Origin: Herpetosiphonaceae bacterium
Lineage (GTDB): Bacteria; Chloroflexota; Chloroflexia; Chloroflexales; Kallotenuaceae
Length of the DNA: 41,399 nt
Assembly (NCBI GenBank): GCA_013821605.1
Contig: JACDGP010000041.1
Location: 1-41,399, forward strand
Reading direction: 5' to 3'
The notes below the pieces were generated by a model, which had not been told where the DNA came from, did not search any database, and worked only from the letters and a program-made list of their open reading frames with translations. Position 1 is the stretch's first letter; each line of letters starts with the position of its first letter. Shown piece after piece: positions 1 to 41,399 of the stretch. The position numbers and the translations under genes were made by a program.

Positions 1-491
1 ATACCGATCCGACCGGGCATTATCAAGCCATTCCTACAGATGGTGAAGGTAGTGAAGGCGGCGGATGGGCCCCACCGGACATAGTAGGGGGTGGTGGGGC
101 CAGTGGTGATGGCGGTGGCGAAGCAGCAGGTGGTGAAGCAACGGATGGTGCAGAAAGTTGGTCGGACAGTCTAGGGAATAATACTCAGGAAGGCTCTTCT
201 AGCACCGTTGTCGAGAAAGTTGGCAAACCGCCAACAGGTGCACGACCGTCTGGTTATCGTAAAGGGGTTACTGATCAGGTCCAAGCCAAGAATAACGGAA
301 AGTGTATTTATTGTGGTGAGGATGCCGACACTAACGATCATGTGCGCCCATGGAAAGAGATAAAGGAGGGCGCATCCAGCCGAAGTGAGGAACTCGATCG
401 CTATAATGATGTACATAATTTGGAACCGGCTTGTCGATCGTGTAATTCTTCAAAAGGAGCGAGAGATGGACCAAATCCCAACAGAAATTAG
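1..491 (+). CDS. RHS-repeat protein C-terminus with HNH nuclease toxin domain (5' end outside window)
   Basis: The reading frame enters at base 3 with TDPTGH, the end of the conserved RHS tip block that precedes the variable toxin in RHS polymorphic toxins. A Gly/Glu/Ala-rich linker follows. The last ~70 residues form a treble-clef HNH domain: CIYCG, then NDHVRPWKEI (the His of the nuclease motif), then YNDVHNLEPACRSCNSSKG with the Asn/His pair and the second CxxC zinc knuckle. In this family such a domain is a metal-dependent DNA nuclease delivered into rival cells. The stop is at 489-491. The RHS shell and the secretion signal lie upstream of the window, so whether the parent protein is whole cannot be judged; the piece seen is open throughout. 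The SUFU-type gene at 814 is the probable immunity partner, although 322 bases separate the two. Confidence 0.82.
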   Translation, partial: TDPTGHYQAIPTDGEGSEGGGWAPPDIVGGGGASGDGGGEAAGGEATDGAESWSDSLGNNTQEGSSSTVVEKVGKPPTGARPSGYRKGVTDQVQAKNNGKCIYCGEDADTNDHVRPWKEIKEGASSRSEELDRYNDVHNLEPACRSCNSSKGARDGPNPNRN

Positions 492-813
492 TTTGCATCA
501 AGTCATGCTTCTTTATCACTAGGCGTCCTTTAGTAGAGGCACTGAGAAGGGCACTCAACCAGTAGTCGTAACTGGTACACTTGACATCGACTGAGAGCTC
601 TTCGATACGGGCTCTGTCCGTATAAATCTAAATCTCGGGCAGAGATAGGCTAAAATTTAGCGTGTTTATGGTTGCTTGTGTTTTGACTTATATCTACCTA
701 GGACTTGGGGAGATTGGCAGATAGATACGCTGATCTTCCCAAGCTCATGAGTCAGCTAGTGTCCTTTACAAGGTATAGACTTAGCATTGTTTACTAGAGG
801 TGGGGATCAATGT
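492..813 (+). other. Non-coding spacer between toxin tip and SUFU gene, with a strong hairpin
   Basis: I find no convincing gene in these 322 bases; every frame is broken by stops. The stretch is more AT-rich than the core genes. It holds an 11-bp stem (704-714 pairing with 733-743, one G-U pair) with an 18-base loop and no T-tract after it. The hairpin lies 70 bases ahead of the SUFU start and may be a regulatory leader or part of a lost element. A ribosome-binding site (GAGGTGGGG, about 796-804) lies at the 3' end and serves the next gene. Confidence 0.5.
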
Positions 814-1404
814 ATGGATGATGAAGCAAGAGATACCGAATTAATAAATCATTATACGAAATTTCTTGGTCAGCGGAGCTGCCTATTCGAGTTTAAGCAA
901 CTGGATCCTCCATCGCCCAATCCTATCATTGTCTTAGAGTTTCCTCCTCGCGCCGAAGGATTTGATTGGGTCTATGTCACAGTTGGGGCGGGCCGAAAAC
1001 CAATGCCGAAAACGAAGGATCCGAAACATCGTGTTGAGTTCTTGCTGTACTCGAGACAATGCCAAGCTGAGTTAGCGCATGTGTTAGCTCAGATAGCCGC
1101 ATACCCGTTTGTGAACAATACGCTTTTGGCTGCAGGTCATACCATCGCTGGAACTTCTCACGAAGGTGTCATACCTGGATCACCATTAACCGAATTCCTC
1201 ATTACCCCAGTATATTTTGAGGCAGAAGACTTTGATACGATTCGTCACACCGATGGCACCCATACAGAAGTTTTGTGGGCTACACCTCTATATCTATCGG
1301 AACGGATGTTCGTCAAAGAACGGGGTTGGAAGGTATTAGTGGAAGAGTTGTTCATTGAACACGAGGTTGAACCGGCAGATTTGTGGCGCGCTCGGGTTAT
1401 CTAG
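814..1404 (+). CDS. SUFU-superfamily immunity protein
   Basis: This is a 196-residue protein of the Suppressor-of-fused fold. Family hallmarks visible are YVTVGAG, HRVEFLLYSR, TPVYFEAEDF and LWATPLYLSERMF, followed by a C-terminal WKVLVEEL helix and the ADLWR end. Bacterial SUFU-like proteins are established as immunity proteins that bind and neutralise polymorphic nuclease toxins, commonly HNH types. Its place just downstream of an RHS tip carrying an HNH domain fits that role exactly. I chose the ATG at 814 over an in-frame TTG at 787, because a GAGGTGGGG ribosome-binding site ends about 9 bases before it. No signal peptide or membrane segment is present, as expected for a cytoplasmic inhibitor. 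It is much shorter than animal SUFU but usual for bacterial single-domain members. Confidence 0.85.
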   Translation: MDDEARDTELINHYTKFLGQRSCLFEFKQLDPPSPNPIIVLEFPPRAEGFDWVYVTVGAGRKPMPKTKDPKHRVEFLLYSRQCQAELAHVLAQIAAYPFVNNTLLAAGHTIAGTSHEGVIPGSPLTEFLITPVYFEAEDFDTIRHTDGTHTEVLWATPLYLSERMFVKERGWKVLVEELFIEHEVEPADLWRARVI

Positions 1405-1514
1405 TGAAGTGATGCAATGATAGCCACAAATCCATCAACATACAGTACTATTTGTTGTGGGTAGCAGGCGGCAGAATGACATTAGCCAGAGGACGCGCAA
1501 CTCCACGGCGCAGC

Positions 1515-2292
1515 TGTTGGATGACACGACGGGTTTGCTGTTCTACAACGCACGCTACTACGACCCGCTGCGAGGCCGGTTTATGACTCTGACAGCATTG
1601 TGCTGGGAACAGCCAGCGCAAGTGGTGGTGCGGCGACGCTTGGCGGTGGCAGCACAACGCCGCTGACGGTGGACTTCCACGAGCCAGGCTTCGTCAGCCA
1701 ACTCAACCAGCACAACGCGGTGACGGGCAGCATGGGCTTCTGGTTCCAGTTGAGCAGCGAGGAGCAGCGCAAGGCCGAGAGTCCGATGGGACCGGCTAAT
1801 CCCCAGGCGCTCAACCGCTATTCCTACGTGCTCAATAACCCGCTGCGGTATACCGATCCGACTGGGCATAGTGTTTACATATCATGCGCAATTTGTGGTG
1901 ATTGGTTCAGCATCGCTACATGGTCACCATGGGCGAAGTATGTCATGTTTGCAACGTGCATGGTGATCGGATGCCATGTTGACTTTGATCGTGACGTTGT
2001 CGCAGGCCCAACGCGTGAGGAATTTGCTACCATGGGTATAACCAGCATGGTAAGCGTGGTAGGCGGTCCACTTACTGGCTTTACTAGGCATGGGCTCGAT
2101 CAAATAATCTCACGTGATGAGCATGGAGTTAGTAATCTTGCTATCCTTGATACTCTCAAGAATCCATTGCAAGTAATAGAACAGAAGAATGGTACATACA
2201 AGTGGATAGGGCAGTATGCTACCCTGGTCTTAAATGATGCCGGCAAAGTTGTATCGGCTTGGGCAACAAGCCGGGAAGGGTGGCGTTATTAA
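1515..2292 (+). pseudogene. Frameshifted RHS tip fragment with a second C-terminal toxin domain
   Basis: The first frame reads TAQLLDDTTGLLFYNARYYDP then GRFMT, the classic end of the RHS shell. At about 1583-1590 the homology moves to another frame (DSIVLGTASASGG onward), best explained by loss of one base between GRFMT and SDSIV. The second frame runs open through YSYVLNNPLRYTDPTGH to a stop at 2290-2292. No RHS core lies upstream and no start codon is evident, so this is a displaced tip cassette rather than a full gene. The ~140 residues after the tip have a hydrophobic stretch and end in a compact domain with TRHGLDQIISRD, then YATLVLNDAGKVVSAW and a final GWRY. The His-rich start and strand-rich end recall BECR-type RNase toxins, but that assignment is a guess. 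If the frameshift is real, the piece serves only as a recombination donor. Confidence 0.75.
1735..1869 (+). repeat. Conserved RHS tip block, copy with intact tip-to-toxin junction
   Basis: This direct repeat of about 130 bases encodes the block from LSSEEQ through NPQALNRYSYVLNN to YTDPTGH. It matches the stretch at 3357-3489 closely, including an identical 20-base run (1801-1820 and 3421-3440, exactly 1620 bases apart). The first 22 bases of the window are the end of a third copy. Such shared blocks are where recombination swaps toxin tips on RHS genes. Confidence 0.8.
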
Positions 2293-2309
2293 CCTCATGA
2301 GGTATTCAT

Positions 2310-2555
2310 ATGACACACAAGTACTTAAGACCATCCGAAATTCAACTTCTATATGAAGTTATTTCAAGACAAGATCCTGGGCTAAAACCTGTACTTGATT
2401 CTCTCGGCGTTGTAACATTGACTCAACAGAGGCGTGAAAGCCTACGGGGAGCAATTGCAGCAGAGCTGACCGAAACTGGCTTGGATGAGGAATATGAGCC
2501 GAATCAGCGTGGCCTGCTACTTGAAGAACTAATCGATGCTCTGGGCTATTTGTAA
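2310..2555 (+). CDS. Small protein, probable immunity partner of the second toxin
   Basis: This 81-residue, acidic, mostly helical cytoplasmic protein begins 17 bases after the stop of the RHS toxin tip. An ATGAGGT ribosome-binding site sits about 7 bases before the ATG. The sequence has a heptad-like middle (VVTLTQQRRESLRGAIAAEL) and an acidic end (LLLEELIDALGYL). I do not recognise a named family. Small size, acidity and position directly behind a toxin are typical of immunity genes, and that is the whole case for the role. The gene is intact although the toxin reading frame before it is broken, which is common where a cell keeps protection against siblings. Another helical regulatory protein is possible. 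Confidence 0.55.
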   Translation: MTHKYLRPSEIQLLYEVISRQDPGLKPVLDSLGVVTLTQQRRESLRGAIAAELTETGLDEEYEPNQRGLLLEELIDALGYL

Positions 2556-2915
2556 ACCACAAAGAGGTCAGATATCCAAAGCAGCTCGAATTGGGTTTAC
2601 CCTATCGGCGGCAGCAACTCAGACAACTCGTCTCTATCGTGCAGTTAGTGAAGAAGAGTATTAACAACTGGTAGCCACTGGAAAGTTCGAAGTAGGGCCT
2701 AATTCCCTTGGTGGCAAATTTTTTGCTGAGACAGCTGAACACGCGTGTCGTGGAGCGAGGCATTTGGCGGGAACTTCAGAGTCATAGCCGTGGATGTTCC
2801 AGTCGAGATAGTAAACAACTTCATGCGATGGTCAATGCTGGATGGTATTGGTCCTGCTCGATATGCAGAATTGGAACAGCTTACCAAAGCTTTCTTTAGA
2901 GAAGAGGTTAAATGA
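2554..2915 (+). pseudogene. Decayed RHS-type C-terminal toxin domain (stop codon plus frameshift)
   Basis: Reading from base 2554, one frame gives TLSAAATQTTRLYRAVSEEEY, then an in-frame TAA, then QLVATGKFEVGPNSLGG and KFFAETAEHA. Near 2745-2751 the homology shifts frame (one base lost) to SEAFGGNFRVIAVDVPVEIV and on to DGIGPARYAELEQLTKAFF, ending in EEVK with a TGA at 2913-2915. Joined, these pieces make a coherent domain of about 120 residues that is otherwise invisible because it is split. The LYRAVS start and KFFAETAEHA centre suggest an ADP-ribosyltransferase-like RHS toxin, but I hold that loosely. The stop overlaps the next gene's ATG (ATGA), the coupling expected of a toxin-immunity pair. 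No RHS tip block precedes it, so it is a stranded toxin remnant. Confidence 0.7.
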
Positions 2916-3220
2916 CAGTTGTTGCAAAAGCACGAATACATTGGGTTTCCCCTGAAAGAGGAGGCCGTATGTTGCCTCCCTCCGGACTACAATACTCCAC
3001 CGTAGCGCGTTTTGAAGACGATGCTAACAATTGGCCGAATGAGGCATGGAGTATCGTTGTTGAGTTGAGTGGTCAACTACCTGCATCACTTGAGACAACG
3101 GCAAACATTCGTTTTCTCGTTCCGAATGCTCCGAATCGACTGCTACAACCGGGGAGTCGATTTGAACTTTATGAGGGACGTAGGATGGTTGCCAACGGGC
3201 AAGTGATCGACTCTGAATGA
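2912..3220 (+). CDS. EF-Tu-barrel-like small protein, candidate immunity protein
   Basis: This 102-residue protein starts at an ATG that overlaps the stop of the decayed toxin. The sequence runs KARIHWVSPERGGR, YSTVARFEDDANNWPNEAWS and VVEL, and ends NRLLQPGSRFELYEGRRMVANGQV. The alternation of a lead-in strand, a variable loop and the PGSRFELYEG turn resembles small stand-alone proteins built on the beta-barrel of elongation-factor C-terminal domains. There is no nucleotide-binding domain and no membrane segment. The overlap with the toxin frame argues that it is, or was, the toxin's immunity protein. With the toxin broken it would now be an orphan antidote. The role is inferred from position alone. 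Confidence 0.6.
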   Translation: MTVVAKARIHWVSPERGGRMLPPSGLQYSTVARFEDDANNWPNEAWSIVVELSGQLPASLETTANIRFLVPNAPNRLLQPGSRFELYEGRRMVANGQVIDSE

Positions 3221-3356
3221 ACTAGTACACATTCAGTTCATCACAATTGTATCTATAGCAGAGTTGGGGAAGGTATAGCAAATCAATTACCACACCACTA
3301 TCGGTATTGCTGAATATAGGAGAACAGCTTATCGTCGTGCATCACGATGTGAGCCA

Positions 3357-3489
3357 ATCTTCGTTTTAGTTGAGCAGCGAGGAGCGGAGCAAGGCTGAGC
3401 GTCTGATGGGACCGGCCGATCCCCAGGCGCTCAACCGCTACAGCTACCTGCTCAATAATCCACTGCGCTATACCGATCCGATGGGCCAC
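3357..3489 (+). repeat. Conserved RHS tip block, downstream remnant copy
   Basis: This is a direct repeat of 1735-1869, covering LSSEERSKAERL, MGPADPQALNRYSYLLNN and YTDPMGH. Homology begins abruptly near 3357-3363 inside the codons for FQLSSEE, with a stop codon (TAG at 3367-3369) just upstream in the same frame. The copy is therefore cut off at its 5' end. Confidence 0.75.
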
Positions 3490-3525
3490 GTACTCCTCAA
3501 TAGTGCTCGAAGCGCAAAACTGTGA
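3363..3525 (+). pseudogene. RHS tip remnant without core or toxin
   Basis: From 3370 an open frame reads LSSEERSKAERLMGPADPQA, NRYSYLLNNPLRYTDPMGH and then a short VLLNSARSAKL before TGA at 3523-3525. It is the RHS tip end followed by 11 residues in place of a toxin. It carries no start, no RHS shell and no effector. It abuts the 3' end of gyrA (convergent, 7 bases apart), so the RHS array has probably been truncated against the conserved gene. The 137 bases before it (3221-3357) hold nothing I can identify. Confidence 0.7.
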
Positions 3526-3532
3526 CGGACCC

Positions 3533-6500
3533 CTATAACAAACGTTCTTGACTAGCACCGTTCGTACCATTTTTACCATTCGTCGCATGGTCCCCGTCGG
3601 CTGTGGACATCAGCGGCACAATGGCTTCGACCGCCGACATCACAGCCGAGCTCGGCTCGTCATCTTGCGGCGGCTCAACGGAGAAGGTCGCAACAGCATC
3701 CTTGGGACCCAAATGCATGATGGTCACACCCTGGGTAGAGCGACCGAGCTGCGAGATGGACGCTATGTGGGTTTTAAGCACAATCCCCTGCTTCGAGATC
3801 AGCGTCAGCACATCCGTCGGCTTCACCACCTGTGCCGCCGCAATCTGGTCACCATCGCGTAGCTTGATCGTGATCACGCCCATGCCCGCGCGGCCCTTAA
3901 CCGGATAGTCGTTGAGTGCCGTGCGCTTGCCGAAGCCCTTAGTTGTTACTACCAGCAGCGCGCTACCGTCTTCGACCAGGTCCATACTGACCAAGCGGTC
4001 GTCTTCGCGGATATTCATTCCTTGCACGCCGCTGGCCGGCCGGCCCATCGCCCGTACCTCCGATTGCTCGAAGCGAATCGTCTGGCCCATGCACGATGTC
4101 AGCAAAATGTCCTCGTCGCCCGTGCTGGGGCGGACCCAGCGCAATTCGTCGCCCGGCTCTAAGCCAATTGCGATCAAGCCATTCGAGCGGACCGAGCTAT
4201 ATTCGCTCAAGATCGTCCGCTTGATCTTGCCCTTGACTGTCGCCATCACCAGGAACTCGCCCTGCGTAAAGTCAGGAACGTTCAGGATCGAGGTAATCTG
4301 CTCGCCGGGTTCGAGCGAGATCAGATTGACGAGCGGCAAGCCCTTGGCCGTACGCGACGCATCCGGCACCTCATGTGCTTTCAGCTGATAGACCTTGCCC
4401 CGGTCGGTAAAGAACAGCAGGTCGTCCAGCGAGCGGCAGGTCACCATATGCTCGACCACATCGGCTTCGCGCGTGGCCATGCCTTTGATGCCTTTGCCAC
4501 CCCGGTGCTGCGGTCGATAGGTATCGGCCGGCAGCCGCTTGATATAGCCACGGTCGGTAACGGTGACCAGCACCTGAATATCGGGGATCAAATCTTCGGC
4601 CGAAATGTCACCAGTAGCCTCGGCTGCAATGCGAGTACGGCGCGCGCTGCCGTACTTTTCCTTGAGATAGACCATGTCCTGCTTGATGATACCCATGACC
4701 CGTTGTTCGCTTTCCAGAATCGCTTCGAGCTCACCGATCAGCTTGGTGACCTCACGATACTCATCTTCGATCCGTTTGCGCTCCATGCTGGCCAGGCGGC
4801 CCAACTGCATTTCCAAAATCGCGTTGGCTTGCAGTTCACTTAGGCGAAAGCCATGTTGCAGATTGTTGCGGGCCGAGTCGCGCGTCCGTGATTCGCGAAT
4901 CGTGCGAATAATCTCATCGAGGTTATCGATGGCGATCTTCAAGCCTTCGAGGATATGCGCACGGGCCCGCGCACGCGCCAGTTCAAACTCGGTCCGGCGC
5001 CGAATCACCGTTTCACGGTATTCGATATAGTGCTTCAACGCCTGCTTCAACGTCAGCACACGCGGATGGTTGCCATCAACCAGCGCCAGCATGTTGACGC
5101 CGAAGGTGACCTGCATCGAGGTGAACTTGAAGAGTTGGTTGAGCACCTTTTTGGGCTGAGCATCCTGCTTCAATATCACGACCAGACGAATGCCCGTGCG
5201 GTCGGACTCGTCGCGCACGTCGCGGATACCGTCAATCTTCTTTTCCTTGACGAGCTCCGCAATGCGCTCTTGCAGGCGCGCCTTGTTGACTTGATAGGGT
5301 AACTCGGTGAGCACGATATGGAAGGCACCACGCGCGGCCTCTTCGATATGCGCCTTGGCCCGAATAATGATATGGCCTCGGCCCGTCGAGTAGCCACTGA
5401 CAATGCCTTCGTTGCCCAGGATCGTGCCGCCGGTCGGGAAGTCTGGTCCCGGAATAAGCGCCATGAGTTCTTCAACGGTCGCCTCTGGTTTGTCGATCAG
5501 CAACGTGATCCCATCGCAAAGCTCGTTGAGGTTATGCGGCGGAATATTGGTCGCCATACCGACGGCGATACCGGCAGCACCATTCAGCAACAAATTAGGA
5601 ATTTTCGCCGGTAGGACTGAGGGTTGCATGTACGATCCATCGAAGTTCGGTACAAAATCAACCGTATTCTTGTCAATATCGAAGAGTAATTCTTCCGCAA
5701 TGGCTGATAAACGTGCTTCCGTATATCTATAAGCGGCCGCTGCGTCCCCGTCGATGCTGTTGTGAACAATACATCCGTTCGCAAGCATAAAATTATGATG
5801 CTCATCGACGGTGATATCATATACGTCAACGCGTTCGTCAAGCCGTTGTACATCCACAACACGATGATTATGTACTGCAGCCACATCCAGCAGTTCATCA
5901 AAGCTATTGAAGTAGCTTAAAGCTTTCTGGCTATTAGGAATCCAGTTGGCATTACGGCGTGCATCATACACTGCCGTTGTAATATCCTCCCGGTTACACT
6001 CTGCCAACAAACGTGCAACATAGCCGGCGATCTTAGTCCGCATGACTTGACGGCTGTAGTCACCGTCACTCCATTTTTGCCGTAGAGAAGTTGCCGACTT
6101 CTGAGCCAACTCGGTCATTACTCTTGGATTCTCTGCTACACGCCGAGCATAATCATGCTTCCTACCCTCTAGATGAGCTGCACGGAAGGTAGGATCTTGC
6201 CATTGCTGTGCAATTTTTGCCCGATGCTGCTCGCGCGTGGCGGGGTCGGCCCATAGCTTCTGCGCCATCTTACGATGATGATCAGGAGCGTACTTAGCAC
6301 GATACTCCGGGTTTTGCCATAACTGGCGAGAATTTTCACTGATACGTGCACGTACTTCTGGTGATGAGAGAGCAGCGATGATGGTACGCTTAATCTCGGC
6401 GCGCATCGTCTCGTCTTGCCACATAGCGCGGCTCTTCTCATCTATGATCCGCGACACACGAGCTTTTTCGGTAGGCGTTAAAGGACGAGTGTGTGATCCT

Positions 6501-7642
6501 CTGAGTACACGACTCATCTTGGCACGATAATCCGGATCTTGCCAAAGCTGTCGCAGCATTTCACCTTGCTTCTGGGCTAATTCAGGATGAGCAGCATGTC
6601 GTTCACGAAGCGATTGAGCAACGCGCTTTCCATTTGCATCACGGAAGGCTGCGCTCTGGTTTTGCGTCACCATTCGATGGCGGCGTTCCTCAACGACCTC
6701 CGGATGCTCGGCGTAATACTGCTGCACACCCGCGCGTTGTGCGGCACGAAACTCATCTTGCTGCCAAAGCGCCTGAATCTGATCCATATGCAGATGCAAG
6801 TGTTCCAGCCAATTCATCCGTTCGATGTTAGTGGGCCGATTATCAAAGCGATTAAAGTTTTTATGATGACGTACAAATGGACGCTTGATAGATTGATTCC
6901 GACCGTGCGCATCGTTATACTCATCCGCTAACCGATGTACAAACTCATACTCGCCCGTTGTAGGCTGTAAAACGCGCAGGTAATCATTTGTCTTTGCGTC
7001 TAACGGCTTGGTGTCGAAATATCCAGCCATCAAACTGTCATCGATTGTGAGGTACTGTGCCTCTTTCCATTCTCCATTACGGAGCATAAAACGATGCTCG
7101 GGCGTGCAGCGCACCTTCGAACCGTCGTCAAAGGTCAGCTCGACCAGCTGGGCACCACGACGTGTAATGCGTGAATAACGCCCTTCCCCCACGACGACAC
7201 GCCCTTGCGGATCCATTGAATAGACGTAGAAGATTTCATCACGCGGCAATTGTGCGAGTTCGGCAAAGCTGCGTTCGGTCCCATCCAGTAACTTAATTTT
7301 TGTGTCACCGATGAAACAACCGAAGTTCCCTTGTCCATCGACCAGCGGCTCGCGCATGTTCCATTCCTGGGCCATGCGGACCAACGCTTCATAGACCGAT
7401 GAGTCGCCGTGGGGGTGCATTTTGCCCAGCACATCACCAACAATACGCGCGCACTTTTTGTGGGCTGTATTATGGCGAACACCCATATCCCACATGCCGT
7501 ACATAATGCGGCGTTGCACCGGTTTCAACCCGTCGCGTACGTCTGGCAAGGCCCGCGACACGATCACGCTCATCGCGTAATCGAGATAGGCGGTTCGCAT
7601 CTCTTCAATAATACTAACGGGTCGTACAAGTCCTATTTCCAC
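3533..7642 (-). CDS. gyrA: DNA gyrase subunit A, precursor with an in-frame intein
   Basis: This is the breakage-reunion subunit of DNA gyrase, which with GyrB introduces negative supercoils using ATP. The precursor is 1369 residues; removing the intein (residues 109-628) leaves an 849-residue GyrA of normal length. The N-terminal part carries GLKPVQRRIMYGM and MHPHGDSSVYEALVRMAQ. The catalytic tyrosine is in AAAYRYTEARL (Tyr640 of the precursor, Tyr120 after splicing). The C-terminal propeller has the GyrA box QHRGGKG near residue 1045 (usual form QRRGGKG), which marks gyrase rather than topoisomerase IV. An acidic, low-complexity tail closes it. The start is GTG at 7642 with GGAGG five bases upstream, and a good promoter lies before it. 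The gene runs convergent to the RHS array and is monocistronic in this window. Active gyrase requires splicing. Confidence 0.97.
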   Translation of the reverse strand: MEIGLVRPVSIIEEMRTAYLDYAMSVIVSRALPDVRDGLKPVQRRIMYGMWDMGVRHNTAHKKCARIVGDVLGKMHPHGDSSVYEALVRMAQEWNMREPLVDGQGNFGCFIGDTKIKLLDGTERSFAELAQLPRDEIFYVYSMDPQGRVVVGEGRYSRITRRGAQLVELTFDDGSKVRCTPEHRFMLRNGEWKEAQYLTIDDSLMAGYFDTKPLDAKTNDYLRVLQPTTGEYEFVHRLADEYNDAHGRNQSIKRPFVRHHKNFNRFDNRPTNIERMNWLEHLHLHMDQIQALWQQDEFRAAQRAGVQQYYAEHPEVVEERRHRMVTQNQSAAFRDANGKRVAQSLRERHAAHPELAQKQGEMLRQLWQDPDYRAKMSRVLRGSHTRPLTPTEKARVSRIIDEKSRAMWQDETMRAEIKRTIIAALSSPEVRARISENSRQLWQNPEYRAKYAPDHHRKMAQKLWADPATREQHRAKIAQQWQDPTFRAAHLEGRKHDYARRVAENPRVMTELAQKSATSLRQKWSDGDYSRQVMRTKIAGYVARLLAECNREDITTAVYDARRNANWIPNSQKALSYFNSFDELLDVAAVHNHRVVDVQRLDERVDVYDITVDEHHNFMLANGCIVHNSIDGDAAAAYRYTEARLSAIAEELLFDIDKNTVDFVPNFDGSYMQPSVLPAKIPNLLLNGAAGIAVGMATNIPPHNLNELCDGITLLIDKPEATVEELMALIPGPDFPTGGTILGNEGIVSGYSTGRGHIIIRAKAHIEEAARGAFHIVLTELPYQVNKARLQERIAELVKEKKIDGIRDVRDESDRTGIRLVVILKQDAQPKKVLNQLFKFTSMQVTFGVNMLALVDGNHPRVLTLKQALKHYIEYRETVIRRRTEFELARARARAHILEGLKIAIDNLDEIIRTIRESRTRDSARNNLQHGFRLSELQANAILEMQLGRLASMERKRIEDEYREVTKLIGELEAILESEQRVMGIIKQDMVYLKEKYGSARRTRIAAEATGDISAEDLIPDIQVLVTVTDRGYIKRLPADTYRPQHRGGKGIKGMATREADVVEHMVTCRSLDDLLFFTDRGKVYQLKAHEVPDASRTAKGLPLVNLISLEPGEQITSILNVPDFTQGEFLVMATVKGKIKRTILSEYSSVRSNGLIAIGLEPGDELRWVRPSTGDEDILLTSCMGQTIRFEQSEVRAMGRPASGVQGMNIREDDRLVSMDLVEDGSALLVVTTKGFGKRTALNDYPVKGRAGMGVITIKLRDGDQIAAAQVVKPTDVLTLISKQGIVLKTHIASISQLGRSTQGVTIMHLGPKDAVATFSVEPPQDDEPSSAVMSAVEAIVPLMSTADGDHATNGKNGTNGASQERLL
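5759..7318 (-). other. GyrA intein with HNH homing endonuclease and W-D-P repeats
   Basis: This 520-residue protein intron lies in frame between GQGNFG and SIDGD of gyrase A. Splicing motifs are present: Cys1 in CFIGDTKI, block B with TPEH (72-75), block F VDVYDITVDEHHNFML, and block G CIVHN ending in His-Asn, followed by Ser as the +1 extein residue. This is a class 1 layout. The insert between the splicing halves is not LAGLIDADG. It has an HNH nuclease motif at 151-177 (HHKNFNRFDNRPTNIERMNW and LEHLHLH), then a long basic helical stretch with seven W-x-D/N-type units (Trp 185, 259, 300, 334, 356, 373, 416), for example LWQDPDYRAK and LWQNPEYRAK. These resemble NUMOD3-type DNA-contacting repeats. 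By eye its base composition is clearly more AT-rich than flanking gyrA, as expected for a mobile element. All key residues appear intact. Confidence 0.93.
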
Positions 7643-7693
7643 CGGTGCCTCCGTTGCTATGTATGTGCTCTTTTAGCCTTATAGAATGCGTTA

Positions 7694-7722
7694 ATTATAC
7701 CATGCTGGTATGGGGATGTCGA
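7694..7722 (-). promoter_or_regulatory. Predicted sigma-70-type promoter of gyrA
   Basis: On the minus strand a TCGACA -35 box (7722-7717, 5 of 6 consensus bases) is followed after exactly 17 bases by a perfect TATAAT -10 box (7699-7694), with TGG just upstream (extended -10). Transcription would begin near 7687, giving a leader of about 45 bases before the GTG at 7642. Confidence 0.7.
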
Positions 7723-7804
7723 ATATTTTTAGCGCATACGTTCTGCTATCCTATAGGGGTAACCTTCCGCAGAGGACAATTATCGTTTCTGGCAGTATTC
7801 GCAC

Positions 7805-7810
7805 TATAAT
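7805..7810 (+). promoter_or_regulatory. Possible -10 box of the EamA transporter gene
   Basis: A perfect TATAAT lies 64 bases before the ATG at 7874. The -35 position (about 7782-7787, ATCGTT) is poor, so this rests on the -10 box alone. Confidence 0.35.
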
Positions 7811-7873
7811 GGCGATAAGTCTTTCACAGCAGACTCAGTACGCATCATAGATGGCGGGGCGAAAGAGGAGCAG

Positions 7874-8794
7874 ATGGAGCAGGCAGGAAACCACGAAAAT
7901 CGTGGTCTGTGGTATGGGTTCGTTGGTGTGTTGGCCTTTAGCCTGACGCTGCCGATGACCAAGTTGGCAGTGGCGGCCTTTGATCCGGTGGTTGTCGGAC
8001 TAGGACGTGCGTTAGTGGCAGCAATGCTGGCAGCCCTGTTGCTGCTTGTCACGCATCAGCCCTTACCCCACAAACGCCAATTAGTGCTCTTAGGTGTCGT
8101 CGGGGCAGGTGTGACCATCGGTTTTTCCTTGCTCTCTGCCTGGGCACTGCAACGTGTTCCATCTGCGCATGGGGCCGTGATTATCGGGTTAATTCCGCTG
8201 ACTACTGCCGTGGTTAGTGTCTTGCGTACCGACGAGCGACCATCGCGCGGGTTTTGGGTTGCAAGTATCTTGGGTAGTTTGACCGTTGTAGGATTCGCTC
8301 TGCGCAACGGAGCCGGACGGTTGCAACTTGCGGATCTGGCATTGCTGGGAGCGGTTGTGGCGGCAGCTGTGGGTTATGCCGAAGGTGGCCAATTAGCGCG
8401 GGAACTAGGTGGTTGGCAGGTGATCTCTTGGGCACTCGTCCTGATAGCACCGGTACTCGTCATTCCGGTCGGATGGGTCCTGTATCGCCACGGTATGCAA
8501 GGTCCTATGAGCGCATGGCTCGGCTTTACCTATGTGGCCATCGTGAGCCAGTTTTTGGGATTTTTTGCTTGGTATCATGGTTTGGCGCTCGGCGGAGTAG
8601 CACGCGTCAGCCAGTTGCAACTCCTACAGCCCTTCCTTACCATTATTGCAGCTGTGGTACTGCTCCATGAAAGCATTACGCCGCTGACCATCGGCACTGC
8701 CATCCTCGTGATGGCGTTCGTAGCACTCGGCAAGCGGACAATGGTCGCCAAGCGGCATCAACAAGTAGACGTAGCTGAAGGAGAGCTTGTCTGA
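7874..8794 (+). CDS. EamA-family (DMT superfamily) transporter
   Basis: This 306-residue integral membrane protein has about ten hydrophobic segments arranged as two EamA repeats of five. The first opens with YGFVGVLAFSLTLPMTKLAV; the second starts near residue 155 (LADLALLGAVVAAAVGYAEG). Members export or import metabolites such as amino acids, nucleotides or cofactors across the inner membrane; the substrate cannot be read from sequence. Length and topology are normal for the family. The ATG at 7874 follows AGAGGAG closely (three-base spacer). The gene stands alone between the divergent gyrA promoter region and map, with 47 bases before map. Nothing in the neighbourhood points to a substrate. 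Confidence 0.9.
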   Translation: MEQAGNHENRGLWYGFVGVLAFSLTLPMTKLAVAAFDPVVVGLGRALVAAMLAALLLLVTHQPLPHKRQLVLLGVVGAGVTIGFSLLSAWALQRVPSAHGAVIIGLIPLTTAVVSVLRTDERPSRGFWVASILGSLTVVGFALRNGAGRLQLADLALLGAVVAAAVGYAEGGQLARELGGWQVISWALVLIAPVLVIPVGWVLYRHGMQGPMSAWLGFTYVAIVSQFLGFFAWYHGLALGGVARVSQLQLLQPFLTIIAAVVLLHESITPLTIGTAILVMAFVALGKRTMVAKRHQQVDVAEGELV

Positions 8795-8841
8795 CTACTA
8801 TAATGTAAACTCTACCTTGAGCTTAACCATGAGGACGCTAT

Positions 8842-9585
8842 ATGTGTGTCGAATCCGAAAACGATCTCGTGAGCCTACTCCAGATCGGCCAGATTGTGAA
8901 ATTGACCCTTCGCACCATGCAAGATCGACTGCGATCGGGCATGACAACCAAGCAACTCGATACGATTGGTTGGGAAGTGCTCAAGCAGCATGGTGCACAC
9001 TCCGCACCGATTATCACCTATAAGTTTCCCGGTATAACCTGTATCAGCGTGAACGAGGAAGCTGCCCATGGTATCCCCGGCAGTCGCATCATCCGCGCCG
9101 GTGACCTCGTGAAAATTGACGTATCGGCGGAACTCAATGGTTATTTTGCCGATGCCGCAATCACCGTCCCTGTGCCACCTGTCGTACCCTTGCATCAGCG
9201 CTTATGTGATTGTGCCAAGGCTGCGTGCGAAGCCGCGATTGCCGTAGCAAAGGCGAACACACCTATTAACGAGATCGGTCGTGTCGCCGAAATGACAATC
9301 CGCCAATGCGGCTTCCACGTTATCCGCGAATTGCCCGGCCACGGCGTGGGACGCGCGCTGCACGAGGAGCCCTTCAATGTGGCGAACTACTACCGCCCCC
9401 TAGCCAAGCAACGCCTTAAAGAAGGACTAGTACTCACCATCGAGCCACACATTGCCGCAGGCTCCGGACGCATCGTGACCGAACAAGACGGCTGGACCCT
9501 CAAGACCCGCGATGGCAGCTTTGCCGCCGCCTACGAACATACCGTCGTTATTACCAAAGACCGTCCGATCATAACGACGGCATGA
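8842..9585 (+). CDS. map: Type I methionine aminopeptidase
   Basis: It removes the initiator methionine from nascent proteins in the cytoplasm. The 247-residue length is typical of type I enzymes. All five metal ligands are recognisable in order: Asp in VKIDVSAEL, Asp in GYFADAAI, His in ELPGHGVGRALHE, Glu in LTIEPH and Glu in AAYEHTVV. The substrate-side His is in EEAAHGIPGS. The ATG at 8842 is preceded by ATGAGGA about 8 bases upstream. The next gene (Uma2) begins at an ATG overlapping the map stop, so the two are probably co-transcribed. The N-terminus is a short, acidic extension without a zinc-finger or SH3-binding segment. The region upstream has a TATAAT at 8799-8804 without a clear -35 box. 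Confidence 0.95.
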   Translation: MCVESENDLVSLLQIGQIVKLTLRTMQDRLRSGMTTKQLDTIGWEVLKQHGAHSAPIITYKFPGITCISVNEEAAHGIPGSRIIRAGDLVKIDVSAELNGYFADAAITVPVPPVVPLHQRLCDCAKAACEAAIAVAKANTPINEIGRVAEMTIRQCGFHVIRELPGHGVGRALHEEPFNVANYYRPLAKQRLKEGLVLTIEPHIAAGSGRIVTEQDGWTLKTRDGSFAAAYEHTVVITKDRPIITTA

Positions 9586-10187
9586 TGAATGGTCCTGAAA
9601 TGAGCTATGCCGAGTACCTAGCATATGAGTCGGAGAGCGGACTGTCCGAGTGGGTGAAAGGAGCGATCATTGTTTACAACCCCCCAACCATTTTGCATCA
9701 GCAACTTGTGGTATTTCTGGTCACCCTGTTGAAAAATTTCGTGCGCTTACACCAGCTTGGTCGTGTACTCACAGCTCCAGTTACCATGCGTGCGATGCCA
9801 AATGGAAACGCACGTGAGCCGGACGTACTCTTTCTTGCAACCGAGCATGTGGATCGTCTAACCGAAACAGAGTTGAATGGACCTGCTGATTTGGTAATTG
9901 AAGTCATTTCGACCGAAAGCATGGCTCGTGATCGTGTCGACAAATTCTACGAATATCAAGAAGGCGGTGTGCGCGAATATTGGATGCTCGACCCACGCCC
10001 CAGCAAAGAGCGGGTAGATTTCTACGTATTGGATGAGCACGGTCGTTACCAACCGGTGCCCGTACCTACCGACGGTATCTATCACTCGACAGTCTTGCCT
10101 CGTTTCGCCCTCCAAATCACTTGGCTTTGGCAGGATGATCCCAATCCGCTTCAACCCCTTGCTGCTCCAGTTTCTCCAAGAGCATAG
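9582..10187 (+). CDS. Uma2-family (DUF820) PD-(D/E)XK nuclease-like protein
   Basis: This 201-residue protein of the Uma2 family has a restriction-endonuclease-like fold and is very abundant in cyanobacteria and Chloroflexota. Visible motifs are the N-terminal SYAEYLAYESES, the strand with the first acidic residue (NAREPDVLFL), the second (ADLVIEVIS), and the DKFYEYQEGGVREYWMLDP helix-strand unit. These contain the residues expected of a functional PD-(D/E)XK site. The biological role is unknown; most copies are thought to be selfish or regulatory nucleases. The start overlaps the map stop. I prefer the first ATG (9582), although the ATG codons at 9585 and 9600 are also possible. No partner gene is apparent. 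Confidence 0.88.
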   Translation: MMNGPEMSYAEYLAYESESGLSEWVKGAIIVYNPPTILHQQLVVFLVTLLKNFVRLHQLGRVLTAPVTMRAMPNGNAREPDVLFLATEHVDRLTETELNGPADLVIEVISTESMARDRVDKFYEYQEGGVREYWMLDPRPSKERVDFYVLDEHGRYQPVPVPTDGIYHSTVLPRFALQITWLWQDDPNPLQPLAAPVSPRA

Positions 10188-10305
10188 CGTAGTAGCCCCA
10201 GCCTAGATTGGTTTACCCCTGGGACTCTTGCCTCGTCATGCTATCCTTAGGCTCTGGTCTCTGTATGACTCAAGATCAGAGCAATGCTAAAAAGGCAGGT
10301 GTAGG

Positions 10306-11184
10306 ATGTCCGTCAAGCTCCTTCTTGATACAGATATTGGTTCCGACATTGATGATGCAGTGTGCCTCGCCTACCTATTAGCGCAGCCCGAGTGCGAATT
10401 GCTTGGCATTACCACCGTTTCGGGTGAGGTAGAGCGGCGGGCCATGCTGGCCAGTGCGCTCTGCAAGGTTGCCGGGCGACAGGTGCCGATCTTTCCAGGT
10501 GCGAAGAATCCGCTAATGATTGCTCAAAAGCAGCCGTACTCGCCGCAGGCAGATGCCCTCCAGAAATGGCCACACGAACAGCAGTTTCCTCGTGGGCAGG
10601 CCGTCGAATTTATGCGGCAAACCATTCACGCACATCCCGGCGAGATCACGCTGCTGGGGATCGGCCCGCTTACCAATATCGCGCTCTTGTTCGCCATGGA
10701 TGACGAGATCCCCTCGCTCTTAAAGAGTCTCGTGCTGATGTGTGGTGTCTTTACGCACCACCTGCCGGGGGTTGGCCTATTGGAGTGGAATGCGCTCCTG
10801 GACCCGCATGCCACCGCGATCGTCTACCGTGCACCGGTCGCCATCCATCGCTCGATTGGCTTAGATGTCACGACCCAGGTGACCATGGATGCCCGGCAAG
10901 TCCAAGCCAAATTCCAGGCACCTTTGCTCCAGCCGGTGCTCGATTTTGCCGCCGTCTGGTTCCAGAATGCCGATACGATAACGTTTCATGATCCCCTGGC
11001 TGCGGTGACGATCTTTGATCCACAAATCTGCGGCTTCGAGCGTGGGTTGGTGGATGTGGAGCTAGCGAGTGAGAAATTAAAAGGACTAACTTATTGGGAA
11101 CCGATCGCTGATGGCCGCCATGAAGTAGCGCTGACAGTGGATCGTGATCGGTTTATTGAGCACTACTTTGCGATTGTTCAATGA
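10306..11184 (+). CDS. Nucleoside hydrolase (IunH/inosine-uridine family)
   Basis: A 292-residue enzyme that cleaves the N-glycosidic bond of ribonucleosides to free base and ribose in nucleotide salvage. The calcium-binding signature [11 protein letters not shown] lies at residues 8-18. The middle has [18 protein letters not shown], and [11 protein letters not shown] follows around residue 165. The C-terminal catalytic-pocket segment [10 protein letters not shown] supplies the conserved HDP. Base preference cannot be decided, and the family has many paralogues of uncertain substrate. The ATG at 10306 has a GGTGTAGG-like ribosome-binding site just upstream. It is isolated: 118 bases separate it from the Uma2 gene and the next gene is convergent. 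Confidence 0.92.
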
Positions 11185-11268
11185 CTTACGGCACGAGATC
11201 ATACATGATGCGCATGCGCCGTTCGTGCTGCTGAACGGAGTTTTGGACAACAACGTGCACAGTTGCCT

Positions 11269-11564
11269 TCAGGATTCACACCGTGGGCTGCCGCCCGGCT
11301 GGTTTTGACCGAGTAATTGGTTACGCACGATGCGGTTCAATAGACTTAAGTAATCATCGATCTCCTCAAACCAGTCAAGCTCTTGCGCTTCTTCAGCACT
11401 GAGCTGTCCAGCATGGTGTTTGTCAAGCAGGGCCTGTATGCGCTTTTGACCGTGGAAGCAGCTCGTAAAACCGGTATTCCTTGTTCCATCTCGATCCGGA
11501 TCACACCATCCGCTGAAAGCGAGGCGGGCATCTGCTGCAATTTGGGAAACGGCGGTGCAATCAT
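11269..11564 (-). pseudogene. Frameshifted small hypothetical gene
   Basis: The start is an ATG at 11564 behind a strong GGGAGGAAG site, giving MIAPPFPKLQQMPASLSADG and VIRIEMEQGIPVLRAASTV. Near 11449-11452, by a TTTTG run, the homology changes frame to QKRIQALLDKHHAGQLSAEE followed by AQELDWFEEIDDYLSLLNRI, to a stop at 11269. Losing one base explains it. The joined product of about 97 residues resembles a short acidic protein family seen in cyanobacteria and Chloroflexota next to putative toxins, with an N-terminal beta part and a C-terminal helical part. The shape recalls an antitoxin, but I cannot name a family. A one-base sequencing error in the T-run would restore the gene. Confidence 0.6.
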
Positions 11565-11601
11565 CGATCTTCCTCCCGGAATACCTACACTTGCAGTGTA
11601 A

Positions 11602-11829
11602 CATAAGCGCGTTCCGCGCCAATTACCGCCACCAGTATGGGGCGTAGACATATGCTACCTCGATCACAGCCTTGGTGGCAACATCTACGTGATCACCATT
11701 CTAGAGAACTACAGCCGTGCTGGCCAGCGCTATCTGTCGGACGCAAGACCTTACGGCGTATTTGATGGTATTGTTTGCCGCCGTTCGCCTGCATCGTTCG
11801 CCTGACGGCTTAGTGAGTGATGGCGGCAG
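11602..11829 (+). pseudogene. DDE integrase/transposase fragment (N-terminal half of rve domain)
   Basis: One frame reads PPVWGVDICYLDHSLGGN and IYVITILENYSRA. After a frameshift near 11737-11742, a second frame reads RTQDLTAYLMVLFAAVRLHR followed by SPDGLVSDGG. These are the first Asp (VDI-YLDH), the ENYSR strand and the second Asp (VSDGG) of an rve-type transposase as in IS481-like or IS3-like elements. A stop at 11599-11601 closes the frame upstream and homology stops after VSDGG. The catalytic Glu region is absent here. The fragment at 12535-12690 looks like the missing C-terminal part of the same kind of protein. Confidence 0.72.
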
Positions 11830-11903
11830 AAAATCTGTGCTCATGGTCTGTCATACAATGACGCCTGATATGACCTGTTTGTGAAGAGAAAGGAGCAAGA
11901 AGC

Positions 11904-12260
11904 ATGATTCCTACGACGCATCTCGACCTGTTTGCGGGAATTCCAGTCGCCGACTACGCAGCGGCGCTCTCGTGGTACAAACGGCTGCTGGGCTCGGAGC
12001 CCGCATTCTTTCCGAACGACAGAGAGGCCGTGTGGGAGCTGGCTCCGCATCGGTACGTGTACATTGTGCTGCGGCCGGAGCACGCTGGCCACGCCGTGCA
12101 TTTAAGCTTCGTCGATGACCTCGATGCGCTCGTCGCGCAGATAGCCGCTCGGGGACTCGACCCGGTGGAGCGGGAAACCTACTCCACCGGCGTGCGCAAG
12201 ATCACGTACCGCGATCCCGACGGAAACGAGATCGGCTTGGGCGGCGCTCCACCGAGGTAA
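11904..12260 (+). CDS. VOC-superfamily (glyoxalase/dioxygenase-fold) protein
   Basis: This 118-residue single-domain protein has the betaalphabetabetabeta architecture of the vicinal-oxygen-chelate family. The first module has LDLFAGIPVADYAAALSWYK and ERLLG-like turns (KRLLGSEPAFF). The second ends with KITYRDPDGNEIGL, the classic strand-turn with the metal-ligand Glu position. Members include glyoxalases, fosfomycin and bleomycin resistance proteins and many of unknown substrate; this one cannot be narrowed. The ATG at 11904 has AAAGGAG about 9 bases upstream. By eye it is richer in GC than the debris around it. It lies between two halves of a broken transposase, so it may have arrived as cargo or by insertion. 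Confidence 0.88.
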   Translation: MIPTTHLDLFAGIPVADYAAALSWYKRLLGSEPAFFPNDREAVWELAPHRYVYIVLRPEHAGHAVHLSFVDDLDALVAQIAARGLDPVERETYSTGVRKITYRDPDGNEIGLGGAPPR

Positions 12261-12338
12261 CAAGTGTGCAGGGGAAGCAAGGATTCCATCTCAAACGGCT
12301 TCTCAGAGCCAAGTACCCGAAGAGTCCAAGGGGGTCAA

Positions 12339-12572
12339 ATGCCTTCATCGACCAGTGCAGATGCTATTGGATGGTTCTGCACACGAGATGGCCTGGTCAA
12401 GCTGCTTCAGGAAATCCCTTTGAGTGATGAGGAACGAACTGCTGTCGATGGAGATGTGGCGGCGCTTTCTCGACTCATTGAGTGGCTCTCCGATGTGCCA
12501 ACTCCTGGTGAATGTCAACGGGTCAAATCAATTCCACATAATCAACGTCCAGCGTCGCATGGCCGATTATGA
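12339..12572 (+). CDS. Small hypothetical ORF
   Basis: A 77-codon frame starts at an ATG behind AAGGGGG. The first ~60 residues (DAIGWFCTRDGLVKLLQEIP and DEERTAVDGDVAALSRLIEW) look like a plausible acidic helical protein. The last ~15 run out of frame across the transposase remnant that begins at about 12535. The 3' end is therefore probably foreign and the original gene truncated. No family recognised; it may not be expressed. Confidence 0.35.
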   Translation: MPSSTSADAIGWFCTRDGLVKLLQEIPLSDEERTAVDGDVAALSRLIEWLSDVPTPGECQRVKSIPHNQRPASHGRL

Positions 12573-12690
12573 ATTTGCCAGGGTGACGACGTGGAACGAG
12601 TTGCAGACTGCCCATGCTCGCTGGATCAATGAAAACAATAAAAGACCCCCATATCCTGCCGAAGTCCGCGCCTTATCCGCCTACCCGTAG
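12535..12690 (+). pseudogene. DDE transposase fragment (C-terminal part)
   Basis: The frame reads HIINVQRRMADYEFARVTTW then NELQTAHARWINENN and stops at 12688-12690. The pattern NVQRRMADY-FA---TW-EL---H--W is the segment that follows the catalytic Glu helix in rve-domain transposases of the same type as the fragment at 11602-11829. Both lie on the same strand in the correct order, with about 700 bases between them. The last 18 bases overlap the 3' end of recD2, which is convergent. Confidence 0.6.
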
Positions 12691-14850
12691 CCGCCGCCCT
12701 AGCCCGGTGAAGCGAGCATCGACGGTATGGTTGTGTACCGCATGCACAATCGCGCGCTCTTCACCGACCAGCACGACCAGCGATTTGGCGCGCGTCACAG
12801 CAGTATATAAGAGGTTGCGCTGCAGCAGCGCCCAATGCTGTTGGACCAGCGGGAGCACTACCACGGGGTATTCTGCACCTTGAGATTTATGGATGCTCAT
12901 GGCATAGGCGAGTTGCAGTTCGTCCAGCGCCGACCACTCGTAGACCACGAGCCGGGCACCGGCAACTTCGTCATAGCGCACGGTCAGCGTCTGGGCTTCG
13001 CGATCAACGGCGACGACCTCGCCGACGTCGCCATTATACACATCCAGATCATAGTTGTTGCGGACTTGCATGACGCGATCACCCACGCGCAGCGTCATAG
13101 TGCCCCAGCTTTTTTCTGGGCGGTCGGGGTGGGAAGGATTAAGTGCAGCTTGCAGTTGGCCATTAAGCGCCTGGACACCGGCCGGTCCCCGGTGCATCGG
13201 CACGAGCACCTGGATCGCCTGGCGGTCGATCCCAAAGCGCCGGGGAATACGCTCCGCTACGAGCTCCACGACCATCTCGGCGCTCAATTCGGGCGTGGGC
13301 CGCGGAAAGAAAAAAAAGTCGGCCTGACCGCGCAACGCGGGTACCTGGCCGTGGTTGATCTTGTGGGCGCTGGTAATAATGCCCGAGTCGGCGGCCTGGC
13401 GAAAGATCACATCAAGATGCACCGTAGGCACGGCCCAGCTATCGATTAGATCGCGTAGGACGTTGCCGGGTCCCACCGAAGGCAACTGATCGGCATCACC
13501 CACAAACAACACGTGTGCCTCGGGTGGCACGGCTTTGAGGAGGTTGTTACACAGCAGAATGTCGAGCATCGAGGCTTCGTCGATCACCACCATATCGGCC
13601 AGTAACGGATTATCGCGATCACGCCGAAAATGCGATTCGGTGGCGGGCGAATATTCCAGGAGACGATGAATCGTTTTGGCCTCGGCTCCGCTCGCTTCAC
13701 TGAGCCGTTTGGCAGCACGACCCGTCGGCGACGCGAGGACATAGCGGCAGCGCTGGCGGTTGAGCAGATCGATGATTGTGCGCGTCGTTTGTGTTTTGCC
13801 TGTGCCAGGACCGCCCGTCAGCACACACAGCTTGGTCGTGAGCACCGTTTTGATGGCCTCTTGTTGTTTCGAGGTGAGCTCGATCCCCTGCGCCTGTTGG
13901 ATGCGCTGCCACTCTGCCTGCCAGTCGAGGTTGCGAAAGCGTTGCGCGATGGCGGAGGGCGTGAACTGAATGGCACGGATGGCGTTCGCAACGCCAAGCT
14001 CGGCGCGGTAAAAGGGTAATAAGTAGATCATCGGCACGCCGTCGACTTCGTCCAGCTGGATCTCGCCCGCCACGTCGATCTCGGCGAGCACGGCGCGCAC
14101 CCGTTCTTCGCCGACCTGGAGAAGTTTTGCCGCACGCGGCACCAGCTCCTCAAGCGGCAGGTAACAATGACCGTCGCTCAGAGCGAGCGTCAAGACATGC
14201 CGTAGACCGGCTCCTACACGCCAGGGATCGTCGTGGCGCACACCCTGTGTTTGCGCGATCTGATCGGCGCTCTCAAAATCAATGCCAAATATTTCGTCGG
14301 ACAAACGATAAGGCGTTTGTTGCACGACTTCGAGGGCACGTTCGCCATAGGCCCGGTAGATGCGGATCGCCAGGACCGGAGTGATCTCATAGGTTTGCAG
14401 CAGTGCCATCAGCGCCTTGATGTCGCGCTGTTCATGCCAGGCCTGCACGATATCATCGATCCGCTTGCGCCCGATGCCGGGTACTTCATACAGCTTGCGC
14501 GGTCGTGACTCGATTACCTGTAGCGTTTCGGCCCCAAAGACATCCACGATGCGCTGGGCCATTACCGGGCCAATCCCTTTAATTAGCCCGGAGCCGAGGT
14601 ACTTGCGAATGCCGTCGATGTCTGCTGGCAGCACCGACTCCCAATGGTTGGCCTGGAACTGGCGACCATGTGACGGATGCGCCGTCCAATCACCATCAAG
14701 CTGCAGTGTTTCGCCGACCTGCACGCCCATAAACTTACCCACCACCGTCACCAGTTGTTTTTTGCCCGGTAGTTGGAGACGTGCGACGGTATAGCCCGTA
14801 TCAGGATTATGAAAGGTGATCCGTTCGAGCGAGCCGGTGAGGATGGGCAT
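12673..14850 (-). CDS. recD2: ATP-dependent RecD2-type DNA helicase
   Basis: A 725-residue superfamily 1B 5'-3' helicase that acts in repair and fork maintenance without RecBC. Domains in order: an N-terminal OB-like part (GSLERITFHNPDTGYTVARL); helix-hairpin-helix repeats around residues 80-190 (GSGLIKGIGPVMAQRI, VPGIGRKRIDDIV); motor domain 1 with Walker A LTGGPGTGKTQTT (about 343-355), Walker B VVIDEASMLD and motif III GDADQLPSVGPG; motor domain 2 with the UvrD_C-like end SIHKSQGAEYPVVVLPL and LLYTAVTRAKSLVVLVG. This is the RecD2 layout of Deinococcus and Firmicutes, and the length is normal. It is followed on the same strand by the tat genes' upstream unit only at a distance of 23 bases from tatC, so it could be the last gene of a tatB-tatC-recD2 transcript. 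Confidence 0.95.
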   Translation of the reverse strand: MPILTGSLERITFHNPDTGYTVARLQLPGKKQLVTVVGKFMGVQVGETLQLDGDWTAHPSHGRQFQANHWESVLPADIDGIRKYLGSGLIKGIGPVMAQRIVDVFGAETLQVIESRPRKLYEVPGIGRKRIDDIVQAWHEQRDIKALMALLQTYEITPVLAIRIYRAYGERALEVVQQTPYRLSDEIFGIDFESADQIAQTQGVRHDDPWRVGAGLRHVLTLALSDGHCYLPLEELVPRAAKLLQVGEERVRAVLAEIDVAGEIQLDEVDGVPMIYLLPFYRAELGVANAIRAIQFTPSAIAQRFRNLDWQAEWQRIQQAQGIELTSKQQEAIKTVLTTKLCVLTGGPGTGKTQTTRTIIDLLNRQRCRYVLASPTGRAAKRLSEASGAEAKTIHRLLEYSPATESHFRRDRDNPLLADMVVIDEASMLDILLCNNLLKAVPPEAHVLFVGDADQLPSVGPGNVLRDLIDSWAVPTVHLDVIFRQAADSGIITSAHKINHGQVPALRGQADFFFFPRPTPELSAEMVVELVAERIPRRFGIDRQAIQVLVPMHRGPAGVQALNGQLQAALNPSHPDRPEKSWGTMTLRVGDRVMQVRNNYDLDVYNGDVGEVVAVDREAQTLTVRYDEVAGARLVVYEWSALDELQLAYAMSIHKSQGAEYPVVVLPLVQQHWALLQRNLLYTAVTRAKSLVVLVGEERAIVHAVHNHTVDARFTGLGRRLRVGG

Positions 14851-14873
14851 AGTGAGTCCTCATCCTCCAGTCC

Positions 14874-15653
14874 TTAGGTCTTTTTTCTGTTCGGCGCAAA
14901 CCGGGCGAAGAATAACCCGGCCTCATACAGCAGGTAGAGCGGAATAGCAGCCGTGGCGTAGCTGGCAAGATCGGTCGTCGGCGTAATCACCGCCGCGAAA
15001 ATCGACATTGCCAGCACGGCATACCGCCGATACTTCGTCAACGTACTCCGCTGAACTACTCCCAGCCAAACCACGGCATAGACCAACACCGGCAACTCAA
15101 AGACGATCCCGTTCAGCAACAACAAATGCACCAGAAAGCCGGCGAACTGCTCAAAGGTGGGCGACGCCTGGATGCTTCGCGGCCCGTAATCCAGCAAAAA
15201 GCTGACCGCAATCGGAATCGTTACGAACCAGCCAAAAAATAAGCCTAGGATGAAACAGCCCGTGATCAGCGGCAGCACGAAATAAATGATCTTCCGCTCA
15301 CGATCAGTGAGACCCGGCACAATAAACGCTAAGAGTTGGTATACGATCACCGGCATCGCAAAGATCAGCCCGATGCCAAACGCGATCTGCATGGCATTGG
15401 TGAACTTCTCGCCGACCGCAATCGCTTGGAGGTGAGCACCCGGTGGAATAAAGTGCTGGATAATCTCGTTGATGAGGACGAAGTTGTCAAACTGAATAAT
15501 AATAAAGCCAATAATCAGGCCGGCGACCACGGCCAGGCTCGCTTTGATCAGGCGGTTCCGCAGTTCACGCGCGTGGTCCAACCATGACATTATCACTTCT
15601 TCAGGCTGAGTCGAAGGCAGTCCGGCCGAGGGTGTGGTAGGCGTGGTGGTCAT
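14874..15653 (-). CDS. tatC: Sec-independent protein translocase TatC
   Basis: TatC is the multispanning receptor of the twin-arginine pathway, which exports folded proteins. The 259-residue product has six hydrophobic segments. Family hallmarks are the N-terminal MSWLDHARELRNRLIKASLA (the HL-ELR-R signature in variant form), FTNAMQIAFGIGLIFAMPVI, FVLPLITGCFILGLFFGWFV, and the late ITPTTDLASYATAAIPLYLL. I chose the ATG at 15653, which lies 10 bases after the tatB stop. An in-frame upstream Met would overlap tatB by 56 bases, and a Met at the LDHARELR segment is another option. Its place directly behind the TatA/B-type gene on the same strand confirms the assignment. Confidence 0.94.
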   Translation of the reverse strand: MTTTPTTPSAGLPSTQPEEVIMSWLDHARELRNRLIKASLAVVAGLIIGFIIIQFDNFVLINEIIQHFIPPGAHLQAIAVGEKFTNAMQIAFGIGLIFAMPVIVYQLLAFIVPGLTDRERKIIYFVLPLITGCFILGLFFGWFVTIPIAVSFLLDYGPRSIQASPTFEQFAGFLVHLLLLNGIVFELPVLVYAVVWLGVVQRSTLTKYRRYAVLAMSIFAAVITPTTDLASYATAAIPLYLLYEAGLFFARFAPNRKKT

Positions 15654-15663
15654 GCTGCTGCTC

Positions 15664-16359
15664 TCATACCGACGTGATAGAGCGCGCCGCATCATGGAGC
15701 GACTCGTCCAGCACGTCATCGTTCAATAGTTGATGGGCCAGGCGCCCCAGGGTTCGTCGTCGTTCGACCGCAGAGGCTACGGCTGCTCCATCTCGGATTG
15801 GCCTGTCTAGTACGTCATCGTTCAATAGTTGATGGGCTAAGCGTCCCAAGCTTCGTCGTCGTTCGACCACAGCCGGCGCAACGAAGACTGCCGTCGAGGT
15901 AGCACGGTTGGCGACGGTATAGGTTTTAGCGCGCTTCGAGGGTTTGGCAGGCTCATAGATGACAGCGGGATGGTCTCTTGCAGCGGGATTGGGGATTTCA
16001 ACGAGGGGCTGCTGCGTTATAGTTTGGCGTAATTCAGCTTGGAGATCGATGATCTGCTGGCGCAACGTCGCTTCGTTGAGGTTGTTCAACTCGGGTACTT
16101 CGTCAGCCAAGCCATCGAAGACGCGCCGCCCTACAGCCGCGATCTCACGGCGTGGATCCATCGCGCGGAGGTTGCGGACTTGCCTTTCGACCTCGTCGAA
16201 GTCAGGACCAAGCTCACTGCGCAGGTTGACATAGATCCGGCGCATATCGGTCACCGTCTGGCCCACCTTCTTGGCAAGCTCGGGCAGATGCTCAGGGCCG
16301 ACTACAATCATGGCGATGAGCAGGATGATAATTATTTCGCCAATGCCTAGTCCGAACAT
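15664..16359 (-). CDS. tatB: Twin-arginine translocase TatA/TatB-family subunit with duplicated tail
   Basis: The N-terminus FGLGIGEIIIILLIAMIVVG is the single membrane helix of TatA/B proteins. It is followed by the PEHLPELAKKVGQTV amphipathic helix, whose E-L-P pattern favours TatB. The 231-residue length exceeds the usual 60-180. The rest is a charged coiled region (to about residue 125), a linker, and a C-terminal direct duplication: VERRRSLGRLAHQLLNDDVL and VERRRTLGRLAHQLLNDDVL, 33 residues apart. The duplication is near perfect in protein and DNA, so it is recent or under conversion. The subunit works with TatC (next gene) in recognising twin-arginine substrates. The start at 16359 is the only reasonable ATG. 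Confidence 0.9.
   Translation of the reverse strand: MFGLGIGEIIIILLIAMIVVGPEHLPELAKKVGQTVTDMRRIYVNLRSELGPDFDEVERQVRNLRAMDPRREIAAVGRRVFDGLADEVPELNNLNEATLRQQIIDLQAELRQTITQQPLVEIPNPAARDHPAVIYEPAKPSKRAKTYTVANRATSTAVFVAPAVVERRRSLGRLAHQLLNDDVLDRPIRDGAAVASAVERRRTLGRLAHQLLNDDVLDESLHDAARSITSV
15711..15867 (-). repeat. Tandem 99-bp duplication inside tatB
   Basis: Two copies of a stretch of about 60 well-conserved bases (15711-15768 and 15810-15867) lie exactly 99 bases apart, so the coding frame is kept. They encode the two ERRR-(S/T)-LGRLAHQLLNDDVLD units at the C-terminus of TatB. Confidence 0.85.
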
Positions 16360-16490
16360 AACTTTATGCTACCACAACTTTCTCAACGATGGCATAAGAA
16401 GAGCCCAGAATCGAGTCAATCCTACTCCTTATATCATACCTTAAATCCTCAAAAGGCCGGGGAGTGTGAGTGACGAGGCGCACGATCCTG

Positions 16491-18638
16491 TTAACCCGAT
16501 AGCACCATAGGAGGTTGCCGAGGACCGAGGAGCACACCGAGCACGCCAGCAAGTTGGGCGGAATCTGCGAATAGTGTCAAGCGATCGCCCACTCGCAGCT
16601 CCGTTTGACCATGAGGAATGATGGTATGACCCGCGCGCTCGATCGCCACCATCAACACCCCCCGTGGTAAGCGGAGGGCGCCAACAGGTTGATCGGCCGC
16701 TGGGGCATCCGCAGGGAGGGTGATGATATGATAGTGCATAGAGGGTTCGTCTGTGAGCGAGCGAACGTTTCGGAATACGGGCTGATCGCGCAGCGTTTCT
16801 GCCACTTCGCTCAGCGACGCCGGCGCTGCCGCCCGAGCAGTGGTTCCCGACTGCATGCCAGCCAGCGTGCGCACGATGTCACTCATAGCTAGCATCCCCA
16901 CCAACCGGTTAGGGTTCTCGGAATCTACCACGGCCAACTGCCGCGTTTCCTGCTGATCCATCTGCGCTACCGCATCACGAAGCTGCTGCTCGCCCGTAAT
17001 CGGTGTCCGCCGGTCGATACATGCTTGGACGGGCCGGTGCCCGTTCTGCTCTGCAAGCTGCCGCCGCAAACGAGCGACGCTAACCAACCCGATGAAGTGT
17101 TTGTCTGCTCCCACTACCGGGAACGCAGCAAAGCTGCGCCCCTGGTCGATGCGGGCCAGCGCCGCTTCCACGCTTAAATCGGCCGGCAAGGTAGCGACCG
17201 TTGTCGTCATAATATCGGCGACAGGCAGTTGTTCAAGTGCCCGGGGAGCGGGGTTGGCCTCGTGTGGCAGATGGACGCCGTCTTGTTCCAGAAGCGCTTC
17301 ATAAACCGATAGTGGACGCCAGGTGCGTGCTACACCATATGCCAACATATTTGCCAGCATCAGTGGCAGTATCAGATCATAGCTGCCAGTCATCTCAAAG
17401 ATGATTAATACCGAAGTAATCGGGGCACGGATGGTGCCCGCAAAAACGGCTCCCATCCCCACGATTGCGAACGCTCCAAGCTCGTTGGGACCATGGTGTA
17501 GCACATTCACATCAAGCACACCGATCGCACCACCCAGCATGGCGCCAATAAACAACGCTGGGGCGAACAAGCCTCCGGCGCCACCACTGCTATATGAAAA
17601 CACGGTGGCTGCGATTTTGAGGGCACACAGCGTTACAAGCACGCGCAGCACCAGTTTGCCCGCCAGAGCGTTGCCAAGGGTCGCATAACCCGCCCCTGTG
17701 ATGCCGCCTGTATGGAGCCACGCCAGCGCGAGGACGGCCAGCGCACCGGTAACGAAACCACCAACGCCCGGTCGTGCCCATGCTGGAACCACTGCCAGGC
17801 GTTGAAAGTGGGCCCGCAGCCACAGTAAGGCATCGCAGAAGATGAGCGAGACAGTGGCTGCCGCCACGCCCAGCAGTGTATAGAAGACCAGCGACGACGG
17901 ATGATCAAAGCTGTAGCCGGCAGGGATCGTAAAGACCGGTTGTGGCCCCAGGACGTACCGTTCGACCGCTGCGGCGATCGCGGCTGCGACGATAACACCC
18001 GAAAGCACGCTATGATCAAGGTCGCCGACGACTTCCTCGATCGTAAATGTTACCGCAGCGATCGGCGCATTAAATGCGGCAGCGATCCCAGCCGCTGCGC
18101 CGACCGGTAACAAGCGGCGTAAATTGCGACGTGACAGCGCGGTGAACTGACCAAGGGTGCTGGCAATACCAGCACAAATCTGGACGGTCGGTCCTTCGCG
18201 GCCGAGTGATGCTCCCGTCCCAATCTGTATGACCCCCAGCACAAACTTTCCAATTGCTATCCGCAGTGGCATGCGCCCCCCTTTAACGGCGTAGGCCACT
18301 TTCACCTGAGGAAGGCCGCTCCCGCGCGCATCTGGAACGACATAAAGCAAAAGAATCCCGCTCATGATACCGCCGAGTGTTGGGGTAACCACCGTCCAAA
18401 ACATCCACCAGTGATCCGGGGCAGCCAGTGCTTGGTCGATCAGGTGTTGTTCTGCTAGCTGGATTGCAAGATGGAATGCAACGGCCGCCAGCCCGCACAG
18501 GAGGCCAATCAGCAGGGTAAGGACAAAGACACGCTGTTGCTCTGATGGTACCAGATGGAGAAAAAGCCGCAACGTCTCGATATTGGTACTGCGTACTTGT
18601 TGTCGCCATTTACACAGCCAGCCGTGAGTCTGATTCAC
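16491..18638 (-). CDS. ClC-family chloride transporter with CBS pair and TrkA-C domain
   Basis: A ClC protein of 715 residues from a GTG at 18638. The membrane part (to about 430) has the anion-site motifs GSGLP (106-110), GREGP (146-150, with gating Glu148) and GGLFAPALFIG. It also has the intracellular proton-path glutamate in FTIEEVVGD (201-202) and a pore Tyr in LSVYEALL. Those two glutamates suggest a Cl-/H+ exchanger rather than a channel. Two CBS domains follow (MTTTVATLPADLSVEAAL; DRRTPITGEQQLRDAV), then a TrkA-C/RCK_C domain ending RVGDRLTLFAD. The GTG start has AGAGG upstream; the longer in-frame extension would run over the divergent hisC start. Nucleotide or ligand control through the CBS and TrkA-C parts is likely. 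It has no co-directional neighbour. Confidence 0.92.
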   Translation of the reverse strand: MNQTHGWLCKWRQQVRSTNIETLRLFLHLVPSEQQRVFVLTLLIGLLCGLAAVAFHLAIQLAEQHLIDQALAAPDHWWMFWTVVTPTLGGIMSGILLLYVVPDARGSGLPQVKVAYAVKGGRMPLRIAIGKFVLGVIQIGTGASLGREGPTVQICAGIASTLGQFTALSRRNLRRLLPVGAAAGIAAAFNAPIAAVTFTIEEVVGDLDHSVLSGVIVAAAIAAAVERYVLGPQPVFTIPAGYSFDHPSSLVFYTLLGVAAATVSLIFCDALLWLRAHFQRLAVVPAWARPGVGGFVTGALAVLALAWLHTGGITGAGYATLGNALAGKLVLRVLVTLCALKIAATVFSYSSGGAGGLFAPALFIGAMLGGAIGVLDVNVLHHGPNELGAFAIVGMGAVFAGTIRAPITSVLIIFEMTGSYDLILPLMLANMLAYGVARTWRPLSVYEALLEQDGVHLPHEANPAPRALEQLPVADIMTTTVATLPADLSVEAALARIDQGRSFAAFPVVGADKHFIGLVSVARLRRQLAEQNGHRPVQACIDRRTPITGEQQLRDAVAQMDQQETRQLAVVDSENPNRLVGMLAMSDIVRTLAGMQSGTTARAAAPASLSEVAETLRDQPVFRNVRSLTDEPSMHYHIITLPADAPAADQPVGALRLPRGVLMVAIERAGHTIIPHGQTELRVGDRLTLFADSAQLAGVLGVLLGPRQPPMVLSG

Positions 18639-18730
18639 AAGCACTACCTCTGAGTAGTGCTTGGAGCAAGGAACGATCCTCGCTGCGATGGAACTGTCGC
18701 CGACTGAGCTTGAGGTGGTATCATGGCGCC

Positions 18731-19855
18731 ATGATTGATATTGCCGGCTTGGTGCGTCCTGACCTGCAAAAACTGGTAGGATATACCCCGATCGTGCCAC
18801 TGGATGTGCTGAGCCGACGGCTAGGTATTCCTGTCGAGCGGCTGGTCAAGCTGGATGCGAACGAAAATCCGTACGGTCCATCACCACGCGTGCTGGAGGC
18901 CCTGGCCCACGAGCAGCCGTATGCGATCTATCCCGATCCCGACCAAACTGTCTTACGTGCCGCCTTGAGCGAGTATACGGGCCAGCCAGTCGAGCGCCTG
19001 ATTTGTGGCAATGGCTCGGACGAGTTGATCGACTTGTTGATGCGGCTGTGTCTGAGTCCCGGCGATGCGGTCGTTGAGTCGCCGCCGACGTTCGGGATGT
19101 ACAGCTTTAATACCGCCGTCGTCGGTGGACGCAGCATCGGCGTGCCCCGCCACGCGGACTGGACGCTTGATGTTGACGCACTCATCGCGGCGGTTGAGCG
19201 CGAACAGGCCAAGCTGGTCTTCTTGCCGTCGCCTAATAACCCGGATGGCTCGGTCGTTGAGCGGTCCGACATCATGCGCCTGCTGGCCTTGCCGGCACTG
19301 CTGGTGATCGACGAAGCGTATGCCGAGTTCGCCGGCGTAAGCGTGATCGATCTGGTCGGACAACATCCAAACCTCGTCGTCTTACGCACATTCTCGAAGT
19401 GGGCGGGACTGGCGGGCCTGCGGCTCGGCTATGGCGCGATGGACGAGCGGATCGTCCGCTATCTGCTGCAGATCAAGCCACCGTATAACATCAATGTCGC
19501 GGCCCAAGCGGCCGTGCTCGCTTCGCTCGCGGATCGCAGCTCCTTGATGGACAAGGTCGCGCTGCTGATAGCCGAGCGCGAGCGCCTGTATGCGGCCTTG
19601 TGTGAGCGGCCCGCCTGCAAACCCCTGCCGTCGCGGGCTAACTTTGTCCTGTTCCACCTCGGTCCTCAGGCTGGGGCAATCAAACGAGCGCTTGAACAGG
19701 AGGGCGTGCTCGTACGCTACTACTCGAAGCCGGGCTTAAACGAGTATCTCCGCGTGACGGTCGGCACGCCCGAGCAGAACCTGCGCTTCCTTGATGCTTT
19801 GGACGCGTCCCTGCTGGACATACAGCACGAGGAGATGCGCCATGAGCTCGCCTGA
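18731..19855 (+). CDS. hisC: Histidinol-phosphate aminotransferase
   Basis: This PLP enzyme converts imidazole-acetol phosphate and glutamate to L-histidinol phosphate, the seventh step of histidine synthesis. The 374-residue length fits the family. The class I/II aminotransferase fold shows VKLDANENPYGPSP at the N-terminus, ICGNGSDELIDLLMRL (PLP phosphate loop), SPNNPDGSVV, VIDEAYAEFAG (Asp contacting the PLP ring nitrogen), the Schiff-base lysine in LRTFSKWAGLAGLRLGYG, and the C-terminal Arg in LNEYLRVTVGT. I chose the ATG at 18731. Its 3' end overlaps hisN by 14 bases, and hisB follows, so the three form a compact histidine operon. It is divergent from the ClC gene across 92 bases. Confidence 0.96.
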   Translation: MIDIAGLVRPDLQKLVGYTPIVPLDVLSRRLGIPVERLVKLDANENPYGPSPRVLEALAHEQPYAIYPDPDQTVLRAALSEYTGQPVERLICGNGSDELIDLLMRLCLSPGDAVVESPPTFGMYSFNTAVVGGRSIGVPRHADWTLDVDALIAAVEREQAKLVFLPSPNNPDGSVVERSDIMRLLALPALLVIDEAYAEFAGVSVIDLVGQHPNLVVLRTFSKWAGLAGLRLGYGAMDERIVRYLLQIKPPYNINVAAQAAVLASLADRSSLMDKVALLIAERERLYAALCERPACKPLPSRANFVLFHLGPQAGAIKRALEQEGVLVRYYSKPGLNEYLRVTVGTPEQNLRFLDALDASLLDIQHEEMRHELA

Positions 19856-20615
19856 ACCAACACCCCGTGAACTGTGCGATTGGGCACAGGAACTAGCCTG
19901 GCAAGCCGGTCGTATCACGCTGGGCTACTTCCGCACCGGTGTGCAGCCCGAATGGAAAAGTGATGCTTCGCCGGTCACAATTGCGGACCGGCAGGCCGAA
20001 GAGCACATGCGGCAGATGATCAAGGATCGTTTCCCCGCGCATGGCATTCTGGGCGAAGAGTATGGCATGGTCAACGAAGGCTCACCCTGGCGCTGGATTT
20101 TGGATCCGATCGACGGCACCAAATCTTTCGTACAGGGAGTCCCGTTATATGGTGTACTGGTCGGCCTAGAGCATCAGGGCGTGCCGGTCGTCGGCGTGTG
20201 TTATCTGCCTGCGCTTGACGAGATGGTCGCGGCGGCACAGGGCGAGGGCTGTACGGATAATGGGCGACGGGCGCACGTCAGTGCGCTGGAGGAGCTCAAA
20301 CAGGCAGCCTTCTTGTGCAATAATCCGCAGACGATGCAGGCGCAAGGTCGTGGGGCTGCCTATGACCGGCTATGCGCCGCGACCCGGCTCCAGCGAGGTT
20401 GGGGTGATTGCTATGGCCATATCCTCGTCGCAACCGGACGCGCCGAGGTGATGGTCGATCCGGTCATGAATGCCTGGGATTGTGCTGCGCTGTTGCCGAT
20501 CCTCCAAGAAGCGGGCGGTAGCTTTACCGACTGGCAGGGCATGCCGACAATTCATGGTGGCAATGCGATCTCAACGAATGGCAAGCTGTTGCCAGCGGTA
20601 TTGGAGTTGATCTAG
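19842..20615 (+). CDS. hisN: Histidinol-phosphatase, inositol-monophosphatase family
   Basis: A 257-residue Mg-dependent phosphatase of the IMPase fold. Metal-site motifs are in order: HGILGEEYG, WILDPIDGTKSFVQGVPLYG and NAWDCAALLPILQEAGG. The DPIDGTKSFV-GVPLYG form is the one found in HisN-type histidinol-phosphate phosphatases, and the position between hisC and hisB supports that function: removing phosphate from L-histidinol phosphate. The start is the ATG at 19842, inside the end of hisC, with GAGGAG upstream; a longer upstream frame has no support. This replaces the HisB N-terminal or PHP-type phosphatase used by other bacteria. A more general sugar-phosphatase activity cannot be excluded. 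Confidence 0.92.
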   Translation: MSSPEPTPRELCDWAQELAWQAGRITLGYFRTGVQPEWKSDASPVTIADRQAEEHMRQMIKDRFPAHGILGEEYGMVNEGSPWRWILDPIDGTKSFVQGVPLYGVLVGLEHQGVPVVGVCYLPALDEMVAAAQGEGCTDNGRRAHVSALEELKQAAFLCNNPQTMQAQGRGAAYDRLCAATRLQRGWGDCYGHILVATGRAEVMVDPVMNAWDCAALLPILQEAGGSFTDWQGMPTIHGGNAISTNGKLLPAVLELI

Positions 20616-20633
20616 CACGGGGCGAGGGTAGGT

Positions 20634-21230
20634 ATGGCGCGGACCGCGACGATCCAACGTGCGACCAAAGAAACGATGATTGCCTTGACGCTTGACCTCG
20701 ACGGCACAGGCACGAGTGACGTCAACAGCGGGGTCGGTTTCCTTGATCATATGCTCACGCTCTGGGCTAAGCATGGCTTGTTCGATCTTACGCTCACCTG
20801 CCAGGGCGATTTGCATATCGACGCGCATCACACTGCTGAGGATGTCGCGATTTGCTTGGGCCAGGCGATTGCCCAAGCCTTGGGCGATCGGGGCGGCATT
20901 GTGCGGACAGCGCATGCCTTCGTGCCGATGGATGAAGCGCTATGTTTCGCCGCCGTTGATATCAGCGGACGACCATATGCCGTGATTCAAGCCCAATTCA
21001 CGACGTCGATGCTCGGCACCCTGCCAACCGATCTGATCTGGCATATTTTCGAGTCGATCGCGATCCAGGCACGTATGACCTTGCATATGCAGGTGTACTA
21101 TGGCCGCAACGATCATCACCAAGCCGAGGGGCTGTGGAAAGCCTTTGCGCGGGCGCTGGATGCTGCGACGCGCATCGATCCGCGCCTGCAAGGAGCAGTA
21201 CCAAGTACCAAAGGGACTCTGGCAGGCTGA
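20634..21230 (+). CDS. hisB: Imidazoleglycerol-phosphate dehydratase
   Basis: It dehydrates imidazole glycerol phosphate to imidazole acetol phosphate, the step before HisC. At 198 residues it is the stand-alone dehydratase without a phosphatase half. The two internal repeats each carry the manganese-binding signature: [13 protein letters not shown] and [14 protein letters not shown] in the first, [17 protein letters not shown] in the second. ATG at 20634 with GAGGGTAGG just ahead. It starts 18 bases after hisN and is followed by cca after 3 bases. Confidence 0.96.
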
Positions 21231-21233
21231 GGG

Positions 21234-22451
21234 ATGAATCTGGCTGCACAGCTGGAACAAGCCCTGCCGCCGGCCTTAGGAGCGGTTGTACGGGAGGCTG
21301 CCGAACTGGCGGACCACCGGCAACTGCCACTCTATTTGGTCGGCGGGCCCGTGCGTGATTTGATCCTAGGACGAGCAAATACCGATCTGGATCTGGTTGC
21401 GGAAGGGGATGCCATCGCCCTCGCTCGGGCTTGTGCCACGCGTTGGGGAGGCACACTAACGACCCACGCGGCTTTCGGCACCGCAACTGTATTACTCGGA
21501 GCGGGGACAAGCATCGATTTTGTGACGGCTCGTAGGGAAACATATCCCCATCCGGCGGCCTTGCCGATCGTCATGCCCGCCACAATTGCCGACGATCTCC
21601 GCCGCCGCGACTTTACGATTAATACGTTGGCCTTGTCGCTGGCTCCGCACAGTTGGGGTGACGTGCTTGATCCGGTCGGCGGTGTGGCGGATCTCCACAA
21701 GCGGCTGGTGCGCGTGTTGCACGACCGCTCATTCGTTGATGATCCGACTCGCATCTTGCGCGCCATCCGTTTTGCGGCTCGTCTCGACTACGGGATCGAG
21801 GCGCATACCCGGTCGTTGTTAGCGCTGGCCCTGCCCTATCTCGAACAAACAAGTTCTGCTCGTATCCTGCACGAACTGCGGCTGCTGCTACGGGAAGTGG
21901 AGCCCGAACGGGTTTTACAGCTGCATGAGGCGCTGGGTAGCTTGCCGGCATTGGCCATTACCTGGCAGTCCACCTGGGGCGTGCGTGCCTTCGAAGCAGC
22001 ACGCGCACAGCCTATAACCGGCGTGCACGACCAGGTACTGCTGGGCCTGCTGGCACCCGGTGAGCTCCGCTGGCCAGCCCAGTATCCGCTGACCGTGGGG
22101 GAGCAGCGTGTTTTCAAGCAGGTCGCCGAACTCCAAGGCCAAGTGCTCGCAATCGAAGGGTTGCAGGCTGATGACGCGCTCGACCAGTTGTTGCAGCCAT
22201 TCGACACGGCTGCCTTGCTGGTGTTACGCTACAGTCGGTGGGAGAACACCAAGGTTGTCATCGCCTTGACGCACTATCTCAACAACTTGCGCCCGATCAA
22301 GACCCTGTTGACCGGTGATGATCTGCGCGTCTTGGGTCTACCACCGGGTCCACAGTATCGAAAGGTGCTTGCAGAGCTACGGGCTGCACAGCTCCGTGGC
22401 GTGGTGACTGACCGCCGCTCCGCCGAAGCCTGGGTATACGCAAACCGTTGA
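21234..22451 (+). CDS. cca: tRNA nucleotidyltransferase / poly(A)-polymerase family protein
   Basis: A 405-residue class II nucleotidyltransferase that adds or repairs CCA at tRNA 3' ends. Motif A is LYLVGGPVRDLILGRANTDL followed by DLVAEGDA, with the catalytic DxD. Further motifs are RRRDFTINTLALSL and SFVDDPTRILRAIRFAARLD, which form the neck and template region for CTP/ATP choice. The helical C-terminal body has no HD phosphohydrolase domain. Some bacteria split C- and A-adding activities between two enzymes, so it might be one half of such a pair; no second copy lies in this window. The start is 3 bases after hisB, so it is very likely translated from the same message. Confidence 0.9.
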   Translation: MNLAAQLEQALPPALGAVVREAAELADHRQLPLYLVGGPVRDLILGRANTDLDLVAEGDAIALARACATRWGGTLTTHAAFGTATVLLGAGTSIDFVTARRETYPHPAALPIVMPATIADDLRRRDFTINTLALSLAPHSWGDVLDPVGGVADLHKRLVRVLHDRSFVDDPTRILRAIRFAARLDYGIEAHTRSLLALALPYLEQTSSARILHELRLLLREVEPERVLQLHEALGSLPALAITWQSTWGVRAFEAARAQPITGVHDQVLLGLLAPGELRWPAQYPLTVGEQRVFKQVAELQGQVLAIEGLQADDALDQLLQPFDTAALLVLRYSRWENTKVVIALTHYLNNLRPIKTLLTGDDLRVLGLPPGPQYRKVLAELRAAQLRGVVTDRRSAEAWVYANR

Positions 22452-22492
22452 GCCAACCGGAACGTGCTATCATGAAGAGCTAAGGAGTGCAT

Positions 22493-23140
22493 ATGCACGA
22501 ACTGCTTGCGTTATTTCCGCTGCACATGGTCCTGTTTCCCGGCGAGTTGCTGCCATTGCGCATTTTCGAAGAGCGCTATAAGCAAATGATCGGCCAATGC
22601 CTTACTCGCCAGGAGCCCTTCGGCGTAGTGCTGATTCACTCAGGTGCCGAGGCCTTCGGCGAACTCGCGCGACCACATAGTGTCGGCACATCCGCCACGA
22701 TCATTGATGCCATTCGCTTCGAAGATGGCCAGTATTATATTGCGACGCAGGGCGGTCCGCGCTTTCGGGTGCATGAGATCGTCGAGGACGCACCATATTT
22801 GGTGGCAGCCGTCGAATTTTTGGAGGATGAGGTCGATTCGGAATGCCAGATCCAGGCAGATCACCTGCGCGAACTGTATAATCGTTATCGTAGTGCTGCT
22901 CCGATCATTACGAGCTCAGCACAGCCACTTGCCGACCTGCCACTTGATCCGATCGAGCTTTCCTTCCGTTTATCGGAACAACTACAGGTCACGGACGAAT
23001 CCAAGCAACATCTGTTGGAAGCCGATCTCGAAACCCGGCTGGAGGCACTAACCGCAGCCCTTGAGGAAGAGTTACGTATGCTGCCGCCGGTCTCCGGCAC
23101 ACCGAAACAGCATCTTGATGGACCGTGGTCCCTTAACTGA
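22493..23140 (+). CDS. Lon-protease N-terminal (LON substrate-binding) domain protein
   Basis: A 215-residue protein consisting of the LON N-terminal domain only. Visible are LFPLHMVLFPGELLPLRIFE, ERYKQMIGQCL, FGVVLI and GTSATI, followed by the helical bundle. There is no ATPase or protease part, so it is a stand-alone substrate-binding protein of the YloA/LonN sort common in bacteria; its role is not known. I use the ATG at 22493 with AAGGAG six bases upstream rather than the GTG at 22487. It follows cca after 41 bases and precedes DUF503 by 4 bases. Confidence 0.9.
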   Translation: MHELLALFPLHMVLFPGELLPLRIFEERYKQMIGQCLTRQEPFGVVLIHSGAEAFGELARPHSVGTSATIIDAIRFEDGQYYIATQGGPRFRVHEIVEDAPYLVAAVEFLEDEVDSECQIQADHLRELYNRYRSAAPIITSSAQPLADLPLDPIELSFRLSEQLQVTDESKQHLLEADLETRLEALTAALEEELRMLPPVSGTPKQHLDGPWSLN

Positions 23141-23144
23141 AACC

Positions 23145-23429
23145 ATGATTATTGGTAGCCTAACGATCCAACTCCGTTTACCACTAGCTCATTCGCTGAA
23201 AGAGAAGCGTTCCGTCGTCAAGTCGGTGCTCGCGAAGCTACGTAATGAATTCAATGTGTCGGTCGCGGAGGTCGCCGAGCAGGACCGCTGGCAAACGGCA
23301 GTCATCGGGGTAGCGAGCGTGTCCAGCGACGCGCGTTATACGCGTGAGCAACTGCAAGCCGTAGTTAATTGGGTCTATGAGCATCGTCCAGATGTCGAGG
23401 TGACCGCTACCGAGATCGAACTGTTGTGA
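23145..23429 (+). CDS. DUF503 (YlxP-like) protein
   Basis: A 94-residue ferredoxin-like-fold protein of the DUF503 family. Characteristic text is MIIGSLTIQLRLPLAHSLKE, then KRSVVKSVLAKLRNEFNVSV and AEVAEQDRWQTAVIGVASVS. Family members are often found near rbfA and translation genes; the function is unresolved. The length is complete. The next gene's ATG overlaps its stop (TGATG). Confidence 0.92.
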   Translation: MIIGSLTIQLRLPLAHSLKEKRSVVKSVLAKLRNEFNVSVAEVAEQDRWQTAVIGVASVSSDARYTREQLQAVVNWVYEHRPDVEVTATEIELL

Positions 23430-24478
23430 TGCACGATCAGGTCGGGCTGGCAGTGTTCCCTTTCCCGGCGATTGTGGCGCAAGAAGAATTAAAACTGGCG
23501 CTGCTGCTGGTGTTGGTCAATCCTGCGATTGGCGGTGTCCTGTTGCAAGGACCCTACGGCGTCGGCAAAACAACCGCTGTACGGTCGCTGCTCGATCTGC
23601 TACCTCCCGTTGAGCAACCCGTATGTGAACGCGGCTGTCGGGCAGACGATCCCGCCGGGCAGTGCGCCGACTGTCGTGAGCGCGTCAGTAAGGGTCAAGC
23701 GCTCACGCTGGTTGCCTCAGTGCGGTTGATCGAACTGCCCCTAACGGCGCGGATCGAAGATGTTGTCGGCGGCGTTAATGAGCGGGTGGCGCTCGAACAA
23801 CGGCGGGTTTTGCTTGAGCCAGGCGTGCTGGCGACGGCCCATAATAACCTGCTGTATGTCGATGAGGTCAATCTGCTCGATCCGCCCGTGGTCGACGCCA
23901 TCCTGGATGCCGCCGCACAGGGCCGGACCTTTGTGCGGCGTGGTCCGATGGTACGTTTATTCCCATCGCGCTTCGTGCTAATTGGCTCAATGAATCCCGA
24001 AGAAGGCCGCCTGCGCCCCCAAATCATGGACCGCTTTGGCCTCAGAGTGTGGGTTGGGCCGGTCGCAGAGCGTCCGGCACGTTTAGCAGCAGCGCGCCAT
24101 GTCCGCGCCTTTAGCGCTGATCCTGAAGCTTTTCGGGCCCGTTTCGACGTGCAGACTGCAGCTCTGGCCCGGCTCGTCGCCGCTGCTCGCACGGCCTTAC
24201 CCGCGATCAATCCGACGACGGCGGCGGAAGAAACAGCCATCGCCCTAGTTGATGCCCTCCAGATTCCTTCGCACCGCGCCGAAATCACGATGCTGGAAGC
24301 GGCACGAGCTCATGCGGCGCTGGCAGCGCGCGATGTGGCCGAGGTCGCTGATATCGAGGCAGTAGCATTGCTGACGCTACGCCAGCGGCACTCGCCTGCA
24401 CTGGCTGCCGCAGCCGAGCGGGTGGGAGTGGAGGATGCGGCACTACGTCAGGTGATGAACGTGCTGCTCCCTAGTTGA
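23429..24478 (+). CDS. ChlI/BchI-like AAA+ ATPase (magnesium-chelatase subunit I family)
   Basis: A 349-residue MoxR/helix-2-insert type AAA+ protein. Walker A is LQGPYGVGKTTAVRSLL and Walker B is LLYVDEVNLLD. The sensor/arginine region is GSMNPEEGRLRPQIMDRFGL, and a C-terminal lid ends SPALAAAAERVGVEDAALRQ. A short cysteine-bearing insert (CERGCRADDPAGQCADCRER) lies between Walker A and the next strand, as in ChlI proteins. In photosynthetic bacteria ChlI drives metal insertion into protoporphyrin with ChlD and ChlH; here no ChlD/H is near. A stand-alone ChlI-like ATPase for another metal chelatase or a VWA-protein partner is as likely. The start overlaps the DUF503 stop. Confidence 0.88.
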   Translation: MHDQVGLAVFPFPAIVAQEELKLALLLVLVNPAIGGVLLQGPYGVGKTTAVRSLLDLLPPVEQPVCERGCRADDPAGQCADCRERVSKGQALTLVASVRLIELPLTARIEDVVGGVNERVALEQRRVLLEPGVLATAHNNLLYVDEVNLLDPPVVDAILDAAAQGRTFVRRGPMVRLFPSRFVLIGSMNPEEGRLRPQIMDRFGLRVWVGPVAERPARLAAARHVRAFSADPEAFRARFDVQTAALARLVAAARTALPAINPTTAAEETAIALVDALQIPSHRAEITMLEAARAHAALAARDVAEVADIEAVALLTLRQRHSPALAAAAERVGVEDAALRQVMNVLLPS

Positions 24479-24527
24479 CAATCTACGCCCACGCTTCTAT
24501 GATTCGTCAACATGCTGTGAGCCCGTT

Positions 24528-25055
24528 ATGCCTATAACCGCCAACCAACAACCTTCACCACCCAAGCGGAAGTCTTCTGGCCCGTGGGGCTTGATCCTGG
24601 TAGGACTGGTGGCGCTCGCGCGCTTGTTTCCGCATTTCATACCGCTCCTGGCGCAGGTGTTTAATGGCCAGTCCGTGAGCCTACCAGCCGGTTTCAGCAG
24701 TGTGTTACCTTGGCTGGTGGTTGGAGGGTTCGTAGCTCTGCTGGTCGTGCCATCTGTCGTGCGCCAAGCGCGGCGTAGCCGGTCCCAAAGTGACCGGCGC
24801 TTGTCCACGACGATGCAGACAGCACCACAGATGCGCCCACCCCAAGCGTCCCAACCACGTGCCGGTCGCACCTTGGCACCACAGCAGGATACGTTGCCGC
24901 AGCAAACGATCATGCGGCCCACTTCCGGCGGCATGCAACCAAAGCCGTTGCGCTTCGAGCGTGCTTTGAACGGCAAAGTCGTGTTCGCGAGCGTAATTTG
25001 GGCTGCACTGCTGGCGGGCGGCCTCCTTCTGTTGCGGCTGCTCCACGTGATCTAA
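24528..25055 (+). CDS. Membrane protein of unknown function
   Basis: A 175-residue protein with no family I recognise. Hydrophobic segments lie at about 20-42 (GLILVGLVALARLFPHFIPL), 60-80 (VLPWLVVGGFVALLVVPSVV) and 152-173. Between the second and third is a basic, Gln/Pro-rich cytoplasmic stretch of about 70 residues that looks disordered. The N-terminus is Pro/Lys-rich. It sits 49 bases after the ChlI-like gene and 10 bases before the methyltransferase gene, in the same direction, and reads as a plausible filler gene of the operon. Confidence 0.72.
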   Translation: MPITANQQPSPPKRKSSGPWGLILVGLVALARLFPHFIPLLAQVFNGQSVSLPAGFSSVLPWLVVGGFVALLVVPSVVRQARRSRSQSDRRLSTTMQTAPQMRPPQASQPRAGRTLAPQQDTLPQQTIMRPTSGGMQPKPLRFERALNGKVVFASVIWAALLAGGLLLLRLLHVI

Positions 25056-25065
25056 CGGGACCTGG

Positions 25066-25875
25066 ATGATCGATTTCGACGCCTTTGCCCGGCTCTATGA
25101 TGCTGACTACGGCTCTTTCACCGCCGACCTCGATCTGTATCTCCAATTTGCGCAGCGTACCGGCGGGCCGATCCTGGAGGCGATGTGCGGAACGGGCCGG
25201 GTGCTAGTACCCCTAGCTCAGGCCGGGCACGCTGTTGTGGGCGTTGATATTGCTCCGGCGATGATCGGGCTAGCTCAGGCGAAAATCGTGGCTGCCGGCC
25301 TTCCCCACGCACGTGCAGAGGTTGGCGATCTGCGCGGCCTAGCCCTACCAGAACGCTTTGCCATGGCCTTGATTGCCATGAACTCTTTTATGCACCTTGC
25401 GACACCGTCGGATCAACTGGAGGCCCTGGAGCGTCTGCACGAGCATCTCCGACCGGACGGGTTGCTGATCCTTGATCTCTTCAATCCCGATCCACGTGAG
25501 TTGGTGGCCGACGAGGGGCTGCTGGTGCATGTGAACAGCTTCACGTTCGAGGAGCAGTTGGTGCAAAAGTATATGCTGCGCCGTACGAATGTAGCCGAGC
25601 AAACGCATTACGTCGAATTCATGTATGATGAAATTGGTGCGGACCGGCTGCTTAAGCGCTCGGTGTTGCCATTCACGATGCGCTGGATCTACCGGTACGA
25701 ACTGGAATATTTACTCGGCCACGCCGGCTTTACGCTCGAAGCGATCTACGGCTCCTATGAGCTCGATCCTTATACGAGTGATAGTGAGCGACTCCTGGCA
25801 GTCGCCCAGCCACTACGACGAGCACGCGGGAGCACGGCCCAGTGGAGGAGACGAAGGGACGAACGGACGTTATGA
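25066..25875 (+). CDS. Class I SAM-dependent methyltransferase
   Basis: A 269-residue Rossmann-fold methyltransferase. SAM-binding motif I is ILEAMCGTGRVLVPLAQAGH, followed by the acidic loop VVGVDIAPAMIG, the AEVGDLRGL segment and the LLILDLFNPDP strand. The substrate domain ends with YRYELEYLLGHAGF and SDSERLLAVAQP, as in small-molecule type methyltransferases. The tail is Arg-rich (TAQWRRRRDERTL). Substrate unknown. It overlaps the next gene by 4 bases (ATGA), which implies translational coupling to the Rieske-like protein. Confidence 0.9.
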   Translation: MIDFDAFARLYDADYGSFTADLDLYLQFAQRTGGPILEAMCGTGRVLVPLAQAGHAVVGVDIAPAMIGLAQAKIVAAGLPHARAEVGDLRGLALPERFAMALIAMNSFMHLATPSDQLEALERLHEHLRPDGLLILDLFNPDPRELVADEGLLVHVNSFTFEEQLVQKYMLRRTNVAEQTHYVEFMYDEIGADRLLKRSVLPFTMRWIYRYELEYLLGHAGFTLEAIYGSYELDPYTSDSERLLAVAQPLRRARGSTAQWRRRRDERTL

Positions 25876-26387
25876 ACGAGTACGCACGCGATCTGCGCGA
25901 AGCGCGACAACGGCAGATCATGTATGGCATTTTTGCGGTTGGGATGGTTGCCTCGCTGGTGATCTGTGTGGGACTGCTGTATGCGATGACGAGGCAGACC
26001 CCCAAGCTGGTGCGACTGGGACCGGTCACAAAGTTTGTGGCCGGCCAGCCCGTTGATGTAGCGGTCAAGGAGCTTGAAACATCCAAGCTGATCCCCAACC
26101 GCTCGGTGCTGAGTGAAGATGTGATTTATGTCGCCAAACAGGCGGATGGCAGCTACCAGGCACTCCTGGGTGTCGATCCAGTGAACGGCTGCTTTTTGAG
26201 TTGGCACACGGATCAGCAGCAGTATCGGGCCGGGTGCACCGATGCCACCTATGACATTAATGGGCTTAATCAGAACCGGCTTGCGACCAGTACCAGCAAA
26301 CCGGTCGATATGGTTGCGCTACCGACTCAAGTTCAAGCCAACCAGCTATTCTTGGAAGATCGGATCCAGCACCGTAATATTCGTTGA
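25872..26387 (+). CDS. Membrane-anchored protein with a ligand-less Rieske-like domain
   Basis: A 171-residue protein with one N-terminal membrane helix (about 19-40, GIFAVGMVASLVICVGLLYA), so residues 41 onward are probably outside the membrane. The body follows the Rieske iron-sulfur pattern: an early beta part (PVTKFVAGQPVDVAV), then at 102-107 DPVNGC where Rieske has C-T-H-L-G-C, then FLSWHTDQQQYRAGC (108-122) where Rieske has L-x-W----F-C-P-C, and TYDINGL where it has x-F-D-x-x-G. By this alignment both cysteine and both histidine cluster ligands are replaced (Asp102, Val104, Ala120, Thr123), but the two structural disulfide cysteines remain (Cys107, Cys122). It cannot bind a normal Rieske cluster if this alignment is right. 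Function unknown; it is coupled to the methyltransferase before it. Confidence 0.68.
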   Translation: MNEYARDLREARQRQIMYGIFAVGMVASLVICVGLLYAMTRQTPKLVRLGPVTKFVAGQPVDVAVKELETSKLIPNRSVLSEDVIYVAKQADGSYQALLGVDPVNGCFLSWHTDQQQYRAGCTDATYDINGLNQNRLATSTSKPVDMVALPTQVQANQLFLEDRIQHRNIR

Positions 26388-26465
26388 TGAAGAGGATCAT
26401 AGCGCCGCTAGTACTCCATCCATCAGCATGAAAACGGGAGTCGCAAAGAATAAGGGGATCATGAC

Positions 26466-27635
26466 ATGTCCAATGTTGCACAAGATGAGCTTTCCGACGA
26501 GTTACACGCTAGCTACCTCTATGGTGGGCCAGGAGTTGAGGAAGAAGACACGAGTGGTGGAGGCATGACATCCCCGTTCGATCCGACATTGATTCGCGTC
26601 GAGACCAGGCCATTGACGATCGATTTGTTGCTCGCCCGTATCCGCGAGAACGAACTAGACATGGCACCCGACTTCCAGCGCAAAGGTGGTATTTGGAGGT
26701 CAGATACGATGAGTCGGCTCATCGAGTCGATCTTGATTCGTATTCCGCTGCCCGCGTTTTATATGGATGCTACTAACGATGATCGCTGGGTCGTTGTCGA
26801 TGGCTTACAACGCCTGACGACACTCAAACGGTTCGTCATCGACAAAACCCTCAAGCTCACCGGCCTGGATTTTCTTGAGTCGCTCGAAGGCAAGTCCTTC
26901 GACGAGATACCACGCAATTATCAGCGACGAATCCTTGAGACTCAAATCACAGCGTATCTCATCTCACGTGGTACTCCGGAGGAAGTCAAGTTCAACATCT
27001 TCAAGCGGATCAATACGGGTGGGTTGCCGTTGTCCCCACAGGAGATTCGTCATGCACTCAATCAAGGCCCAGCTGCACGCCTCATCACGCGCTTAGCGCA
27101 AACGGAGGAGTTCAAGTGCGCCACAGCTTGGGGGGTCTCCGACGATCGTATGGCAGATCGTGAATTCGTGCTGCGATTTCTGGCATTTACAATCACACCC
27201 TATACCGAGTATAAAGTCAAGGACTTCGACAAGTTCTTGAATGATGCTATGGCGAGAATGAATAAGATGAGAAGCAGGGAACTAGAGGAGCTAGAGCAAC
27301 AGTTCCTGCGCGCCATGAATGCCGCTACAGGAATCTTCGACAACGAAGCCTTCAGGAAGCGATATAGCCCAAATTCGCGGCGCAAACTGATCAATAAGCC
27401 ATTGTTTGATACATGGTCAGTTAATTTGAGCTCTCTCAACGATGAGCAACTGCGGCAGCTTGAGCAACGCAAGTTCATTCTACGCAGCCGTTTCATTGAC
27501 TTGCTGAATGAGCAGCGTACCTCCGAGCATCCTGTTTCGTTTGACGACTCCATTTCGTTCGCAACAGGCGATATTCTCAAGGTCCGAATGAGATTCAGTC
27601 GCATTCAGGAGCTGATTCAGGAGGTGCTTACATGA
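26466..27635 (+). CDS. DUF262 (ParB/GmrS-like) domain protein, first gene of a putative defence operon
   Basis: A 389-residue protein with the DUF262 motifs: MAPDFQRKGGIW (67-77), RIPLPAFYM, VVDGLQRLTTL (110-120; usual form DGQQRLTTL) and FKRINTGGLPLSPQEIRHAL (179-198). DUF262 domains share the ParB-like nucleotide-binding fold; in GmrSD-type systems they act with a DUF1524 HNH nuclease. Here the C-terminal ~180 residues are helical and show no DUF1524 H-N-H pattern, so no nuclease is visible in this protein. The ATG at 26466 has AAGGGG about 9 bases upstream. Its stop overlaps the next ATG (ATGA). The first 45 residues are a Gly/Glu-rich tail. By eye, composition is less GC-rich than the genes before it, hinting at acquisition. 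Confidence 0.9.
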   Translation: MSNVAQDELSDELHASYLYGGPGVEEEDTSGGGMTSPFDPTLIRVETRPLTIDLLLARIRENELDMAPDFQRKGGIWRSDTMSRLIESILIRIPLPAFYMDATNDDRWVVVDGLQRLTTLKRFVIDKTLKLTGLDFLESLEGKSFDEIPRNYQRRILETQITAYLISRGTPEEVKFNIFKRINTGGLPLSPQEIRHALNQGPAARLITRLAQTEEFKCATAWGVSDDRMADREFVLRFLAFTITPYTEYKVKDFDKFLNDAMARMNKMRSRELEELEQQFLRAMNAATGIFDNEAFRKRYSPNSRRKLINKPLFDTWSVNLSSLNDEQLRQLEQRKFILRSRFIDLLNEQRTSEHPVSFDDSISFATGDILKVRMRFSRIQELIQEVLT

Positions 27636-28756
27636 TTCGAACATTACACTTACACAACTTTAAGTGCTTCGCAGATCAGTCCCTTGAGCTTGGGCCGCTC
27701 ACGCTCCTGTCAGGTCTTAATGGCATGGGCAAATCGTCCGTCATCCAATCGCTGTTGCTGCTTCGCCAGTCGTATCAACAGGGTCTGCTTGATGATACAG
27801 GTTTAGCTCTCAATGGCGATCTTGTGCACTTGGGCACGGCTACAGACGTGTTTTACGACAAAGCTCAAGATGATATTCTGCGTTTTGAGCTTGAGCTTGA
27901 CAACGGCATAAGTGGTCGCTGGCAATTCAACTACGACACGCTGGTTGATGTGATGCGCCTCCTGGGAGGGCATGGTGCTAATGGTATTTATGGCTCGAGC
28001 TTGTTCAGCGATGAGTTCCAGTATCTTCAAGCTGAGCGGATTGGCCCGCGTACATCATTTGCTATCTCCGATTATGTGGTGCGCCAGCACCGACAGTTGG
28101 GACCACAAGGCGAATTCACGGCCTATTTTCTCTCGCTGTTCGGCAATCAGGATGTCGAGAACAGCAGCTTGCATCATCCCACTGCCATGTCATACAGCCT
28201 CATTAATCAGGTAGAAGCGTGGATGGGCGAAGTCTCACCAGGGACTCGGCTGCATCTGACGGCAAATCCGGATATGGATTTGGTGAGCTTGCGCTTTTCA
28301 TTTGTGTCTGGGACGCAAGCGAGCAATCCGTTCCGTGCGACCAATGTCGGCTTCGGTCTCACCTACACCCTTCCGATCCTTGTTGCGGCCTTATCAGCTA
28401 GACCAGGCTCACTCCTACTCCTCGAAAATCCCGAAGCACATTTGCATCCGAAGGGTCAGTCACTTATGGGTGAGCTCTTAGGGCGGACAGCTCAAAGTGG
28501 CGTGCAGGTTATGATCGAGACGCATAGTGACCACGTACTGAACGGTATTCGCCTAGCTGTCCACGGTGGTAAGCTTGAACCTGAAAACGTACGGATGCAC
28601 TTCTTCGATAGGCAAGTTCGGCAAGACGAACCGGTGCATATCGTTGCATCGCCACTCATTGACCGTGACGGCAGGATCGATTTTTGGCCGGAGGGGTTCT
28701 TCGATGAGTGGGATAGGAACCTCGAAGTATTGTTGGAGCCAAGGAGCGAGGCATGA
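27632..28756 (+). CDS. AAA ATPase with DUF3696, second gene of a putative defence operon
   Basis: A 374-residue SMC/OLD-like ATPase. Walker A is SGLNGMGKSS (27-36), after the typical LHNFKCFADQSLELGPLTLL start. Walker B is LLLLENPEAHLHPKGQ (261-276), with the ABC-like block FRATNVGFGLTYTLPILVA before it and ETHSDHVLNGIR (296-307) after it. The C-terminus is DUF3696: DGRIDFWPEGFFDEWDRN (346-363). No TOPRIM or other nuclease domain follows. DUF3696 ATPases occur in several defence-linked gene sets. It shares ATGA overlaps with both neighbours, so the three proteins are made in fixed ratio. It probably hydrolyses ATP as a sensor or switch for the system. Confidence 0.92.
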   Translation: MIRTLHLHNFKCFADQSLELGPLTLLSGLNGMGKSSVIQSLLLLRQSYQQGLLDDTGLALNGDLVHLGTATDVFYDKAQDDILRFELELDNGISGRWQFNYDTLVDVMRLLGGHGANGIYGSSLFSDEFQYLQAERIGPRTSFAISDYVVRQHRQLGPQGEFTAYFLSLFGNQDVENSSLHHPTAMSYSLINQVEAWMGEVSPGTRLHLTANPDMDLVSLRFSFVSGTQASNPFRATNVGFGLTYTLPILVAALSARPGSLLLLENPEAHLHPKGQSLMGELLGRTAQSGVQVMIETHSDHVLNGIRLAVHGGKLEPENVRMHFFDRQVRQDEPVHIVASPLIDRDGRIDFWPEGFFDEWDRNLEVLLEPRSEA

Positions 28757-29679
28757 CCTTAGAAATGGTGATGAACGAGCTCTCGCTGCGAACGCCCGCT
28801 GCAGACGTTAGAACAGCACAGCAGCGGATGATGGATCTCGTTGCAACGCTACGTGAGGCGCGCAAGCAACGAATCACAGTGCTTCGTACACATGAGGCTT
28901 TCCAGCAAACACTCCTCGCTCCCAACTACCTTCTCGTTCAATGGCGTAATGATCCAAGTGTCGACCGTGACACCAGAACATTTTTCCGAACCATTTCAAG
29001 CAAAAGCCCATACCTAGCAGATTTGCCCGATGTTGAGGAAGCTATGCGTGCCTATGAGTGTATATATGACGGCGAGTTGGCGCAGGGGCTTAGTATCGCT
29101 TCCCAGCTGAGCGCAATTGCTCTTAGCGTCCTATCAAATCAATGTTGGGATTGCAGCCGGATAAATTTAGAAGCATCGCAGCTCGATGATAGCGGCGAAA
29201 TCGTAACCAGCCAAATAGAGGTTATTCATGCTGCACGAGCGCCACATATACTGGAACACTTACCTTGGATCGAGCAGCATCGGCAGGTTGATGTACGCGA
29301 CGGCATGGATTTGTGGGGCCAACGCGAAGAGCTATTTCCGAATCTGGCCTTCTGTGAAGATGTTCGAAGGCAACTGCAGCAGTTACGTATGGGCAATCCG
29401 ATGCTAGAACTTGTGCTAAAACATATTGCTGAACTTCAACACTACGCGGAGTCGTGGCAGAGCGGCTCGTTCGACTACACCAAAATTCCGGGCAAAGTAT
29501 CGCCCGAAAGCGAATCAACTCTCAATCAATTTAGCAAAGAGCGTACGTTCCGCTGTCCAGATGGTCAAGAGCGTGTCTTTAGCTGGCATCTCAAGATCAA
29601 TTGGCAGGCATGGCGTATTCACTTCATCCCAGAGCCAGGAAAAATAATCATCGGCTATGTTGGTCCACACCTTCCTTGA
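28753..29679 (+). CDS. Protein of unknown function, third gene of a putative defence operon
   Basis: A 308-residue protein that I cannot place in a named family. It has a helical N-terminus (to about 60). Next comes a segment with PNYLLVQWRNDPSVDRDTRT, then a central part with NQCWDCSR and SQLDDSGEIV. A distinct C-terminal module follows with RTFRCPDGQERVFSWHLKIN, then WRIHFIPEP and IIIGYVGPHLP. A similar C-terminal module (strand, F-P-D/E turn, I-G-Y-x-G-x-H-L-P) recurs at the ends of small phage-defence-associated and RelE-like proteins; I cite it from memory and hold it loosely. No membrane helix. It may be the effector, since the first two genes look like a regulator and an ATPase. Starts at ATGA overlapping the ATPase stop. 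Confidence 0.8.
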   Translation: MTLEMVMNELSLRTPAADVRTAQQRMMDLVATLREARKQRITVLRTHEAFQQTLLAPNYLLVQWRNDPSVDRDTRTFFRTISSKSPYLADLPDVEEAMRAYECIYDGELAQGLSIASQLSAIALSVLSNQCWDCSRINLEASQLDDSGEIVTSQIEVIHAARAPHILEHLPWIEQHRQVDVRDGMDLWGQREELFPNLAFCEDVRRQLQQLRMGNPMLELVLKHIAELQHYAESWQSGSFDYTKIPGKVSPESESTLNQFSKERTFRCPDGQERVFSWHLKINWQAWRIHFIPEPGKIIIGYVGPHLP

Positions 29680-29768
29680 TACCGATGGCTCGACCTAGTA
29701 GGGCGTCAAGCTTCATCTTAGGCAGGTCCAAAGGCGTGGTGGGGAAAGGGCTCCAGCTCGAACAACGT

Positions 29769-29789
29769 GAACAGGGCGACGCCCTGTTC
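29769..29789. terminator. Perfect 21-base palindrome between convergent genes, possible bidirectional terminator
   Basis: GAACAGGGCG pairs exactly with CGCCCTGTTC around a single A. It lies 90 bases after the third defence gene and 24 bases before the end of the convergent HD-GYP gene, so it is well placed to end both transcripts. There is no T-tract on either side. It could instead be a dispersed GC-rich repeat. Confidence 0.45.
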
Positions 29790-29812
29790 CCTGCAACAAA
29801 ACCATCGTGCCG

Positions 29813-31153
29813 CTACGAGGCCCGAAACTGCTGGCCTAAGGGTGCTGACCGGGGAGTCGTAGGCGTGGGCTGCGGGAGTTGGTACCCACGGATACGCAAG
29901 AGCGCATCAACGACGACAGCATCCCATTGGGTATTCCGGCCCTGGCTCAGAACGACCAGCGCTTGGTGTTCGTTCATGCGGGAATGATATGGTCGATCGG
30001 TCGTCATGACATCAAAGGCGTCTGCTACCGCGATAATTCGTCCTCCCAGCACAATGTCGGGTCCGGCGAGCGCGTGGGGGTAGCCTTGCCCATCCCAACG
30101 TTCGTGATGGCTACGGACGATCTGCGTCAAGCGACGAGCTTGCTGTCCGCTCCGCAAACTAGACTGCAACATATGCGCGCCGGTTTCGACGTGCGATTTC
30201 ATCACAACCCATTCTTGGTCATTGAGCGGACCAGGTTTATACAAGATCGCATCAGGCACCACAATCTTGCCCACGTCATGCACCCGTGCAGCGGCCACGA
30301 TCAAGTCGGTTTCTGCGCAGCCGATCCGTAATTCCTGGCAGATTTTGGCACTCATCTCAGCGACACGCTGAGAATGCTGCGCCGTCAGTGGATCACGGTT
30401 ATCAACGAGATCGGCCATGTTGTGGAGCAACGTGCGTGCAACGTCTTGAAACTCGAATGCGCGGCGAAAGCTACTATACACCAGATAGATAGGCAGCAGG
30501 AGGAGGATGACGGCCCATGGATTGAAGCGGATCAGGATCACACCCAACGCACCGATCAGGTATTGCACCAGTTCTGCCTGCCAGGTGGCGCGTGCGATGT
30601 CAGGGATTTGCCGGAGCGGATGGCGGCGCGTCATCGGATACAAATACAGTGGGCTGGTGAGCACGTCGAGGCAAAATACCCAAGGGATGGTCAAGAGCAG
30701 CATCAGGTTAAACGGCAAGCGCCATGCTGTCAGATCAGTCACGAATGCTGCTGCCACCACGACGATAAGAGTGTTGCGAGCGACAACTGTGACAACATCG
30801 CTCCACCATAAGCCCCGCCGTCGCAGGACGATAAGTTGTGCAGTGGCGACACCGAAGCCGGCAAAACCGCCCGCGATAAACGGTGGAAAGAGCAGTATCA
30901 GCATGAAGAGTGGGATACTCGCCAGTGAGAGCTTCATGTGCGTGTCGATATGAATCGGATAGAGTGTGGCAACGACCACAGCGGCTGCCAATGCCAGGCC
31001 CCAGCCGAGCCAGGACGTCCAAGGCAAAATGGACGGTGGATTGAAGAGCATCGTGCCGCTCCAACACAGGGCAGCAACAGCGACGAGGGCGACGGCGATG
31101 GCGATACCGGGTTGTGGTTCCGCGAAGAAGCCTGTGCGAGGTGCTCTCATCAT
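29813..31153 (-). CDS. HD-GYP domain protein with membrane-spanning N-terminus
   Basis: A 446-residue protein. The first ~225 residues hold about seven hydrophobic segments (a MASE-like sensor region). The C-terminal half is an HD-GYP phosphohydrolase: DNRDPLTAQHSQRVAEMS, VHDVGKIVVPDAIL (His292/Asp293), SHHERWDGQGYP (348-359) and DAFDVMTTDRPYH. These are the metal ligands and GYP loop of cyclic-di-GMP phosphodiesterases, so it probably degrades that messenger in response to a membrane signal. The ATG overlaps the stop of the secreted-protein gene upstream (31150), so the two are coupled; the partner may report on the cell exterior. The tail after the HD-GYP is Pro/Thr-rich and ends at 29813. 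Confidence 0.9.
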   Translation of the reverse strand: MMRAPRTGFFAEPQPGIAIAVALVAVAALCWSGTMLFNPPSILPWTSWLGWGLALAAAVVVATLYPIHIDTHMKLSLASIPLFMLILLFPPFIAGGFAGFGVATAQLIVLRRRGLWWSDVVTVVARNTLIVVVAAAFVTDLTAWRLPFNLMLLLTIPWVFCLDVLTSPLYLYPMTRRHPLRQIPDIARATWQAELVQYLIGALGVILIRFNPWAVILLLLPIYLVYSSFRRAFEFQDVARTLLHNMADLVDNRDPLTAQHSQRVAEMSAKICQELRIGCAETDLIVAAARVHDVGKIVVPDAILYKPGPLNDQEWVVMKSHVETGAHMLQSSLRSGQQARRLTQIVRSHHERWDGQGYPHALAGPDIVLGGRIIAVADAFDVMTTDRPYHSRMNEHQALVVLSQGRNTQWDAVVVDALLRIRGYQLPQPTPTTPRSAPLGQQFRAS

Positions 31154-31581
31154 CGCGATGCTCCGTGTATTGTGTGCAAGTGTAAGGAAGTGCCAGTGGT
31201 CCCGCTGCCCGTTATGGACTGACCGTTCGCTTGTAGTAGACTAGTCATCGCGGCAGCGTGACCGGTGCCGGTGATCAAGATTGCCACGCTATAGGAACCT
31301 GGTAGTTGGTCGTCAATGACCGCGTAGGTCTCGGTGGCATTCCGTGGCACCCCGGTACTTTCGACATGTGCTACCACGAGTCCATGGGGCACATGGAGTC
31401 GATAGTCTAGATGCTTAATCGTACTCACTGCCGCGTTGACCGAGGCTGTGACTGTCACCCGGCTCCCATCTGTGAAGCTAAAAATGGGATCGGTGCGACA
31501 CGGGTCGATGATGGACGGGCTAAACAAAAAAGCAATAACCATTGCCAGCAGGGGCAGAGCCAATCGCTGAAACTTTACCAT
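31150..31581 (-). CDS. Small secreted/anchored protein coupled to the HD-GYP gene
   Basis: A 143-residue protein from the ATG at 31581, which has AAGGAG upstream; a longer in-frame extension to 31737 has no support. The N-terminus (VKFQRLALPLLAMVIAFLFS) is a signal peptide or anchor. The mature part is beta-rich: FTDGSRVTVTASVNAAVS, YRLHVPHGLVVAHVEST and SYSVAILITGTGHAAAM. This pattern suggests an Ig-like or DUF-type extracellular domain. I recognise no family. Its stop overlaps the HD-GYP start. Confidence 0.65.
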   Translation of the reverse strand: MVKFQRLALPLLAMVIAFLFSPSIIDPCRTDPIFSFTDGSRVTVTASVNAAVSTIKHLDYRLHVPHGLVVAHVESTGVPRNATETYAVIDDQLPGSYSVAILITGTGHAAAMTSLLQANGQSITGSGTTGTSLHLHTIHGASR

Positions 31582-31851
31582 GAAAGACTCCTTGGGCTGC
31601 TTGAAAGCAGCATGAACTGTGGGGGTTACATGACAGTGGCGACGGAAGCTTCTGGTGATGTCAACGCTGGCACGACACCGGAAGCGTGAAGAACAACTCC
31701 ATCTTTCTATATCACAGTTGCAAATAAATATTACCACATCATATGGACGTGTATGCGTGCGAATGGGTACTATGACGATGTAGAGAAACGGGCTAGTTAC
31801 AGTTACCTAGCCATACTGCAGGAGCTATGCTTCTGTAATAACTGGCACCAC

Positions 31852-32790
31852 CTACCGCCCGCGAGGGTCCAGAATGTCGAGCAGACTGTCGCCCAGGAAT
31901 GAGAAGATCAGCACCAGGGCGGTGAGCGTGGCGCAGGGCACAAAGACTTGAAACGAGGAGCGCGCGAAGAAGGGTACGGCGTCGCTAATCATGCGGCCGA
32001 TGCTGGCCATTGGTGGTTGGGTGCCCAAGCCCAACAAACTCAAGACCGACTCGCCGACAATGACTCCGACCACATCCAACGTTGCTGCAGTGATCACGAG
32101 ACCGAAAAGGTTGGGCAGCATATGGTGGGTGATCAAGCGCCAATCGCCCGAACCAAGTGCGCGTGCTGCGTTCACATATTCTTGCTCACGTAAAGACAAA
32201 GTTTGGCTGCGTACATACCGCGCCATTAATGGCCAGGTTACCAGACTGATCGCGGTGGCCACCAATAATAAACGTCCGACGCCACCGTAGCGGTCGGTGA
32301 TGGCCGGACCCCAGATGGCGGCTACGAGAATTGCGAGCAGCAGCCCCGGAAACGCAAACAACATATCCGCCAGCCGCGAAAGAATGTTGTCGATCCAGCC
32401 ACCGAAGTAGCCAGCCAGTACGCCAATCGTCGCCCCAAGTACAATATTGATTGTTTCGGCCACCAGCGCGACGAGCAAGGAGACGCGTAAGCCTTGTAGC
32501 AGGCGCGCGAGCGTATCGCGGCCCAGATTGTCGCTACCAAGTAGGTGACGGGCGGAGGGAGCGCTGTTCAAGGCAGCGAAATCCGTCGCAGCCGGGTTGA
32601 CGCGATACAATAACGGGCCAAGCAGTGCTGCCAGCACGACGAATAATGCAGCTGCCAAGCTGATTGTGGCCGTGCGATTGCGGCGCACTCGCTGCCAGAT
32701 GGTGACCTCTGTATTGCGCCGCACCGTCGCCACGAGCGCATTCTGCGTAATCATCTCCGGCGTTTGGGTAATCTGTGGTTGTGTCGCCAT
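31852..32790 (-). CDS. Peptide/nickel-type ABC transporter permease (DppC/OppC-like)
   Basis: A 312-residue inner-membrane permease. Before the first helix there is a short cytoplasmic N-tail. Hallmarks are HLLGSDNLGRDTLARLLQGL (the DppC extracytoplasmic hairpin), LVALVAETINIVLGATIG, and the EAA coupling loop EYVNAARALGSGDWRLITHH, followed by MLPNLFGLVI. It forms the translocation pair with the permease gene upstream. Three genes in order make an importer for oligopeptides, dipeptides, or a related solute: binding protein, DppB, DppC. No DppD/DppF-type ATPases follow, so the motor subunits must be encoded elsewhere. 270 bases of non-coding sequence (31582-31851) separate it from the HD-GYP pair. 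Confidence 0.93.
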   Translation of the reverse strand: MATQPQITQTPEMITQNALVATVRRNTEVTIWQRVRRNRTATISLAAALFVVLAALLGPLLYRVNPAATDFAALNSAPSARHLLGSDNLGRDTLARLLQGLRVSLLVALVAETINIVLGATIGVLAGYFGGWIDNILSRLADMLFAFPGLLLAILVAAIWGPAITDRYGGVGRLLLVATAISLVTWPLMARYVRSQTLSLREQEYVNAARALGSGDWRLITHHMLPNLFGLVITAATLDVVGVIVGESVLSLLGLGTQPPMASIGRMISDAVPFFARSSFQVFVPCATLTALVLIFSFLGDSLLDILDPRGR

Positions 32791-32811
32791 GAAGGCTCAG
32801 CGATCCTTGTG

Positions 32812-33747
32812 TTATTCGAGCCGAATACGCGGGTCGAGGACGGTGTAGGCTAGGTCGGTCACTAGATTCATAAGCACGACGGCGACGCCCAGGAGCACGG
32901 TGGTACCCTGGATCACCGGGTAGTCACGTTGGCCGATCGCTTGGACCGTTAGAAAGCCAATCCCTGGCACTTTGAGTAGATTTTCGACGACAAACGCGCC
33001 GGTAATCAAAAACGCGACCGAAGGGCCGACCACCGTGATGACCGGCAGCAGCGCATTGCGGAAGGCGTGTTTCCAGGTGACCATGCCATTGCGTAGCCCC
33101 TTGGCGCGTGCTGTCCGGACGTATTCCTGGCGCAGGGTTTCGATCATTGTGGAGCGCGTTAACCGGGTCAGGTAGCCGGTGCTACCGGCGGCCAGAATGG
33201 TGACCGGCAGGATCCAGTTTTGCCAGGTTCCCCAGCCGGCGATCGGCGGTGCGGGAAGTTTGGCGTCATAGAGTGCCCGCACCACCAGCCAAGCGATGGG
33301 GATCAACACAAAGGATGGGATGGAATACAGCAGCAGGGTCAGTCCGATGATCGTCCGATCCGCTGCGCTGTTGTGCTTGACTGCCGCGACAACGCCGAGT
33401 GGGATGCCGATCAGCAGGCTGATGATCAGCGCCAGTCCGCCCACCCCCATCGACACCGGCACGCCGCCTTTGATTAAGTCCCAGACTGCCCGCCCCTGAT
33501 AACGGAGTGACAGGCCAAAGTTGCCCTGTGCCAGACCGCCAACGTATGCGGCGTACTGGACCAGCAAGGGCTTGTCGAGGCCGTAGGCATGGCGCAGACG
33601 CTGGTAGGTGTCGGGATCGCGATGCGGCCCCATCATCACCAGAATCGGATCGCCGGGGGCGAAATGGCCCACCATAAAGGTCACAAACGTTAGGCTGAAG
33701 AGGACGAAGATTAAACTGATCAGCCGGCGCACAAGAAAAGTGGTCAT
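32812..33747 (-). CDS. Peptide/nickel-type ABC transporter permease (DppB/OppB-like)
   Basis: A 311-residue permease with six membrane segments. It opens with FLVRRLISLIFVLFSLTFVT and carries the family's periplasmic loop with GDPILVMMGPHRDPDTYQRL. The coupling loop is EYVRTARAKGLRNGMVTWKH, then AFRNALLPVITVVG. I start it at the ATG at 33747, 14 codons inside the longest frame, because the family begins M-x-x-(F/Y)-(I/L)-x-R-R. It is 21 bases ahead of DppC and 76 bases after the binding-protein gene. Confidence 0.93.
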   Translation of the reverse strand: MTTFLVRRLISLIFVLFSLTFVTFMVGHFAPGDPILVMMGPHRDPDTYQRLRHAYGLDKPLLVQYAAYVGGLAQGNFGLSLRYQGRAVWDLIKGGVPVSMGVGGLALIISLLIGIPLGVVAAVKHNSAADRTIIGLTLLLYSIPSFVLIPIAWLVVRALYDAKLPAPPIAGWGTWQNWILPVTILAAGSTGYLTRLTRSTMIETLRQEYVRTARAKGLRNGMVTWKHAFRNALLPVITVVGPSVAFLITGAFVVENLLKVPGIGFLTVQAIGQRDYPVIQGTTVLLGVAVVLMNLVTDLAYTVLDPRIRLE

Positions 33748-33823
33748 GCGGCTATGATACCCTTTGTTGATGCATGCTGCGGGGCGCAACCAATCAGGTG
33801 CGCCTCGTGTTGTGCCCCACGAA

Positions 33824-35671
33824 CTAGGGCGAAACGGTTACTTTGGTCCAATCCGGTGCAATCAAGCCTTGGCCGGTAAGCTTTAGTCCTTTAACCGTTG
33901 GCCGAATCAGGCCATTCGTATACGGATTATACAACGGCAGCCAGCCCACGCCGTTCACGGCGATTTGCTCGGCCTGGTTGTATAGCTTCATACGCTGATC
34001 GTACTGGTTTTGCGCACCTAGCGTGTCAGCCTGCTTGGTGAGTTGATCGAACTGAGTGTTGCTGTAATGACCGTTGTTGTTGGGCGACTCGGTTTGTAAC
34101 TGCTGAGACAGAAAGTTTTGCGGATCGGGATAATCGGCGCCCCAGATGCTTAGATAGAACTGCAGTCCTTGCTCGGGAGTCAGCGTCGTGGTGTCGAGAT
34201 TTTTGGAGAAGGTCGCCAGTTCGAGTGGCTGTAGGTTAACAGTGACGCCAAGGTTTTTACCCCAGATGCTTTGCAGAGCCTGCGCGACACGATCATTCTC
34301 GCCTTCCTGACCATACGTCAATGTCACTTGCAGGCTGGCCGGGTCAACGCCTGCGGCCTGGAGTTCAGACTTGGCTTTCGTCGGATCGAAGTCGAGGCCC
34401 TGAATAGGAAGATCTGCCGCCGGCATACCTTTGGGGAGAATACGCGAGGATGCTTCGGCATTCCCGCCAAGCACCTGCTCGGCAATGGTTTTACGGTCGG
34501 TGGCTAAGGCAAAGGCGCGCCGGACCTGCTCTTTATCGAAAGGTGCTTTCTTGTTATTGAAGCCAATGAAGCGCGTCGCAAGTGCTGCGGTTTGCTGGTA
34601 GTCGGGCTTGCCTTTGACATCGGGGATGTTGGCCGAGGGTACACCGTTTTGGCCGGCACCCATGATATCGAGCTTGTTGGTCTGGTAAAGCTGGTAGGCA
34701 GTCTGGCTGTCTTGGATAAACGGCATGTTAATCGTGATGCCGACAGTGCCACGCCAGTAGCTGGGGTTCGGCTCGAGCGTAATCTCTTGATTGTGCTTCC
34801 ATTCCTTAACCCGGAACGGCCCAGTGCCATAGGCATGATCGGTCCAGTTTGTGCCGGTGTCGACCAACTTCTGAGGTGTGACGAAGGTCGAAGGATAGGT
34901 GAGCAAGGACAAAAAGTACGCGAGTGGCGAATCGAGCGTGATCTCGAGGGTTTGGGGATCGACGACTAGAATACCACTGGCCGTTTTCGCTTTGCCACTT
35001 GCTACATCGCTGGCACCCACAATATGCGACAACTGAAAGGGTGCGGCGAAGCTTTGGGTATTGGGCGTCAGAGCACGATTGAATGAATACGCAAAATCCT
35101 GTGCAGTAACGGGTGTGCCATCGGCGAACTTGAGATTGGGCCGGATCTTGAAGGTAAAGACCTTGCCGTCGGGCGAGGTTGTCCAGCTCTCGGCCCCATC
35201 CGGCTGTACTTTAAGCTGATCATCGAAGCGCACCAGCCCGCCAAATACTAGGCTGATCACCGTGACTGCCTGCGAGTCACCGGGCTTCGCCGGGTCGATC
35301 GAGGGCAATTCAGATATGCCTTCGTTGGACCAGCGTAGGAGATTCGTAGCCGGCGCGGCTCCCGTTGCCGGTTGTGTTGTTTGTGCTCCAGATGCTGTGA
35401 TACTGGTAGCTGCGGCTGTGTTTTGTGGCGCGGTTGTAGTCATTATGCCGGTATCGGTGGTTGCCTGGGTGGTTTGTGGAGCAGTCGTGGCGGCCACTCC
35501 TGTGGTCACTATGGTTTCTGATGCAGCGGGACCGTTCGTGGTCGCAGCGGCTTGAATGGTAGCTGCTGCTGTGCCGACGACGGTCGTCTGTTGCGTCGTT
35601 GCGCTGTTGCCGCCGCAGGCTGCTAGCAGCAGAGAACCAACTAGCGCACAGGCTAGCAAAGGTCGATACAT
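33824..35671 (-). CDS. Solute-binding lipoprotein of a peptide-type ABC importer (SBP family 5)
   Basis: A 615-residue lipoprotein. The signal peptide is MYRPLLACALVGSLLLAACG with lipobox Leu-Ala-Ala-Cys. An unusually long low-complexity linker (about residues 22-108, Thr/Ala/Gln-rich) separates the lipid anchor from the binding domain. The domain begins NEGISELPSIDPAKPGDSQ and shows the family signature with DGKVFTFKIRPNLKFADGTP, VTAQDFAYSFNRAL, LPKGMPAADLPIQ and the C-terminal VNGVGWLPLYNPYTNGLIRP. It captures peptides or similar solutes and hands them to the permease genes that follow. ATG at 35671 with AAGGAG upstream. The low-complexity linker probably spans a thick wall or surface layer. 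Confidence 0.94.
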   Translation of the reverse strand: MYRPLLACALVGSLLLAACGGNSATTQQTTVVGTAAATIQAAATTNGPAASETIVTTGVAATTAPQTTQATTDTGIMTTTAPQNTAAATSITASGAQTTQPATGAAPATNLLRWSNEGISELPSIDPAKPGDSQAVTVISLVFGGLVRFDDQLKVQPDGAESWTTSPDGKVFTFKIRPNLKFADGTPVTAQDFAYSFNRALTPNTQSFAAPFQLSHIVGASDVASGKAKTASGILVVDPQTLEITLDSPLAYFLSLLTYPSTFVTPQKLVDTGTNWTDHAYGTGPFRVKEWKHNQEITLEPNPSYWRGTVGITINMPFIQDSQTAYQLYQTNKLDIMGAGQNGVPSANIPDVKGKPDYQQTAALATRFIGFNNKKAPFDKEQVRRAFALATDRKTIAEQVLGGNAEASSRILPKGMPAADLPIQGLDFDPTKAKSELQAAGVDPASLQVTLTYGQEGENDRVAQALQSIWGKNLGVTVNLQPLELATFSKNLDTTTLTPEQGLQFYLSIWGADYPDPQNFLSQQLQTESPNNNGHYSNTQFDQLTKQADTLGAQNQYDQRMKLYNQAEQIAVNGVGWLPLYNPYTNGLIRPTVKGLKLTGQGLIAPDWTKVTVSP

Positions 35672-35946
35672 GCTTGAACTCCTTATACCTGAACATTCTG
35701 TGTATCACTATACGAGCAAAACACGTACCGCAGAAGACGCCAGCAGAAAATAGCGCCGTTGCCAAACACTCGCCACATGAAGTTGACCTGCTGCGGAGTT
35801 CAATCTGACAGGTGCCTGATACCAAAGTTGACAAAATCTTGACCATCGCATATCCTGACGCCGTAGCGCCACGCCGCGCTTATGTTCGATGGATGCCTGC
35901 ACTGAACATGTTTGTGTGGGCCAAGTTATCATCGAAGGAGAAGCTC

Positions 35947-37278
35947 TTGAAGTCACAGCCCCATGATCGGGCAGTGGACGCAGACCACGTGTCAGGCGTC
36001 GAGGTAACACGCGTTCCTTCCCGTCGTCCCAGGCGTTGGGCACAGCGTACTACGCCGGCTGCTACAGCCGATGCTCGCAGGATGCTTGACCAACTCGTTG
36101 GTAACACTCCTGCTCCACTTCCGCGCCCACATACATCCCAACCGGCGGCTATGCAAGGCGTGCGTACACTACTACGACGCTGGCTTGGTCATGGCGCACT
36201 GGCGGCATTGTTGTTGGCCGCAATCGTAGGGAGTGGTTTTCCGAGGCTTGCCAGCCGCTTGCATGAGCCACAGATTAGCCCTACGGCAGAGGGCGGAAGC
36301 AACGAACGTGACCTAGCTCAAGTTGTGACGGTGCCACACCCGTTGGTGTTTACGCAGGGCGCAACTGCGGTGAATAAAGGTGCTGAGATCGACCGGCACA
36401 TGCTGCGTAAGCTAGTGGCTGCCCTGCGTAACACTCCGGTCCCAACGGCGCAAGTCAGCCAGCCGACCGTTGACCCGTCTCGTGTGGAGCTTGCTGGGCA
36501 CGTTATTGACGATCAGACTAATCTGCGGAGTGGTCCCGGCACCGATTTCGATAAAGTGGTCAAGCTTAACCATGGTGATGTGGTCAAGCTGTTGGGCCAG
36601 CATGACAGCTGGTTCAACGTCGAAACGACGGATGGCAGCCAAGGCTGGATCGAGCAGAGCTTGCTCACGCTTGTACCGGGTGCCGCAGCGTTGGTTGCGG
36701 ATGCAAGCAGCGTTCCGACTATCGCGCCCCAGCCAACGGCAACGAAAGCATCTCTGCCCGCCGCAGCTCACGTAGCCGATGCACCCACAGCTGTTGCGAC
36801 CATTACACCCACCGTACGCCCTAAGCCTGCTCCTACAGCTGAGCCCGCAGCCCAAGTTGTACGCGCCGCACGCGTGGCTAGCTGGATATGGCCCACCTCC
36901 GGTGATATTACGTCGCCTTTTGGCTACCGCGACTTCGAGGTAAGCGGCAGTAGCTTCCATAATGGCATCGATATCTCCAACAGCCGCTGGACGCCGATCG
37001 TGGCAGCACGCAGCGGCACGGTGCTTGAGGCCGGCTGGTGTAGTGGATATGGTTACTGCGTGATTATGGACAATGGCGGTGGCTATACGACCGAATACGG
37101 CCATATGGCATCGAATCCCGTCGTTTATGCCGGGCAGGAGGTACGGGCCGGACAGCCGATTGGCTATATGGGCAACACCTATGACGCGGCTGGCGGTGGC
37201 TACTCGACCGGCGTGCATCTCCATTTCACGATCAAAATAAATGGTCGGGCAGTGGACCCGCTGCGGTTCCTACCCTAG
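35947..37278 (+). CDS. SH3b and M23 peptidase (LytM-type) envelope protein
   Basis: A 443-residue cell-wall hydrolase. I start it at TTG 35947, six bases behind AAGGAG (35935-35940); a GTG at 35812 and an ATG at 35893 in the same frame have weaker sites. Order: basic cytoplasmic N-tail, one membrane helix (GALAALLLAAIVGSGF), a linker, a bacterial SH3 domain (GHVIDDQTNLRSGPGTDFDK to GSQGWIEQSLLTL), a Pro/Ala/Thr linker, then the M23 domain. The M23 zinc site is complete: His and Asp in FHNGIDIS, and HLHF for the last His; catalytic-pocket YGHM is also present. It cuts peptidoglycan cross-bridges or binds wall peptides. It lies convergent to GNAT, overlapping its 3' end by 9 bases, and divergent from the binding-protein gene. 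Confidence 0.88.
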   Translation: MKSQPHDRAVDADHVSGVEVTRVPSRRPRRWAQRTTPAATADARRMLDQLVGNTPAPLPRPHTSQPAAMQGVRTLLRRWLGHGALAALLLAAIVGSGFPRLASRLHEPQISPTAEGGSNERDLAQVVTVPHPLVFTQGATAVNKGAEIDRHMLRKLVAALRNTPVPTAQVSQPTVDPSRVELAGHVIDDQTNLRSGPGTDFDKVVKLNHGDVVKLLGQHDSWFNVETTDGSQGWIEQSLLTLVPGAAALVADASSVPTIAPQPTATKASLPAAAHVADAPTAVATITPTVRPKPAPTAEPAAQVVRAARVASWIWPTSGDITSPFGYRDFEVSGSSFHNGIDISNSRWTPIVAARSGTVLEAGWCSGYGYCVIMDNGGGYTTEYGHMASNPVVYAGQEVRAGQPIGYMGNTYDAAGGGYSTGVHLHFTIKINGRAVDPLRFLP

Positions 37279-37806
37279 TGCTTTGCGCATGGCGTAGACG
37301 TCTTCTTGAATCCAGTGGATCTGGCCGTGCTGGTCGGTATAGGACCATACATCGACCCGTTGCCCGAAAATCTGGAAGCCTTCGCGCTCATACAACCGAC
37401 GAGCTGAGCGATTAACCTTTTCCACGGCCAGTTGGAGCTGGGTATAGCCATGTTGGCCGGCGAGGACTTCCGCAGCGTGGATCAGTTGGGTACCGATGCC
37501 TAAGGCTTGCAACGGCTCAAAGACGCGTAGCGCATACAGGTAGGCATATTCAAACGGCGTCACGTCAAGCCACACCTGGCCAACCGGAAAGCCCCGCAGA
37601 TCGGCGACCAGCATTAAGCGCTGACCGGCTTGATGATCGAGCCAGGTACGACGGTAGAGATCACGAAAGTGAGCATAGGTCCCAAACCATTCGAGCTTGG
37701 CCAGATCGCTGTGCTGGGCAGCACGAATCACGACCGGCAGCATGAGTGTGGATTGGATATGGAGCTGTTCCAGCAGCCGGGCCGTCGAGGCGCTATGGAT
37801 TGTCAT
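37270..37806 (-). CDS. GNAT-family N-acetyltransferase
   Basis: A 178-residue acetyl-CoA-dependent acyltransferase. Motif A is LRVFEPLQALGIGTQLIHAA (the Q-x-x-G-I-G-T pyrophosphate loop). Motif B is YTQLQLAVEKVNRSARRLYE, then REGFQIFG, the usual strand-helix end. Substrate unknown; the family covers proteins, antibiotics and small amines. The start could be 37806 or an internal Met. It follows tpiA on the same strand after 23 bases, so they may share a transcript. Confidence 0.9.
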   Translation of the reverse strand: MTIHSASTARLLEQLHIQSTLMLPVVIRAAQHSDLAKLEWFGTYAHFRDLYRRTWLDHQAGQRLMLVADLRGFPVGQVWLDVTPFEYAYLYALRVFEPLQALGIGTQLIHAAEVLAGQHGYTQLQLAVEKVNRSARRLYEREGFQIFGQRVDVWSYTDQHGQIHWIQEDVYAMRKALG

Positions 37807-37829
37807 ATCTCAAATTCCAGCCGCTATCG

Positions 37830-38594
37830 CTACGAGCTTGTACTGTGGTAATGGACAATGCGCAAAAAACTGTCGGCTTTAAGGGCTGCGCCACCGACCA
37901 GCGCACCATCGATGTCAGCCTGACCCATCAACACATCAATATTATCGGGTTTGACCGAGCCGCCATACAAGATTCGCACTTCGTTCGCAGTATCCGTGCC
38001 ATAATGTACGCGCAAGGCTTCCCGAATGGCTGCATGCATCGTTTGGGCATCAAGCGGTGAAGCCGTCAAACCGGTGCCAATTGCCCAGACCGGCTCATAG
38101 GCGAGCACGATTTCGGCGACCTGTTCGCCGGCCAAATCGCCCAGCGCGGCCCGCAGTTGGCCTAATACAATCATCTCCGCCTGACCAGCCGCGCGCTCGG
38201 TTTGGGTCTCGCCAACGCACAGGATCGGCGTAAGACCGTGCTCTAGGGCCGAGCGCGTTTTACGGGCGATCAGCGTATCGTCTTCGCCGAAAAGCTGGCG
38301 GCGCTCACTGTGACCGACGATCACGTAGCGACAGTTCAACTCGAGCAACATCACGGGTGAGATCTCGCCAGTAAAGGCGCCACTGTCGGCCGGATACATA
38401 TTCTGCGCGCCGAGTTGCAGGGGGCTCTCGCTGAGGAGTGGCGAAAGTGGATGCAATGCCGTAAACGGTGGACACACCACGACCTCACGATCCCCAACCA
38501 TCTCCAGGTTATCGAGCAGGGTCTGGACGAGCTCAACAGCCTCGGCCACGGTCATGTACATCTTCCAATTGCCGGCCAGCAAGGGCGTACGCAT
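37830..38594 (-). CDS. tpiA: Triosephosphate isomerase
   Basis: This glycolytic enzyme interconverts dihydroxyacetone phosphate and glyceraldehyde 3-phosphate. At 254 residues it is a full TIM barrel: AGNWKMY (catalytic Lys), VIVGHSERRQLFGE (catalytic His), AYEPVWAIGTG (catalytic Glu) and ILYGGSVKPDN for phosphate binding. The ATG at 38594 has AAGGAG upstream. The gene has its own candidate -10 box right after the rpsA terminator. Confidence 0.97.
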   Translation of the reverse strand: MRTPLLAGNWKMYMTVAEAVELVQTLLDNLEMVGDREVVVCPPFTALHPLSPLLSESPLQLGAQNMYPADSGAFTGEISPVMLLELNCRYVIVGHSERRQLFGEDDTLIARKTRSALEHGLTPILCVGETQTERAAGQAEMIVLGQLRAALGDLAGEQVAEIVLAYEPVWAIGTGLTASPLDAQTMHAAIREALRVHYGTDTANEVRILYGGSVKPDNIDVLMGQADIDGALVGGAALKADSFLRIVHYHSTSS

Positions 38595-38620
38595 AGAATG
38601 CTCCTTATAAGCTTCGAATC

Positions 38621-38626
38621 ATTATA
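38621..38626 (-). promoter_or_regulatory. Possible -10 box of tpiA
   Basis: On the minus strand TATAAT (38626-38621) lies 26 bases before the tpiA ATG, just beyond the rpsA terminator. The -35 region would fall inside the terminator stem and is poor. Confidence 0.4.
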
Positions 38627-38627
38627 G

Positions 38628-38670
38628 ACTTAAAGAGAAACGAGCTAGACCCTTGGAAGGTCTAGCTCGT
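38628..38670 (-). terminator. Rho-independent terminator of rpsA
   Basis: A perfect 12-bp stem (38670-38659 with 38651-38640) with a 7-base loop is followed on the minus strand by TTTCTCTTT, 22 bases after the rpsA stop. Strand and position suit rpsA. Confidence 0.88.
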
Positions 38671-38691
38671 CGCCTAGCGCTACGCGCCGGT

Positions 38692-39930
38692 TTACAACTC
38701 GTCGGTGGGCTCTGCGTCCAGCATGGCATCATAGTCGAGGTCGGGCACGTCGGCATAGTTGCCGTCGTCACCTTCCACACGCCGCATCGATAAACCGATC
38801 CGCTTGCGGGCGGGGTCGATGCGAATGATGCGTACCGGTACGGTATCGCCTTCGTTCACCAACTCGCGCGGGTGCTGAATACGACCGTCACCCATTTCAG
38901 AGACGTGGATCAAGCCCTCAACGCCATCCTCCAGCCGGGCAAAGGCTCCAAAGGAGGCCAGTTGGGTAATGGTGGCATCGACAAGTTGGCCCAATTGGTA
39001 GCGACCATTGATGGTCGACCAGGGCTCGTCCTGGGTACGCTTGATCGATAGGGCAATCCGCTTGCGGTCGTTGTCAATGTTGAGCACATAGACCTGGGTC
39101 TTGTCGCCGACCTTGAGGATCTCGGCAGGATGCTTGACCCGGCTCCACGACAGCTCGCTCAGGTGGACCAGGCCATCGGCACCACCAATGTCCACGAAGG
39201 CACCGAAGTCGGTGATCGAGGTGACGGTGCCGGTGCGCACATCGCCTTCTTTCAGGTTCTCGATGATCTCGTCCTTACGAGCTTCGCGCACTTCTTGTGC
39301 AGCTTGGCGCTCAGAGAGGATCAAGCGATTGCGGTTGCGGTTGATCTCGATGATCTTGAGCGTTAGCTTGCCGCCGACCAACTTGGCCATATCCGACTGC
39401 TTTTGAGCGTCGGGGCCACGGCTAATGCCACTGACCTGTGAGGCGGGGACGAAGCCGCGCACGCCGTCTAGATCGACCAACAACCCGCCCTTGTTGTAGT
39501 TACGGACGGCAGCCTGGATCACGTCGCCGCTTTCGAACTGCTGTTGCAGCCGGCGCCATGACTTCTCCTGGCGAGCCTTGTCCAACGACAACACGGCGCG
39601 ACCTTCTTTGTCCTCGGACTGGAGCACGAAGACCAGAATTTCATCGCCGACCCGCAATTCGGTGCGCTCTTCGGGTGAGAAGGAGGTCATCTCGCGCGCG
39701 GGGACGACGCCTTCGCTCTTGGAGCCGATGTCAACCAGGATTTCATCGCGGCTGACGTGCATGATCACGCCGTCGAGCGTGTCGCCGTATTGCAGGTTAT
39801 AGTAGTTGTTGGTGGGGTTGTCGAGGAAGGCCTCCATCAACGCCCGGTCATCCTGCGGCTCGGCGGCGGGTGCGGCTGATGCGACAGCAGCGTCCGATGC
39901 GCCAGGCGTCGCAAGTAGTTGTTCTTCCAT
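38692..39930 (-). CDS. rpsA: Ribosomal protein S1 homologue (four S1 domains)
   Basis: This RNA-binding protein helps mRNA docking on the 30S subunit. The product has 412 residues from the ATG at 39930, which has AAAGGA upstream. A frame to 39987 exists, but the predicted transcription start lies at about 39983, so it would not be in the message. Four S1 barrels follow in order: YGDTLDGVIMHVSRDEILVD (the first), GDVIQAAVRNYNKGGLLVDL, TGTVTSITDFGAFVDIGGAD, and VDATITQLASFGAFARLEDG. The C-terminus is acidic. Proteobacterial S1 has six barrels; four is common in Firmicutes- and Chloroflexota-type homologues. Its terminator follows it. Confidence 0.93.
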   Translation of the reverse strand: MEEQLLATPGASDAAVASAAPAAEPQDDRALMEAFLDNPTNNYYNLQYGDTLDGVIMHVSRDEILVDIGSKSEGVVPAREMTSFSPEERTELRVGDEILVFVLQSEDKEGRAVLSLDKARQEKSWRRLQQQFESGDVIQAAVRNYNKGGLLVDLDGVRGFVPASQVSGISRGPDAQKQSDMAKLVGGKLTLKIIEINRNRNRLILSERQAAQEVREARKDEIIENLKEGDVRTGTVTSITDFGAFVDIGGADGLVHLSELSWSRVKHPAEILKVGDKTQVYVLNIDNDRKRIALSIKRTQDEPWSTINGRYQLGQLVDATITQLASFGAFARLEDGVEGLIHVSEMGDGRIQHPRELVNEGDTVPVRIIRIDPARKRIGLSMRRVEGDDGNYADVPDLDYDAMLDAEPTDEL

Positions 39931-39989
39931 TAAGTATGTGCGTCCTTTAAGTAAATTGACCGCTGCTGGGGACAGCTTGGCCTTCATAT

Positions 39990-40018
39990 ATTATAGCCCG
40001 CCGTAGACGATTATGCAA
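39990..40018 (-). promoter_or_regulatory. Predicted promoter of rpsA
   Basis: On the minus strand a perfect TATAAT (39995-39990) lies 17 bases downstream of TTGCAT (40018-40013). Only the first three bases of the -35 agree with consensus. Transcription would begin near 39983, leaving about 50 bases of leader before the ATG at 39930. Confidence 0.5.
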
Positions 40019-40190
40019 ACTTGCGGTGGCAGCGCGTCCCTTGCGGGCAATGCAAACCGGCGTTTTGGTTATTTCGCATCAGGATGCGGTAAACATTATG
40101 TGTAACGAATTATGCTCGGCTCATGTCTAATACATTGAACAGCGAATGAACAGCCACTTGATTTTAGAACTCCTACCCGAGGAAGGAACC

Positions 40191-40592
40191 ATGACCGAGC
40201 CAGTCATTGTAGTGGTTGACGATGATGCAGCGTTCCTTAACTTCATGCAAGAGGTGCTCACTGAGGAAGGCTATCACGCCATCGTGCTGGACAGCAGCGA
40301 TGGGGTAGAGGTTGCCGTGCAACGGCAGCCCGATCTCCTGATTCTCGATCTTCGGCTGGAGCAGGCGAACTCGGGCTGGGCACTCCTTCAACGCGTGCGG
40401 GCGGATACGACTAGTCGGCAACTCCCAATCATCGTTTGCTCAGCGGATGGTGGCTTTCTCAATGATCAAGCGGAACTCCTTCAAAGGATGAACTGTGCGC
40501 ACATCGAGAAGCCCTTTGACGTCGATACCTTGCTCACCATGATTGCAGGCATTATCATGCCTAACACACCGAAGCGTGCCAGTGACAGCTGA
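40191..40592 (+). CDS. Single-domain response regulator (receiver domain)
   Basis: A 133-residue receiver domain. The acidic pocket is VVDDDAAFL, the phospho-accepting Asp is in LLILDLRL, the switch Ser is in IIVCSADG, and the conserved Lys is in HIEKPFD. No output domain follows, so it acts by protein contact, such as a phosphorelay or chemotaxis-like switch. The ATG at 40191 has a strong GAGGAAGGAA site; the longer frame to 40146 lacks one. No sensor kinase is near. Confidence 0.92.
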   Translation: MTEPVIVVVDDDAAFLNFMQEVLTEEGYHAIVLDSSDGVEVAVQRQPDLLILDLRLEQANSGWALLQRVRADTTSRQLPIIVCSADGGFLNDQAELLQRMNCAHIEKPFDVDTLLTMIAGIIMPNTPKRASDS

Positions 40593-40631
40593 AGTGATGG
40601 ACTACCTCATACCCACCTTTACAGCAGCCTT

Positions 40632-40639
40632 GGTATAAT
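40632..40639 (+). promoter_or_regulatory. Extended -10 promoter element of serA
   Basis: A perfect TATAAT (40634-40639) with a TG one base upstream (TGGTATAAT at 40631-40639) forms an extended -10. The -35 region is poor, which extended -10 promoters tolerate. Transcription would begin near 40646, giving a leader of about 70 bases that contains the palindrome at 40678-40696. Confidence 0.5.
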
Positions 40640-40677
40640 GGCAAGCGACATATATACCTAAGCATGACATTGTCGTC

Positions 40678-40696
40678 GGCGGGACTTAGTCCCGCC
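40678..40696 (+). promoter_or_regulatory. Perfect GC-rich palindrome in the serA leader
   Basis: GGCGGGACT and AGTCCCGCC flank a single T. It lies 20 bases before the serA start, just upstream of its GGAGGAAGG ribosome-binding site. It may be an operator or an mRNA hairpin that influences serA translation. It lacks a T-tract, so it is unlikely to be the terminator of the receiver gene. It may also be a dispersed repeat. Confidence 0.4.
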
Positions 40697-40716
40697 GTTT
40701 GCGTGGAGGAAGGTAG

Positions 40717-41399
40717 ATGAGCCGGATTCTGGTGACGGAGAAAATTGGCGACGAAGGTTTAGCGCTGCTGCGTAAGGCCGCCGACGTTGATGTAAAACTG
40801 AATCTCACCGCTGAGCAAATTAAAGCGGTGCTGCCGGAGTATGATGCGCTGGTGGTACGCTCACAAACGAAAGTGACGGCGGATTTGCTCGGGGCCGGGA
40901 GTAATCTTAAGGTCGTCGGGCGGGCCGGGACCGGCGTCGATAATATTGATCAACGGGCTGCGACTGAGCGCGGGATCCTGGTGGTGAACGCGCCGGCCTC
41001 GAATAGTATTGCGGTTGCCGAACTGACGCTGGCCCTGATCCTCAGCATCGCGCGCCAGTTGCCGCAGGCGCATATGTCGTTGATCGGTGGCAAATGGGAG
41101 CGTGGCAAGTTTATGGGCACCGAGGTGCGGGGCAAGACATTGGGCTTACTCGGCTTAGGACGGATCGGAGCCGAGGTCGCTCGTCGGGCGCGCGCCTTTG
41201 ATATGACGGTGCTGGCCTATGATCCCTTTATTTCGGAAGAGCGGGCGGCTCAGCTTGGCGTACAGCCGGTCAACCTTGACGAACTGCTGCGGCAAGCCGA
41301 CATTGTCTCGCTGCACGTGCCGTTGATCGATACAACGCGCAACTTGTTGAATGCTGAACGGCTCGCGCAAATGAAACGCGGAGCCTGGATTATTAATTG
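40717..41399 (+). CDS. serA: D-3-phosphoglycerate dehydrogenase, 3' end outside window
   Basis: This NAD-dependent enzyme oxidises 3-phosphoglycerate in the first committed step of serine synthesis. About 227 residues are visible of a family usually 525-530 long in this subtype. Substrate-domain markers are ALVVRSQTKVTADLL and VVGRAGTGVDNIDQRAATER. The Rossmann part has GKTLGLLGLGRIGAEVARRA for NAD and LRQADIVSLHVPL then RGAWIIN at the window edge. The ATG at 40717 has GGAGGAAGG upstream. The rest of the catalytic domain and any ACT/ASB regulatory domains lie beyond the window. Confidence 0.93.
   Translation, partial: MSRILVTEKIGDEGLALLRKAADVDVKLNLTAEQIKAVLPEYDALVVRSQTKVTADLLGAGSNLKVVGRAGTGVDNIDQRAATERGILVVNAPASNSIAVAELTLALILSIARQLPQAHMSLIGGKWERGKFMGTEVRGKTLGLLGLGRIGAEVARRARAFDMTVLAYDPFISEERAAQLGVQPVNLDELLRQADIVSLHVPLIDTTRNLLNAERLAQMKRGAWIIN

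Follow-up and report, generated by a model that had tools for sequence, protein, structure and literature searches.

A Rieske-fold membrane protein family of Chloroflexales without iron-sulfur cluster ligands

The genome of a bacterium deposited as Herpetosiphonaceae bacterium (GCA_013821605.1; placed by GTDB in the Kallotenuaceae) encodes a 171 aa membrane protein in which all four positions that would bind a [2Fe-2S] cluster carry other residues, and in which the two disulfide cysteines are kept. On the basis of profile comparisons and predicted fold, the protein is a member of the Rieske fold superfamily. Its gene (25872–26387, + strand, start ATG, stop TGA) lies in the window, by which we mean the whole 41,399-nucleotide stretch of contig JACDGP010000041.1 that was analysed. 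The protein belongs to a methyltransferase-type family, here termed dead-1. Members of this family are cofactor-less derivatives of an electron-transfer fold; the ligand loss is real, and a non-redox interpretation of it is supported. We assign a probability of roughly 60% to the reading that dead-1 is a cluster-free, Sec-exported Rieske fold that now serves a non-redox purpose, as a docking or structural module.

Rieske homology and predicted fold

The AlphaFold2 model, built from a nine-sequence alignment, predicts a helix (residues 2–40) followed by a beta-rich domain. Together with hydropathy and column conservation, it places a single predicted N-terminal membrane helix at about residues 17–40 (25920–25991, +). 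Within this helix, Cys32 (25965–25967) occupies an alignment column that is conserved across dead-1; this cysteine is absent from dead-2, a second group of ligand-less proteins.

Annotation of the single sequence overlooks the Rieske relationship, as the window protein alone has no match in Pfam; against the NCBIfam b6f Rieske models it reaches only E 0.06. Using hmmsearch, a profile of the family identifies b6f Rieske chains in the PDB at E 1.8e-5 without any ligand-retaining relative, and at E 1.6e-7 when a relative with a clear motif is included. All PDB matches of the family profile with E <1 are Rieske proteins. Comparison of the family with nine live Chloroflexota Rieske proteins using hhalign gives 97.4% (E 1.4e-11, 78 columns). 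Both profile alignments are gap-free inside the motifs, with D102, V104, A120 and T123 at the four ligand positions and C107 and C122 at the disulfide positions, which is the register that had been set by eye in the first-pass annotation. W111, also placed correctly by eye, aligns with a conserved W/F of live Rieske proteins.

The predicted model (mean pLDDT 84.7) has the three-layer beta fold of Rieske proteins. The PDB entries that Foldseek ranks highest are all Rieske-fold proteins, including arsenite oxidase Rieske subunits, b6f and bc-type Rieske proteins, dioxygenase ferredoxins and NirD-type subunits. The best VIA-align match is 9rk4 (Z 13.4, 2.2 Å over 101 residues), and Z values are about 10 or more among the 50 entries listed. 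Structure prediction and Foldseek comparison had been proposed as checks on the first-pass annotation, and they return the fold that it had suggested.

Ligand loss, cysteine retention and selection

In place of the canonical two Cys and two His, the window protein has D, V, A and T, distributed over motif 1 (D102-P-V104-N-G-C107) and motif 2 (A120-G-C122-T123-D-A). The codons at the former ligand positions, all on the + strand, are those of Asp102 (26175–26177, first Cys ligand), Val104 (26181–26183, first His ligand), Ala120 (26229–26231, second Cys ligand) and Thr123 (26238–26240, second His ligand). Those of the disulfide positions, also on the + strand, are Cys107 (26190–26192) and Cys122 (26235–26237). 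Among 15 aligned ligand-less sequences, ligand Cys is retained in 0/30 cells and disulfide Cys in 29/30, a pattern that exceeds chance. The disulfide pair is invariant in dead-1; more widely it is mostly kept or lost together, and in one protein (L067 of G012) both disulfide cysteines are lost too. The earlier claim that every ligand was replaced and both disulfide cysteines remained is thus borne out in the window protein, and the proposed alignment of homologues finds the cysteines at the disulfide positions there as well. No member of the methyltransferase-linked family retains the ligands, and two more distant relatives (L020 and L056) keep a single His.

Strong purifying selection acts on the protein, and it is not a pseudogene, as indicated by dN/dS values of 0.03–0.09 in all 15 pairs of six Herpetosiphon orthologues. 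The open frame is intact in 14/14 genomes with a full-length dead-1 gene.

The first Cys-ligand position is Asp in all dead-1 proteins and in 14/15 aligned dead sequences, and position 120 is Asp in 11–12 of the 15. As a change from Cys to Asp requires two base changes, the conserved Asp suggests selection. The main rival reading is that these Asp residues bind another cation (e.g., Ca2+ or Mn2+) in a metal-dependent binding or sensing domain, and a lone metal ion does replace the cluster in the plant protein mFDX-like (PMC10069907). This reading is weakened by Ala at 120 in the window protein itself and in G437, the exceptions to Asp at the second Cys-ligand position within dead-1. Moreover, Asp may merely accept backbone NH bonds formerly taken by cluster sulfur. 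We therefore regard cation binding as unlikely, although worth entertaining. Somewhat more doubtful still is its fuller form, in which an Asp-for-Cys Rieske family that binds a different cation would have changed from Tat to Sec export and become a metal-dependent domain for binding or sensing outside the cytoplasm.

The retained cysteines permit another alternative, that the C107–C122 pair, perhaps with the membrane Cys32, performs extracellular thiol-disulfide redox work. The invariance of the pair and the conservation of Cys32 in dead-1 are compatible with such activity, but live bc-type Rieske proteins normally have this pair as their structural disulfide, there is no CXXC motif, and Cys32 is missing in dead-2. 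We consider this role improbable. In the preferred, non-redox reading, the disulfide would be structural.

Export signal

Live Rieske proteins are Tat substrates, as documented for Shewanella PetA (PMC3623810), and carry the Tat motif because they receive their cluster in the cytoplasm and are exported folded. The Tat signal S/T-R-R-x-F-L is absent from the window protein, in which a Tat scan found no RR pair ahead of the membrane helix. A Tat-like motif occurs in 24/26 live proteins vs 1/16 dead proteins examined (Fisher p 2e-8, a value that overstates independence because the sequences are related). L228 of family f30, a separately degenerate Rieske protein, likewise has no Tat motif; L031 of family f13, with one ligand changed, retains it (S-R-R-D-F-I). 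From these sequences, we infer that Sec replaced Tat once the cofactor had been lost. Strong purifying selection and loss of the Tat signal together support the first-pass proposal that the fold is kept for something besides electron transfer.

Distribution and origin

A search of a public genome collection with the window protein alone found no relative; dead-1 loci were recovered through alignment of the methyltransferase. Across the 82 Chloroflexales genomes searched, dead-1 is present in 15. Five genomes of the window's own family (f1) encode it in full length, and in a sixth (G005) only the C-terminal part is present, at the edge of a contig. It is also encoded in 8/9 Herpetosiphonaceae (f2) genomes (the completeness of the ninth is 76%) and in a single f4 genome, G437. 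Identity among dead-1 proteins of different genera is low.

Other ligand-less Rieske proteins were identified. The window's own genome encodes a paralogue that belongs to dead-2 (L056, identical to L159 and L074; contig C235, 6789–7364, − strand), with the motifs D-T-F-R-G-C / D-P-C-H-G-S; its gene adjoins beta-propeller-like and sigma-factor-like genes. L020 of G005 has D-P-R-S-G-C / D-P-C-H-G-S. With one His kept in D-P-C-H-G-S, the sequences of L020 and L056 look like intermediates. Further ligand-less relatives are encoded in G426 (two, in tandem), G420 and G027 (D-P-C-Y-G-S), and L255, from another family outside the order, has S-S-D-T-G-C / D-P-C-H-G-S. Also present are degenerate Rieske proteins of other kinds. 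L228 and L229 (f30) have S-T-H-M-R-C / S-P-C-D-G-S and keep the disulfide cysteines, and in L031, L032, L035, L037 and L039 (f13; C-T-H-L-G-C ... S-P-C-H) the one ligand replaced is the second Cys, by Ser.

A DNA pattern encoding F-[IVM]-D-P-C-[HY]-G matched 4/400 genomes, the matches being the window's own paralogue, L255 and two chance matches. A phylum-wide dead-2 profile ranks ordinary Rieske proteins highly and is thus no gauge of the frequency of dead Rieske proteins.

In a tree calculated with the ligand columns removed, dead-1 forms one clade (100/99) and dead-2 another (97/90). Dead-2 groups with cytochrome bc-operon Rieske proteins and dead-1 is not beside them. The two dead groups are joined at 99/94 when the ligand columns are kept; without these columns their union is not recovered, and a tree constrained to place them together is not rejected (p-AU 0.245). 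The separate position of dead-1 in the ligand-column-free tree does not bear out its descent from the bc-operon Rieske clade. Profile similarity points to a b6f-type Rieske protein as the probable ancestor of dead-1.

Methyltransferase and other neighbouring genes

The gene immediately upstream encodes a class I SAM-dependent methyltransferase (25066–25875, +; Pfam Methyltransf_25, E 1.5e-17), and its stop codon and the start codon of the dead Rieske gene overlap in the sequence ATGA (25872–25875). This order is kept in 13/13 full-length loci of f1 and f2, with an overlap or a gap of at most about 60 bases. The closest solved relative of the methyltransferase is CorZ (9sot, E 3.4e-54), an enzyme that methylates the peptide myxarylin at its N-terminus, and there is a weaker match to a daptide methyltransferase model. 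It is conceivable, then, that the Rieske-fold protein is a substrate or partner of the enzyme, for example by being methylated at its N-terminus. However, the methyltransferase gene is present in 75/80 Chloroflexales genomes, most of them without dead-1. Where inspected, it has other neighbours: in Chloroflexus a FabZ-like gene comes next, and in Chloroploca a GDP-mannose dehydratase-like gene in convergent orientation. Dead-1 N-termini also vary (M-N-E, M-Y-Q, M-L-P, M-L-D). We think a substrate or partner relationship improbable, to about the same degree as thiol chemistry. The translational coupling to a methyltransferase pointed out in the first-pass annotation is therefore real and conserved in two families, but as evidence of joint function it is weak, given that the methyltransferase is a core Chloroflexales gene and that dead Rieske genes elsewhere are otherwise flanked. 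As a definer of function, the methyltransferase is weakened by its presence in genomes without dead-1.

Elsewhere, gene names having been assigned by eye, dead-1 of G437 lies between citrate synthase-like and histidine kinase-like genes, and dead-2 of G027 adjoins RNA-methyltransferase-like genes. No single neighbour accompanies the gene throughout the group, and none can therefore be named as its partner. These varying neighbours count against the docking account.

Among the window ORFs, no cytochrome b gene was found beside the dead Rieske gene. In G002 and G021, a true b6f-type Rieske gene adjoins cytochrome b-like and cytochrome c-like genes (named by eye), and true Rieske genes are also present in the window's own genome. 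Thus, other genes take care of electron transfer.

The window contains other genes of interest. Three overlapping genes of lower G+C content (26466–29679) encode a GmrSD_N-domain protein, an AAA ATPase with weak likeness to MAD3/PtuA, and an unassigned protein; this looks like a defence cassette inserted directly after the methyltransferase-Rieske pair. A lone chelatase-type AAA subunit (23426–24478) resembles the N-terminal part of a putative cobaltochelatase, and matches TIGR02442 at E 1e-91, yet far under the cut-off of that model. Also encoded is a short protein (22487–23140) that matches Lon protease models in its N-terminal part only (E 1.5e-7).

Proposed role

In the reading that we favour, a single N-terminal anchor would bear a Rieske-fold domain that no longer binds [2Fe-2S]. 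With no cofactor to be inserted in the cytoplasm, Tat would be dispensable and export would probably occur by Sec, placing the domain outside the cytoplasmic membrane. A C107–C122 disulfide could tie together the two former cluster loops, so that the fold would survive without iron. The domain, which is kept by selection, would then be a non-redox module; its likeliest function is that of a docking or structural subunit in some assembly of the membrane or envelope. Docking, which names no partner, is the least specific of the non-redox roles. There is a precedent in plants, where mFDX-like, one of whose cluster ligands is gone, has a structural role in complex I (PMC10069907), and by this comparison docking or structural reuse is the least demanding account.

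Two further possibilities have little to recommend them. The predicted fold is intact, and Asp ligates iron-sulfur clusters in some proteins, so that [2Fe-2S] might still be bound via unusual ligands. However, in dead-1 the residues at 104 (V/K/Q/L/E) and 123 (S/T/L; mostly Ser or Thr) are unlikely ligands for the second iron, and the Tat signal has been lost; we judge continued cluster binding very improbable. Loss of every ligand and the low identity between genera could suggest a decaying Rieske pseudogene, an idea to which the dN/dS values, the open frames and the tightly kept operon leave almost no credence.

Comparison with known systems and implications

The protein can be compared with three known systems. 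Like the Rieske proteins of cytochrome b6f and bc complexes (PetC, QcrA; 2e74, 1vf5, 9rk4), the window protein has the Rieske fold, an N-terminal anchor, the GC...W...C spacing and the two disulfide cysteines; unlike them, it has no cluster ligands and no Tat signal, and is not encoded beside cytochrome b. The Rieske fold is also shared with NirD-type Rieske_2 domains (3c0d, 4aiv; Z 9.8), although no member of the window family matches Pfam Rieske_2. NirD is likewise described as lacking the cluster ligands, and cluster loss is known for NirD-type Rieske subunits, but in contrast to the membrane-anchored window protein, NirD forms part of an enzyme as a soluble, cytoplasmic subunit. Plant mFDX-like is similar in being an electron carrier that no longer binds a cluster and has been retained for a structural role in a respiratory complex (PMC10069907); unlike dead-1, it has a different fold, belongs to a different kingdom and has a known partner. 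In the open-access literature, we found no direct precedent for ligand-less Rieske proteins, and no membrane-anchored respiratory-type Rieske protein with all ligands lost, the disulfide kept and Tat dropped.

The dead Rieske proteins are natural experiments that bear on why folded cofactor proteins need Tat. They also inform how a fold can persist once its cofactor is gone and how parts of respiratory systems are put to new use, and they bring a caution for annotation: relatives of the b6f Rieske protein need not be electron carriers.
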